Assembly: GCA_008933995.1 (NCBI GenBank)
Contig: WARS01004015.1
Coordinates: forward strand, 415,001 to 479,000
Origin: Datnioides undecimradiatus
Lineage: Eukaryota > Chordata > Actinopteri > Lobotiformes > Datnioididae
Direction: 5' to 3'
Length of the DNA stretch: 64,000 nucleotides
The position numbers were made by a program, and so were the translations under genes. Positions 1 through 64,000 of this stretch are shown here, piece by piece (the first letter of the stretch is position 1; every line of letters starts with the position of its first letter). Below the pieces are notes generated by a model. It searched no databases, was not told the DNA's origin, and saw only the letters and a program-made list of their open reading frames with translations.

Positions 1-770
1 TCCCGTGGAAAGGACACATAGCTGGAGCGTCCGCGGGGACAACCTCGAATAATTTTAGCTTTGGTGGGGCAAGCCTGGGCCGGACGACACGCAAGGGGGC
101 AAATAGCTGAGCAGACAGACAGACAGGCAGACAGACAGACAGGCAGGCAGGCAGGCAGACAGACAGGCAGACAAGTGGCTGTGGCTGAATGCATGCACAC
201 TCTCAGACGGCTCATATTCTTCAGTTAAAGCTGGCTGATGCTGCACGATGTGTGCAGAAATCTGAAACGCTGCGCGAATGTTTATTATTTAAAAATTCAA
301 AATTCATCAAAACTTTATCGCTCCCGAACGATAACGGGCTTAAAAGTGCTCAGTTTTGGGTTCGTTTAGCCGAATATTCAGGATGTTTGGCTGCACTTTG
401 GCAGCAGAAGTGTGTTCGAGACGTGGACACGCCTCAGTTTGACTCCTGGGCGCAAAACCAAAACAAAAACAACACGATAAACAAAACAAAACAAGCCTGA
501 GCAGGAAATGACAGAGGTGTCGGAGGCCGAAGAGGTGTCATACTGCAGAAATGAGCAAACCCTCCGTAATAAGCTTTGTCATTGTGTGACGGGATGTGAG
601 CAACTACAGCTCCCAGGAGGCTTTGAGAGCCAGTGGCCGAGACTCATGGGATACGAGGCCGCTCTGTCTGCAGGTTTCACTCGTTATCTCTAACGAACTG
701 AACTTTGTTGCGATCAGTGATTAAGTTTGTGGTAACCTTCAGGAGCTGACGACAGTGGCTGCTGTCAGCT
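1..770. other. Noncoding, with a (GACAG/GCAG)n stretch
   Basis: An ACAG/GCAG tetranucleotide array occupies about 112-176. The rest is unique, AT-balanced sequence without a recognisable gene; the short open frames do not resemble any protein family I know. Confidence 0.6.
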
Positions 771-772
771 GT

Positions 773-775
<3 letters not shown>

Positions 776-822
<47 letters not shown>

Positions 823-914
823 TGCAGAGGCAGGCAGCAGCTTCTTTAATGAGGGTGAACTCGAGGGTTTGTACTCAGTCTACACTCGGCCTGCTGGGAA
901 GGTTGCTGTGTAAC

Positions 915-945
<31 letters not shown>

Positions 946-1027
946 ATCCTTGTTATGAGTGGGAAGCCCCCTATACACACTGCAAGACTTCTATTAATGA
1001 ACACCGCCTTTCCAAGAAAGTCAAGTC

Positions 1028-1071
<44 letters not shown>
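776..1071. repeat. Three (TG)n microsatellites
   Basis: Near-perfect TG arrays at about 776-821, 918-945 and 1031-1071. Confidence 0.9.
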
Positions 1072-1075
<4 letters not shown>

Positions 1076-1383
1076 ATTGTACCACCCCCCGGGGGGCGAC
1101 AGGTGCCACGGGCAACACGAAACCCTGGCAAGTGACGCTGAGTGTGTGCAGGCACGGGTGTGAAGTGATGGGAGAAGAAAGAGGGCAATGGTAGCCAAGA
1201 GTATGTGGACGCCCAAACGTTGACAAAACCGTGAGCGCTGAGTCGCCGTGGCAACCTCAAAAAAAAAAAAAAAGCGATGACTTTTCAAGATGTGTTTACG
1301 TGGCGGCAGGTTCGCTCCCCGTTCAGCATCAGGGTCACTATCCCATCTCTGTGTCGGAGCACTGATGTGTGTTCTCAGACCGT

Positions 1384-1530
1384 GAGAGAGGGTGTGAGGG
1401 AGCAGAGGGAGAGAGAGAGGGAGAGAGGAGGAGGGGAGGAGGGAGAGGGGAGAGAGAGAGAGGGGAGAGGGAGAGAGGGAGAGAGAGAGAGGGAGACAGA
1501 GGGGGAGAGGGAGAGAGAGAGAGAGACAAA
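1384..1530. repeat. (GA)n-rich purine tract
   Basis: About 145 bp of almost pure G and A on the + strand (GAGAGAGG / GGGAGAGAG variants). Purine-pyrimidine mirror-like tracts of this kind can form triplex DNA. Confidence 0.85.
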
Positions 1531-1572
1531 TAGACAGAGATAGTTTTCACTGCTGGAATTAGGGACAGCTGG

Positions 1573-1574
<2 letters not shown>

Positions 1575-1624
<50 letters not shown>

Positions 1625-1974
1625 TTGGCATGGCTTGGTTGCATAACACTCAAGTGGGTCCCCCTGTGGCTCAGAGGGTAAAGTGGTCCCCCCCCCCACT
1701 GGATCAGCTGGGTGTTGATTGATAAGCGATCAGCTTCAGTTTAATAGCAGGTTAATATCGATCAGATGCAGTGTGAACGACGTGCTGCTCATTTCCTGGA
1801 TTCTCGGAGTCCACCCCAGCTCCTCCGCGGCTCAGGGTCCCAGGCGGCGCTGCGAGGAGAAACACCTCGCTCTGCGTTTCCCATGGTGCTTTGCTGCAGG
1901 GAAACTCTGCTGTGGAAACAACAGCCTTCGCATTTTCTCTGCTCCACTTCCAAAGCTGCTGGCTGTCTGTAGAG

Positions 1975-2006
<32 letters not shown>

Positions 2007-2232
2007 ATTATTTTACGGGCCGGCTCGCAGCCGGCTCACGGTTGTGTGTGTGCGTGCATTTAAAACGCGTGTTTGCGTGTGAGCGTGCACATGTGTGTGT
2101 GTGTGTGTGTGTGTGTGTAACTCTCCACATGTGGGCACTTGCAGGCGTTCTCAGTTTGTTTGCGTGCAGGTATGTGTGTTTACATTAATGCACGGCCGTC
2201 AGTTAACCAGTGAATCGCTGTTTCACAGTAAA

Positions 2233-2270
<38 letters not shown>

Positions 2271-2427
2271 CTGGGCTCCTCTGGAGGTGGCTCGAGATGT
2301 TTAACACAAACGTCATCGTGGCTTCTCTCAGGTGTAGCTGCGTCTGTGGAGACGTGTCCTCTCACACCAGCAGCTGAAACAGAAACCAGAGTCTGATCTG
2401 TGTGTGTGTGTGTGTGTGTGTGTGTGA
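1575..2427. repeat. Cluster of (TG)n and (CA)n arrays
   Basis: TG arrays at about 1575-1621, 1975-2001, 2091-2118 and 2400-2426; a CA array at 2233-2268. Unique DNA lies between them. Confidence 0.85.
1656..1720 (+). mobile_element. Possible fragment of a tRNA-derived SINE
   Basis: GTGGCTCAGAGGGTAAAGTG resembles the A-box region of fish tRNA-derived SINEs, followed by a poly-C run. No B box or tail is evident, so it would be a fragment, not a tRNA gene. Confidence 0.3.
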
Positions 2428-2429
2428 CT

Positions 2430-4800
2430 GAGAACCTGCGACGACGAACAAACCCCCACAGTCCATGTTTACTGACAGGTGCTAACGTTCGCTAATGTTG
2501 CTAGCCAGGTTGCACGGTGTCATCATGGATCCCTTTCTTTGGATTAGCCAGTGACGTCACGCGCCGCCAAGATGGCCGACGTCCAGCTCCACCACACACC
2601 ACGGCTTCACACTCGCTCCGCAGGAACCCCAGGCTTTAAACGCAGGACGACAACATGACCGACGACAAACATCAAAGCAAAGCCCATTGGTTAGACAGCG
2701 GCCAATCAGAGCTCTTGAATGCTGCACGGCGCCCTCTGCTGACTCGAATCGGGATGAAATGATTTAATCGTGCGTCTCTTCATGACTTTCCAGGCGTTGT
2801 TGCACCAGATTGGTCAAACTCTGGTCGCTGCGGCACCGCCAGCCTCTGGACTGACCTCAGGTCAGACCGCAAACACTGGGACAGGTCAGCAAAACATATC
2901 AGCAGTAGTTTGGGTGATTGATTAATTAAAAACAATAAGAAAACCGAAGCAGCCTCGGCTTCACCGCCTCTCGCCGGCCTCACGCTGGGTCCTCATTGGC
3001 TAAATCCACCCACAGCTGGCTGCTGGATATCGAATGTGTTTAAACAACTGTCGCGGGGTTGGTGAGTCCACAGCTTCTTGGCTGGATCAGCAGCGAGTCG
3101 TGTCGCTCGCGGGAACGAGTCGAAACCGAGGCTCGGGATGTGGCTGGCAAACGACCAGCGAGAACCAGGCTGAGGGCGGGAGCACGGTGGAGAGAGGGAG
3201 CGGGTAGGAAGAGCACAAAGAGAGGAGCAGAGAGGAGTTAAGACAGGAGAAAAGGAGGTGATTCTGAGGTTAGAGAGCGCCAGAATAAAACACACAGAGA
3301 GAGAAGAGAGCAAGTCGCGGTCGAGACAAAGAGAGACGGAAATAAAACACTTTCCTGGAGACAGAAAGTAAAACGGCAGCGAGACAAAGAGCGAGACGGA
3401 GCCCGGCTGGGGACGAAGATGAGACGCTTCTAGCCATATTTAATCATCAAATATTAATGCGGTAAAGATGGAATACAGGAAATTAATATTCCCCCATTAA
3501 CAAAAGAAGAGGAGCGAGCAGGGGCCTGAAACGGCTACAAGACAAACGGCCTCCGTCCGGCGGCTTGATCACGGCGCGCTGCATCTTCACCTGAGCTCTG
3601 CCACCGTAAACGTCTGTTAGCTCCTCGTCATCCTGTCCTCCTGACGGCCGTGAGCGCCACAGCAGACACCGAGGCCTCCACGTCTGCAAGCCGATGTCCT
3701 AAACCCGCAGTCCCCCCGGCGGCCACCAGGGGGCGACGCCACCGGCTGCAGAAACAACTAAAAACAAGAAAATGAGCCGACTCTGCGTTTAATTTCTGAG
3801 CAAATGAAGCTTTTCCCGTTAGTTTATGGTCTCATCTGTAACTCTTCAAAGCAGCGTGATGTTAATTTAGTTAATTATGGTCCATTTTAGGGATAAACAC
3901 ACCATAAATGAGTACACTGTGTGATTAACAAGTCGCTACTGCGCCTCATTCAAGGAATAATATATATAATATATAATGTAAGTAACTTAAATGACCATTT
4001 AAATGATAAATAAAGGTGGAGTTGATGCACTGATGATGACAGATGAGGTGTAAGTTACTAACAAAGACTAAAAACCAGTAAAGTAAAGCTGATTCTGGAG
4101 ACATTAGGGTCTGAACGCTGCTTTAAAGGTTAGAATCAAATCTAAAAAAAAGCACAATTTTGAGCACTTTCAGTTCAAAACAATTAATATTTTGCTCATT
4201 TTCATGAACGTTTGTAGCCTCGGGGCTGAATTCACGTCACATACGAGCAGCGGAGCGCGAAAACAAGAAGCCTCTGAGTTGATTTTGTGAGGAGTATCTG
4301 CAGAGACGCGTTGACGAACAGTTAAACCTTCATGAAATGCACCTTTATACTAATGCATCAAATGCAAAACGATCTATATCACCTGTAAAGTTCAGTCGGG
4401 CTGCACGTCTGCGGTGCGATTAGCTGGCGGCGGCCATATTGGAATGAAGCACGAGTGCTCCTGAGCTGCAGCAACAAAGGGGTTTTTCATTTATTCCAAT
4501 TTTCCTGACGTGACTTGAACGCATCATGACACCACAGCACGTTGTGAGTCGGCACCTGATCCTGTTAAAACGGCGATGCGTTCAGGTGACGCGCCGCAGG
4601 CTCCGTGCCCGTCCAGCGCTGACAAGTCGTCGCTCCCTTCTTCCTTTCCTTCTTCCTTTCCTTTGCCTGTCTCTCGCTCCCTCGCAGCAAGGAGGATTAT
4701 GCATTTTCGGACTGAGCGCGATCCAGATATGATCAAGTATTTATGTAAGCGGCGCTCAGATACGTACAGAGGCCTCTACAGCTGTTTCATAACCAGCAGT
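2430..4800. other. Unique noncoding stretch with candidate regulatory motifs
   Basis: No microsatellite or gene. It contains a CRE-type GTGACGTCACGC next to AAGATGGCCGAC (2551-2581), a CTCF-like GGCCACCAGGGGGCGAC (3721-3737), a purine-rich GAGA stretch (3185-3400) and an AT-rich block with TTAATAT motifs (3430-3510). Confidence 0.5.
3721..3737 (+). promoter_or_regulatory. CTCF-like site
   Basis: GGCCACCAGGGGGCGAC matches the CTCF core (CCACCAGGGGGCGC) at nearly all positions. Some fish repeats carry similar words, so occupancy is unknown. Confidence 0.4.
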
Positions 4801-4810
4801 TGCTCCTCTC

Positions 4811-5159
4811 TGCGTGTGTGTGTGTGTGTGTTTGCAGGTCTGTGTGACACTGCATTGTAAGCGTCCAGTCAGGGGAGCAAGTTAGGAGACGTGTGTGTGT
4901 CTATATGACGTCTCTCTGTTTCAGAACAATCATCTGTTTTGCTCGTTAATTCGATTAAAACGTGACGATCGAACACACACACACGCACACACACACACCG
5001 CGTGGACTCAAATGATTCAGTGACTATATATAGACAGCAGGCTGCACGCGTGCATTATTCATACATCTGTGCGTGTGTGCGGCAATACATAATACATAGT
5101 ATGTACATCAGTGTTAAACCAGGTGCAGGCTGCATAGTGCTGAGGTTTGCGAGTATCCT

Positions 5160-5198
<39 letters not shown>

Positions 5199-5517
5199 GT
5201 AAACACAACCCAACACTGACCCGATGTTGGCCCACTGTGCATACATTAATATACGATTCGCATGAAATGAATATGAGATGCATTTAGTGTTGACAGTGCA
5301 CGGCAGGACAAGCCCCGGTGTAATGGAAACACACACACACACGAGCGCGCACACACACACACACACACACGGTGCAGCGTGAGTTTATTATTGTGCGCCC
5401 TTCACAGTAAATGTGTTTCTATGCTTCGCGTGTGTATTCTCAGTCCTTGCATATGTGTGTATTATTGGCGTGTATGTGTGTGTTTGTGGTTTCCTGCATG
5501 ATACTGTAGATCTACAG

Positions 5518-5551
<34 letters not shown>

Positions 5552-5565
5552 TGTGTGTGTGTGGA
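4811..5565. repeat. Cluster of CA/TG arrays
   Basis: Arrays at about 4811-4830 (TG), 4975-4999 (CA, interrupted), 5164-5197 (CA), 5331-5370 (CA) and 5521-5563 (TG). Confidence 0.85.
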
Positions 5566-6380
5566 GGCTCTGGACCACTGGTGGTGCTGTTGTGGGGCTG
5601 TTTACTCATTTATACATAAATCCTAATTTTAGGGGACAAAAAGGACGTCTGCACGTTATTCGGTGTCAGGTCCTCGAACGCGTCACGTCCTGCAGGACCG
5701 GTGCGCGGTCGGGTGTCCTCCACGCCACGCTCTCTCCACTTCCTGCTTCTTTCAGGGTCTTTTAAGCTCCAGTGTGGTCAGACCGAGGTCATGTGACCGA
5801 CTTGGCCAGTTCAAAATCTTCAACATCTGGCTGTTAAAAGCTGCTTTTGCCCATATTTTAAGAGCCATTATCCCACTTTACAGCCCTCAGACTGTGGACT
5901 GAGCATGACGAGGGCAGGACACTTTGAATCAGTTTGGCTTTTTGGCTTTTGTTGTATAAGTTGCAGCTCCTTCTGGTTTTTGAGCTGGTTTTGAACTTTT
6001 CATATCATAAACATCTGGAATATTTGATATAGCCATGCATTAATGTGTGTATTCACATGTTTGCTTGTTTGCATGCTGGAAAGATGCACATGCCCGCGCT
6101 TTAACACACACAAACACGCACTAAAACGCACACACGCACATTTTATACTAAGGTTTCCAAATGTGAATCCGTGTGTGTGTTGATGTGTTCTAGTGTCGGT
6201 TCAGTGTGTTTATGTACAGCGCGAAGGTGAGTGTGTGCGTGCACGTCCTTGCAAAAGTGCCGTTTCGCGTTGGCCCGGCGCCGCCCCCCCAGCCGCGGCC
6301 CCTCCGTCTATTTCTGGCTCTGCGTCACGCCTGGGCTTTACTCCTGTGGCAAGAGGAGTGTTTCTCTAGGGCTCCCACTC
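5566..6380. other. Unique noncoding stretch
   Basis: Nothing recognisable beyond short CA-type words near 6105-6140 and a C-rich patch at 6278-6305. Confidence 0.5.
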
Positions 6381-6382
6381 TG

Positions 6383-6384
<2 letters not shown>

Positions 6385-6424
<40 letters not shown>

Positions 6425-7172
6425 ACATACACCTCCCGACAGACACACTCACACACATGCCTGCCCGGTGAGCGAGTGAGCACACTCGGATGTAAACACA
6501 CAAGAGTGACGGACGGACAGAGGGACGGGTGGATGGATGGATGGATGCAGGCGAGCTGGACATAATGGGAGTTTAAACTTGAGTGCGTGTGAGTGTGTGT
6601 GAGTGTGTGTATGTGTGTGACAGAGGGAGAGAAAGAGAGAGAGAGAGAGAGAAAGTGTGTGTGAGAGAGGGTCGGCCGGTCGGTGTGTCTGTTACCGTGG
6701 CGATGGAAGGAGGGAGTGTGAACACAGAGGAATGCTTTCGGTGATAGAGAGAGAGGGAGAGCCGGCCAGGTTGGTTTACAGTCTATCTATCTATCATCTA
6801 TCTATCTGCCTATCTATCTATCATCGATCTATCTATCTGTCCGTCTGCCTCCCTGCCTGTCTGTCTGTCTCTCTGCCTGTCTGTCTGTTCTCTAACATAT
6901 AGTTTTGCTTTCTTTTCAGTCATTCTTCCTTTTTCCAAGGCTGTTGAGTCGGGGCTTTCTTGTGTGTGTGTGTTTGTGTGTTTGTGTGTAATGTGTAATT
7001 GTGCGTGTCTAGATGAGTGTGTGTGTGTGCGTGTGTGTGCGTGCGTGCGTGTGTGGCTGTTGCGACCAAGCAGGGGGGATGTCCTCGTCCACCGTTGTCG
7101 TGGCGATGCAGCAGCCGTCAATGACAGCGTGTGGCAATCGTGCGTGCGTGTGTGTGTTTTTGTGTGTGTGTG
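6385..7172. repeat. CA/TG arrays plus TCTA/TCTG tetranucleotides
   Basis: CA at 6385-6430, GGAT at 6527-6546, interrupted TG and GA at 6585-6662, (TCTA/TCTG)n at 6781-6892, TG-rich at 6961-7053 and 7141-7171. Confidence 0.85.
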
Positions 7173-7302
7173 ACAAGCGTAGCTGTGACATAAGCCACTT
7201 TATCAGAAATTTGCCTCCTCTCCTCTGCTCTCCCTCTCCCTCCCCCTCTCCCTCTCTCTCTCTGTTTTCTCAGTTTTCTATTGTCTCTCTACCTCATCTA
7301 TA

Positions 7303-7352
7303 TTTATAGATCTATAGATCTGTCTGTGTATCTATCTATAGATCTATAGATC
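7303..7352. repeat. Palindromic TCTATAGA repeats
   Basis: ATAGATCTATAGATCTG and its near copies form overlapping perfect palindromes across 50 bp, able to fold as a cruciform. Confidence 0.7.
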
Positions 7353-7408
7353 TGCCTGTCAGTCCACTCTAACCCTCATCACTGTCTCCTCTCTCCCAGG
7401 GTGCTGTT

Positions 7409-7500
7409 GTTGATGGACACACACACACACACACACCGGACAGCTGACTGTCTCACACAGTGGTGTCAGTTCCCTCCATTAACCGAGGGGTGCCACCGCA

Positions 7501-7531
<31 letters not shown>

Positions 7532-7604
7532 CACACACACACACACACGGGGGCCACAGTTGCCTCGAGCCTGCAGAACGGTGATTTACAAGAATACTGT
7601 TGAA

Positions 7605-7641
<37 letters not shown>

Positions 7642-7812
7642 GCACGTCTAGCTCGCTGCCGGGACCTCCCTTGTATAACAAACTACTCCGGTACACACAC
7701 ACACACACACACAGGCATAGATCACTGCACGGTGACCTTGGCAGCGGCGCTCCTCGTCCTCTCATCCCTCGCTCTTCCTCTTTTATTCTTCTTCTTCTTC
7801 TTCTTCTCTTCC
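7409..7812. repeat. CA, TG and TTC arrays
   Basis: CA at 7409-7436, 7499-7548 and 7692-7713; TG at 7606-7640; (TTC)n at 7787-7810 inside a pyrimidine-rich run that continues to about 7900. Confidence 0.85.
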
Positions 7813-8119
7813 TTTCTGTCTGTTTCTATCACTCCTCCTGTTTACTCTCGTCCCCTTTCCTCCTCCTCCTCTCCCCTCATCTCTCCTCTCCTCCTGTCCG
7901 TCCCGCCAGCGGCACGACCTCTGACCTTTGGAGATGCTTTTATTTTGAAATCCTCAGTCCCATTAGCGGGGGACGCTTTGGGCCATTAAGACATGCTTTT
8001 ATTCTGACACACGCATCAAAACAGAGTGAGCGAGCGCGGATCTGGTGACACGCGTTGGAAAAGATGCATGTGCCTGCGTTTTCCAGAGAAAGAGTGACAG
8101 ACAGTTGGGTAAATACCGA

Positions 8120-8345
8120 GGACGGAAAGACGAGATGAAGAGAGACAGAGAGACACAAACATCAGACGGGCTGTCAGGGCAGACAGACAGGAAGACAGAC
8201 AGGTGGGCAAATAGAGTCAAACAAAAACAGAGGCAGGTAGACGGACGGGTTGACGCTCAGACGGACAGGTAAACAAATAGAAGAAGACAGGGCGAAACAG
8301 CTGACATGCATGTCTGACAGCCTGACAGACAGACAGGCAGACAGA
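8120..8345. repeat. Degenerate (ACAG)n stretch
   Basis: GACAGACAGG/AGACAG words recur at 8135-8160, 8180-8205, 8228-8285 and 8308-8350, diverged and interrupted. Confidence 0.7.
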
Positions 8346-8349
8346 CAGT

Positions 8350-9900
8350 TCGTCCAGTCCTCTAAGAAAGGAGCGTAGGAAGTCCCGCTGCTCCGCCAAG
8401 TGTGTTAAACCATTTTTCCATTCACAAATTCTCAGACAGTGAAGTGTGCTGCTTCTGCCCTGGTATGTGCACGTGTGCGCTTGCTTGTGCACGAGCGTGT
8501 GTGCGTGTGTGTGTGTGTGTGCAAGCTGCTGTGTGATGCTCTGGAGTCGGGTGAGTAGGCGATGTGTGTCTGAGGCCGCAGTTGATCACTTTACTCGGGC
8601 GCTGCTCATTTGAGCGAGGGATTCGCGCTTCCTCTCCGCCGTGGCTCTGCGCACGAGGATGTTCTCAGGCGCCGCCTCCCAGAGCGATGCTCTCGTGCGC
8701 CGTTCTTCACGTCACGCGTCCAAGATTAGCACCGCATGCTACGGCTAGCACGCACTGATGATGATTAAACCCAAAGGACGACGTTTGTTTCACGTTTCAG
8801 CCCATTTACTGCACCCCCACCCCCCGCGTTCCTGCTAACGACGTCCCAAAGAAGCGGCGTTTGTCCCCGTCTTCCAGGCTGCTTCCTGCTCATTTGCGTG
8901 CAGTATGAAAATCATCCTGCAGCAGAGACAGCTGATCCATCGCCGCGGACATCGCGCGCACACTATCTGCTTTTATTTTTTGTGCGTGTTTGTGTTGCTG
9001 TTGCCTGGTGAAGTCTGTCTGGCAGCTGGTTCTCAGGAAAAATCCTCCGCTACACAGGAAGTGGCACGGGGACTGTTTTGAATAAACACACAACGCTTGG
9101 AGACGGGGGGGGAGTTAGCACGCGGCTTAGCTGACAGCAGCTAGCGAGATCAAAGGATGGTTTGCATCGGCTTTTTTCAAACTGACCCAAAGGAAGAGAT
9201 GAAAATGTATTTATGTTTTGTCGTTTGTCAGGAACAAGGCTGCAGCAAACCACACGGTCTAAGCACCTTTATCTCACTGCAGCCGTGTCTGTGTCACAAC
9301 CACACAACTCATGCATTCAGTTTCAGTTAGCTTTTAGCTTTTAGCAGCTAGCCTGGATGCTAGAATGTGTTCGTGTTTGCCAGTAAAATCGGACAAAATG
9401 ACAAAAATGCAGCCGGACTGATCTTTAAAACAAACACAGCAACGATCGAGTCTTCATTTAGTTCCTTTATTTGCGAGAAACACTTCAGAGAAACACTGAA
9501 TAAAGCAGTTCCACCTTAAAAACCACTGTTTCTCCCACGCTGTCGGCCGCACACGGGACGTCCTGGAGGGGCGGCGAGCCGAGCTGCTGCTAACGTTTGC
9601 TCAGCTTGTTTCTCTGATAACTTCAGATCCAGACGTCCGACGACTGAAATCCTTCATCTGCTTCAGATACAGAGTTAAAAACAAGCAGCGGCTGAAAAGA
9701 GGAGCACAGAAATGTGTCTTACAGCTGATCCAGAGTCAGTTTATCAAGCTGCCGACACACAGAAATGTGTCTTACAGCTGATCCAGAGTCAGTTTATCAA
9801 GCTGCTGACACACAAATTTTCATTTTTACACATTTTACTGCAGAAATGTTAAATTTTAAAGTTCAGGTTCATAAACTTCTTCCTCCTGCCCGTCTGTCCG
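8350..9900. other. Unique noncoding stretch with a 53-bp tandem duplication
   Basis: A short TG array at 8500-8521. A 53-bp unit beginning CACAGAAATGTGTCTTACAG is present twice in tandem at about 9705-9810. Otherwise nothing recognised. Confidence 0.6.
9705..9810 (+). repeat. 53-bp direct tandem duplication
   Basis: Two copies of the unit differ at about one base (GCCGACAC versus GCTGACAC), so the duplication is young. Confidence 0.85.
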
Positions 9901-9930
9901 ACGGGCGTCTGACCTATATTTGTGTTCCCC

Positions 9931-9931
9931 T

Positions 9932-9962
<31 letters not shown>

Positions 9963-10081
9963 ACTCATGTTACCAAACACAGCCCGGCTTCCTCTTCCCC
10001 CTTCACACACGCGCTCAGGCAGGACAGGTGGCTGTATCACCTGGACGTCCACTTTCTACGACACACGCCACATTCATCCCT

Positions 10082-10113
<32 letters not shown>

Positions 10114-10161
10114 GCAGGTATAAGCCCCTTATACCTTCTGTGCTGCAAAACGCTGCCAGGA

Positions 10162-10203
<42 letters not shown>

Positions 10204-10204
10204 C
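9931..10204. repeat. TG, CT and CA arrays
   Basis: TG at 9931-9957, CT at 10088-10114, CA at 10163-10202. Confidence 0.85.
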
Positions 10205-10265
10205 AGGTAGTGGCAGCATATCATAGCCTCTGGTCGCCTGGCAAACAGAGCTTCATGATGGAGGG

Positions 10266-10560
10266 ATGACAGGGGAGAGAGAGGGAGGGATGGACAGATG
10301 GAGGCAGATAGGGAAGAAAGATAGGATGCAAGTGAGGATGGAGGGACTGAAGGATGAAGGAGTGAAGGATGGAGGGAGTGAAGGATGGAGGAGTGAAGGA
10401 TGGAGGAGTGAAGGATGGAGGGATGGGTGGAGGAAGGAAAAGATGAAGGAGAGAGGCAGAGACAGGAGTTCATTTAAGGTGGAGGGATGGGTGAGGCAGA
10501 GGTAGAGATGAAAGGCCAAAGAAGGAGAGAGGACGAATGACAAACGACGGAGGGAGAGAT
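10266..10560 (+). repeat. Purine-rich minisatellite
   Basis: Units of about 15-16 bp (GAAGGATGGAGGGAGT / GAAGGATGGAGGAGT) repeat at 10344-10425, flanked by related GGA-rich sequence. Confidence 0.8.
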
Positions 10561-10710
10561 GTTCCCTTCCCTCCTCCTTCCTTCTCTCCTTTCCTTCTTT
10601 CTGATCTCCTATGCTTCCTGTCGTCCTCCTGCTGTTTTCTCTGGTATAATGCGACAACATGTTGAGAAACGCAGTCCTGTCTTCCCAGGAAAGGGCCGCC
10701 GCCGCCGCCC

Positions 10711-10752
10711 TCCCGCTCGCTCTCCCGCTCGCCCTCCCGCTCGCTCTCCCGT
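10711..10752 (+). repeat. 12-bp GC-rich tandem repeat
   Basis: CCCGCTCGCTCT-type units, about three and a half copies, directly after a (GCC)n run at 10696-10709. Confidence 0.8.
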
Positions 10753-10913
10753 TGCAAAGCGAAAGAAAAAGCGTTAAAGCGGCCGGACGCGGCGAGAGAC
10801 ACGGAAACTCAGAGAGAGCTGAAGTGTTTTCTCCCGGCCAAACTTGTTTTTTACCCCCTTTCTCTTTCTGCCTCTCCCTCTCTCTCTTCCCAGAGGTGTA
10901 AAAGTGAGTTTGA

Positions 10914-10945
10914 GTGTGTGTGTGTGAGATCGAGGAAAGAGGCGT

Positions 10946-10986
<41 letters not shown>

Positions 10987-11145
10987 TGTGTGTGTGAGGC
11001 TGGAATGTGGAGGCTCGTAAGTCACCTCTGATTTTCCACTCCCGCTGGGACACATCCCATTATCAGTTTTATATGAAACTAGGAAATTCCTCTGTGGTCT
11101 GTGCATGCATGTGTGTGTGTGCGTGCATGTGTGTGTGTGTGTGCA

Positions 11146-11176
<31 letters not shown>

Positions 11177-11177
11177 A
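10914..11177. repeat. (TG)n arrays
   Basis: Interrupted TG arrays at 10914-10926, 10949-10997 and 11107-11177. Confidence 0.85.
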
Positions 11178-13227
11178 GTCTGGCTCCATAATGAGCAGCT
11201 TAACAGTGGAATAAAAACTGGGCATTTTCCTTCCCCTTTGCTCCTCTCGACCTCGCAGTTCGGCCGTAAAAAACCCCAAAATCATTTTGAACCTTCTCAG
11301 AATTCAAGTTTAACGTCACAACATTTTAATTCTCTTGACATTTATTTGATTGTTTGGCTGTTGTTGATGTTGAAAATGCATTATTTAACGTCTCAAAGTT
11401 GTTGTCTTGTTCGATACGAGTCCTCAGGTGTTTAAATTGAGGAGGTCAGATGTTCGTTAAGTCTTCTCCGCTCGTTTTTTGTTTGTTTTCTCTAAATAAG
11501 TTGTTTGTTTTGATGAAAAGCCGATTAAACGTCAGTTAAAGTGCGGCGTGTGTTGGTTGATTGGCTCGTTAGCTGTCTGATGAGCTGCATGTTCAGGGCG
11601 CTTGTTCGGGTGTTTGGTGACTTCCTGCATTCAGTCCGTTTCCCGGTTGAGGAGCCGTTGATCTTAACTGTTAGATGCACGAATCTGTTGCTGTTTGTCG
11701 ACTCAACCGTCAGTGGCTCGTTGCTCGTTGACGAATCGGTCGGTAAGTTGAAATAAAGTCAGACGAGGACGCAAACAGACGCACAAACAGTCGACGGCTG
11801 AGTTCACGGCAGGAGAGGAGAGGAAAGAGGGAATAGGGAAGCGATGAGAATAGAACCCGTATTCTTTCCTCTCGCCCGGAGGCCTTTTCTACTTCCCAGT
11901 CTGCTCCGAGTGGAAAATAAACAGAGGAATATTCCACACCTCTTTGTCTCTCCTTTGCCCTCCTGCGCGTCTCATCTCTACCTTCATCTCTCCGTCTTTC
12001 CAGTTTTGGAACAGAAGGTAGGAAAAGATTCAGATTTAATGCCTCGCTTTCACAGAGTCACGTGGCCGCAAAGGCTGTCTTTCGTCCGCCGACGATCGTC
12101 CGCCGACGATCGTGGTCGAGACTTTTCACTTGCTTCCTTCCTCTTTGCTGGCGCTGGAATCTGCTCCTCAGAGCGGGACCAGAACTCCAAACGATGGGCT
12201 GGTTATCTGCCAAACGCCGGGCCCAGAAGACAAGCCCACCGGTCGCAGCCGCGAGTTGCCAAAGTCTGGCTGGTGGTAGTTTCCCACCCTGCAGCCATGT
12301 TTTCCAGATGTTGTGTACTCGAATCCAACTTGTGACCTTGTTGCACGTCGTCCCCTCTGAGTTTTTCCTTTCATCGGGTTTTCCCTCGCTCTTTCCACGC
12401 TCACGAGCAGCGATTAACAAACAGAAGTGCGTTTAAAAACCACGCAAATGTCATGAATTCAGCGCCTGTGTGTGCATTTTGTATCAGAGCAGTGGAGCTT
12501 CAAAGGAGAGAGACGTAATGCACTTGAAGTTGGATGGTTCCTGCGTTCCTGTCGCAGCCCCTCTCGTGCTCGTCTGCTGCACCCCTTGAACTCTTCGTTG
12601 ACTTATCAGAAAGTATTTTTACCTGTGGCGCGCAGGAAGTTTCCAGTTGACTCCGAACAGCTGACAGGAAGATGGTTTTGGCTGATTCTTATCTTTCTCC
12701 GTGGTGACACGAACGTTTTTTGGGTTTTTTTGTGGTGCATGTTGTCGTTTTTTTTCCGTGAAACCCTTAACATTTAAAAATGACAAGATTATGGTTTTTT
12801 AAAATGACACCGCTCTAAGAATAGGCCCCCAGAGCATCAAACGTGGTCAACCCACCGCTAAAAATAGTCCCCGGCAACGGCGCTATTTTAGAAAAAGTCA
12901 CGCACTGATGCATTTTTGGTTTTGGTAAAGAAAAACACCAGTTTCACACTTTAACGTTCAATGCTCCTACTGTGTTTGGTGCAATTAAACACATCTTGGG
13001 CTTATCAAACCTCAGAAATGTACATTTTTGTTGATCTAAAAGCCAAATATTCTGTAAAAATCTGAGAAACATGGTGCACTTAGAAGCTGTGACCGCGTCA
13101 GTGTGTCTCTGCAGTTATTGGGAGGTGAAATCACATCTAATCACTGTAAAAAAAGTCTTAAATTTTAACATTATTGTGCATTATATTGAGAATATCTCCA
13201 CTTATTTAGCTTAAAATCTCATTTTTC
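11178..13227. other. Noncoding stretch, AT-rich towards its end
   Basis: Contains a 14-bp tandem duplication (CGTCCGCCGACGAT, 12083-12110). The interval 12800-13227 resembles old fish repeat DNA (AATAGTCCCCGGCAACGGCG) and leads into the foldback element. No gene recognised. Confidence 0.5.
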
Positions 13228-13481
13228 AAATCCACCAGACTCCATTGACAAAAACAGCGATTTTAGCTCAGAAAACAGCAGCGGCTGGTCTGCGGCTGCC
13301 TCGCTCTGTTGGTTAATTTGTGTTATTGTGTCACTTTGGCGCTTTTAAGAGTTAGCTCAGATCGACCGAAGTCACACAGGTACACAAACAAACCAATCAA
13401 CAGAGGCGGCGGCAGAGCAGCGACGCCTGTGTTGCGTGAGCTAAAATCGATGTTTTTGTGAATGGAGTCTGGTGGACTTTT
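13228..13481. mobile_element. Foldback (MITE-like) DNA element with about 43-bp terminal inverted repeats
   Basis: The left arm (13228-13270, containing CCACCAGACTCCATTGAC and CGATTTTAGCTCA) is an inverted copy of the right arm (13437-13480, TGAGCTAAAATCGATG and AATGGAGTCTGGTGG), with only a few mismatches. The interior is also partly self-complementary. No coding capacity, so non-autonomous. A related half-copy lies at 30672-30822. Confidence 0.75.
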
Positions 13482-14110
13482 GCAAGAGCGACTTTAAAGC
13501 CTGTTCCCCATTATAACGGGCTGTCTGACATCAAGATAAAGCATAAATATTCCAATTAAAGTGTATTAATGTGGATAAAGTGTATGACCCATCCACAGCA
13601 GAGCGTTGCCTAGCTTCCTTGACTACCCCCCCCACCCACACCCCCCTTTAAACGGCGTCTGAACCAGATTTTTGTTGCTGACTCGTCAAAGTTGCAGGTT
13701 CCTCGTCGTCTACAAACGCAATAATTCATGCGCCTCTCCCTCTAAAGCCCGCGGCGCCGCGTCACTTGCATCAGCTTCGTTAGACTTCCATAACATTCAC
13801 ATTCACGTCCCCGCCGCCCCGTCCGATTGCCATATTTGGGCGATAACCACGAGGTGGCGTGCTCGGGTCTTGTGCACGAGCGGCTTGTGTGTCAAAGGTC
13901 ACCAGACGGGAACGAAAGTCGCCATCGGTCCAGCGCCTGTGGTTTTGTAATCAATAAGCTGATCAGTTCCCCGTCTGGGTCGCGGCGCTCGGGCCGAACA
14001 GAACAGGGTCATTATGGGTAAAACATGCGGAGGAGCTGCGTTGTGCATTAACTGCGATGGTGTGTCGGCAGAGAGAGAAGATCATTTTCCTCTTTGGAAA
14101 AGCTCCGCTC
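13482..14110. other. Unique noncoding stretch
   Basis: Only a C-rich patch (13626-13650) stands out. Confidence 0.5.
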
Positions 14111-14121
14111 AGACGGACGGA

Positions 14122-14150
14122 AACACACACACACACACACACACGGCAGT

Positions 14151-14187
<37 letters not shown>

Positions 14188-14188
14188 G
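14122..14188. repeat. (CA)n-(TG)n inverted microsatellite hairpin
   Basis: A CA array is followed after CGGCAG by a TG array, flanked by AAACAC and GTGTTTT, so the whole block folds on itself. Confidence 0.85.
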
Positions 14189-14302
14189 ACAGACATGAAA
14201 CAGAAAAACAGTGTCATAGTTTTTCCCTGCCTGTCGTCCTGGCAGACCGGAGCGCAAGAGGACGACTCGGAAAAATCTGATCTCAAAACAGCCGTCCTGC
14301 TG

Positions 14303-14421
14303 CGAGTGTGTGTGCGCGTGCGTGTGTGTGTGTGTGTGTGTGTGCGGCACATGTGACCGTCCACTTCTCCGCCGCCGCGCGTTTTGATGTTCCATCCATT
14401 ACATTGTCGGTAGCATGTGGA

Positions 14422-14458
<37 letters not shown>

Positions 14459-14491
14459 CGGCTTTTCCATCAGCCGTGTGTGTGCGTGTGT

Positions 14492-14527
<36 letters not shown>
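14303..14527. repeat. Three TG arrays
   Basis: TG arrays at about 14303-14344, 14427-14457 and 14480-14527. Confidence 0.85.
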
Positions 14528-14529
<2 letters not shown>

Positions 14530-14595
14530 CCGCTCCTGCCCATTTTTAAACCATGTGGCTGAAAAGACGTGAATCAGATGAATTGAAGAACTTTC

Positions 14596-14815
14596 TCCTC
14601 CCTCTCTCTCTCTCACCCCTCTCTCCCCCACTTTGCTCCCCCTCTGGCTTTGTCTCTCCACCTCCTCCCCCCTCATTTTCCGCCTCCCTCTCTCTCTCCC
14701 CCCGTCTCCCTCTTTCTCCCCTTCACCTCATCCTGCCCCCTACATGTCTCACCCTTGCTTCCTCCTTCACCTCTCTCCTCCCCTTTCCTCTCTCTCTCTC
14801 TCTCCTCTTGCTGAA
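14596..14815 (+). repeat. Pyrimidine-rich (CT)n stretch
   Basis: CTCTCTC and CCTCC words over about 220 bp, almost no purines on the + strand, followed by a short TG array at 14837. Confidence 0.75.
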
Positions 14816-14879
14816 GAAGTTAGTGTGTGTTTCTAAATGTGTGTGTGTGTGTGCGTGACAGGAGATGATGATGAGGAAG

Positions 14880-17316
14880 GGGGGGTCTCCCACACCTCCG
14901 GTGACCACTTCCTCCACGGCGTCCTGTTTACTTCCTGTTGCTACAGTGGCCCGGATTCCTCAAGAAATGCATGGACTTTGTACACACAAAGCTCTACCTT
15001 GCGCATGCACACACAGAATCACACACACACAAAACACTCTTTTGTGGTGGTCAAAGCCCTGCTCTCTGGCGGCGTGCAGTTTAAGCTGGCCCGGACCTTT
15101 TGAATTTCTTTCTGCAGAACTTTTAGCGGGCTGTCGTCCTGTGCTTGTCCGGCTGCTGTCGAACATCCTCAGTGTCAAACGCTGAAGTCGTTAAACTGCA
15201 GCCTGATGAGTCGGCGCCTCGGCGACCGGGCCCGGCTCCGGGCCTCTGATTGGTTCGTTATCGTCCCTCACTTCGGGTTGTACGCTCCATTTGAGGAGTT
15301 TATGAACCGATGCTGCAGTTTATTTAAATGCGGGCTGAATAAAGCGTCGTTGCACCTGCAGCAGACGCCCATACCTTTGTCTGCATCCGCGTGGCGCCAG
15401 AGTTTAAATGATGACCACGTCGTTTTTATTCAAGCGTATTGATTTTATGCGACACACGCGTGTCGCAGTTTCGATGGCACCAATCAAGCGGCTTTAAAAT
15501 CACATATTCAGCTCTTATGATAACATTAATTCCTGTTTTTGAGAGAGACGTGAGTCGTTCTGCTACATGAACCGGCTGGCGTCTCCTGGAACTGGTGAAG
15601 ACAAAGAGACATTTCACAATAAGAGCCTCAGAGCAGGAAAGAAAGAAAAACTGCTGTTTGTGTGTCCCGGACTTTTAAAACGGCCTTGAAAGAGTTGCCG
15701 GGAACAGATTTTACTCCTCTGTTGTCCTGAAGTTTAATGTGACTTTGCTGCAGAGCCGGCGTGAGTTAAAGCCGTGGTGTGTCTTCTCTTGCAGGACGGC
15801 CCTGTGAGGACCCTTTACTGTCGGGACTCCCGCTGAAACCCAACTGAGCATGTGCAGACCAGCAGGTAGTATTGTGGTCTAGACTCGCTGAGGCGTGCTA
15901 GGAGGTTTTCTTGAAGTCTTGCTCTTTATAGTTGGCATGTGTGAGTTTGTGCGTGTGTGTGTTTGTGTGATAAGTGTCACAGCCCAGCCATAAACGCGCA
16001 GGAGGAGCGGGGCGGCGTGCGTTTGGGCCGTGAACGTCTCCATCCTCTTATCGACATCTCTGCACAGATAATCAGAGCACATCTACAGCTCACACGCGCA
16101 GGGTGAACCAGGGTCGTATCCATAACCACCTGGGACAGTTTTTGGTTTTTATTTTCCGCTCAGATGAAAAGATCGCAGAGATGCGCTCAAATGACATAAA
16201 CAACCGCCGTCCGTGCACAGAGTTCCAAACAGCGGTTTCTGCATCTGCTAACCACGTGGGTCGTAAATCCAGCTCAGGCGCGGGTCTCCAGCTTTGCATC
16301 AGTGCTGGTCGTTTGGAGCTCCCTGTCCACTCAGGAAGACCATGAGTTGTCTAAATAGGATAAGCCGCCAAGAGCATGCTTCACCTTAAAAGGAGATTCT
16401 CGGTGCCTGAACCAAAGCGAAGTGCGGCATGTCTGAGATGCTCCTCAGCGGCTCTGTTTTGAGGCGGTTTACGTTGCTAACCTAGACAAAGCCGAGGTAG
16501 CTCAAAGCGGGAAGCAGCGGCTGACCCTCAAATAAAGCTGAGAATCACAAAAATAGCGGCTGCTGCAGCGTCGCGGTCAAGCCACGTTTCGCATCCTCTG
16601 CGACCACGTGCGTGTGCTGCAAACTCCTGTCTGAATGCATTTAGCAGCAGGCTAGCGTCGCATGCTAGCATCAATCAGAAATGGCAGCCATAACGTTGTT
16701 TCGGCCCGTTTCACAGCTTCTGGAGTAAAACCTTTTTGTTGACCCTGTCTGCGCACGCCGGCCCAGCGGCAGGAAGTGCTTGTCTGCAGACTGAAGCCGT
16801 TCCTCAGCGCGTCGGCGTGTTGGCTCTGCTGGTTTCGGGTCAGACAGCAGCTGCTCTCTGATCTGATTTGACCGGTTTCTCGTCTGTTTTAACACATTTT
16901 ACCTGACGTTACAATGCGGAGGCGACCGTTGCGGCGTTTACGCTGCTTTTTATGGCGTTTTGCTTCGCTTTGTCGGCGTTCTAATTCAATTTTGACTGTT
17001 TCTTGTGCTTTTATAGATCCGTCGAGAATCACCAGTCGCGCTGGTTGCACTGGTTTCTCTGGCGCTTTTCATTTACTGGTTTCTGAAGCGATTTGACTGG
17101 TTAGCGTTGTTTCTGATGGCTGTCCCAGCTGCGCAGCGAGCCGCACTGGTTTCACTGGTATTTTGGGTATTTCTGCTGACTCTGCTCCGTGACCGGCTGG
17201 CTTCTGAGCTGGTTTCACCGGAAACAAAACAAGGAGAATCTCGAGGAGTTAAAACAGCAGGAGGGGACAGTTTTCAATGTGACCGCGAACAGGAAATGGA
17301 ACAAAGTCAGCTGTGA
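14880..17316. other. Mostly unique noncoding stretch
   Basis: Short CA words at 15010-15032; the possible exon at 15795-15865; a loose recurrence of CTGGTTTC at 17040-17220. No gene recognised. Confidence 0.5.
15795..15865 (+). other. Possible 71-bp noncoding exon
   Basis: TGTGTCTTCTCTTGCAG at 15778-15794 is an excellent acceptor, and AGCAG/GTAGTA at 15866 an acceptable donor. The 71 bp between is unique, repeat-free sequence. It may be an early untranslated exon of hivep2. Chance occurrence cannot be excluded. Confidence 0.3.
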
Positions 17317-17345
17317 CACACACACACACACACACACACACACAT
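17317..17345. repeat. (CA)n microsatellite
   Basis: About 14 CA units. Confidence 0.9.
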
Positions 17346-17476
17346 TCCTGGGAGCTGAATTACCTTCAGTCGAAGTAGCCGGGATGATTTTGGTTTGACG
17401 CAGACTTTGTGGTTGGTGGACCGAGAAAAAAATAAGAGAGTGTACTGTAAAAGGATACGCTACCTGCCCGGACACG

Positions 17477-17477
<1 letters not shown>

Positions 17478-17521
<44 letters not shown>
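17478..17521. repeat. (CA)n microsatellite
   Basis: About 22 CA units. Confidence 0.9.
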
Positions 17522-17525
<4 letters not shown>

Positions 17526-17851
17526 TAATATAAGCATCCTCCCGGCAGGACCCAGTACTACGAGCCAAAATAAGATAATAAGATACTGTGAAAACGACAA
17601 ATCATTGCAAAACGCTGCGCTGAGGAGACAGCTCTGGGTGTTTGGGGGAGCAGGGGAGAGGAGTCAAGTGAGGCTGTGATGATGGCTTTCATGATCACAC
17701 ACACACCTAGAGAAATCACTGGCTCCCAGCAGCCTGCTGTGTGCCAAGGTTATGAAATAATTTGCGTGCGCGCCTTTCGACAACAATCCTTCCCAGCTTC
17801 TTCATTCAAGCCGAGGCACGACTCTGGAAAGATAAAAATAGCACCTCGCTG

Positions 17852-17856
<5 letters not shown>

Positions 17857-17914
<58 letters not shown>

Positions 17915-17918
17915 CCTC

Positions 17919-17963
<45 letters not shown>
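17857..17963 (+). repeat. Long (CT)n array
   Basis: About 107 bp of CT dinucleotides with a few CC interruptions. The complement is (GA)n, a GAGA-type, triplex-prone tract. Confidence 0.9.
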
Positions 17964-17965
<2 letters not shown>

Positions 17966-17999
17966 ATTTCCATCTTTCCTCTCTCACCCCCCCACTCGG

Positions 18000-18900
18000 T
18001 CTCATATTGATGCAGCTGTCCAGCTCAGCTCCAGCACAGGGGTGCTCGTGAGGTCGGGGCTTCGAGGATTTTAAACTCCCCCGCGCTCCCCGGTGAAAAT
18101 GTAGCTTCAGTCGACACGATACACCCTCGTGCTGTGAACCGAACGGCGCGGCAATGGCATCAGATGCGTCGAGTTTACTCTGCGCCCGTGGGGGACGTCA
18201 AACTCAAATCACGGGCCGCCGCAGTGTTTGGGTAGAGCCAAACAGCAGAACAACTCAGGGGGTAAACGCACCCACGCTTGGTTTATTGACAGCGTGCGAG
18301 GATCCAGTTGCCCCTGACAACCCCCAGGGGCGGCAGAGAGAGGCGCCCCTGAGCACGAAACCCGGTTTGCCTTCGCAGCCCGGCGCGGCGGCAGCGACGT
18401 AAATGGAAATACATGTTCGCATGAGGACGGGAGGAGGAAATGCACGCGAGGCGGGCAGGTGGCGCGCAGCTGGGATAGTAACTCTACACTGGCTGCGAGT
18501 ATTGAAAATGATAAGCCATAAAAAAGAAAAAGCAGCCAGATTATTTGTGGATGAGCAGCAGAGCGCCTGCTGTCGATTAGAGCCGGAACAAACTTGTTAG
18601 CGACGACGGCGACTATGCCAAAAGCACTTTCCTCAGCTAACGCAGCGTCTCGCTCTCCCGGGCCGCCGGCCTTCAGGGCACGTAAAGCACGAGCAGGTTG
18701 AGAGAAAAGGCGAGCCGGCGACGCTCGAGTCGTGTTGTTATCACAGCGGCACAACTGCGACGCCAGAAACAGGGCGCTGTGGCCGACGCTGATCCGGCTA
18801 AACGCGGCACGCGAGCGGAGACGCGTCAGGAATCCAAACTGGGCACAAAGGAGTCGGCGAGCGGTTTGATGATTATGAAACACGTGTGAGTCAGAGCGGG
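18000..18900. other. CpG-rich unique block
   Basis: Rich in CG dinucleotides and C+G. It carries a 224-codon antisense open frame (18209-18883) with no recognisable domain, probably open by base composition. Could be a CpG island or regulatory block; no TATA or clear first exon seen. Confidence 0.35.
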
Positions 18901-18959
18901 GCTTTTATTTGTTTTTTATTTTACAGTCGGATCCAAACTCCCGCGGTCACACACTCACC

Positions 18960-19210
18960 AAATGAATGAACATCCTTTGGAAAATGCTGCTCATCCTTCC
19001 AGGAGAGGGTCTCTAATCAGAGCATTAGAGGCGCTGCGGGCTTTTCCCTGATGCAGCGGCGCACTGAGGCCGCTTATGGTTTATTTTCTCCTTTATTATT
19101 GTTATTATTGTTAGTATTGTTATTATCAGTCATCTAAATGCAAGCTGGGTGTAATCAGCCACATCAACGATAAACTACATGCATTTAAACAAAATACCAA
19201 ACAAAATGCA
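18960..19210. promoter_or_regulatory. Candidate conserved noncoding element
   Basis: Unique sequence with ATTAGAG, TTATTATTGTTATTATTG and ATGCATTTAAAC words and no repeats. It looks like an enhancer-type element, but conservation cannot be tested here. Confidence 0.25.
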
Positions 19211-19970
19211 GTTGAATTGAGTGAAAAAGCTCTTTAGGCTTCATCCGCCGCCTCCTGAAGTGCCCATAAGGCCAAAGCCAACTTTAACTACAGGTGCTGT
19301 TGTGTGCAACCGTGCAAAAGAAAACACAGAAATGGATAAAAAAAACAGAGTAATCGAGTATTTTTCCTTCGTGGTTTCACAGTTTCTCCTTGGCAGAAAT
19401 TGGCCCCTTAAATAACAATATGTGACTTGATCATGTGAAGAAGTGCATCTTAACTGCAAAATCTGCAGAGGCTGAGGGAGTTTCAGCTCTTTAATCGTGA
19501 GCGGTTCTTGGCCAGCGTTTCGGGGCCACATGCAGCGATTTGTAGGAAAACCTCTTAAAAACAGGCGAGCAGCACACTAACGGCAGGGAAAGCGCGGTGG
19601 GATGAAGCAGCTAGCAGCTAACAGAGCAGATGTTTTGCGGCAGAGACCAAAAACAGAGCTAAAGGAACCCGAAATCACTTAAAAATTAAATAATTCGCCT
19701 CTCTGAGAGACGTCTCCAGCTTTGCTCTGTTGTCGTCGCTGAGCTGCTGCTTCTCCGAGTTTCCTCGCTGCGTTTCTCGAAGGTTGGCTGGCGGGGAGCG
19801 TGAGACTCTTTAATCTGACCGCTCCTCGTCCCGAAAGGCCTCATCGAATCAGCCGTAACCTTCAGCGTTAAGCTGAAGCGTCTGCAACAAGCTTGTGGCC
19901 TTGTGGGAAGCAGCCTTGCTACCGATTAACCTTTTTCTCAGGCACTTAATAACGTGTAATGTGGCCGCTT

Positions 19971-19972
<2 letters not shown>
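19211..19972. other. Unique noncoding stretch
   Basis: Nothing recognised. Confidence 0.5.

Positions 19973-20008
<36 letters not shown>
19973..20008. repeat. (CA)n microsatellite
   Basis: About 18 CA units. Confidence 0.9.
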
Positions 20009-20806
20009 TAGAAGCGCGTGCATGCGCTTTTGATAATGCATCTGTTTGCAAAACACAGATGATGTCACTAATGACTTCCTCATTCTGCAGAAACGATAGG
20101 GAGTTTTCCTGAAAGAGTTCACTTGAGTTCAAGTCCACCCGGACCATCGTTGCCTCTGGATCCTCAGAGATTCTCCGGAGAAGCCGCTCAAACGTTTCAG
20201 GTCAGGACACGTTAAAAACACTTAGACGTCAGAGTCAGAGCCCTTCACTTTCCGTTCTCAAGCTGTTTGGATAATTACACGCATCATGCCGGTGTTTGTT
20301 AGAAACACTTCAGCCGACCCTCTACTGACTCTGGCGTCTCCTGCATCAGCGTGCAGTAAGAACAACTCCGCATAACCACCAGTGTCACTTTAGGTTTGCC
20401 GCGAGCAGAAAATTAGGTTCTGGAGCAGCGAGTTCAGTTTGCCGCCTTGATAGCGGACGGATCCGACTGGCCTTTAAGCATCTCAGATTTCTGTCTTTAA
20501 AACCTCTCCAAAGGACAAACAGATCGAAGGTGAAGGCCCCTGAAGGTCCAGGTCCAGGTCCAGGTCAGGGTAAAGGCGAGCTGAAGTACGGAGCGTCTTC
20601 CGTCGTCTTTCGCCCGGTTTGCGTGGTTTTATTTTGAAATCCGAGCTCCTTGGGCCGCAGCTCGAGTCGGTTTCTGTTTGTCTGCGTCGCTCCGCTCCAT
20701 CCTCTTCTCTCCCTTCCCTCCAGTTAAAAACTCAAACATCCATCACTGGCACGACTGTCACTCGTGTGTTGCCAAAGCAATAAAATACATAACAATCTGG
20801 AACTCG
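20009..20806. other. Unique noncoding stretch
   Basis: Only a short CCAGGT hexamer repeat at 20548-20572 stands out. Confidence 0.5.
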
Positions 20807-21002
20807 TGTGTGTGTGTGTGTGTGTTGATGTATTTCCCATCAGTCCTGGTCATCCTTACCCAACCCTTTCCCAGGAATCCACCACCCAGCTCACTCGAAG
20901 CAAAGTGTGAGTCAGCTGTTTGACTTTCCACTAAAACAGGAGCGGAGACAAAACACTTCAATTATTTGAAAATAGACATGATGTGCTGTCCAGCAGCGTG
21001 TC

Positions 21003-21034
<32 letters not shown>

Positions 21035-21046
21035 GCGTGTGCGGTC
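20807..21046. repeat. Two TG arrays
   Basis: TG at 20807-20826 and 21002-21042. Confidence 0.85.
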
Positions 21047-21169
21047 ACACCTGCAGACACTTGTGCAACCTGCAGGACTGGACGAACCGGGTTCTTGTTT
21101 GTGTTCTGTGTGTTTGTTTGTTAAATGGTTCATTAGCAGAGGAAAAATAAGAATCCCTTAATATTTAAA

Positions 21170-21390
21170 TTAGGCGCTCGGCCTCGTGGGGCCCATTATG
21201 ATCACGAATGGCGATATTGGCGCAAACACCTGCCACAGGAAGCAGCTGGGCGTCTAATGCAGCGCCGGCAGCGCTGCCTTCAGCGAAATGTTTCAGGAAG
21301 GAACACATCAGTCGCAGGGAAAATCCCAAATCGTTCCCATGCGTTCGACCACGCGGACCGCTCCACATGTGACGGTCACATGGTCCTGGT
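21170..21390. promoter_or_regulatory. Candidate conserved noncoding element
   Basis: Repeat-free, with GGGCCCATTATGATCACG, ACACCTGCC and the E-box palindrome CACATGTG. Enhancer-like by appearance only. Confidence 0.22.
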
Positions 21391-21821
21391 GCGTTCTCGG
21401 GCGGCTTAGTGGCGATGACTTATTTGTGTGATGTGGGCCAGGGGGCTTGTGGTTGATGTCACCGCCTGTCAGCGGCGTGTTGTGATGAGTCCCGTCTGTA
21501 GTTTTGGGGTGAATTCACTTCCTGTAAGCTCCACGGTCAGACGTGATCTGGCGCTCGAAACAACTGATGGTCGTGATTCGGTCCCAGCGCCCTGAAAAGG
21601 TTGCAAGAGCCTTGTCATTGGACACTGTGACATGCCGTTAGTGAAACCTGATTGGACGAACCACACTGTGCTGCGTCCGAGCAGCTCGTGAAAACACAGA
21701 TTTAAGGGTTGTTATGAACCGAATCCGCGCCGTTTTCCTGCAGGTCACTCCTGTTTACCTCCTCTCCCATGTGACTTGAACGCAGCATTCCTGCGGCGTT
21801 ACAGCACTCTCTACTCCTGAT

Positions 21822-22011
21822 TGTGTGTGTGTGTGTGTGTGTGTGGATACTCAAATACCCAGAATGCCATTGGGGTGACAAAGCAAACTAGCTGTGAGAT
21901 TATTAGTTTGTAGGATGACAGAGCGGAGGAGGAGGCGAGGAAGAGTGTCATCCCTCCATCTCTGGTGTCAGGGTCACCATCAGACTCCACCCACGCTCAC
22001 TGGAACGCGCG

Positions 22012-22053
<42 letters not shown>
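21822..22053. repeat. Two TG arrays
   Basis: TG at 21822-21845 and 22011-22052, followed by a CT-rich run at 22120-22265. Confidence 0.85.
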
Positions 22054-22054
<1 letters not shown>

Positions 22055-22573
22055 CACAGCATGTGTTTCCCATCTGGTTCCACCCAGTCCCTCAACACTG
22101 AGTTCACGCTGACCTCGTTCCCTCGCTTTCTTTCCTTCTTTCGTTCTCTCTTTCACCATCTCTCTCTCCCTCCCTCTCCCTCACCCATTTTCTCCCCCCT
22201 ACTCCCAGGCTCTCTCACCCCTCCTCCCTCCCTCGCCCCTCACTGCCTCCCTCCATCCCTCCTTTACTTTCATTTCATCGGTGTAACACAACACCTCCAC
22301 CTCACGTTTCGTCTCAAGTGTGTTTGTCTGTGTTTGACACTGTGATGTCATCGACCCGACGCCCCCCCGGCCCCCTCCCGTGCAGGATGCGGCGCATGTC
22401 GTCACCCTCCGCCTGGCTCGCCGCTCGCCGCTCTGCGTCCCGCGCCGCTAAAGATAACCATCGACATGTGATTTAATCTAATTATGAGCCTTTAAATCCC
22501 ATTTGTCCCACTCCGAAGGGTGAACCCGCCAACCGGGGGATGATTTCACTCGTTTGCGTGCAGTTTACACACT

Positions 22574-22613
22574 CCACACCCACACACACCCACACACACC
22601 CACACACACACAC
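22574..22613. repeat. (CCCACACACA)n short array
   Basis: CACACACC units repeat about four times and end in CACACA. Confidence 0.75.
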
Positions 22614-22619
22614 ATTTGA

Positions 22620-24110
22620 TTTTCTCGCTGTGCACGTTGCAACCCGCCTCATCACTCCTCTCTCTTCCTCGCGCTCGCTGCCAGAGGATTCTTGAAACAA
22701 GTGAACAGAATTGGAAACAAGTGGCGTTACCTCACTCTGCTGGCAGAGGGTCCCCGCTCGCCTGCCCGCCCGCGGGAAGACACGACGGCGGCGCGGCTCT
22801 GAAACGAAATCGCTGCAGCACATCACATCACTGAGATCCGTGCGTCATACCGTGACAGCATAAATCCCACACAAGGTCTCTGCTGCTGCTGCGGCTGCAG
22901 GGTTTAACGCCGCGATTCGTTAGCGCTCGCCACGTGGAGCGATGCTAACACTTTAGCATCGGGACAGCGAGCGGCTCCGACAGTGAGAGTTTTCAGGCTG
23001 ACCCGTGAGTTTAACAAACCGAACAAACAAACACCGCTCTCTGGTTACATGTGTGGTTTCCACTCGCTACAGTCAGACCGAGTACGCTCGGGGTTCGCTT
23101 ACATCCTGCGCTGTCACCTGACCGCTCCGTCCCGCTGACGCCACCCAGTCCCAAGTCACTTGAGACCAAGTCAAGTTACAGGCGCGTCACTGCCTGCTGC
23201 TGCGGCGCGTCCTCTCCTGCTGCGGGTTTAGTACCTGGCGGATAATGATTTGCACCGACAACTGTTTGTTTCCGCCGCAGCAGACACATTGGAGCTTTAT
23301 GTACGAAATGACAGAAAGCCGACATTTAACTCATTAAAAGATCTTGTTATAATGACTCCAAGTCACCAGCGTGACCCTTGCATTATGGCTGCAGCTTCAA
23401 CCTAGCGCCCAGGTTGTAGAAAACACATTTTTTCCTTGAGCAGCGTCGCCGCGCAAAATTACCTCTTCCTGTTTATTTCACACATAATCTGTTTCTGTTA
23501 GACGCAGCAGCTTTAATTTGACGCCGCTATGCGTAAAATGCAAACTAACGCTGCTTGACGATAAATGAACAGCGCCGTGGTGTCGCCTGCTTGTCACGTA
23601 ACAGTGATCGCTTTCCGCAGCGCTTTCAGCGTCCATTTAGAAGACATCGTCGGCCTTCAGCGCTCTCCGCCCGGCTGTTAGCGGAGGGCGTGTCGCGACC
23701 ACCCCAGGCTTTCCATATCTTTACAACTTCCGAGGTCGGAAGTTGGCGCTTACGAGGAGCACTTGAAGGCAGCATCAGTCTTCTCATGTGCTCCCTCAGT
23801 GTCTGCTGTCTCCCTGAGCGCTATCATTCTTCCCATTCAGCTTCCTGCCCTATAAATATTTGAGCAGCCCCCATTAGGGGTGAGGTAATCTTAACACGCG
23901 CTCGCGCACACACACTCACTGGTGACCATTAAAGGCGTAGTAGTGTCCTGGTGTCGGTGCTGGCCCCAGAGCTAAGGCTAATTAAAGCGAAACAGGTTTT
24001 AGCAGGTTTTAGACTGTTCATTAAGGCAGAAACCTGATTAATTAGCAATTGGGGGAGAGTTAAATTCTTAGTGGCGTGATTAATTAAAGCTGAGCCGGAG
24101 GTGTAACTTC
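22620..24110. other. Unique noncoding stretch with a candidate regulatory core
   Basis: Repeat-free apart from a short CA run at 23908. From 23690 to 24100 it contains CTATAAATA and several TAATTA/ATTAATTA words. Confidence 0.45.
23690..24100. promoter_or_regulatory. Candidate conserved noncoding element with homeodomain-type sites
   Basis: CTATAAATATT (MEF2- or TATA-like) at 23850, GCTAATTAAAG at 23978, GATTAATTAGCAATTG at 24036 and GATTAATTAAAGC at 24078. Dense TAATTA words in unique DNA are typical of developmental enhancers. Inference only. Confidence 0.3.
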
Positions 24111-24123
24111 ATCAGGGAGAAAG

Positions 24124-24360
24124 GTGAGGATGATTCTGGAGGAGGAGACGAGGCGGAGGAGGAGGAAGTGGAGTAGGGAAGGAGGAGGCCCGAAAGAAGG
24201 GCCAGTTACAGGAAGGAGGGATGAAGCGATGAGAGGAGAACGTGAAAGAAGGAAAGTGTCCGGACGGTGGTGCCAAGCAGATACGGGGAATGGGCGAGAG
24301 ACATAGAGAAAGACAGACAGAGAGAGAGAGCGAGCGAGGTGGCAGAGGTCAAAGAGACGT
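24124..24360 (+). repeat. Purine-rich stretch
   Basis: GGAGGA, GAAAG and AGACAGAG words over about 230 bp; a second purine run with (GAA)n lies at 24735-24855. Confidence 0.65.
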
Positions 24361-24900
24361 TAAAACAAAGAGACTGTGACAGAGACAAACAAAGGTTTAA
24401 TACAACAAACTCTCTCTACCACTTTACACGTGCTGAATGTCGGCTCTGTGTGCTTGGCAGTCTTGAGGCAGCGAGTCGTGTGATTGCTTTCACGCTTCGC
24501 TGCTCGTCTGAGTCAGAGGGACTGAACCTTCGAGAAGGAAACACTCGAGCGAAGCTGAAAACACAGAAAAACACGTTTCACTTCATGAACGTTCGTTTAT
24601 ATTTGTTTATTTGTGACTTATTTAGTGTTTCTTGTTGTTTTTCACACATTCACGTCTTCACATTTTCTGTGTTTTATCATCGTGTGTTTTATTGTGTATA
24701 AACCTCATCTCTGTTGAAGTTAATGAGTAAAGACAGAAAAGGGGGTGTGAGAGGAGGAGGTGGGGAGGGAAGGAGACTTAAAAAGAGTAGAAGAAGAAGA
24801 AGAAGGGGAGGGTGAGAGACAGGTGGAGAGGATGAGGGGAGGAGGGGGGAGGAGCAGGTGCTGCTGACAGCGACTTCATCTGTTCCTATGGTTTCCTCAC
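24361..24900. other. Noncoding stretch, AT-rich then purine-rich
   Basis: Unique AT-rich DNA to about 24730, then the GGA/GAA-rich run. No gene recognised. Confidence 0.5.
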
Positions 24901-24902
24901 CC

Positions 24903-25005
24903 TGTGTGTGTGTGTGTGTGTGTGTGTGTCCTCACCAGACAGAGAGAGAGAGAGACAAAACAGTAAGTAAGAGTCTGCAGGAGGAGCGAGTGTCCGCAGC
25001 AGGCG

Positions 25006-25043
<38 letters not shown>
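24903..25043. repeat. Two TG arrays
   Basis: TG at 24903-24929 and 25007-25041. Confidence 0.85.
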
Positions 25044-25045
<2 letters not shown>

Positions 25046-25925
25046 TGCATTAATTAATCGGACACAGGAAACTGTTTGAAGAAGCTTTATTGACACTCGT
25101 GTGTTTGAACACACTAGGTGCAGCTTTTCCTTCGCCTCTGAGAAAACTTTATTTAAAACGCTCTGGGATCAGCCTGAAACGCTGGTGCACGGGGGGTTTA
25201 AAGCTAATGCTAATCAGCAGCTTCCGTCCCTAGTTTGGCTTTTAACTCCATAAAAGGCATTTTCTTCTGATTTCAGCCCAAACTACTGAGCAGACTTAGC
25301 GTGCACCTCAATCACCACGTCTCTCAGCAGGATTCACTGTGAAGCTCTGTCGCTGCACGTTCACCAGCCGCTCACTCGATTCTGCGGCGCCGCGCACGCA
25401 AAACACAGTTTGACACCACTGGCCAAAGCAAGATTGGCCGGGTAAGCGGTGAGAACCTGCGTTGATCGTGACAGGAGTAGGCTGAACTCCTCTACTTTGT
25501 CCTCCTGTGGTCGCGTCTCGTGTTTGGGCAATGAACTAAAGTTGCTGTGCGGTCTGCCGGCTGAATCTTTAATCAGCCGGGCGCTCGATGAGATGAGATG
25601 AGATGTTTGGTTTTGATGCTTCACCAGAGCTGAAGCGCACCCTGATCACCTGCCGCCGCATAATCACGCGGCCCGTTCATATCACTGATTTTAGATAAAA
25701 TCAATGCGATGAGAGCGAAAGCGCTCAGCTACTGGCGATGGTAGGCGTCCATCTGGTTGCTATGGAGACGAGGTGTCAGGACGCCCCGCCACCTCCTCCT
25801 GTGCTGGATATTTAGCTGCACTCGGGTGTCACACACACACACACACACACCTACAACTCCACGCTGATTGGATGTGTCTACATCTAATGGACTGAGCTGA
25901 AGCTGATGCCTCTGTTGTCAAACAT
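25044..25925. other. Unique noncoding stretch
   Basis: A short CA array at 25830-25851 is the only repeat. Confidence 0.5.
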
Positions 25926-26479
25926 GTGGCCATAAGTATGTGGACAGGCAGTGGTCTGTTTTTGCTTTGCTTCAATTCAGTAAAACATTATATTTTTATA
26001 GCGGTTGCTGACTAATATTAAATCTTTAAGTAGAAGCGTTTGATATCGGCACCAGCGTCGCGCGTGTGTAAACTGTTTCTTTCTGTTATGTTCTGCAAAC
26101 TACACACTTCTCGTTCTCTGCAGAGCATTGAGGGTGAACCTCTTCTGTGACTGGTTTCAGAAAGCAGCTTCTGACGCTGCTGAATGTGCCTGAACATTAC
26201 ATAGTCCATCCTTATTGGTAATCTGTGAACTTAATGAACTTAATCTGTGAATTTAACATTGATAATCTGGCACTGGCCTGCTCTGAGCCCTGCGCCTGAC
26301 ACCAGAGGAGCGGAGGCTGTTACAGCAGCAGGTGACAGTCCTGGGATATTCAACACTCCTGCACTTGTTGCTCAGGTCTTCATGTGAGGAGGGGGTCCCA
26401 CAAACACAGGATAAGCCTGCATGAATCCAGAATTAAGGATTTCTCTGCAGTGTTTTGGTGTCCACATACTTTTGGCCAC
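25926..26479. mobile_element. 554-bp non-autonomous DNA transposon (MITE-like) with terminal inverted repeats
   Basis: The left end GGCCATAAGTATGTGGAC (from 25928) and the right end GTCCACATACTTTTGGCC (26460-26477) are inverted copies: 20 of 22 bases match over 25926-25947 versus 26458-26479. The GGCCAAAAGTATGTGGACAC-type terminus is one I recall from fish DNA transposons. The interior has no transposase frame. Clear target-site duplications were not identified. Confidence 0.7.
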
Positions 26480-26922
26480 TTTTTTTTTTTTCATTTCTTT
26501 CCACGACCATTTTTCTTCTCTGTGTGCTTTGGCTCGAGTGTGTTTATATGTCATGCTGTCAAAGCAGACTGGGTTGAGAAAAAGAAGAGAGAGAGAGAGG
26601 AGAGAGAGGAGGGTGCAATCAACCAACCTACAGCAAGGAAATGGAGACAGAACTTTATTCCTTGCCATGAGTGCTTGCAATGGCAATCCACCCTCCTTTT
26701 ACCACACTCCACACACACACACACACACACACTCACACACTCCGCCACAACCTGACATCTTCTTCTCCTCGTGTATTTTTGGGATGGAGCGATTCAGAAG
26801 GATTTCAGGCTCAAGTCGAACGTTTCTCCTCCGTCCAGTTTGCTCGCTGAGCCATCTGTGCTGCCGAGAGTTCAAGCTTATTAATTCTATAAGTTGTTAG
26901 TCATCCTGCTAAAACACACACA

Positions 26923-26956
<34 letters not shown>

Positions 26957-27120
26957 GCACACAGACACACACACACACACATGCATGAGCACACACCTCA
27001 GACCACACCCCCTCCTACCTACCTGCTGCTCTGCAGATAGCAGAGGACAGGGAGTAGCTGTGTGCGTGGGGCGGACTTGATCATCGCTGGTGTGTGTGTG
27101 TGTGTCTGTGTGTGTGTGAG
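26480..27120. repeat. Poly-T, CA and TG arrays
   Basis: T run at 26479-26492; GA-rich 26580-26612; CA at 26709-26740 and 26911-26983 (interrupted); TG at 27090-27117. Confidence 0.8.
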
Positions 27121-28800
27121 CTCTTTACAAATGTTAGGGACAGTAGTCATTCAACCACCCGCCCCCCATTGTGTCAAGAATAAGCTACTTTTTGTAACCC
27201 GCAAGCCAGGCGGGCCTGCAGGAGACGCGCGGAAGCGGGCTCCGAATCTGCCGGCAGCCAGGCGTCGGTGTACATCCGGCCACAGTCCCTGGAAGGCTCT
27301 TCTGCTCCGGCGGCCAATTCTGCAGCTAACCCCGCGCCATTCGCTCCTTCTGGGCTTGTTTTCCTCTGCAAACATCAAGCTGGAAGCTGGCAGTTGCGTC
27401 CCGAAGCCGCACGTGTGACAGCGATCGGCTGCCTCCGATCAGTTGCAGCTTCTGCTTCAGCTTTTCTGGTCCTTTGCACAGCCGCTGCGTCGCTGAACGC
27501 CCAGATTAATAGGCTGAGTTCACGAATTTGTACCCTGCTTTTTGCATTTTAGTGTTTTTGGGGTCAAAATCAGTGAAATCATGCATGAAAATCCTTAAAA
27601 TCCACATGAAATTACAGAAAAAAGCCTTTAAGATGCAATCATGCACTTATTTTACAACATATTCTTATATTTCTTTGCATCCTGACGTCAGAATGTGATC
27701 ACCAGAGCTTAAACTGACCAACTTTAACCCCTGATATCATGACAGCTTTTAGCAGCACAGGGCTAGAGCTAAGAGAGTCGTAATGCTAACCAGCTAGCAG
27801 CCTGTCCTATTCTCTATTCATGCCTGTTTATTGCAATGCACCGACTCACTGAGGCTAATTCCTCATTATGCGGATGCACTGAGGTGCAGATCTCTCATTC
27901 GGGGAGAGTTCCTCACGCTGGTGCTGTAACACCGGCGCTGCGTGATCGCCCCAGGACTCGTTTTATGTCACGATGTCGGCGTGACGCGCCTTAAACCACT
28001 GGGAGCTCAGAACAGTCGAGGAAACACCCGAACACATCAGATGAATCCAGCACTGCATCCTCGGAGTAACCGCGTCTGCGCTGCTGTTCCTACAATCAGC
28101 GTGATTTACGTTGCGAAACCCGACACCGGCTGCAGAATCCGCGCGCATTGAATCCCCCCTGCGGCGCTGGTGTCGGTTTCCTCAGACGTGTTCGGAAAAG
28201 TGAAAAGCTGGTGTTTATACAACCGGAGGCTGCAGCTCTGAGCCATCCCAGCGTGATTACACGTCTCTGAGTTCAGCTACAAGCTGCCACTCTGCCTTTG
28301 TTTCTGTCTAATTGACTTTGAAACTCTTCTTTAGGTGTTGTTGCTGTTGCCCCTCCATAATGGGCAGCTTCAGCGCCCAACTTAGCTACTGGTTACACTG
28401 GAAAACTTTCTCCAGTCAGCCTTCCCTCCATAAATCTACAGACGACTGAGGCCTCATTGTACCCTGTTTGGTTTTAGCCAGAGTCTGTGGGAGAAAATTT
28501 AGCGTGGTGCCGCCCTGCATAGTAAAGCTTCTATTGTTGGTGCTCAGGCGCGGTTCTGGCCTGTGGCGTGGCAGCCTCAGGCGACTCGGCTCCTGAGACG
28601 GGGGACTAGCTCAGCACTGCGGGGCGGCTGAACCCGCCTGCAGGCTCCTGGCTTTAACGACGGAGGAAGTGCAGAAAGATATGAATGAGCATGAAACATG
28701 AGTAAAAGCAAGGCGAGGAGAGGAGAAGGATGGAGGAGACAAGGGGAGGAGAGAGGAAGGGATGAGAGAAAACAGCTTACATAAGTGTGAGCACACACTG
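27121..28800. other. Unique noncoding stretch
   Basis: No repeats or gene recognised; a GGA-rich patch lies at 28705-28765. Confidence 0.5.
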
Positions 28801-28801
28801 C

Positions 28802-28804
<3 letters not shown>

Positions 28805-28833
<29 letters not shown>
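28805..28833. repeat. (CA)n microsatellite
   Basis: About 14 CA units. Confidence 0.9.
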
Positions 28834-28837
<4 letters not shown>

Positions 28838-29903
28838 ATACACCAGGAATAGTGCTGCGCCCTGAATTTGACTCAAACTTTTTAAAGAGCCGCTGTGGGC
28901 TCGAAGCTCCCTCCCACTGTCTGATCCTCATTCATTCAGAAACCAGAGCCTCTAAGTCCGTTGCATAAAGCCCGCCGCCGCTAATTCAAAACCAGGCACT
29001 TACGGAAGAAGGGCTCCCATAATGGCATGGCGTCTGCGGAGGCTTAAATGACTGCGTCTGGACGTCTCTGCGGCCACAGCTGGAGCACGGGGCTAAATAT
29101 ACACCTCAGCCAGGAAGGAGGAGGATTGTGAAAGCAGCCGGAAATTGGTAGATGTTTGGAGTGAGAACGAAGCATCTGATCTGAGCAGATGTCTGTTTCT
29201 TAAAGCTAATCGCCCCGACACACTGCCCCACACTCCACCAGAGCACTGAACAGGCCGCTGTTCGGGACCCGTTCATGTCTGTGAACTGTGAAAAGGAGGC
29301 GTTTGCCGCTTTGATGTGGTGCGAACTGATGCATCAGGGCCAAGATAACCCGGTCTCCATTTCCCCGCTGGTACAGCTCGCCATTATCTCTTTGCACGGC
29401 CTCCTAACGGATGCGTCTTTCAAACCGAAACCCTTCTCAAAGGGTGACAAACTGTGAAGCTGCTGCGGCGTCTGGGCGCGTGCTAACAGCTGCTAGCCTG
29501 CACAGAGACGATATTAATGATCCGGATCCTGCGTCCTTCAGCAGAACCTCGTCTCAACTCTAGGAACAACCGTCAGTCATGGAGGTCCCTACGGCGTGCT
29601 AATATTAATGCGACATGACGTCTGCAGCTTCAGCCGGCACGAATTGGCCCTGCAGCAAGGTGCAGCAAAGTGCAGATGTGATTCATTAGATGACGAGTGT
29701 CAGAACAGCGTACGGCAGAGAACACGACCCCCTGATGTCGTACGGGTTCTGTGAGGAACGTCACGGTGCTCCTCGGTTCTCGTGGCGTCTCTGCACAACC
29801 TCCAACAGCACCCTGCAGCCTGCAGAGCGTCGTCCACAGAGTCCTTCCTGTCACCGTGCTTCCTGGTGTATTCTGCAAACTGTTGTGGAAAATGTAATGA
29901 AGC

Positions 29904-29908
<5 letters not shown>
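28834..29908. other. Unique noncoding stretch
   Basis: A repeat-free block at 28960-29450 has enhancer-like words (CTCCCATAATGGCATGGCG, ATTAATG). No gene recognised. Confidence 0.45.
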
Positions 29909-29950
<42 letters not shown>

Positions 29951-30210
29951 GGCTAACTCAGTAATAGTTTCAAGGCTGACCCAACAGCCCTGTGGAAAAT
30001 ATGACTGCCTCCTCTTTTCCACTGGCAATTTACACCAACAGGACGCCTGTTTTTCCCTTCCTCACCCTCCCCCCTCTCCCTCCCCCCTCTCCCCCTCCAT
30101 CTTCTTCTCCATCTTCTCTGTTAAATGGAAACATGTTGGTCAAACAGCCACAGCTGCGGAGGAACCGCTGTTTGGGAAAAACTATGGTACAGTGTGTATA
30201 CTGTACGGCC

Positions 30211-30256
<46 letters not shown>

Positions 30257-30367
30257 CAGCAGACAGAACATGGAACATGGAATTCTTTAACAGCCTGAAT
30301 TGGGGCGTTGTGTCACATCATGTTTCCCATGTTAACCACAGCGTGTGTGTGTGTGTGTGTGTGTGTA
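29909..30367. repeat. CA and TG arrays
   Basis: CA at 29910-29948, a C/T-rich run at 30050-30120, TG at 30213-30254 and 30342-30366. Confidence 0.85.
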
Positions 30368-30671
30368 TGCAAGCTGCAGGACGGCGAGCGCGCCTCTTCG
30401 TTGCGTGCAGCGCTGCCGACAGAACAAACACTGAAGTTTGAAGGAAACGCGTAAATGAACGAGTCGAGCAAGTGATGATGATGTCACCGGGCGGTCCATT
30501 TAGTGGCTTTTCTGGAGCTTTTGGCGCCGATCACATGACCTTCCTCAGCAAGTTGACATCACGGACCTTTAGATGTAAAGACTCATTCTCATGAAGGCTT
30601 CTTGTCTGTAAGAGGTTAAAGGCTGCAAACAGGCCCGTCAGACTGAAAACACAGGACATCGACGCTCTCTT

Positions 30672-30822
30672 CAGCTCCACCAGACTCATGACCACTTGAT
30701 GATTTTTTAGCTCGTAGCTCACAGGAGCTGCCCGTGCACCGCTGCCTCGGTTTGTTAGTTTGTTTGTGTTATTGTGTGAATTCTGTGTTTTCAAAGGTTA
30801 CTTCAGATTCACTGAAGTCTTA
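30672..30822 (+). mobile_element. Half-copy of the foldback element at 13.2 kb
   Basis: Shares CTCCACCAGACTC, TTTTAGCTC, GCTGCCTCG, TTTGTGTTATTGTGT and ACTGAAGTC-type words in the same order as the left half of the 13228-13481 element. The right arm is missing. Confidence 0.55.
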
Positions 30823-31334
30823 GGTTTCTAATCGCTTTGCTGCTGACTCCTGCAGCAGTGCATTTATAACTTCCTGCTGGTATCTGCTGCTTCTGCAAAC
30901 TGCGTGCAGGCCTCCAAGCAACTGCAGCTGATACGACCACAGAAAGAAGCCGCACCCAGCCACAGTTTAAAAGCCCGAACTGCCTTTAAGGCGGGGTTAA
31001 AGTTGAAGGAACACGATAAGTGAGGTTTTGACAGATTTTCAGTTTTCAGGAGCCGCAGCATCTCAAGTGAGCTGGTTGCATTAGTTTTTGGCGGTTTTTC
31101 TGCTTTCGCTCTCAATAAATCCCATCACTGGAGGTTTCACAATAAAGGTTTTTCCAGGGAAGAGCGGGGCGTCTCTCCCGGAGGAGCTGCAGGAAGCGTC
31201 TTAATCCGAGGCAGGTGGAGGCGGTGACACCAGCGGCAGGTGGCAAATGGGAGCAAATTAGAAGCGCAGCACAGATTTTAGGGTATTGAAGGTTTATTTC
31301 TGTTTCATGCTTTTAGTTTGTCGAACAGCTGAGG
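30823..31334. other. Unique noncoding stretch
   Basis: Contains GCAGGTGG E-box-type words at 31211-31243. No gene recognised. Confidence 0.45.
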
Positions 31335-31656
31335 AGCGTGTGTGTGCGTGTGTGTGTGTGTCTGTGTGTGATATGTGGATGTTTTCTCAGAGAAACCCTG
31401 GCAACAGCTCTTATTGGACAGCGTGACAGCGAGTGCTTTTCCAGGACTAATATGGTAGAAACCTTCCTGCCTGTGAGATATGAGGCTGAAACCACACACA
31501 CACACACACTCACACACACACACGCACACCTGTAGCGTGCACACACACCTATACAGTCAGCTGTGTACATTGGACAGTGCTGAGACAGAGCAGTGACCTC
31601 ACCTCTCAAGACTTCAGTGCTGGATACAAAATCATACAGCCATCATTGACGACCAT

Positions 31657-31695
<39 letters not shown>

Positions 31696-31697
31696 CC
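31335..31697. repeat. TG and CA arrays
   Basis: TG at 31337-31369, CA at 31494-31529 and 31660-31694. Confidence 0.85.
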
Positions 31698-32333
31698 AGG
31701 ATTAAACCCCAGTCTGTGTTTTTTTGGACTCTTTGGTCAGTCTGGGAGCTCAAAAAACCAGCGAAGAAGAAAACCAACAACCTGTTTACCCTCCGTCCTG
31801 TAGACCACTGACCGGTCTGTCAGTGTCTTCTGTCTCAAGCGCGGGTCACGTATGGAAGCCCGCGGGGGACAGTATTCGCATTAGGGCGCGACACAGAGCC
31901 GGCGAGTGAAACCTGACGCCGTGGGAACAAAGAGCACGGCGCTGCGATTGGTCGGCTGCAGCGTGCACACGCTCGCTTTGAACAGTCATTGATTTAGCGA
32001 CTTTTTAAAGAGTTTTGGCCTCACATTTGCTGAATTTCCATGTTTTATTAAGCCTCCCCAGGACCGAGCTGCGTGGAACGCTGCAGTTTGAGCTGCCGTG
32101 TTTCTGCATCTGGGAGTTTGAAGTCACACATCACTCAGACGTGCCTGGACTCCTGGCTTCACGTCAAAGCAAGCGCCTCGGTAGTATGGAGATGCTGGAG
32201 TTTGATTCATAGCCATTACCTGGCAGCGTTAAGTTTGGAAGTGTTTCCGTTATTATATGAGGCTTTTATAACAGCGACTCAGCAGCGGCAGCAGCAGTGT
32301 ACTGTAACCTTGGCACACCGAGAACTTCCTCCT

Positions 32334-32334
<1 letters not shown>
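31698..32334. other. Unique noncoding stretch
   Basis: Nothing recognised. Confidence 0.5.
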
Positions 32335-32366
<32 letters not shown>

Positions 32367-32536
32367 CTCATCCTGTCTCAACAAAGCTGCCTGTACTCAC
32401 CACCCACATACCTCTATTCCAGGGCACACACACACACACACACACACACAGATACACATATTATTCCTGACAGAAATATCAGTAGCATAATTGACTTCCT
32501 ACCTGCTGTAAATCACTGTCCTACTAGCTGTCTGCC

Positions 32537-32578
<42 letters not shown>

Positions 32579-32600
32579 GTGTGTGTGTGTGCGTGCATCC
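32335..32600. repeat. CA, CA and TG arrays
   Basis: CA at 32336-32365 and 32424-32450, TG at 32540-32600. Confidence 0.85.
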
Positions 32601-32720
32601 TACCCGATTCACACCGAGTTCATTTGATTCATCTCTCTCTCTCTCAAACACTCTTAAGATTTAATTTCAGTCCTCTTTTCCTTCGCTCTGCCTCCTTGTT
32701 CTCTCCGCTGCCGATCTGCA

Positions 32721-32756
32721 GCGCCGCCGCCGCCGCCGCCGCCACCGCCGCCTCGG
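32721..32756 (+). repeat. (GCC)n trinucleotide array
   Basis: About eleven GCC units with one ACC interruption, beside a (CT)n patch at 32632. Confidence 0.85.
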
Positions 32757-33987
32757 CCGAACAGGCGTGATTGACAGCTAAATTAAAAACAAAAAAAAAC
32801 ATTAAAAAACAACATTTTATTTTTCCCTGCTTAGGCGTAGACAGCAGGCCGTTTAATCCTCGGATGGCAGTGATGCTCCGGAGACGAGAGTGATGAAGTT
32901 CGGATCGCTCGCTTCATGGCCGTACTTCTGTTTAGTGGTCAGATCTGGTCTCGTGGCTGGGCTGGCTTGGCATACAGAACTTCAATGAGGCTAAGCTAGC
33001 ACTAGCCGGCCATGCTAGCTGATGTGTGTGTGTGTGTGTGTGTGTGTAACTCCTTCCTGCAGCTGGCGTCCACCGTGCATCGCTCTCTTTAGGTTTGGCG
33101 CCTGATTTTGCTTTTGTCACTTGTTTACACAGAGTAAACAGGAAGTAGATTGTCCGCGCTGCAGAACATACCGCCGGCGCTGGAGTCGGTCTCTGTTAGT
33201 GACTGAACGCTGACGCCATCCGACCCCCACTCCTTACTGTAGCTCCTTTAAAACTTTCTTCAGGCGGGAACGAGGCGGAAACGACAGAGAAGGTCACGTC
33301 TCGTTTCAGCGGGACGACTGAAGTTTGGATTTTGAGTTTTCAGGTGTTTATGAGTCAGCAGACTCACTGAAAATGTAATGCGCGGAGGAATAATAATAAG
33401 TGATTATTTCATTTGTCTGTTGTTGTTTATTCATCTGACCGTGTAGCAGGTCACGCTGCGTTCTGATAGTGTCGTCCTCATCTCCGCCTCCCTCTGCATC
33501 TTCTTAGCTTTCATTTCGCCTTCCTGCAGCGCGTTTCAGAACTCGCATCGGGAAAAGAGGATAAAAAACATCCATTGTTTAAAAACAAGGGGCTGATTCA
33601 TTGCACCCACAGCGGCAGAAGAACAGACCAGAATTCAATGCTGCTGCTTTCTGGCGTGAAGGCAGGGGCCGAGGTTCACGAAAGCCTGGCTACTTCTCGC
33701 TGCACCGTGTGGAAGCAGCTCTCCGTCCACCTCTGTAGCGTAACCCAGAGGTGGCGGCAGGGCGAGCCTCGGCCACTTCCTCCAGGGGCTGGGCTGCCAG
33801 GGAATCGCAGGAGGTGAGAAGGAGAGACAGAGACTGGAATCCTGCAGCAGCTTCAGCTCGTGGTGCCTTGCTCAAGGGTGGGGCAGAGGGTGGGCATCAG
33901 GCGTTAGCAGCAACTTCACACGACTTTCCAATTATCAGCTGCAGTAGACTGGTACCTGGGCTGATGTAAAAGAGGCAGGTATTATGA
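32757..33987. other. Unique noncoding stretch
   Basis: A TG array at 33023-33047 is the only repeat; no gene recognised. Confidence 0.5.
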
Positions 33988-33988
33988 A

Positions 33989-34015
33989 GTGTGTGTGTGT
34001 GCGTGTGTGTGTGTG

Positions 34016-34047
<32 letters not shown>

Positions 34048-34222
34048 CATGTGTGTGTGTGTGTGTTTGGGGGTGGGGGTGGGGAAACACCTAACTCGTT
34101 TTATTTGGACTGGCGCAGGGCAGGGTCTTAAGCGTTTCGTTAACTTTGCAGCAACCTGCAATCGGGCTGTATGGTTCACACACACACACACACACACAAA
34201 CACAGACACATACACACACACA
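33989..34222. repeat. TG and CA arrays
   Basis: Interrupted TG at 33989-34067 followed by GGGGGTGGGGGTGGGG, then CA at 34179-34221. The two arrays are in inverted orientation. Confidence 0.85.
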
Positions 34223-35296
34223 ACCCCAACAAAACAGAAAAGGATGTTCTGCCCGCCCACGTCTTTGCCTTTCACTCAGATTATAATAATCCTGTTGAAC
34301 CATGACGCTAAAAGTTCATTTATTGTATCATTTGAAGTTAAAAGCGACCTGTTTTTCATTTTATTTCAGCATTTAAATTAGAATTTTGGCAACTTTTAAG
34401 ATTTCTGGCTGTTTTAAAGTCAAATTTGGGCTTTTTTGTTCAGTTTTTAGTCAAATTTAATCAGAAAACCTCTGATTTGGTGCATTTTAATTAATTATAA
34501 CCGCAGTTTTAACCACAAATAATGACATTATTGGTTATAAGACACCATTAATATTAATAATATAATAATAATATGTAATGTACTGCACAGAAAACATTAC
34601 GTACAACACAACAGATGAGCAGTGAAAGCTTATACTTTCAGTTAAAACCAATAAAATGAACAGGAAGCTCAATAAAATCAAATCATAGTTTTGAGAAGGC
34701 GAAAAAGATTTCACCTGGGGTTACAGAAGAATTCAAAACCGAATTAAGCCAGGAAGAGACTTAAAGGTTATCGATCAAAATCAGTTCAAATCGATCTCCA
34801 TAAAAACTAACCAGGTGTGAAAGCGCGCCTGGATGAGTACTTCTCTTTGCATCATGGTTCAGTAAAACGTCCACTCTGCAGACGGATGTGCACATTATCT
34901 GTGAAACGTCCCGTTTGTTTACGTCACATGGATTTTTCATCGATGCGGACAAGTTTAATCGTTTGCTGAATAAAGTTTGTTTCTGTTAAGTAGTCGTTAG
35001 AAATCAGGAATTTAGCTTTTAGGCCGACAGATACTTAAGCAGCCAAATGTAAATAGATAGGTGACGCTGTGGATGTACAATAAGTCAGATGACGACTAAA
35101 TCTGTCGATATTTTCTGCATTTGCTGCCGTTAAAGTTTGTTGAAACATAAACAGCGTCGATGGACCCGTTTAAGTGTTCTGATGTCGATGCTTTCGGTCT
35201 GATCATCAGGCGAGCGTGAAATGGTTCCGACTGAAGCGAGGGGCCGGGCCGGGGCGGTTCAATACCTGGTTATTGTTGCCGGGGCGTGGGCTGATT
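34223..35296. other. AT-rich noncoding stretch
   Basis: AT-rich unique DNA with an AATAAT cluster at 34548-34575. No gene recognised. Confidence 0.5.
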
Positions 35297-35317
35297 CACA
35301 CACACACACACACACAC

Positions 35318-35348
<31 letters not shown>

Positions 35349-35659
35349 TTCAGTGCAGCTTATTATTTGTTCAAATGCTTCTACTATCTCCAGGTAGGCA
35401 AAGTGTTTTACTAATGGACGTGTGTGTGGTTTGGTCAGTTAGGGCCAAACAGAGCAGAGCCAGAAAGCAAACACACTGCCATGCCCCCACCCCTCCCTCC
35501 CCCGTCCATCCCTCTCTCCCCCGCCCTCCCCCCTCCCTCTCTGGCTGTACAAAGTGGTTAATCACTGAGTGGAAACCATTAGTAACATGTTTAAATAATT
35601 CACGCAGCGTCTGACCACCCAAACCTTAGAACATACGCCTACTCAAACACAGACAGACC

Positions 35660-35705
<46 letters not shown>

Positions 35706-35755
35706 TAATCCAAGCAGACATGTATTTGGTATACCTGTGTGTGTGTGTGTGCAGA
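35297..35755. repeat. CA and TG arrays
   Basis: CA at 35298-35348, C/T-rich 35485-35542, TG at 35660-35704 and 35735-35752. Confidence 0.85.
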
Positions 35756-35839
35756 GTGGTGGTACAGTAACTTGATATCAGCTACCAGGATCCTCATCCT
35801 CATCGGCTACATCCCATTTCAAAACACAACGCCACCTCA

Positions 35840-36910
35840 CCTGAGTCCTTCTTCCTTAATTTATGTCCTTGTATCCTTCTGTCTCTTTGTTTCCTCATTT
35901 ATTTCTCTTAAGTCCATTTGTTGCGTCCTTGTTCCCTGGTTTGCATCCTCGTTTCCTTTGATTGTTCACTGCTTCCTCATCTTTTTCCTTTCCTAGTCAC
36001 TGCTTTGTTTCCTTGTTTCCCTACTTTTGTATCCTATAAGTAGCCTGTTGTCCTTGTCGTTTCCTCATCTATTTCCTGCTTTAGTCTCTTTGTTTCGGCC
36101 TTGTTCCCTAGTTCCCTTGTTCCCTAGTGCTCTTTGTCTCCTCGTTTCATTTCTGCTTTTGAATACTCTTTAGCTGTGTCCTTGTTCTAGTTTTGCATCC
36201 TTGTTTCCTTTGATTGTTCATGCTTCCTCCTCTTTTCCTGTCTCTTCCTTGTTTCCTTGTTCCCTTACTTAACAACCTTGTATCCTATTGTCCTCTTTGT
36301 TTCCTCATTTCATTCCTACTTTGGCCTCTTTGTTGTGTCCTTGTTCCCTAGTTTGTAACCTTGTATCCTTCCTTCACTTTTCCTTGTTTTAAACAACTTG
36401 TTGAGACCCTCATTTGAATCCTTGCTCCTTTTGTTTTGTTCAGTACTTCCTCATCTTTTACTTATCTTTGCTCTCGTTGTCGTGTCCTTATTCCCTAGTT
36501 TGTATCCTTTTATCTTTGTCTCTCTCCTCATCTCCTTCCTGTTTTGGTCTCCTTGTTCACCCTCCTGCATCCTTACATAATTCCTTACTCCTTTATCCTT
36601 CATTTCCTCCTTGTTTCCTCTCCTCTGTCCTTTTTCTGCATCCTTTCTCTGTCCTGTTTGTCTTTATCTCTCCTCTTCTCTTCTTTTACTTCCTCTCCTT
36701 GCTCCTTGTTTACTCTCTAACCTTATTTCCTCCTATATGTCCTTTTTTCCTCCCACCCCCTGCCTCCTTATTCTCTCAGTGCATTATTTACCTTCTCTGC
36801 TGCCCTGCTCTACTCCCAGGTGTCCCTCTCACCTTTACTGCATTGTCTCCTGCATCATCCTTTCCTTCCTGCTTCCTCGCCCTCCCTCCCTCTCTCCTTG
36901 TTCCTAAGCA
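35840..36910 (+). repeat. Degenerate pyrimidine-rich tandem array, about 80-bp period
   Basis: About 1.07 kb of T/C-rich DNA in which CCTTGTTCCCTAGTTT and TTCCTCAT-ATTTCCT phrases recur. Copies of the TCCTC(A/G) anchor lie at 35892, 36062, 36139, 36302 and 36525, spacings that are near multiples of 75-85 bp. Units are strongly diverged. Towards 36900 the block becomes plain CT-rich. Confidence 0.65.
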
Positions 36911-37062
36911 CAGCCCTGATTCCCTCAGCCACGGAGTATGAAAACAGCTTGAACCCACGCAGCCGACCGACTGTTTGTTTGTGTTCTGCTCGTGGTTTTT
37001 ATGATTAAAATACATTGTGCTGCGTGTGTGCAGAAGGGAGTGACAGACAGGGCACAGCAAAC

Positions 37063-37076
37063 ACACACACACGCAT

Positions 37077-37151
<75 letters not shown>
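37063..37151. repeat. Long (CA)n array
   Basis: About 85 bp of CA dinucleotides with one ATG interruption, the longest dinucleotide array in the window. Confidence 0.9.
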
Positions 37152-37153
<2 letters not shown>

Positions 37154-37249
37154 GATACTTTCTCTCTGTTTTTGTGTCACAGGAATTCCAACCATTCGGG
37201 TTGGTATGCGGCACCCCGGCGAGCCAATTTAAGAACCTTTAGCTACCAC

Positions 37250-37677
37250 AAACACACACACACACACACACACACAAAACACACACAGTTACACAGCAGA
37301 AGCCAAGCTGCCCTTGTCCTGGGTGTTTGTTGAAAGTAAATGAGAGGCTTATCTACTGCATATCTGAACAAGACACTGTAGGAGAGGGATTATTGGTGTG
37401 TGTGTGTGTGTGTGTGCGTCTGTGTGTGTGTGTAGAGAGAGATGAATGCATCAGAAACACACACGCACGCACACACTGCCTCAAAACACACATGCTGATA
37501 ATGATACAAGGGAGGGAAAGGGGAGTTTGCGCAAATGTTGATCCTATTATCTCGTCGTTTTAGCAACGTTGGCTGACCGTCGCTCCGATGGAGCCTGGAG
37601 GGAACAGAGTGAGAGAGAGAGAGAGAGAGACAGCGAGCCTCAGCCCTCAGGACTGAACAGCCTCCCTCCTACCTCCA

Positions 37678-37735
<58 letters not shown>

Positions 37736-37823
37736 CCTTCTATTCTTACTGCATGCTTAATGCCCACACAGTATTCATACCTCCAGGGTTTGGGAGCATG
37801 CGTGTGTGTGTGTGTGTGCGCTT
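37250..37823. repeat. CA and TG arrays
   Basis: CA at 37250-37287, TG at 37396-37434, GA at 37609-37631, CA at 37679-37733, TG at 37801-37819. Confidence 0.85.
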
Positions 37824-39640
37824 ACCTGCAGTACTCTCGAATCTCAGGTTGACTTCTGCGCACCAACTCGTTCGCAGGGTTTTCTTGTCAGGCACGAGAG
37901 GTCGAACCCGCTCTGCACTGCTGCGCCTCAGTTTAAGCTTCATTAAGCCTCGGCTGACGGAGAACCTCGTCCGCAATGAAGCCGAGTCCACTTTCACCAA
38001 GAGTCAAGTCCGAATCCCAGCTGTGCACCAGCCTGCCCCTGGTGTGCATCCCTGAACTGACCCTGTATACGTCAAACAAGTGTTTTCCTGTTGTGTTGTG
38101 AGCCAGCAATCCTGCTGAAATGAGACACTTTTCAGTTTTCGCCTCCTGGATTTGGGGTCTAGCGCTCCGCTGTGAACCGCGTTGTTGGTCTTTATCACAG
38201 CTGATAACTCTGGGACACGTTGCGGCGCTTGGATGACTTAGATCAGGTGTTATATTGTTTAAAAAACAGCATGAAGTTGGTTTAAAGCAGCAGCCGGATC
38301 TACCGAAAGCTGCGCTGCTCCCTGCTCCTTGACGTTAAGTAACTCTGGTTATTTTAAGTGCTCTGATAAATCACTTTGTAAGAGTGTTGGAGTGTGTGCA
38401 GCGTTACTATTTTTACCTGTGAGTAGAGCCTCTGAACGCGCCTTGTTCTGACCTACCTACAACTTGGGTGTCTCGTCATGCCCTTTGCCAGCCTACACAA
38501 CGAGTACGCACACTTCCCACGCTTGTACACACACACACACACCAGTGGCTGAGTCTCTCCTACGCACAGGAACTGGGGCAGGTTGTGTCGGTGCATGTAT
38601 GAATAAAGCTTTATGTAAGCCATTCACTACGCGCTCCCACTCGCTCTGCAGACTGCGACCATTCAACACTTTCCCTGCCGAACCAGTCACCTTACGTAAG
38701 GTTAAACCGGAGTTTGAGCGCGAATTACCTGCATGTGTGAAGGTCGAACTCTGCTGCTTCTTTATTATGGGTGTGTGTGTGTGTGTCAGGAGGTCAGATA
38801 GCTGCTGGGGATTGTGTGTGTGTGTGTGTTCTTTACTGTTGCTGCAACTGTTTGAACTTTCAGAGCTTCAGTTGCTGGAAATCAGTAATCAGGAAGTTTG
38901 AAGTGGCTGTTTGGGTTGAGTTTAATACAGAGGTTGAACTCGCAGCTTTGTGTGTGTGTGTGTGTTTTGCACGCCAGTGATCTAATCAGTTTGGGTTTGT
39001 GGCCTCAGAAATTGACAGAAAGGCATGACCTGCTGCGAAAACCCCCCCAGAAACACTCTTCCTGTTACAAGTTTGAAGAAGGTCTGAGCGACTGAAAGGT
39101 CTGGACTTCCTCTGACGGCGGCCTGGATCAGGAATAGACATGCAGAAGATGTGAAACTGGTTTTGCATGACGTGTTCTCAGGGTTTTATCTTCAGGATGT
39201 CACTTAAATTTCCTCTGACTAGGTGTCAGACGAGCTGAGTGTAGTGCGAATCTAAAATTGAGAATTAAAGTGTGTTTTTATAGACGCCAAACCGGACCTG
39301 ACTTACCTCTATACGCCCCCCTGCTACTGCACCTTAACTCGAGCACCCGTCTGTGCCAGCGTGTGCTACTACATGACACACAAGCCACGATGCTACGACA
39401 CCGGTGAGTTTCAGCCTGAAGGGATTATTGCCACGCGCGGTATCGTTTGCGCCAGGCTTTTCCTCCGGCCTTGTCAGCTGACCCTCCTGCTAACCAATCA
39501 GCATCGTCCTCAGTTTGATGCCGGCCCAGCTCAATACCCATTGTTTGTTTGAGGAGTCAGTCCTCTGGGTTTCACACCACATTCTTGCGCTCTTAACAAC
39601 ATGGAAAACATAAAAAAATATGACCCAGGTCTGAGCTAAT
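37824..39640. other. Unique noncoding stretch with short TG/CA arrays
   Basis: Short arrays at 38526-38542, 38769-38787, 38814-38829 and 38949-38964. No gene recognised. Confidence 0.5.
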
Positions 39641-39647
39641 GTTTCTG

Positions 39648-39648
<1 letters not shown>

Positions 39649-39682
<34 letters not shown>

Positions 39683-39984
39683 GACATGCACACAGCCCAA
39701 AGTTAACATTCCTGCTGCTAAGAATACAGCATGTTTTCCTCAAGTGCTATTTATAGATCTCACGTTGGGCCCCCAGACACACACGTCATTGAGCCCTGCT
39801 TACCAGCACCAAGGCCACAATGTGTGCGTGTGTGTGTCCATAGATGTGAGTGCATGCCTGTGTGTGTGTGTGTGTTTGTGTGTGTTGCAATCAGAGTGCG
39901 GGGGAGATTGTTTAAACCCCGAGATGAGAAAATACAAAGAAAAAGTGCAACTTCAGCGGGCGTGTGTGTAAGTGTGTGTCTGTG

Positions 39985-40027
<43 letters not shown>

Positions 40028-40208
40028 ACGCTATGCAGCTCTGTGCTTCTTCTTCTGTCAGGTGTTGGTGCGGTTAAGAAACGTTAAACAGCGGAAACAC
40101 ACACGTATACACTCTGTCTACTGCAGTGTTTGCAGTGCAATTGCAAAGCCTGCCTGTACTGTATCTACGAGGGTGTGTGTGTGTGTGTGTGTCTGTGTGT
40201 TCCTGTGT
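39649..40208. repeat. TG arrays
   Basis: TG at 39650-39681, 39822-39887 (interrupted), 39962-40027 and 40172-40210. These are the last dinucleotide arrays before the coding exons. Confidence 0.85.
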
Positions 40209-40719
40209 GTGTTCTTGTTTTTGCTTTTTAAACGAGCACAGAACCAAGTTAGATCAAACTGTGACACCCAGGGAGGAAGGAAAGGTGCTAGCGCTGATGG
40301 CTGCTCTTCGACTTGGCCTTTTTGGACGCCCACACACATTATGACACTCCAACGTCACTTCCACAGCGCTATTTATAAGCCTTTGTGTCTTTTTAGGAAC
40401 AGCGTGGGTTTGCTTTGCATCGGTGACTCACTGAGTGGAAGGAGGAGGGAGGAGGATGGAGGGAGGGAGGGGTGGAGGAAAGCAAAAAGCACAGATGGAT
40501 TCCAGTGTGAAGAAACTCACTGAGCAATCAATGACATTTACATTCGCACATCAGGCGTGTACTTGACAACTTTGTGAGTCCTCGCTTGTACAGCAAAATG
40601 TATGGTGTTGTGTTGGGCTTACCAGCCACATCTCATGGTGAACACAACTGAGAGATAGGTTAGATTGTATTGTCTCATGATGGATGAGGAAACTAATCAG
40701 CTCTTCTGTTTTGCTCCAG
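40209..40719. other. Unique noncoding stretch upstream of the candidate 5' exons
   Basis: A GGAGG-rich patch at 40438-40475; otherwise unique. Ends in the pyrimidine tract of the candidate exon at 40720. Confidence 0.5.
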
Positions 40720-40807
40720 GTCGTTTGTTGAGAAAACTGGATGACTTTTGAGGCAACAGAAAGAGGATCTGCAGACCTGCAAGAGCCTTTTCCCTAAAGA
40801 CAAGTTG
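40720..40807 (+). other. hivep2: Candidate 5' noncoding exon of hivep2
   Basis: A strong acceptor (CTCTTCTGTTTTGCTCCAG, ending 40719) precedes about 88 bp of unique sequence. Possible donors are GTTGGT at 40804 and GTATTC at 40808. Position just ahead of the coding exons fits a 5' untranslated exon, which mammalian HIVEP2 also has. There is no long open frame. Confidence 0.4.
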
Positions 40808-40897
40808 GTATTCACCCCTTTCACAGCACTCACAACGTTAATTCACTGCGGAGGTTAAACTCAAAAATGTTTTGCTTTTTCTTGTTTTTTTTCCCAG

Positions 40898-41148
40898 ATC
40901 ACTCAAGGATTCTTCTGCCTTTAGATGAACTGGACAGAAAAACAACGCACAGCAACATTAGCATGTTTACAAAATGGGAAAAGGAGAGAAACATTTCTGA
41001 TGTCATCCACTAAAGCTCCCCTTTTAATTCCACTTCCTAATTCCTGTATCCAGCCTGGCTCTACAATCAGTCATTTTCAGCAATGGACGGGTACTTCCTG
41101 TTTCTGTGAAATTGTTGGCAGCCCTCAAAGGTTCAGCTATCATGCCTG
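40898..41148 (+). other. hivep2: Candidate 5' noncoding exon of hivep2 with an upstream ORF
   Basis: A very strong pyrimidine tract and CCCAG acceptor ends at 40897. A plausible donor (CTG/GTAGCT) at 41149 would leave a 76-bp intron before the acceptor at 41224. ATG at 40925 opens a 74-codon frame; if spliced as proposed it meets TGA exactly across the junction, ending about 20 nt before the main ATG. The start context is weak (T at -3). Confidence 0.45.
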
Positions 41149-41224
41149 GTAGCTTTGGGACCTTGTAACCCTGCAGGACCTACCCTCCAAACTCCCCCAC
41201 CATCCCCTCTCTCCTCCCTCGTAG

Positions 41225-41248
41225 AACCCACAGAGGAGCTTCACCAAA
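41225..41248 (+). other. hivep2: 5' untranslated part of the first coding exon
   Basis: A long pyrimidine tract (about 41187-41220) ends in a GTAG acceptor at 41221-41224. The 24 nt that follow lead straight into ATG at 41249, which has A at -3 and G at +4 (good Kozak context). The next in-frame residues (GQK, then a STF block) resemble the HIVEP2 N-terminus, so this ATG is the preferred start. Confidence 0.75.
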
Positions 41249-42239
41249 ATGGAAGCTCGTGAATCAGCTGCCGCCGGGCAGAAATGCTCCAATAAGGAAC
41301 CAGTGAAGGAGAAAACGCCTCTGCAAAGGAAGTGGGCGTCCGAGCCCTCTGCTACCACCAAACGAAGCACTTTTGCTGACCCAGAGGCAAAACACCGTGA
41401 GAGTTTGCCGTGTGGTGCCACCGGGGGATCAGCACCCCAGCAAAAGTATGCATTTACAGGAAATTCTGGAAAGCTGCTATCTGGACCCTCCACAGTTAGG
41501 GCCATAGGAGGTCCGCCATCTCAAGACCCCCAAGGGCCCTTTGCGCAGGGGTTCCCAAGGGGGTACTCCTACCAGCTAGGCCAGCCATACCCACAGCATC
41601 CCCAAACTGAACGCTTCCTCTCAGGAGCCAAACCTCAGCCAGGTTTAGAGCCTCATGCCTGGCCGTTTGCTGGCCAGTTGCCTTCGGATGACCTGTACCC
41701 CGTAGGACACCCAGGACATACCCACCCTCATGGGGCTGGAGCTGGGAGGTTTCCCCGCCAGAAATCTCCCAGTCTACCTAGTTCCTTTGGACAATATTCT
41801 CAGTCAGGCCCTGAGCCTGGAGATGAGGGCTACAGCAAAAAAGAGCAGAAGCCGAAAAAGCCTGGTAAGTACATCTGTCACTACTGTGGTCGAGCTTGCG
41901 CCAAGCCCAGTGTCCTGAAGAAGCACATCCGCTCACATACTGGAGAGAGGCCATATCCTTGCGTACCCTGTGGCTTTTCTTTCAAAACCAAGAGCAACCT
42001 TTACAAGCATCGTAAGTCCCATGCTCATGCCATTAAGGCTGGACTCGTACCATTTTCGGAGCTAGCTGCGGCCCGCAGCGGGGACATGGACCAGGCATCC
42101 CCAGTGGGCGAGGCTGAGGTCCATTCAGATGGAGAGCAAAGTACTGACACAGATGAAGAAGGTGTGGAGGGCTCCACCATGCTAACGGACAAAGACAGCC
42201 CCATCCAACAGATCTCCTTTGAAGCTGACAAGAATACAG
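41249..42239 (+). CDS. hivep2: hivep2 coding exon 1: N-terminus and ZAS-N zinc fingers (residues 1-330)
   Basis: Encodes the N-terminal region rich in P, G, Q and S, then a lysine-rich linker ([14 protein letters not shown]) and ZAS-N. Finger 1 uses C210, C213, H226, H230; finger 2 uses C238, C241, H254, H258; the linker between them is the classical TGERPYPC. Both fingers are intact and near identical to vertebrate HIVEP2. The acidic segment [13 protein letters not shown] follows at about residue 290. The exon ends at 42239 in phase 1 before GTAACT. The reading frame stays open for 32 more codons into the intron, but that stretch has no resemblance to the family. A perfect internal donor-like GTAAGT lies at 41865, just before finger 1. 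Confidence 0.93.
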
Positions 42240-45200
42240 GTAACTGTAAACTAAGGTTCCTGGTGCCTGGTTTCCTAAAAGAGAAATCACTGCCAGGTTT
42301 ATCTTTTATCGTTTATCTTCATAATCAAACCTAAAATATATAAAATGTGTATTTTTCATATATCCTTTCATTGTTTATTACTGTATAGGTGGTGTGGAAC
42401 CAGCATATGCAGACTCAGCTGAAGAGCTACCTATGGGGTCTATGAAAGTGCCTATCCTTATTGTCCCCAAGTCTGGGGGAGTCCCCTCCCCAGGGATGGA
42501 GTGCCCACCCTTTCAGGACATAAAGGGTTCACACCACATGTTGGCATCACAGGTTGGTGGAAGAGCACATTCTCTGGATGACTCCCCCACCATCAAACAA
42601 CGTTTGGCCCTGAGACTGAATGAGAAAAAAGGCCAGGACTCTGACTCTGCCATGTCCCAGTCCCTGAACCTCCTCAGTCCCCACAGCAAAGGAAGCACAG
42701 ACTCTGGCTACTTTTCACGCTCTGAGAGTGCAGAGCAGCAGATCAGCCCTCCAAATACCAATGTGAAGACGTACGAAGAGATTATGTTTGGTCGGACTTG
42801 GTACTACCGACCCAACTCCAGATCCAGACAGTCCATCACAGTGGGCATGGCAGGGGCAGACCCCAGCAGTCTGGCTAGCCTAAAGAAACCAGGTGCTGTG
42901 CTGGACATGGGGAAAATAGCTGAGGATCATATCTGTTATAGGGGGGATGTAGGAGTTTCTGGAGATCCCAAGCAGTATCCAACAGGACCCTGTCAGAGCA
43001 GTACAGGGCTTCTGGAGCCTCCATCAGACTCTGGGCCACTTATTAGGAGTAACTCCATGCCAACTTCATCCCCACCTAACCTTAGCGTCCCGCCTGGGAT
43101 TCGGGGTAGCCACTCCTTCGATGAGATGATGACGTCGGATGATGTGTTTTACCCACCTCGCAGACTCAGAAGACAGGCTGCATTTGAACATTCAGCCAAT
43201 GAAGCCCAAGTTGTAGAGGCTGAGGGCTATGGACACATGCCCAAGAATGTAGCCTCATCTCTGTGTATGAAGATTGGTGAAAGGAGCCCAGGAGTCCCAG
43301 AGCATATTGCCTACAGCCCATACGGTACTAAAGTTAGCATGTCAGAAATAGCCACAAGAAAAAGGAGGAAAGAGAAAAGTGTTGGGGATGAAGAGGACAG
43401 CCCTGGGCATTGTGACAGTAGCTGTAGTGGTTCAGTGGAAATGATAGGGGACTATGAGTTCAAACAAGGTAGTCTTGATGGGTCGAGAGCTACACCGACA
43501 GGGAAGGGCTCTCTTCACAGTGCTCACAGCCAGTCTGATAGCTTCGATACCTGTGCCAGCATGTGTTCAGAGGACATTGCACTGTTTGCTGACTCTGAGG
43601 GCAGAAAGGCAGCTGGAAATGTCATATCAGTCATCCAGCACACCAACTCCCTCAGCCGGCCAAATTCCTTTGAGAAGTCAGAGTCCTTTGAGCAGCCAGG
43701 ATATCAGCCTTCAGATAAAGCTCCATCTAGCCAGTACTCTGAACAGTCCGACACAGAGATCTTTGAAGACGCTCTGAGTCCTGAGTCTGTCCTGCTGAGA
43801 ACAGAGAGCATGGACCAGCAGGTGCAAAGTGACAGTGACTTGGCCTCCCTCTCATCTTCATCAGCGGCAGCCTCACCCGGGCAGCCTTATCACATCTCGC
43901 ACAAACTAGTCAGGCAACCCAACATCCAAGTTCCTGAGATCAGGGTGACGGAGGAGCCAGACAAGCCTGAGAAAGACACAGAGGCTCCAATGAGCAAGGA
44001 ACCGGAGAAGCAGCAGCAACATGTGGAGGAGTTCCAGCTGCCACAAAGGAGTGACACACTCTCCCAGATGCCCTCGGAAAAGCTACCACCCAAGAAGAAG
44101 AGGTTGCGCCTGGCAGATATGGAGCACTCGTCTGGGGAATCGAGCTTTGAGTCGACCTGCACCAGCCTTTCTCGCAGTCCTAGTCAGGAGAGCAACCTGT
44201 CTCACTCCTCGTCCTTCTCCATGTCCTTTGACAGAGATGAAGGCCTCAAGTCTGTCTCACCCACCAAACAGGTAACCCATTATAATACTTAATACATTAA
44301 AGCCAAGCCATGTTTTCATGTAGCACGTGTAAGAGACAAAATCTTGTTATTAAGTCCAAATAGAAGCGGAAAAATAACAGCTAATTTCTTTGAAATTCTG
44401 AACCAGGATGATTCATTGGCATCTTGTGGTGGACCAAAGCAGTCGGAGTTCCTGACGGTGCCTGGCAGTGGTCACTCCAGCCACCACCAGCAGAGGGAGA
44501 TGAGGAGGTCCTCGTCGGAGCAGGCACCGTGCACGCTGCCCATGGAGTTGCCTGAAATGCGAAGCAAGTCCTTTGACTATGGAAGTTTGTCGTCCTCCAG
44601 ACAGGGAGAGATATACTCCAGTGCTTCGGCAATGAAGGAGCGACGGCGAGGATATCTTGTCCGACAGGTAGGATAAAGAGCTCCCTGCTATTGCAATTCA
44701 GAATAAATTGTTCTTAGCTCCTGCTGTAGCATCTTTGCCCACATAGCCTTGCACAGTTCACAAGACAAACCAACTCTACTTTTCTGTTTTCATGTACAGG
44801 CTTCACTGAGTGTTTATCCAGAGGCAGTCACCCAGGAACCAGGGATTGCTGAGATGTCAATCAAACAGGAGAGTTTGGAACATGTGACATGGCCTGGTCC
44901 AACAGGATCCCCCCATAGCAGCAGCGATCTCGCCTGCAGAACCAAGAGAGTTGGTGGTAAGCCTTAATTAGCATTAAAATTGGGTTGTCAAATGATCTAT
45001 ACAGATTTCTGTACAGTTTTCCAACTGATAAATACACTTGACTATGGCCCAGGCAAGAACTTTCTGCAATATGTCAAAATGGGTCTACTCAACAAACAAG
45101 GCAGGGTTGGAAGTATGAATCCCCACTGATACATTTATAGTAAACAAAAATGTTCTTTTTCAAAATAAAATGCACTATAAGCAATGAATTCTTATATTTT

Positions 45201-48200
45201 ATGCTCAGGTGTAGGATCTCACCAACACCAACAGCACCACCAGCATCTCCTCCAGCAGAGTATCAGTGAGGACAGCCTGCAGGACGAACCTCTCTATAGC
45301 AGGTAAGAAAGTATAGGTTTTCTAATGCAAGCCCAAAATTATTTATAGCTCAAAGACATTATAAAATAATAATAATTATTATGAGAAAAAAAAGTGTTCA
45401 ACAACTTTTCCTTAATAGGTCCCAGCAGCATCGCCTGCAGACCCAGGGCTCATCATCTGAAGGAGAACATCCAGGTCACGAGGTCATGAACAAGGAAGTA
45501 ATCCAGCAGTACCAGAGTGGCGCCCCCTTCCTTTCCTTCCAGCAACCAGGTCTCTTCTGGAGTCAGGAGGGTGGTCAGTCACCCAGACAGCAGCTGACTC
45601 TCCAAGCCCAGCAGCAACTCCAAAAACTCCACATCAGATCACCAGGCAACGTGCCAGGACACGCACTCCACAAACAACAACCGCACCACTCCTTGCAGCA
45701 AATCCACGACCAGCAGTCACACGATGGAAAATCAGAAAATCCAAGCTCTCAGATGTACATCTCGCACTCATCTCGCACCTCTCCTCTGTCCCAGCAACAG
45801 CAGCAAAACTTTGTCTCTCACTCCTCCAAGCACTCCCTGCCCAGCACCTCAACCAACCCCACGCTTCTGCAGCAGATCCAACCAGTCTTTGCCACCCAGA
45901 ACCTGGGCTCACAGGCTACTATGCCTGGCATGCTGGTTCCTGTACGGATCCAAACACATGTGCCAACGTTTGGTAGTGTTATGTACACCAGTGTTAGTCA
46001 GCTGATAGCTAACCATGGCAGCGGGGCACAAGGAGTAGGTTCAGCCAGGCCTGGTGCTGCTGACACCAGCAACATGTCTCCTCCGGTTGGTGTTGTGAGT
46101 GTCAGCAAACCACTTGGAGGCATTGGAGGAGGCATCAGTGGTTCAGGTTTCAACCTATCACACTTCCTGGGCCAGACGGATGGTGCAGTGCCACGCTACC
46201 CACCATGGAAGGTTCCAGATTCACTGCCTGAGCAACGACTCAACACTGGGATCCCATTGTCACTTACATCAGGCACCATATCCACCACAGATGCCTCAGG
46301 ATCTGGGGTAGGTGGCGGCAAGCGCATGCTTTCCCCCGCCAGCTCTCTGGAGCTCTTCATTGAGACTAAGCAGCAGAAAAGAGTGAAGGAGGAGAGGATG
46401 TATGGACAGATCGTTAAGGAAATGAGTGCCGTAGAGCTGAGTGGAACCGAAAGTGGAAGCAAGCCCGAGAAAGGGCAGGGCAGAGGTCAGCGGGCACGTC
46501 TGAAGAGTGAGGGCTCTATGGATGATTCGGAAAGGATGGCATCTTCTCCTCCACTAAGCGACTTCCCCATTGCCACCAAGATTGCCATTCCTGTCCGTTC
46601 CTCTGCCCCCCACCTCCCCGATGTACCCCGAGTCGAAAGCTTCACCCCGCCCCTCCAGATTGTTACAGACCGCTCCCCGGTTTCAGGTGGCCGGGACTCC
46701 CCAGAGGAACTCGATGTGGACGATTCTGTCCCAGAGCCCAACTCCAGCCCCCAGTCTATGGTGTCCTCCAATGATGCAGATGACAGTGATAACACAAAGC
46801 AGCCTACAGCCAGTAAAATCCCTGTCAGTATGCTGGTTCAGCTAGCTGCCAACCAAAGTGCAGGATTACCGGGAGCAGTAGGCCAGACTCTGTTGCTCAC
46901 AGATGTGGCTGACGTCCAGCAGTTTTTCCAGTTCCCAAGCCTGCGCACCATGAGCAGAGTCAGCTGGTGTTTCCTGAACTACACCAAACCCAACAGCACC
47001 CAAGCTGCCTTGCGTAGCTCCGTTTACAGCTCATGGTGTGTAAGCTCCTACAACCCCAATCCTCTGAACCTCAGCACCAAGGCTGCGCTGGCGCTGCTGA
47101 GGTCCAAACAGAGGAGAAACACTGATTTGATGTACACGTCTGCAGCCATGTCGCCGCCCAGCTCTGGGAAACTGGTGTCATCTGTGGCCTGGAAGCTGAG
47201 GTTTGATCAGGTGTGTACTCTAATGATGAAAGGTTGAGCTGGCACACAAACGCTCCCCGAAAATAACATTTAAGTCTTAGTTGAGTCAATAATTAATAAT
47301 TTATTTTTCATCCATTCCCTTTTTCTTCTTTGGTCTCTGCAGCTGAAGCCAGAGCTGATGCCAATTGATGTGAGTCATTTTGGGCGCAAGATGAAGGGAG
47401 TGGTGTCGTGGGATCGTTCGAAGGAGGAGCAGGTAGAGAAGGAGGTCTCGGTCAAACAGCCCACCACCGAACCGACCCGCATCAAGATCTTTGAGGGCGG
47501 GTAAGTCCAGCAAATACACACCCACACTGTCCAATAACCGCGGTCCAACAAAGTGACAGATGTAACTTCAACATTTATCTTAATATCAGCCGCGGTGTTC
47601 GATGGCACTTCTGCCTTTGCATGAAAACGATAAACGATGGATTTGCCTATAAAAGCGTTTGAATGCAGTTCCTGCTGTTGCCCCTGCACCGTAGATCACA
47701 TCCCACAGATTACTGCGGAGTTTGTCTAATCCTCCCTCGGAGACCAGTGGGGTAAAAGAGCAGATAGCAGATTGAAAGTCAATTACTGAAAGTCAGTACG
47801 ACTCTATTTGTTTTCCTCTGACTGGGAATGGACTGAACAGCAATTCAAACTCCAGTGAGACTTAAAAGTCAATAATTAAAGGAAACAGTATGTAAAACTG
47901 ACCGTACATAGACGGGGACACACTCCTATCATGATCCCACATTGTGTTTGTCTTTCAGTCTTTGAGCAACACAGTAACAATGAATAGTGATGTCGTCAGC
48001 CTGCAGACCACTGGTGAGGTGGCTGCAAACAACTAGCGCCCAGAGCAGACAGCAGAGAGTAAAAAGGAGTTTCAAAGACTGCAAAATGACTTGCACTGTG
48101 TTTAGAATAAAGAAAATAACACATATTTATATTGAAACTGACATTTGTTGTTATGATTCCTGTTCCAGCCATGTGATGGCACCTTTTTCTGAGGGATCAC

Positions 48201-51200
48201 TGGTCAGATTCTGACATTGATCTGGGATCTGGGATCTCTAACAGAGACCGGACTCCAGCGCAATGCCTGAGTGTGACTGCAAGCTCAGTACTGCAGCATG
48301 TTTCATGATGACAGTGGCTGGAGGTTTCACAGAAAGGTTAAAAGGTGTTTTACATGTGCAAAATTAATATTTAAATCATACAAAAGACTGAAATAACATG
48401 GTAAATTAGTACAGAAATACAGTGAAAACATAAAAAGAAGGGGATTTAAGAGCTGGATCTGCAGGAAAGTGGATGAGACGCATTGAAAGCACCTTTAGTT
48501 TTCAACTAAGATTTAAAAGCTCAGATGCGTAAATGCCTCAGAGTACAGCAGCTGCTGCTCCTTCACATGCAGAAGGCAGCCGTGGCCTTGAAACACTGAG
48601 CTGTCCGATCAGTTTCGTCTCTCTACTGCACAAAAAATGAACTCAGACGACCTCTGTGCGAACCTGTAAGGACATCTGTTTCATTACGATTAATCTGAAA
48701 ATCTTCTTAGGTATATATGAAGAAAGGGAAGACTTATCCTTTTACAACTTATTCTTTGGGCTTAATTTGTGCCTGTGAGAGCCGGGCCAAGAGCCTGAGC
48801 CTGGTAAACCCATCACGGGCTAACGACTCGAGCTGCATCGCTGTAATTGGACGTCGACTTTCATAATTCTTGCTCTCGCTTTTATAGGCTGGTGTGAAGT
48901 GGGCTCTGTCCCTCATTAGCTGCGTTTTTAAAGCTGTTTTCACGCCGTTTCTCTACAATCAGCAACTGTTGCGTTTGTCCAGTTTGTTTGTTGTTACGAG
49001 GAGCAGGACTTTGTTTTATTGGATTTCTTTTATATGAATTTCACTTTGCTGTATTTCTCACTCTTGATACCGCAGCATTTATTATTTTTAATAAGGTTTA
49101 CTGTTTAATAGCGACCTCAGAGCTCGACTGCGGCCTCCTCTGCTGACACCGAAACATTTAAACTTTACTGCGTTTTGATTGATGACACTGAGGGCGGACA
49201 CATATACATTTACTCCAGTTAAAAAGGTTTTCTTCCATGCAAACCAAAAAGGAGACAGATGCAATAGAGAGGCACTCAAATATGTAGTTTGCAAGGTTGA
49301 AACAGACACCTGAAATGTGCCCCGGTCTGGCCTCTAAATTAGCGTGCATTGCATTCGTCAAAGTCCGATTTGCATGCAGGCGACACACGGATATGACCCA
49401 TTAACGTCTGCAGATGCTTTTGCAGTTTAAAAACATCAGGTCAGGTGGCGAGTAAAGACTCCACACACACATGACTTCAGTGGTGTTACTTCAACACATT
49501 AACCCACTTATTTTAACCCAAACCGTCATGTTTCACACCATTTACCGCCTGTTTATTTTGTTACCTTGACAACGCACAGCTGTTGGAGATCTGGCATGTG
49601 ATGAGGTAGCTGATGTTGGGTTTTCGTTGTTTTCGTCGACGGACTGCAGCCGCGTGACAGCCACGAAGCAATCCGATATGGATCTTTGAGGCAATGAAAG
49701 GTTTTAGTCTGATAGCGACGAGGCCGCAAGGATCCTTTATTATTAATCGAGCTGTTATTAAAGTCCCATAAAGCTCGTTTTCCGTGCAGGAAGCACAGGG
49801 AATTAATCCTGAAATGTACATTAAATGGTCAAATAAAGGCTGCGGGAGGGGGCTAAAGCTAGAAACCCCCTGTAGTTTGAGACATTCCTACAGTTTCATA
49901 ATGTTTTATAGTCTTACAGTAGAGCCAGTAAGACCAAGGTTACTGAATGGAACAGACGCTGCACACACGCATGCACACACACACACACACAAACATGCAA
50001 ATGCTCTCACACGCACACGCACATGCAGGGAGTTATTAAATGCAGCAGACAGTGAAGTAATTCCCTTTTGTCCCCAAAGGACACTTTAGAAGCAATAAGT
50101 GGATAAAAGCATACAAACAGGGGCAAGCAAGCGAAGACACACACACTCATGCACACACACACACACACACACACTCATGCACATGCATTAACAGCATGCA
50201 TACGAGTTATAAGCAAACGGACGCACAAAAGCAATCGGGACCGAGATCTTTCCGGGCGAGAGGAATCCGCAAAGGAGGTGAAGACTGGGCTCGGCCTCTC
50301 CTCGTCCCTCGCAGGTTCTCTGCAGATTTTCAGCGTTTACGATCTCACCGTGTGCCCCGAACAAAACGGGATAAAACAAAAATAATCATCACAATTCATT
50401 TTCATAACTGGCCGCAGCTGTGCAAACGTCCCGGCTCAGACAGGCGCTCGGAGGTATTTCCCACTCGGCGGCGCAGTTGAAAGACAAATTTCCCCTCGCT
50501 CGATGCCGACGGATCGTTTGATGTACCTGATACTTGACCTGCTTTAACACACGAGGCCCTGAGCCGCCCGCTCCTCCTCCTCCTGCAGCCTCTGCAGACA
50601 GGACAGGAAGCGCAGGCAGGAATTTTTCTTTTTTATTTTTTCAGATCGCCCACAAGAAGGAACCTGAATGTGCAGCCTCTGCGGCTCGGCTCAGACAAAC
50701 CCAAATGAACCAGCGTTTGACTGGCGGTCCGTGGTAATTTCCCCCCGTGACGGACAGACTCGTGCGCTGCCAAGTGTCCGCTATTTCACTGGAAGCCTCA
50801 CTCGGGATGGAAAAGCTTGTCTGACAGCGATGGGGCTTTGGGTTTTTTTTAAAAAGTAAAACCTCATAAAAGAATAAGTGGGACTGCGGCTTCAGAGACA
50901 GACCAGAGGAGGAACGCTGCATTGTTTCTCATCTCAGCCTGTGATCCCTGCAAACAAAGACATCTTCTGCTACAGCCGCATATTTCTGTAGGTTACGACC
51001 AGGCCAGTGCAGAGGCATGTCTTTCCCCTGAATAAGCATCAGTAGATCCAGTAATCCAGGAGATTACAGGAACTTCTCCTGAGAAATGCAGTAAACATCC
51101 CGGTGAATCATCTTGAGGCTCTGCAGATGGACGTACAAGCAGATTTAAGCAGATGCATTGTTACTGCTGCGCGCATCAGCCGACGGGGAACCAGAAATGA

Positions 51201-54200
51201 CGTTTATTTCATCCTCAGAGCGCTGACGGGCTTGTTTTCCCCCTGTAAAATGTCAAAATTCATCAACAAACACATTAAAATGAGCAATTTGTGGTATAAT
51301 TACTGTGCAAAATCACCAAATGACCGTCATTCATCATCAGGTATTAAGAGAAAACAGGTTGATGTGTAAATGAGGTCTGTACTCATTTAAAATGTAAACG
51401 AACTCATCAAACACACGTTTTACATTCATTCTGGTAAATTCATCGTCATGCTTGACAAAGCACAGCTCTGATTTAATGACTTTTTGTCAGTTGTTTGGTC
51501 GTTTTGTGCGTTTTTGTAGTGATGATCATAATTTAAAGTACTTGTCTGTCTCTGGTTGTTTAGAATAAAAGCTCTGACTTAATGTTTTCTTTAATTTACT
51601 GATGACTGACGTTAAAAAACATGATGACGTGCTGATTTATTCATGTCAATGGAAACAAACAAGCAAAGAGAAGACAGTCAGCCATCACCGCCGCGTCTTC
51701 ACAGTCCTTCGCTCTCTCCTCCAGGTACAAATCCAATGAGGACTACGTCTACGTCCGTGGTCGCGGTCGAGGGAAGTACATCTGCGAGGAGTGCGGCATC
51801 CGCTGCAAGAAGCCGAGCATGCTGAAGAAACACATCCGGACGCACACGGACGTCCGGCCGTACGTCTGCAAGTTCTGCAACTTCGCCTTCAAGACGAAAG
51901 GTAGGGCCCCGCTTCCCCCTTTCACCCCGTGCACCTTCTTCTATTCCATTCGATCTGACGAGCGGAGGCGTGCAAACGTTCAGTAAACACAAATAAACAC
52001 ACACTTTCAGATGTTAGCGGCTTTATTTAGCATCAAAACTCGGCTTCAGATCATAAACCGGAGAATTAAAGGCCAGGACGAGGATCTCGGCGGTTGAACG
52101 GATGAATAAAACATGTGGAGACGCCGTTTTCTGTCGCTGTGGTCAGACAGGAACCTCCTGCACATCAGAGGCTGCAGATGCTGACTCGCTGACATCTGAT
52201 CTTTAATAAAAAGCCATTAACCGCCTGATAGATTTTCATTTTAAACGTATAGTTCAGACCAGATTCGGTCAGTGTATGAATTATATATAATTTGTCGACT
52301 CTGATTGTGCGGTTTTACTCGTTCTTCAACTGCTTTTATTTCCATTTCAGCCTGTTTTTTGTGTTTGTGCAGCCAAACAAGCTCTGGTTTCCAGTAAGAC
52401 TCGTGGAAGGGTCATTAAATGGTGTGTGTGTGTGTGTGTGTCTGTGTGTGTGTCTGTGTTTTGCAGGAAACCTGACGAAGCACATGAAGTCTAAGGCTCA
52501 TATGAAAAAGTGTCTGGAGCTGGGAGTCTCCATGTCGTCTGTTGAGGACAACGAGGCAGATGAAGGAGGTAGGAAACACACACGCGCACACACACACACA
52601 CACACACGCACACACACACACTCCAGGAGCTGCAGTGACATCCCGCTGACCCGTTGAGTGCTGCCTGCAGCGTCTTTGGCCCGCAGCGGTTGCACAGACA
52701 CAATTAGCGTAATGGAAAGCAGAGCTCGTGCTGACGGGCAGGACTCGTGTCAAACAACCGCACAAATATTAAAAAAAACAAAACATCCTTTACTCTCGTT
52801 GGTCAGAATATTCCTAAAATACCCGCCCAAACTGATTCAGAGCCACAGTTTCATACAAATATCACACATACTCGCTGTTCGTCGCCTCAGATTGGCTGCA
52901 GACTTCCAGCCAAGATGTCCGACTCTCAGTTAACCAGCAGCTATGGAAATGATGTGTGTGTGTGTGTGTGTGTGTGGTTCGGTGTCTTGTTAAATCTTTC
53001 AATGACTCAGTAATGAAGCTGGACTGATTTCACACTTTTACCATCAGCGACCGCTTCCTCTTTACATCGTCTTTCCAGGAACAGACTGGACTCAAAAACA
53101 AGTTTGTTACTCGTCAGATTTGAAATCAGCAGAGTAAACGGGAGCGGTTTGTGGTCTAAACGTGATAATACGTTAACAGGACGCCACCATTCATCCTTCT
53201 GTTTAGTTTTAATATCAGCGGACGTTAACAGAAGCTGTAAATGAAGGATCTGCAGTTCCTCCAAACAGCAAAACGAGTTTTTTAGGTGCAAACAACAAAT
53301 AACTGGGTGGAGAAAAAACAAAAAAACACATCCGTCAATCGATTAAACTTTATTTGTATAGCACCGATCGTACAGGGGGACTGTGTGACTGACGAGCTGA
53401 AGATGAGGAGCAGTGTGGACTGAAATGAAAATAAAATTAGATTAAACAGACAAAACGGAGAGTTTTAATGAACTATAATGAGATAGATTTAAAAACAGTA
53501 ATGATGATAATAATAAAATAAACATAGTTAGATAAAGGGTGGATGGAAAACAAGATAAAGCTGATTTAAAATGACAAAAAAATACAATGAAAGTGATTTA
53601 ACAGCTGCCAGGAAACATGAAGATAAAGGGTAGAGTAAGAACTGGGTAAAAGAGATTATAAAGACAAAACAAAGGTTAAAAATAAAATGAAATGCAATAA
53701 AATGGAATTAAAAGGCTATAAACACAACAATAAAACATATTTAGATAAAGGCTAGAGTAAAAATAGATTAAAAACATAAAAAAACAAATAAAATCTGTTA
53801 AAATCTGTAGAAAAATGATAAAACTGATAGAATAAAATTAAATTTTACATTGCAAATACAACAAGATAAGTAAAATGAATTAAATATGCAAATACGTATT
53901 AAATATAAAACTTGTCTTCTTATAAAGTTACTCTTATCCTGATATTAATAAAAACATATTTCATGATTTTAACACAATAAAATATATAAATTATATAAAG
54001 AAATTAATATAAATGTATGTTAAGCTGAAACTTTGAAGGATCTACGATAACACAGATCTATAATAACATAGATGTGACACGCGGCCAGTGCTTGTTACCT
54101 GTACGCAGGTGTTTCAGGCTCTGTCTGACAAACTCGCTGCAGCCTGTGACCTAATCTGTTACCGTCACCCTGGACCAACATCCCGACGGGTAGCCGGTGT

Positions 54201-57200
54201 TATTTTCCACCGTGTCGACCACCAAATTACATTTTACTCCAACTCACTCTGCTTATGCGTGAGTGTGTGTGTGTGTGTGTGTGTTGGCTCGGTGTTTAAT
54301 TGGGACTCAAACCCACACACACACACACACACACATACATACATGGGGCTTTTGGGAAAGAGGGAGAGCTGCAGAAAGTCAGTCAGTGAGTCGACGAGAC
54401 ATAAACATTTGTGGTTTGCTGTGTATAAGAGACTAACTGGAAAAGTAGTCCAGTGTTAGTGGATCTGATTTCCGCTCGCAGCAGCCGGATAAATACGATT
54501 TATTAACTCTCAAACGGCTTCTGCTCCTCTGGAGGAGGTCCAGGAGAACCGAACGAAGTCAACCGAGAGAGAAAAAACAAAAAGCACGTAGGAGAAAAAC
54601 TTCAGCAGAGGTCGCGATTAGTCCGCAACTTCACCAACTCTGACTCTTCACGGCGAACCCGACTGTTCGGCCAATCGGCTGCGTCTCATAACGAGGTTGG
54701 AGCGGTGGTTGGTCACCTGCCAGCAGTAGCTCTGCAGCTACTGTGGGCTCGCCGACATTTGGCTGGAGGGCACGCTGCAGAAAAACGAAAGTGAACTTTG
54801 TTTTATTGTGTTTTATATTTTGTATTTTATTGGTTTGAGCTGGTGGGAATGTGGTTTCAGTCTGAACTCGCACTCACTTTCCATCGCTACGCCAGTCTTC
54901 TTCTTCTCCTGTTCCTCTCCTGTTCTTCTTCTCCTGTTCTTCTTCTTCTCCTGTTCTTCTTCTCCTGTTCTTCTTCTTCTCCTGTTCTTCTTCTCCTGTT
55001 CCTCTCCTGTTCTTCTTCTCCTGTTCCTCTCCTGTTCTTCTTCTTCTCCTGTTCTTCTTCTCCTGTTCCTCTCCTGTTCTTCTTCTCCTGTTCTTCTTCT
55101 CCTGTTCTTCTTCTCCTGTTCCTCTCCTGTTCTTCTTCTCCTGTTCTTCTTCTCCTGTTCCTCTCCTGTTCTTCTTCTCCTGTTCTTCTTCTCCTGTTCC
55201 TCTCCTGTTCTTCTTCTCCTGTTCTTCTTCTTCTCCTGTTCTTCTTCTCCTGTTCTTCTTCTTCTCCTGTTCTTCTTCTCCTGTTCCTCTCCTGTTCTTC
55301 TTCTCCTGTTCGTCTTCTTCTCCTGTTCTTCTTCTGTTCTTCTGTTTCCTGTTTCTTCCTCCTCCATTAACTCTTTTCCACATTTTCTTTTGTTGTTCTT
55401 CTGTCCAACTTGCTTCTTCTTCTTCTTCTTCATCTTCTTCATCTTCCTAACCCCACCCACTTCCTCTGCTCTTACTATTTCCTCTTCCTCCTTTCCCGCT
55501 TCCACTTCTTCCACATCCTGTTTCCTCCCATTTGTCCTTTGCTTCTTTTGCTCACCCTTTTTGTCCTCTTCTTCCTCTTTCATCCTTCACTTCCTCTTTT
55601 CCCCTCCCACTTCCTGTACTCCTGCACTTCCTGTACCTTCCTATGTTTCCTGTGTCTCATTGTCCCGCTTCATCTACTTTCACTTTCCCTTCTTTTAAAC
55701 CACATCTTCCTCATTGTCTCCTTCTACTCCCCCTTTCCTCTTCCTCTTCCTTCCACTTCCACTTCCTGTACTTTCTCTTTTCCTTTGATTCCTCTTCCTC
55801 AACTTTGTTTTCCCACTTCATCTACTTTCACTTTCCTTTCTCTTCTTTTACCTCTTCTTCATTGTCTCCCCATTGTCTCTTCTTCATTCATTCTCTCCTA
55901 CTTCCCCTACTTTTACTATTTCCTCTTCCTCCTCCCCCACTTCCACTTCTTTCACATCCTGTTTCCTCACATTTGTCTTTTGCATCTTCAGCTCACGTCT
56001 TTTTCTGTTTCACTCCTTTACTTCCCCTTTTTCCCTCCCACTTCCTGTACTCTCTCTTTTTCTCACCTTCCTACGTTTCTCTTCCTCAATTGTCTCATTT
56101 TACCGCTTCGTCTGCTTTCACCTTCTCTTTTCTTCTTCTACTTCTTCTTCATTGCCTCCTTAAGCACTTGTCTACCACTTCCTTTACTTTCACTATTTCC
56201 TCTTCTTCTTCATCCTCTTTCCTTTTTCCTCCTCTTACTCTGCTCCACTTCCTCTACTTTCAGTTTTTTCTCCTTTTCTTCTTTTTATTATCCCTCTTTC
56301 CTTCATTCCTCCAACCTTCTCACCTTTCTCATTTTCCACTTCATCTACTTTAAATTTTTCCTCCTCTTCTTCTTTTTCTGTCCTCTTCCTTTACTTCCTC
56401 TTCCCACTTTTCTTCTTTGCCACTTCATCTACTTTCACTTTTTCTCTGCTGCCATGTCTCTTGTTTCCTTTCCTCTCATACACCCTTTTTGTTTCCTTTT
56501 CATCCTCCTCTTCTGTTTCATCGTCACCTCCTCCATCTGCTTCCATCCGTCCATTTTCTGTAACCGCTTTATTCCTTTCGGGGTCGTGGAGATGCTGGTG
56601 CTGCAGTCACTGGGCGGGAGGCGGGGCACATCCAGGACAGGTCGCCAGTCTGTCGCTGGGCCACATCTACTTCCTGTACTTCTTCTTTTCCCTCTGTTTC
56701 CTCTTCCTGTCCTCTCTCTAACCGTTCTTTCCTTCTCCTCTTCTCATAGATGTCGGAGATGAAGGTCAGAGGTCTGAGAAGATTTCCAGAGGCGCCATGG
56801 CGGAGCACCAGTTCTCAGACGCCGACGACTCAGAGGGCGGAGAGGAAGACGGCGACGAGGTTGATGATGAAGATGATGAAGAGGACGACTACGATGGCGA
56901 CTCCACGCCTAAGACTCGCTCGCGCTCCACCAGCCCGCAGCCTTACGGCCTGCCCTCCATGTCGATCACAGCCGTGGCCTCCTCCCAGCCTGCTCCTCAC
57001 CTTTCCCACCATTCAGCGTCTGACCTCCTGGGGAACACCAACAAGCCTCCGCTGTTTGGCTACTTCACCACCGTGCCGAGCATCCAGATCACGCCACAGG
57101 CTCCGCCCAGCGACCCCGCCGGGAGGGAGCGCAGTCAGGCGGAGTACCAGCGCGGCCTGCAGAAGACGCTGGGAAGCCGGCTGTTAGTTCCACCCTCCTC

Positions 57201-59516
57201 CTCCATGGATGAGGACCTCCCAGTCCCCTCCCCGGACCTCTCCTCCCCTTCGTCCCGCCTGTCCTCACCTGGGCTGGACCACTCCGGCTGCCCGTCTCCC
57301 ATCTCCCCCTCATCCTCACCCTCAGCCCACCGATACCTCTCCCCACATCGCGACCTCTCGCCGCACGCTGGACACCTCTCGCCCCGGCGGGACATCTCTC
57401 CCCTGCGTCACATCTCCCCCAAAAGAGACCTGGGTGTGTCAGGGGGATACAGGCGAGACCTCTCCCCCAGGAGGGGACACCTCTCGCTGCTCTCCCCTCT
57501 GTCTCGACCCACGTCTCCTGCAGGGAGAGACTACAAGCGAGACCTTTCGCCACGAGGCCGCCACAGGGGGATGATCCGGCCTGTTTCTCCTCACCGAGGG
57601 CTCCACCAGCACCTCCACCACCAAAGGTGAGTCCTGATGGTTTGAAGATGTGAGCGTAGCTTCTGGGCCTTGAAGGTGAAGCCAGTGAAGAAGAGCCACC
57701 TCTATAATGCGTAGCAGGTGATTCATCACCTCAACAAACAGTTTCCCAATGAGTTCATGGTCTCAATCGCTAATATCAAGTCTTCTTCAACTCAGCGCGA
57801 TGCTCAAATCTCGGTTGCAATGTCAGGAAAATGGGCGATACATCAGGATTTGCTTTAGCTTCCTTGGGATTGTCCGTCATTTGGATTTGGAGGCATGTCT
57901 CCTCTCCAAATGTGGTCACTTCTGGTGCCTAAAAAAAACAAGATGGCGGCACCTGTGATGTCAGATTCTGGTCAAAACCAATGAGTGGCGTCCACTTTTA
58001 ACAGCTGACAGTGAAAATCCTGCAAAATCAGCAAAGTCCTGACTGAAACAAACTTGGTTAAAGGTTAAAATAGTTTAACAAAATGTCAAAGATCAGCGAT
58101 ACAGGACTCTGAGTCATATTTGAGCAATTTGAGCATGTGCTGTTAAGTCAGAGACTGACGGCGATGTTTGCTTGTCACCAACAGCCAGCAGAGTGGATCT
58201 CGGGGCCTGAGGCCGGCTCACCAGGCCGGGGTGTTGGGTCAGGCGGAGCTGGACCCTCTGGGACGCCGCAGAGGCAGCGCGGAGATGGAAACGGTGAGAG
58301 TCCACGAAACTGTCAAATCACACTTTGGCTGCACGGCACAGCTGAGTGTTTGCATCCTTGTGTCGCACAGTTTGGCTCAAGTGGGACAAAGAAAGGCGAC
58401 ATTTGGCAGCAGCAAATGTTTTTTTTAAATTTGTTTAATGCTCTTGTTTAAAATCAGTCACTTATCTTAGCGTCTCTGTGTCCGGCAGCAGAGATTTATG
58501 TGAACAAGTCGGGGTTAGCTGCGTCTGTTAGCAGGAACGGGCGTCTCCCTGCTGCAGCTTAAAACAAAATGCTAATAAATAGGTTTTTTTTAACCTTTTT
58601 TGAGAATATTGTTGACTTTAGAAGGAAAAAAAGTCACAGAAAACTGGTTAATAATAATAATTTAATATGGATTCGGCACCAATATGAATGCAAATGTACT
58701 TAGAAGGCTGCGTTCTTACACAAACAGCAAACAGAGTTCAAATATAGTGCTAAAAGCATTTTTTCTGCATCATACACCAGAAAATAAACTGTTTACATAT
58801 TAATGCATATCAAGAACATAGCTCTCATAAATGTAATACAGTAATTAGGGTTTTTTTTTAAGGTTTTGCCTTTTAAATCATCAGGATAAGTCAAAATTGA
58901 AGCGTTTCAGCTGTGATTTACTCGACTTTGCGTGGCTCAGTCTGCGGTCCGGTTCGGCGAACCTGAAGTTGGAAAGTTGCAGATGGAAGAAAAAGGAGAG
59001 AAATAAGAGAAAAAAGCCGGAGCAGAGGAGAAAAGCGTCTGGCAGACTGAGCACAAGTATTCAGAGCGGACGGGGGAATAAAGAGTCGGGCAGCCTGAGC
59101 GTTCTGGAGAGAGGGATGATTGAAGATAGGGCTGCTGGGTTTTGGTGGTAATGGGATCTTGGCCGGCGGTGGCGTGGTTAATAACGCGGCTGTTTTTCTT
59201 CTTAAGAGCCCTCCTTCAAACTCTGGCTTCTGCTGCTGGTCCCACTCAAACAAAGAGCGTGAAGCAGCGAAGAGCAGGGCGGCCTCGCCTTTGATAACCC
59301 GCCGCTCCTCCAATGACAGATTAATGTTTTAACCGCCGATCTTCGGCCGTGAGATGTTGGAACGAGACTCTCACCAGCACCTGCCGTCCAGCGCGACCGC
59401 TCGCTGTCTGTTTCTGCACTTTTCACCAAGACCGATTCATTTATTTTGTCATATAATGTTTGGGTTTCCATCACGGAGCCTCAAATGTGTGTTTATTGTA
59501 ACTGGAACCGTCCAAT

Positions 59517-59567
<51 letters not shown>

Positions 59568-61103
59568 TGTGTGTGTGTGTTTCATGTTGAATTTAAACTC
59601 AGCTCAGAAGTTTCTTCAGAGCGCGTTTTCACGTTCACCTCCTCCTGTGTCTCCAGGAGCATCATCCCGGCTCGCCGTCGTCAGGGGAACGGGACCTGGG
59701 CGGTAGCCGTGGTAACCAGTCCAGCCCACCTCACCAAGTCCTGTTCAGTCACCTGCCTCTCCATTCTCAACTCCAGGTACATAAATATTATTTAATTATA
59801 CTTTTTTTAACCTTTTATATCTTTATTTTTTACTTTTTTGTTATTATGATATATTTTATTTGAAACATTTTCATTTTATTTTGTTTATATAATATATTGA
59901 ATATATAATTTTTTTATACGTAGCATATTTTAATCTAGATTTTCTTGTATTTTGAATATATACTCACATTATTCCAGTGCATTTTCACAATTATTGGGCT
60001 ATTTCACGTGTTTTAATCTGGATTTCTTTATTTTAAAGCATTTTTACTGCTGATTTTCTGGTGTATTTTTTGATAATTAGCACTATGAAACTACTTTGAA
60101 CAACTGCTGAAGTAAAGAAAACAGTACATAAGCCCATTAGTTTATAAATTAAAAGCTAAAAAATTCACAGTTTGTTAAAATTAGACTGAATCATTTTCTT
60201 AAAGTTTGTATCAAACGTCTCTGAAACAGGAGGATTTAGCTCATTTGTCGGGGACTATTTTCTGCAGCGGATGAATCCCCATTTGCTGCTGTAGTGAGTA
60301 GTGAAGGAGCACTGTGATTGGCTCCCAGACTCAAACTGAATTGTTCTTTTCAGGTGCGTTCGCCGTTCCCAATGATCCCCATCGGAGGGATCCAGATGGT
60401 ACACTCCGTCCCCACGTCGGTCACCGCCCCTCTGGCCCAGCAGGGGTCGCAGCAGGTCGCCTCCCGCCTGCAGCTGCAGAAGAGCACGTCGGAGGACTCC
60501 ACGACCAGCGAGGCCACCTCCCCGCACTTCACCACGTTCGCCGAGAGGGGAGTCAGAGGAGGAGGAGGGGAGAAGCTGCGGGAGTCGACTTCACCTCACC
60601 CCTCATCGCAGGAGAGGGAAGGAGGAGCGAGGCAGGAGCAGGAGGAGAGCATCCACACCTGCACCAAGGCCATCGCCTCGCTCTGCATCGACTCGGAGGA
60701 GCTCGCCGACAGAGGAGGAGGTGGAGGCAGAGGGGATAAAGGGAAGGACGGAGGCAGAGCTTCATCCAACTCCTCCTCCTCTCCTTCAGCGTTGTCCCCC
60801 GACTCCCAACAGCAGCAGCGCTCGCCCTCCATCTCCATGTCGCAGACATCTCCCCACCCTTCGCCGTCTCCTCCACAAGGTCCCGGGGTTCAGCACTTTA
60901 GCAGCCTGGAGCTCAGGCCTCCCTACCCCGCCTCTCCTCACCCCTGCCCTTCCCCCTCTTCCTCCGCCTCCTCCTCCTCCTCCTCTCCTCACCCTCCCAG
61001 CCCCGGGTGCGATAGCCTCCAGCCGCCGACAGCGTCCAAACCTCCGAAGCTGGAGAGAGACAGGGAGGCGGAAAGCACAAAAAGGAGCAAAGACGCGTCG
61101 TAG
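41249..61103 (+). CDS. hivep2: Schnurri-2 / HIVEP2 zinc-finger transcription factor, complete 13-exon coding region
   Basis: Coding exons: 41249-42239, 42389-44271, 44407-44667, 44800-44956, 45209-45302, 45419-47210, 47343-47500, 51725-51900, 52467-52568, 56750-57626, 58185-58293, 59657-59776, 60354-61103. Every junction is GT-AG and phase-consistent, giving 7,470 nt and 2,489 residues plus stop. The product has two widely separated C2H2 pairs (ZAS-N 210-258, ZAS-C 1799-1849), an acidic STDTDEE segment after ZAS-N, a basic nuclear-localisation block (PPKKKRLRL), an acidic run after ZAS-C, SPxR repeats and the tail motifs GGIQMVHS and CTKAIASL. These blocks match mammalian HIVEP2 in order. The central extra zinc finger of HIVEP1/HIVEP3 was not seen. 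Known of the family: nuclear factors binding kappaB-like sites, modulating BMP-SMAD and NF-kappaB target genes; HIVEP2 loss of function in humans causes a neurodevelopmental disorder. Paralogue (2a or 2b) is undetermined. The intact frame argues against a pseudogene. Confidence 0.93.
41865..41870 (+). promoter_or_regulatory. hivep2: Internal 5' splice-site-like GTAAGT inside coding exon 1
   Basis: The codons for G206-K207-Y208 read GGTAAGTAC, which contains a perfect donor consensus. It interrupts codon 206 after its first base (phase 1), the same phase as the real donor at 42239. Joining 41864 to the acceptor at 42389 would drop 375 nt (125 codons), including all of ZAS-N, and stay in frame. 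Whether it is ever used cannot be seen here. Confidence 0.5.
42389..44271 (+). CDS. hivep2: hivep2 coding exon 2: central regulatory region with nuclear-localisation block (residues 331-958)
   Basis: Starts after TATAG at 42388 (phase 1) and ends in phase 0 at CAG before GTAACC. It carries family blocks in the mammalian order: [37 protein letters not shown]-like [18 protein letters not shown] with [63 protein letters not shown] and, at about 897-904, the basic block PPKKKRLRL followed by [14 protein letters not shown] and [15 protein letters not shown]. Many are serine-rich phosphorylation-type motifs. No zinc finger or transmembrane segment is present. Confidence 0.93.
44407..44667 (+). CDS. 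hivep2: hivep2 coding exon 3 (residues 959-1045)
   Basis: Phase 0 at both ends, 87 codons, between a CCAG acceptor at 44406 and a CAG/GTAGGA donor. It contains [14 protein letters not shown]-like [26 protein letters not shown] and the ending YLVRQ. These continue the mammalian HIVEP2 sequence directly after exon 2, so the intervening 135 bp is an intron inside a segment that is continuous in the mammalian gene. Skipping it would keep the frame. Confidence 0.9.
44800..44956 (+). CDS. hivep2: hivep2 coding exon 4 (residues 1046-1098)
   Basis: Begins after CATGTACAG with [10 protein letters not shown], the counterpart of the ASFSGSPE block that follows LVRQ in mammalian HIVEP2. It includes [10 protein letters not shown], which contains a sumoylation-like IKQE tetrapeptide, and ends in phase 1 before GTAAGC. 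Length 157 nt. Confidence 0.88.
45209..45302 (+). CDS. hivep2: hivep2 coding exon 5: short Q/H-rich exon (residues 1098-1129)
   Basis: A 94-nt exon between TGCTCAG and AG/GTAAGA. It starts in phase 1 and ends in phase 2, so skipping would shift the frame. The first half is almost only H and Q ([13 protein letters not shown]), then [14 protein letters not shown]. The Q/H segment has no clear mammalian counterpart; support comes from the good splice sites and the maintained frame. Confidence 0.8.
45419..47210 (+). CDS. hivep2: hivep2 coding exon 6: Q-rich region and conserved central core (residues 1129-1726)
   Basis: Begins after CCTTAATAG (phase 2) and ends in phase 0 at FDQ before GTGTGT. 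The first third is Q/H/S-rich with short polyQ runs (about residues 1130-1270). Conserved blocks follow: [33 protein letters not shown] with [20 protein letters not shown], a [10 protein letters not shown] acidic patch, [20 protein letters not shown], and [12 protein letters not shown] with [20 protein letters not shown] near the end. The W-C/W-C segment is a Schnurri signature that I recall from all vertebrate HIVEP proteins. The extra central zinc finger of HIVEP1/3 was not seen, which fits HIVEP2. Confidence 0.93.
47343..47500 (+). CDS. hivep2: hivep2 coding exon 7: linker to ZAS-C (residues 1727-1779)
   Basis: A 158-nt exon after TCTCTGCAG, ending in phase 2 before a perfect GTAAGT. It encodes the [19 protein letters not shown] linker (counterpart of the MKPD segment in mammals) and ends in RIKIFEGG, the invariant lead-in to the [20 protein letters not shown] block of ZAS-C. 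Codon use here and in later exons looks more GC-rich at third positions than in exons 1-6. Confidence 0.92.
47501..51724 (+). other. hivep2: hivep2 intron 7 (4.2 kb)
   Basis: Starts with GTAAGT and ends with TCCTCCAG. Repeat-poor: CA-type arrays only at 49972-50027 and 50146-50173. No second gene or ncRNA recognised. Confidence 0.8.
51725..51900 (+). CDS. hivep2: hivep2 coding exon 8: ZAS-C finger 1 and first half of finger 2 (residues 1779-1838)
   Basis: Opens with [20 protein letters not shown]. Finger 1 of ZAS-C has C1799, C1802, H1815, H1819, then the linker TDVRPYVC. Finger 2 begins with C1827 and C1830 but the exon stops at FKTKG, before its histidines. Acceptor TCCTCCAG at 51724; the donor AAAG/GTAGGG leaves phase 1. 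The residues are nearly identical to mammalian HIVEP2, as expected for a kappaB-site-binding module. Confidence 0.95.
51901..52466 (+). other. hivep2: hivep2 intron 8 (566 bp)
   Basis: Separates the cysteine half from the histidine half of ZAS-C finger 2. It ends in the (TG)n acceptor. Confidence 0.85.
52422..52466 (+). promoter_or_regulatory. hivep2: 3' splice site of exon 9 embedded in a (TG)n tract
   Basis: About 19 TG/TC dinucleotides run to a short TTTT before GCAG. The usual pyrimidine tract is replaced by UG repeats, a preferred RNA target of TDP-43 and CELF-type proteins. The layout resembles the (TG)m(T)n acceptor of human CFTR exon 9, where TDP-43 promotes skipping. A role here is inferred only. 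Confidence 0.6.
52467..52568 (+). CDS. hivep2: hivep2 coding exon 9: histidine half of ZAS-C finger 2 (residues 1838-1872)
   Basis: A 102-nt exon, phase 1 at both ends, so skipping would be in frame. It supplies H1843 and H1849, giving finger 2 the HX5H spacing typical of the second ZAS finger, then the invariant [17 protein letters not shown]. Its acceptor lies in a (TG)n tract (52422-52460, AG at 52465-52466), and a (CA)n tract begins 7 nt after its donor (52576-52621). Confidence 0.95.
52576..52621. repeat. (CA)n array directly after the exon 9 donor
   Basis: About 46 bp of CA with CG interruptions, beginning 7 nt after the donor GT. Complementary to the (TG)n tract ahead of the exon. Confidence 0.9.
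53338..53930 (+). mobile_element. Dispersed teleost repeat with A-rich tail
   Basis: AAACTTTATTTGTATAGCAC is the hallmark of a very common fish interspersed repeat. The 550 bp after it are A-rich, with diverged GATAAAGG-AGAGTAAAA units (near 53532, 53623, 53744), as often seen in its tail. Confidence 0.55.
54896..55350 (+). repeat. TTC/CTCCTG minisatellite
   Basis: Roughly 35 units of 11 or 14 bp (TTCTTCTCCTG, TTCCTCTCCTG, TTCTTCTTCTCCTG). The units differ only by one TTC or a T/C change, so the array is young. It is free of stops in several frames for that reason alone. Confidence 0.9.
55351..56560 (+). repeat. Degenerate pyrimidine array, about 70-90-bp period
   Basis: T/C-rich DNA with a recurring CCACTTCATCTACTTTCACT phrase. 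Its CTACTTT core (or a one-base variant) lies at 55674, 55822, 55907, 56112, 56184, 56254, 56345 and 56429, mostly 70-91 bp apart or near multiples. Runs towards the acceptor of exon 10. Confidence 0.65.
56550..56670 (+). mobile_element. Dispersed teleost repeat fragment
   Basis: CCGTCCATTTTCTGTAACCG, TTCCTTTCGGGGTCGTGGAG, GGCGGGAGGCGGGGCACATC and CAGGTCGCCAGTCTGTCGCT appear in the order I recall from a very common fish repeat. No coding capacity. It sits 80 bp before exon 10. Confidence 0.7.
56750..57626 (+). CDS. hivep2: hivep2 coding exon 10: acidic run and SPxR-repeat region (residues 1872-2164)
   Basis: Acceptor TTCTCATAG at 56749, at the end of a 1.85-kb pyrimidine-rich stretch; donor GTGAGT at 57627; phases 1 and 2. 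It encodes [16 protein letters not shown] with a D/E run (about 1893-1920), [13 protein letters not shown] (a conserved HIVEP2 block), [11 protein letters not shown], and from about 2065 to 2156 a series of SPxR-type repeats ([34 protein letters not shown]) ending [14 protein letters not shown]. The repeats are proline-directed kinase-type sites and match mammalian HIVEP2 in kind and position. Confidence 0.93.
57627..58184 (+). other. hivep2: hivep2 intron 10 (558 bp), containing a repeat fragment
   Basis: AACAAGATGGCGGCACC and AACCAATGAGTGGCGTCC (57930-58000) resemble another common fish dispersed repeat (the type with CAAGATGGCG and CAATGGGTGACGTC). Confidence 0.6.
58185..58293 (+). CDS. 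hivep2: hivep2 coding exon 11 (residues 2164-2200)
   Basis: A 109-nt exon between CACCAACAG and ACG/GTGAGA, entering in phase 2 and leaving in phase 0. It reads [11 protein letters not shown] then [19 protein letters not shown], which aligns loosely with the GQYLQAEPIVLGPPNLRRG segment of mammalian HIVEP2. Similarity is modest, so the exon rests mainly on splice sites and on joining exons 10 and 12 in frame. Confidence 0.78.
58294..59656 (+). other. hivep2: hivep2 intron 11 (1.36 kb)
   Basis: Unique AT-rich DNA, then a TG array at 59517-59581 upstream of exon 12. No gene recognised. Confidence 0.8.
59517..59581. repeat. (TG)n microsatellite
   Basis: About 31 TG units with one GA interruption. 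Confidence 0.9.
59657..59776 (+). CDS. hivep2: hivep2 coding exon 12 (residues 2201-2240)
   Basis: Exactly 40 codons, phase 0 at both ends, between GTCTCCAG and CAG/GTACAT. It has no internal ATG, so it is easily missed. The ending [13 protein letters not shown] is the counterpart of the mammalian [13 protein letters not shown] that precedes the VRxPxPMxPxGG block, which fixes its identity. A 63-bp (TG)n array (59517-59581) lies about 75 bp upstream of the acceptor. Confidence 0.9.
59777..60353 (+). other. hivep2: hivep2 intron 12 (577 bp)
   Basis: Very AT-rich (TATAT, TTTTATTT words) and repeat-free. Confidence 0.85.
60354..61103 (+). CDS. hivep2: hivep2 coding exon 13: C-terminal exon and stop (residues 2241-2489)
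   Basis: Follows TTCTTTTCAG. It opens with [20 protein letters not shown], a strongly conserved HIVEP2 block, then [29 protein letters not shown] (a conserved C-terminal motif) and a long S/P-rich tail with a serine run encoded by repeated TCC codons at about 60955-60995. The frame ends at TAG, 61101-61103. Third positions are very GC-rich. Confidence 0.93.
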   Translation: MRSPFPMIPIGGIQMVHSVPTSVTAPLAQQGSQQVASRLQLQKSTSEDSTTSEATSPHFTTFAERGVRGGGGEKLRESTSPHPSSQEREGGARQEQEESIHTCTKAIASLCIDSEELADRGGGGGRGDKGKDGGRASSNSSSSPSALSPDSQQQQRSPSISMSQTSPHPSPSPPQGPGVQHFSSLELRPPYPASPHPCPSPSSSASSSSSSPHPPSPGCDSLQPPTASKPPKLERDREAESTKRSKDAS

Positions 61104-61242
61104 GGCTGCAGAAGAAGAACAACAGGAGGGGAAACGATTTATAGTTCTGTTTTGTTTTTGGATAACAGGAAGGGATGAAGTGCAACAGAGAGAGAAAAAT
61201 GACTTTTGCACACTTTACACACAAATTCTACTTTTTCAGTTC

Positions 61243-61305
61243 ATACACACACACACTCTCTCTCTCTCTCTCTCTCTCTTTCAAATACACACACACACAC
61301 GTGCA
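61243..61305. repeat. CA-CT-CA compound microsatellite in the 3'UTR
   Basis: CACACA, then (CT)n, then AAATA and (CA)n, within 160 bp after the stop codon. Confidence 0.85.
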
Positions 61306-61693
61306 TAAACACACTGCATACAAAGACAAAGACTTCGAACACAAATGGACCCGTGCAGTTTTCAGTGTTTGTGTACAGCATGCCTGTTCCTGTTCCAGCC
61401 AGGTGGGGGCGCCTGCTCTCGGAAACTTTCTTATTTAAGGACTTTTTAACGAGAGGATCTGCAAACGGTCACACATGTACGCCGCCTGCAACGACAGAAA
61501 CAAACGAGTAACGGAAAGAACGGACTCTGGTTTTAAGCGGTACGTTAAAAAAAAAAAGAATCAGACAGCTATGTGTGTGCCTTTTTCTTTAATCTCTTTG
61601 TTTGTTTGTTTGTTTGTTTTTGCTTATATTCTTATAAGCAAACAAAAGCAGGAAGGTAACTGTAAATACAATACTATCACGTATCAGCTTTGT

Positions 61694-61699
61694 AATAAA
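61694..61699 (+). terminator. hivep2: Candidate proximal polyadenylation signal AATAAA
   Basis: AATAAA about 590 bp after the stop codon, followed by a pyrimidine-rich stretch. It could give a short 3' end lacking the AT-rich region. Use is inferred. Confidence 0.35.
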
Positions 61700-62222
61700 T
61701 GCAACCCCCCTTTCCTCCTCCTCTTCTTCCTCTTCCTCCTCCTCTTCCTCCCCTACTTCCTGTTTCTCTTTTTTTTTTTGTTTTTTTTGGACACCTTAAA
61801 GTCTCGACAAGCGATGTGAAGTTATGGATATTACTATTACGTACGGTTGCACTAAAACATATTTTTATATGAGTGAAATTTTAAAAAAAATGGCTTTTTT
61901 TGTGTACAGCAGCAATTCTATAATACTATTTATTATTATTGTTACCATGTTTCATAAATTGTACATTTTTTTCTTAAATGTCGTGGATGCCTTTTTCTAT
62001 GTAAAGCATGGGGTTTTTTGCTATCGCTTACATTAGGGCGAGGACATGTACACTGTAATATGGCTTTATATGTTAGACCTATTTATATACGTCTAAGTGA
62101 GCCCTCCCCCCACTTTCTCCCCCGCCCTCGACTTGGAGGTATATACACATAGAAGTAAGATTTACCAGAATATTTACCCAGCATATGAATACATACAGTA
62201 TATAGAATCTATCAGCCTGTCT

Positions 62223-62223
62223 G

Positions 62224-62258
<35 letters not shown>
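62223..62258. repeat. (CTAT)n tetranucleotide array
   Basis: About nine CTAT units inside the 3'UTR. Confidence 0.9.
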
Positions 62259-62722
62259 GCACTTAACATTTAGAATGACATTCACATTAAGGTTATGGTA
62301 GTTTGCTTGTCTCCGCTGCTCTTTGCCCGTCCCCGGTTGTGATATTTCCTGTTTTGTTTTCTTGTTTGTTTTGGGTTTTTTTTTACATATTTTCCTGGTT
62401 TTACTTCTTGTTTTTGATTTGTACGAGGCACACGGATCTGCCCTCAGCATTAAGTGAACGAACATGCCTTTCTCCGCGCCGTGGCGTTCTGCTCGGTTGT
62501 TGCTGTCGTCGTCGTCGCCGCTGTTGTTTTCGACACCCCTCACCCTCGCCCTCACCTCGCCTCGCACACTCCCTCCTCACTCCCCCCTGCCTCCTCCCCC
62601 GTCCCAGTGGAAAATACCGACGCTGCGCTGATTGAAAGTAGCTTTGCTCGAGAAAACAGTCTGATTTGTCGGAACGGGGAAAAACATTCCAGTCCATGTA
62701 AATATCCAGTCAACTCCCCTAA

Positions 62723-62880
62723 ACACACACACACACACTCTGTTTTTTGTTTTTTATCATTCTTTGGCATTGATGCACATTGTTGCCATGGCAATCAGCT
62801 CACCAAAACCTCTTTATTTAATGGCTTTATTCCTGGACACACACACACACACACACAAACAAGCACACACACACACACAC
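62723..62880. repeat. (CA)n arrays in the 3'UTR
   Basis: CA at 62724-62739, 62838-62856 and 62863-62880. Confidence 0.85.
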
Positions 62881-63039
62881 GCCAACCTCTCTGACAAATG
62901 CACCTTATCCTTCTTCGGATCTCTCTGCTCTGGACGTCCCAGCACTCTGGTCAGTTTTGATTTGCGGCAACCTTTGATTGAAGCGGACGTGTTTAGGAGG
63001 AGAACTGTCGGCGCTCTGAGCCCCCAGAATTGTCTTTAT

Positions 63040-63071
63040 AATAATAATAATAATAATAATAAAAAATAATA
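63040..63071. repeat. (AAT)n array
   Basis: About nine AAT units with an A-rich interruption. Confidence 0.85.
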
Positions 63072-63715
63072 ACAATCTTAATAATACATTTTAAAAGTTG
63101 TGACATTGAGGCTTTCTGCACTGCTTTGTATTTCTGACCCTCCTCTCCTGGAAATCCCTCGTGTAGCTAAGCAATATTTAGCCAAAACTCTGCTCACCAG
63201 CAGGGAGTGAATTTGTTGCAAAGCAACAATAAGCGTACTTTAACAAAAAAAAAAAAAAAAATCCTAAAATCAGGAGAAGAAGGGAGCGGTCGGGAGGTCG
63301 TGGTGATTTCAGTGACACAACTCTTTTGTCTTTCTGACAGTTTTGGGTGGAGTCGGGCAGGCTGCAATGTGAGCGTGTATCTCTGTACTCTGTATCGGTG
63401 TGTATTCGACCAGTATATCCTCTTCTTACGACTTTTTTCTATTTCGAGCCTCCCTCTGTTATGTACACTTATCATGACGACAATGATGTCTTTAAAAAAA
63501 AAAAAAATCTCTTTCTCTCTTGCAAAGATATCAAAGCACAAGTCATTGTTTAGAAATGACAACAATACAAAAAAAAGGACAAAAAAAAGGTAAACGTGCA
63601 TATAAAAGGGTAACTTTTGTGATGGTGTTCTGTGGAATTAATACAAATATCATGTATGAACCCAGTTGCAACGAGGAATCGCAGTAGAAGTGGAAAAAAT
63701 GGATTGTTGTTTTCA

Positions 63716-63721
63716 AATAAA
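63716..63721 (+). terminator. hivep2: Candidate polyadenylation signal AATAAA
   Basis: AATAAA in CAAATAAATATG, with a T-rich run about 30 bp downstream. One of two closely spaced distal candidates. Confidence 0.35.
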
Positions 63722-63857
63722 TATGAATAGAATAATTAGTTTGTGCTCCTTTTTTAATGCTCATTATTGTGTTTTTTGATGTCAGTATATTTAATGATAA
63801 TGTCACCGCATCCTTTCAATGGGGAGGGAACGTATTTCCTGCTCTGGTGCTACAGAA

Positions 63858-63863
63858 AATAAA
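63858..63863 (+). terminator. hivep2: Likely distal polyadenylation signal AATAAA
   Basis: AATAAA in GAAAATAAAGATTT, followed within 30 bp by a GT-containing stretch (CACTTGTAGCGG). The sequence beyond loses the AT-rich 3'UTR character, so the transcript probably ends near 63880. Another AATAAA at 63965 is further out. Confidence 0.5.
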
Positions 63864-63885
63864 GATTTTATCACTTTACAACACT

Positions 63886-64000
63886 TGTAGCGGCTAATAG
63901 TGCTTTTAATACTTCCAATGACTGTATTATTACATTACACTGACAGACTGACGGTAGAAGTAGAAATAAAAGTATCAGTAGCAGTTGTTGAAAGCTGTGA
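63886..64000. other. Downstream flank
   Basis: 115 bp beyond the likely transcript end; one more AATAAA at 63965. Nothing else recognised. Confidence 0.5.

What the first reader, a model, noticed from the sequence alone, without database searches (positions are those of the whole stretch)
52422..52621. Exon 9 (half of ZAS-C finger 2) is bracketed by (TG)n in its acceptor and (CA)n at its donor
The 102-nt exon is phase 1 at both ends, so skipping joins exon 8 to exon 10 in frame (G plus AT still makes a codon). Skipping removes both zinc-binding histidines of ZAS-C finger 2 and leaves finger 1. The UG tract sits where the pyrimidine tract should be, as at CFTR exon 9, where TDP-43 causes skipping. 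The CA tract is an hnRNP L-type target. UG and CA can also pair in RNA, looping out the exon, which could favour skipping or a circular RNA. A length-variable repeat pair could thus tune DNA binding of a transcription factor.
Basis: partly seen in the sequence, partly recalled or inferred. Interest (0 to 1): 0.75.

Follow-up and report, generated by a model that had tools for sequence, protein, structure and literature searches.

The report
Repeat-bracketed exon in a fish gene
One small exon of a fish DNA-binding gene sits between two complementary simple repeats that could in principle make it skippable, but the arrangement looks like a chance by-product of a repeat-rich gene, and no RNA evidence was available.

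Summary
Exon 9 (52467-52568, 102 nt, phase 1) of a teleost-like HIVEP2-type gene has a (TG)n tract in its acceptor (52422-52453) and a (CA)n tract behind its donor (52576-52621). Skipping keeps the frame and removes both histidines of ZAS-C finger 2. The acceptor has almost no pyrimidine run (longest 4, against 11 and 21 for exons 8 and 10). The tracts form about 30 base pairs in silico.

The regulatory-switch reading is weakly supported. The first 41 kb of the window is very rich in TG/CA tracts. Exon 9 of four paralogues lacks the tracts, and at least two of these are also in frame. The two haplotypes are identical here, though 14 of 86 long TG/CA tracts in the window carry or touch an indel. 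The same bracket surrounds two consecutive HECT exons elsewhere in this genome. Motif tests show no TG preference at acceptors and no CA preference at donors.

Most likely: a lineage-specific microsatellite coincidence around a normally included exon, with latent sensitivity to TDP-43 or loop-out. RNA-seq would decide; none was available.

The parts
51725..51900 (+). Exon 8 (176 nt): ZAS-C finger 1 and the two cysteines of finger 2
   Evidence: 176 nt is also the length given for the ZAS3 exon said to encode the ZAS-C finger pair (PMC1361774, passages)
52422..52453 (+). (TG)n tract with a C interruption, in the acceptor of exon 9
52467..52568 (+). Exon 9 (102 nt, phase 1-1): both histidines of ZAS-C finger 2
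   Evidence: paralogous exons L046 (99 nt) and L048 (102 nt)
52576..52621 (+). (CA)n tract behind the donor of exon 9
52951..52978 (+). Second (TG)n tract inside intron 9, competing partner for the CA tract (one unit longer in the other haplotype)
54898..56749 (+). Pyrimidine-rich array and stretch that runs up to the acceptor of exon 10 (start approximate)
56750..57626 (+). Exon 10 (877 nt to the apparent donor AAG|gtgagt)
   Evidence: script 88 drew it one base longer, which does not change the frame result

Best explanation
Two independent microsatellites in a repeat-rich gene happen to lie at the two ends of a conserved, normally included exon of a HIVEP2-type gene. The TG tract has replaced most of the pyrimidine tract, so the acceptor looks weaker than those of its neighbours (shown by sequence). 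The tracts can pair (computed). Exon 9 therefore probably has some latent sensitivity to TDP-43-like UG binders or to loop-out (inferred). The CA tract could as well help inclusion through hnRNP L (inferred). The most likely outcome in the fish is high inclusion with little regulated skipping (inferred).
For: TG and CA tracts of >=20 nt run at 9.8 and 6.8 per 10 kb in window 1-41 kb, 1.7 and 1.7 in 41-64 kb, 0.11 and 0.22 in 91.5 kb of paralogue loci, and 0.39 and 0.00 in 50.9 kb of other C2H2 loci. Exon 9 of four paralogues lacks the tracts and has ordinary flanks. In-frame exon 9 length is shared by L046 (99 nt) and L048 (102 nt), so skippability is not special to this gene. The two haplotypes are identical across the feature. 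TG-exon-CA brackets recur around two consecutive HECT exons of 105 and 96 nt. Donor-like AGGTAAGT followed within 30 nt by (CA)10: 14 forward matches, by (TG)10: 17 (reverse rows, inflated by tract length: 51 and 124). Acceptor-like CTTTCAGG preceded within 25 nt by (TG)8: 29 reverse matches, by (CA)8: 28 (forward rows, inflated by tract length: 126 and 148). That the first-named scan gives one row per motif is my reading of the listings. In some searches the read-backwards controls are lower for both tracts (7 and 4), so the motif is common near both, without preference.
Against: The acceptor really is poor in pyrimidines and exon 10 has a very strong one, which would favour skipping. The exon-looping hairpin is the dominant predicted pairing in the four spans folded, and it buries the acceptor AG. 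A given exon has only about a 0.03-0.1% chance of such flanks in this window. In the 120-150 nt class TG-CA exceeds CA-TG 1.4-fold (12,490 against 8,947), against 1.04 at 60-90 and 0.91 at 300-330, as a surplus of bracketed exons would give; I cannot exclude that reading. The motif tests are diluted by motif copies that are not splice sites.
Confidence: 0.7

Rival explanations
1. CFTR-exon-9-like regulation: TDP-43 (or CELF-type proteins) on the UG tract blocks the acceptor, so that a fraction of mRNAs lack exon 9 and encode a protein with an incomplete ZAS-C finger pair.
For: UG tract directly upstream of the acceptor with a short U run; in CFTR a (TG)12T5 site binds TDP-43 and is tied to exon 9 skipping (PMC12171016, passages); raised nuclear TDP-43 skips constitutive exons near short UG motifs (PMC11163724, passages).
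Against: The hnRNP A1 silencer motif GGGGAAU reported for CFTR exon 9 is not in this exon (exact motif, read by eye). The four paralogous exon 9s found lack the tract. No RNA evidence.
Confidence: 0.15
2. Loop-out by UG-CA pairing: the hairpin brings the exon ends together and hides the acceptor, giving skipping or an exon 9 circular RNA.
For: Duplex -66.8 kcal/mol and about 30 expected base pairs in four spans; acceptor AG paired with probability near 1; the intron-9 UG tract at 52953 gets 0.0 and 0.1 pairs in the two spans that include it. A review says that self-complementary regions put across exons suppress inclusion in yeast (PMC9198270, passage).
Against: Long TG and CA tracts fold so wherever they occur, and proteins that bind UG and CA would compete (inference). 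Similar pairing is predicted around HECT-domain exons. 102 nt is small for a single-exon circle (recalled).
Confidence: 0.08
3. Part of the fish intron class in which (AC)n near the 5' splice site pairs with (GT)n near the 3' splice site of the same intron and replaces U2AF2.
For: The polarity is right: GT upstream of an acceptor, AC downstream of a donor (class as described in PMC6093180 and PMC9198270, passages). An intron of that geometry lies between two HECT exons in this genome.
Against: Here the two tracts belong to different introns. Intron 8 has no AC tract near its donor (an AC-rich stretch about 85 nt in gives -24.3 kcal/mol) and intron 9 ends in pyrimidines, not GT. No genome-wide preference in the motif tests.
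Confidence: 0.05

Closest known systems
CFTR exon 9 (TG)m(T)n acceptor and TDP-43
   Same: UG tract in place of most of the pyrimidine tract
   Different: No GGGGAAU exonic silencer; no evidence of skipping; added CA tract at the donor; no length difference between the two haplotypes seen
AC/GT-bridged introns of zebrafish (Lin et al. 2016, Genome Research; not held; known through passages of citing papers and recall)
   Same: GT upstream of an acceptor and AC downstream of a donor
   Different: Tracts lie in two different introns and flank an exon, so pairing would work against inclusion rather than bridge an intron
ZAS3/HIVEP3 exon 13 skipping (PMC1361774, passages)
   Same: Alternative splicing that removes ZAS-C from a HIVEP-family protein
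   Different: There the 176-nt exon (equal in length to exon 8 here) is skipped, with premature termination; here it would be the next exon, in frame

Membership tests
HIVEP/ZAS-C zinc finger pair | Two C2H2 fingers like MBP-1 (1bbo) | tested here: met
   phmmer 1bbo_A E=4.3e-31 over residues 17-73, fourth in the list behind three long zinc-finger arrays; Pfam zf-C2H2, 2 stretches
AC/GT-bridged intron | AC tract downstream of the donor and GT tract upstream of the acceptor of the SAME intron | tested here: not met
   Intron 8 has only the GT side, intron 9 only the AC side
AC/GT-bridged intron | Splicing independent of U2AF2 | not testable with these tools
   needs RNA experiment
CFTR-exon-9-type TDP-43-repressed exon | Long UG tract next to the acceptor with a short U run | tested here: met
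   52422-52453 plus CTGTGTTTTGCAG; longest pyrimidine run 4
CFTR-exon-9-type TDP-43-repressed exon | Exonic hnRNP A1 silencer GGGGAAU | tested here: not met
   not in the 102-nt exon printed (exact motif only, by reading)
CFTR-exon-9-type TDP-43-repressed exon | TDP-43-dependent skipping | not testable with these tools
   needs RNA-seq or minigene
Circular RNA made by flanking complementarity | Complementary flanks | tested here: met
Circular RNA made by flanking complementarity | Back-splice junction reads | not testable with these tools
   no RNA data

The most novel reading that the evidence does not exclude
In this fish lineage a gained UG/CA repeat pair forms a repeat-made splice switch that loops out the exon and makes a HIVEP2 isoform with an incomplete ZAS-C finger pair, set by the balance of TDP-43, hnRNP L and hairpin, and open to tuning by repeat length.
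Probability: 0.07. Interest if true: 0.6.

Novelty: new member of a known kind. Interest (0 to 1): 0.25.

Why it matters
If the exon is skipped, a transcription factor would gain a repeat-tuned loss of one DNA-binding domain, a clean natural test of how microsatellite gain rewires splicing after gene duplication: the sister paralogue in the same genome is the control. If it is not skipped, it shows that an exon can stay constitutive although a predicted 30-bp hairpin buries its acceptor, which is useful for judging structure-based splicing predictions.

Tried and rejected
Exon sampling by kinase-domain hits, to measure how often TG or CA tracts flank exons: the search was answered without sequence and abandoned.

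Genome-wide TG-gap-CA counts as proof of exon bracketing were not accepted. TG-CA against CA-TG rows: gap 60-90 3,580 and 3,437, 120-150 12,490 and 8,947, 300-330 4,623 and 5,067. The 120-150 class stands out 2.7-3.5 times in TG-CA order but also 1.8-2.6 times in CA-TG order. Rows count tract registers, not places. On contig C2 the listed places differ less: 16 in the first 2.77 Mb for 120-150 TG-CA, 14 in 3.51 Mb for 300-330 TG-CA, 18 in 4.15 Mb for 60-90 CA-TG (my counts from capped listings). Arrays elsewhere may explain part; I could not look. An earlier count said that the C2 density is the same and gives 2.5-3.5; the figures here replace it.

Compensatory interruptions between the tracts (C in TG, G in CA) were considered as evidence of selected pairing. 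The two C interruptions are unpaired, opposite unpaired bases, in the computed duplex, so there is no covariation. Papers: seven full-text searches showed, in the listed titles and starts of abstracts (10 to 20 rows each), no paper on exon 9 skipping of HIVEP2 or on a TG-exon-CA bracket; the library holds open-licence papers only. circHIVEP2 appears in a table passage of PMC11919710, with no exon given in that passage.

Full report
WHAT IS THERE. The window holds a HIVEP-type gene on the + strand in a 581-Mb genome, most likely a teleost HIVEP2 paralogue (by recall of family sequences; no call named the paralogue or the species). Teleosts are reported to have five Hivep paralogues (PMC3852383, passages). 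Exon 8 is 51725-51900 (176 nt), exon 9 is 52467-52568 (102 nt) and exon 10 starts at 56750. The ZAS-C peptide matches the solved MBP-1 finger pair 1bbo at E=4.3e-31. Joining exon 8 to exon 10 keeps the frame and leaves one zf-C2H2 stretch in Pfam instead of two.

THE REPEATS. A TG tract (52422-52453) ends just before CTGTGTTTTGCAG, and a CA tract (52576-52621) begins after 7 nt of intron 9. In the 38 nt before the acceptor dinucleotide the longest pyrimidine run is 4, against 11 for exon 8 and 21 for exon 10; pyrimidine content at -20..-3 is 67%, against 94% and 94%. Exon 10 is preceded by about 1.8 kb of pyrimidine-rich sequence. So exon 9 has the weakest-looking acceptor of the three and faces a strong competitor.

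PAIRING. ViennaRNA gives -66.8 kcal/mol for the UG x CA duplex. It gives -56.2 and -52.5 for the CA tract with the UG tracts at 52953 and 54263 of intron 9, and -24.3 for an AC-rich stretch of intron 8 with the UG tract (-38.2 if the first 200 nt of the intron are offered). In four spans folded, 30.1-30.6 base pairs are expected between the two exon-flanking tracts. The 52953 tract, present in two of the spans, gets 0.0 and 0.1; the intron 8 stretch, present in two, gets 0.0; the 54263 tract was in no span. The acceptor AG is paired with probability near 1. This is what long TG and CA tracts do in general, and protein binding is ignored.

IS IT MORE THAN CHANCE? For one exon, yes: about 0.03-0.1% in this window. 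But the window is rich in such tracts (44 TG and 32 CA of at least 20 nt), above all its first 41 kb, and three other TG-CA pairs with a 60-200 nt gap lie in it, all upstream of 41 kb and away from exons 8-10. Genome-wide, the bracket pattern with a 120-150 nt gap gives 12,490 rows. I looked at the first 16 distinct places of the listing, all on contig C2. Two of the 16 hold two consecutive exons of one HECT gene (Pfam HECT E=1.8e-25), with TG before each acceptor and CA after each donor. For the other 14 a mechanical AG-open frame-GT scan gave candidates in 8 and none in 6; I tested none by protein search. In the listing two further matches look, by eye and recall, like coding exons right behind a TG tract; they were not examined. 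Fold predictions for the HECT locus show competing pairings: 29.0 expected pairs looping out the first exon, 7.7 bridging the intron, 8.1 looping out the second exon, 31.1 looping out both.

CONSERVATION AND VARIATION. A protein search of the whole genome found paralogous ZAS-C exons. In the four paralogues where exon 9 was found (L046, L048, L050, L052) about 120 nt on either side show no TG or CA tract; a fifth ZAS-N locus (L054/L055, 20 kb) gave no exon 9 hit above the background. Exon 9 is 99 nt in L046, 102 nt in L048 and perhaps 75 nt in L052, all in frame with those donors; L050 is unclear (101 nt with the best-looking donor). Skippability in frame is thus mostly a family trait. Contig C207 matches the window at 99.59% over 64 kb with 80 substitutions and 34 gaps and is probably the other haplotype. 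Of 86 TG/CA tracts of at least 16 nt, 14 carry or touch an indel between the two; the two tracts at exon 9 carry none, while the intron-9 TG at 52953 and CA at 54314 differ by 1 and 7 units.

GENOME-WIDE SPLICE-SITE BIAS. If GT-at-acceptor and AC-at-donor were a large class here, orientation should matter. Donor-like AGGTAAGT followed within 30 nt: (CA)10 14, (TG)10 17 (forward scans, one row per motif as I read the listings). Acceptor-like CTTTCAGG preceded within 25 nt: (TG)8 29, (CA)8 28 (reverse scans, likewise). The other strand's rows, inflated by tract length, are 51 and 124, and 126 and 148. No preference is seen, with the caveat that many motif copies are not splice sites. Against this stands the 1.4-fold excess of TG-CA over CA-TG at 120-150 nt, absent at 60-90 and 300-330, which bracketed exons could produce but which I could not separate from arrays. 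PMC6093180 states that about 10% of zebrafish introns have the paired arrangement (passage); the original paper is not held.

MECHANISM. CFTR exon 9 shows that a (UG)n acceptor can be repressed by TDP-43 with hnRNP A1 (PMC12171016, passages), and raised TDP-43 skips constitutive exons near UG motifs in a largely species-specific way (PMC11163724, passages). A preprint links an AC repeat to skipping of a human exon (PMC13174678, passages), while the title of a paper in its reference list reports that hnRNP L on CA repeats stimulates splicing. So the CA tract could push either way. In ZAS3, skipping of the 176-nt exon with ZAS-C fingers is documented in rat and, by its citations, in human and mouse (PMC1361774, passages), so the family does make isoforms without ZAS-C. 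I judge that exon 9 is mainly included, with a latent weakness; this is inference.

VERDICT. Observation confirmed; the switch is possible but unproven and not favoured; ordinary in origin.

Noticed in passing
window 42239-45418: The giant coding exon, a single long open frame in paralogues L046 (1345 aa) and L048 (1974 aa), is broken here by about five apparent short GT-AG introns (near 42239-42388, 44272-44406, 44668-44800, 44957-45209, 45303-45418; boundaries by eye), which looks like intron gain in this paralogue.
   Followed up: partly
window 1-41000: Very high density of TG and CA tracts (9.8 and 6.8 per 10 kb, >=20 nt), far above the paralogue loci (0.11 and 0.22).
   Followed up: partly
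window 54898-56749: About 1.8 kb of pyrimidine-rich sequence in intron 9, with a TTCTTCTCCTG-type array at its start, leading straight into the exon 10 acceptor.
   Followed up: no
L050:8831-8989 and L052:7382-7543: In two HIVEP3-like paralogues (label by recall) the ZAS-C finger 1 exon looks decayed: the match has stops and gaps in L050, and gaps with lost zinc ligands in L052.
   Followed up: no
L056:552-1034: Two consecutive HECT-domain exons each between a TG and a CA tract, with a 153-nt intron between them that has CA near its start and TG near its end.
   Followed up: partly
own genome G000: (TG)8-gap-(CA)8 rows are 2.7-3.5 times more numerous at 120-150 nt than at 60-90 or 300-330 nt; the opposite order also peaks there (1.8-2.6 times). 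Unexplained; perhaps arrays, perhaps partly exons.
   Followed up: no
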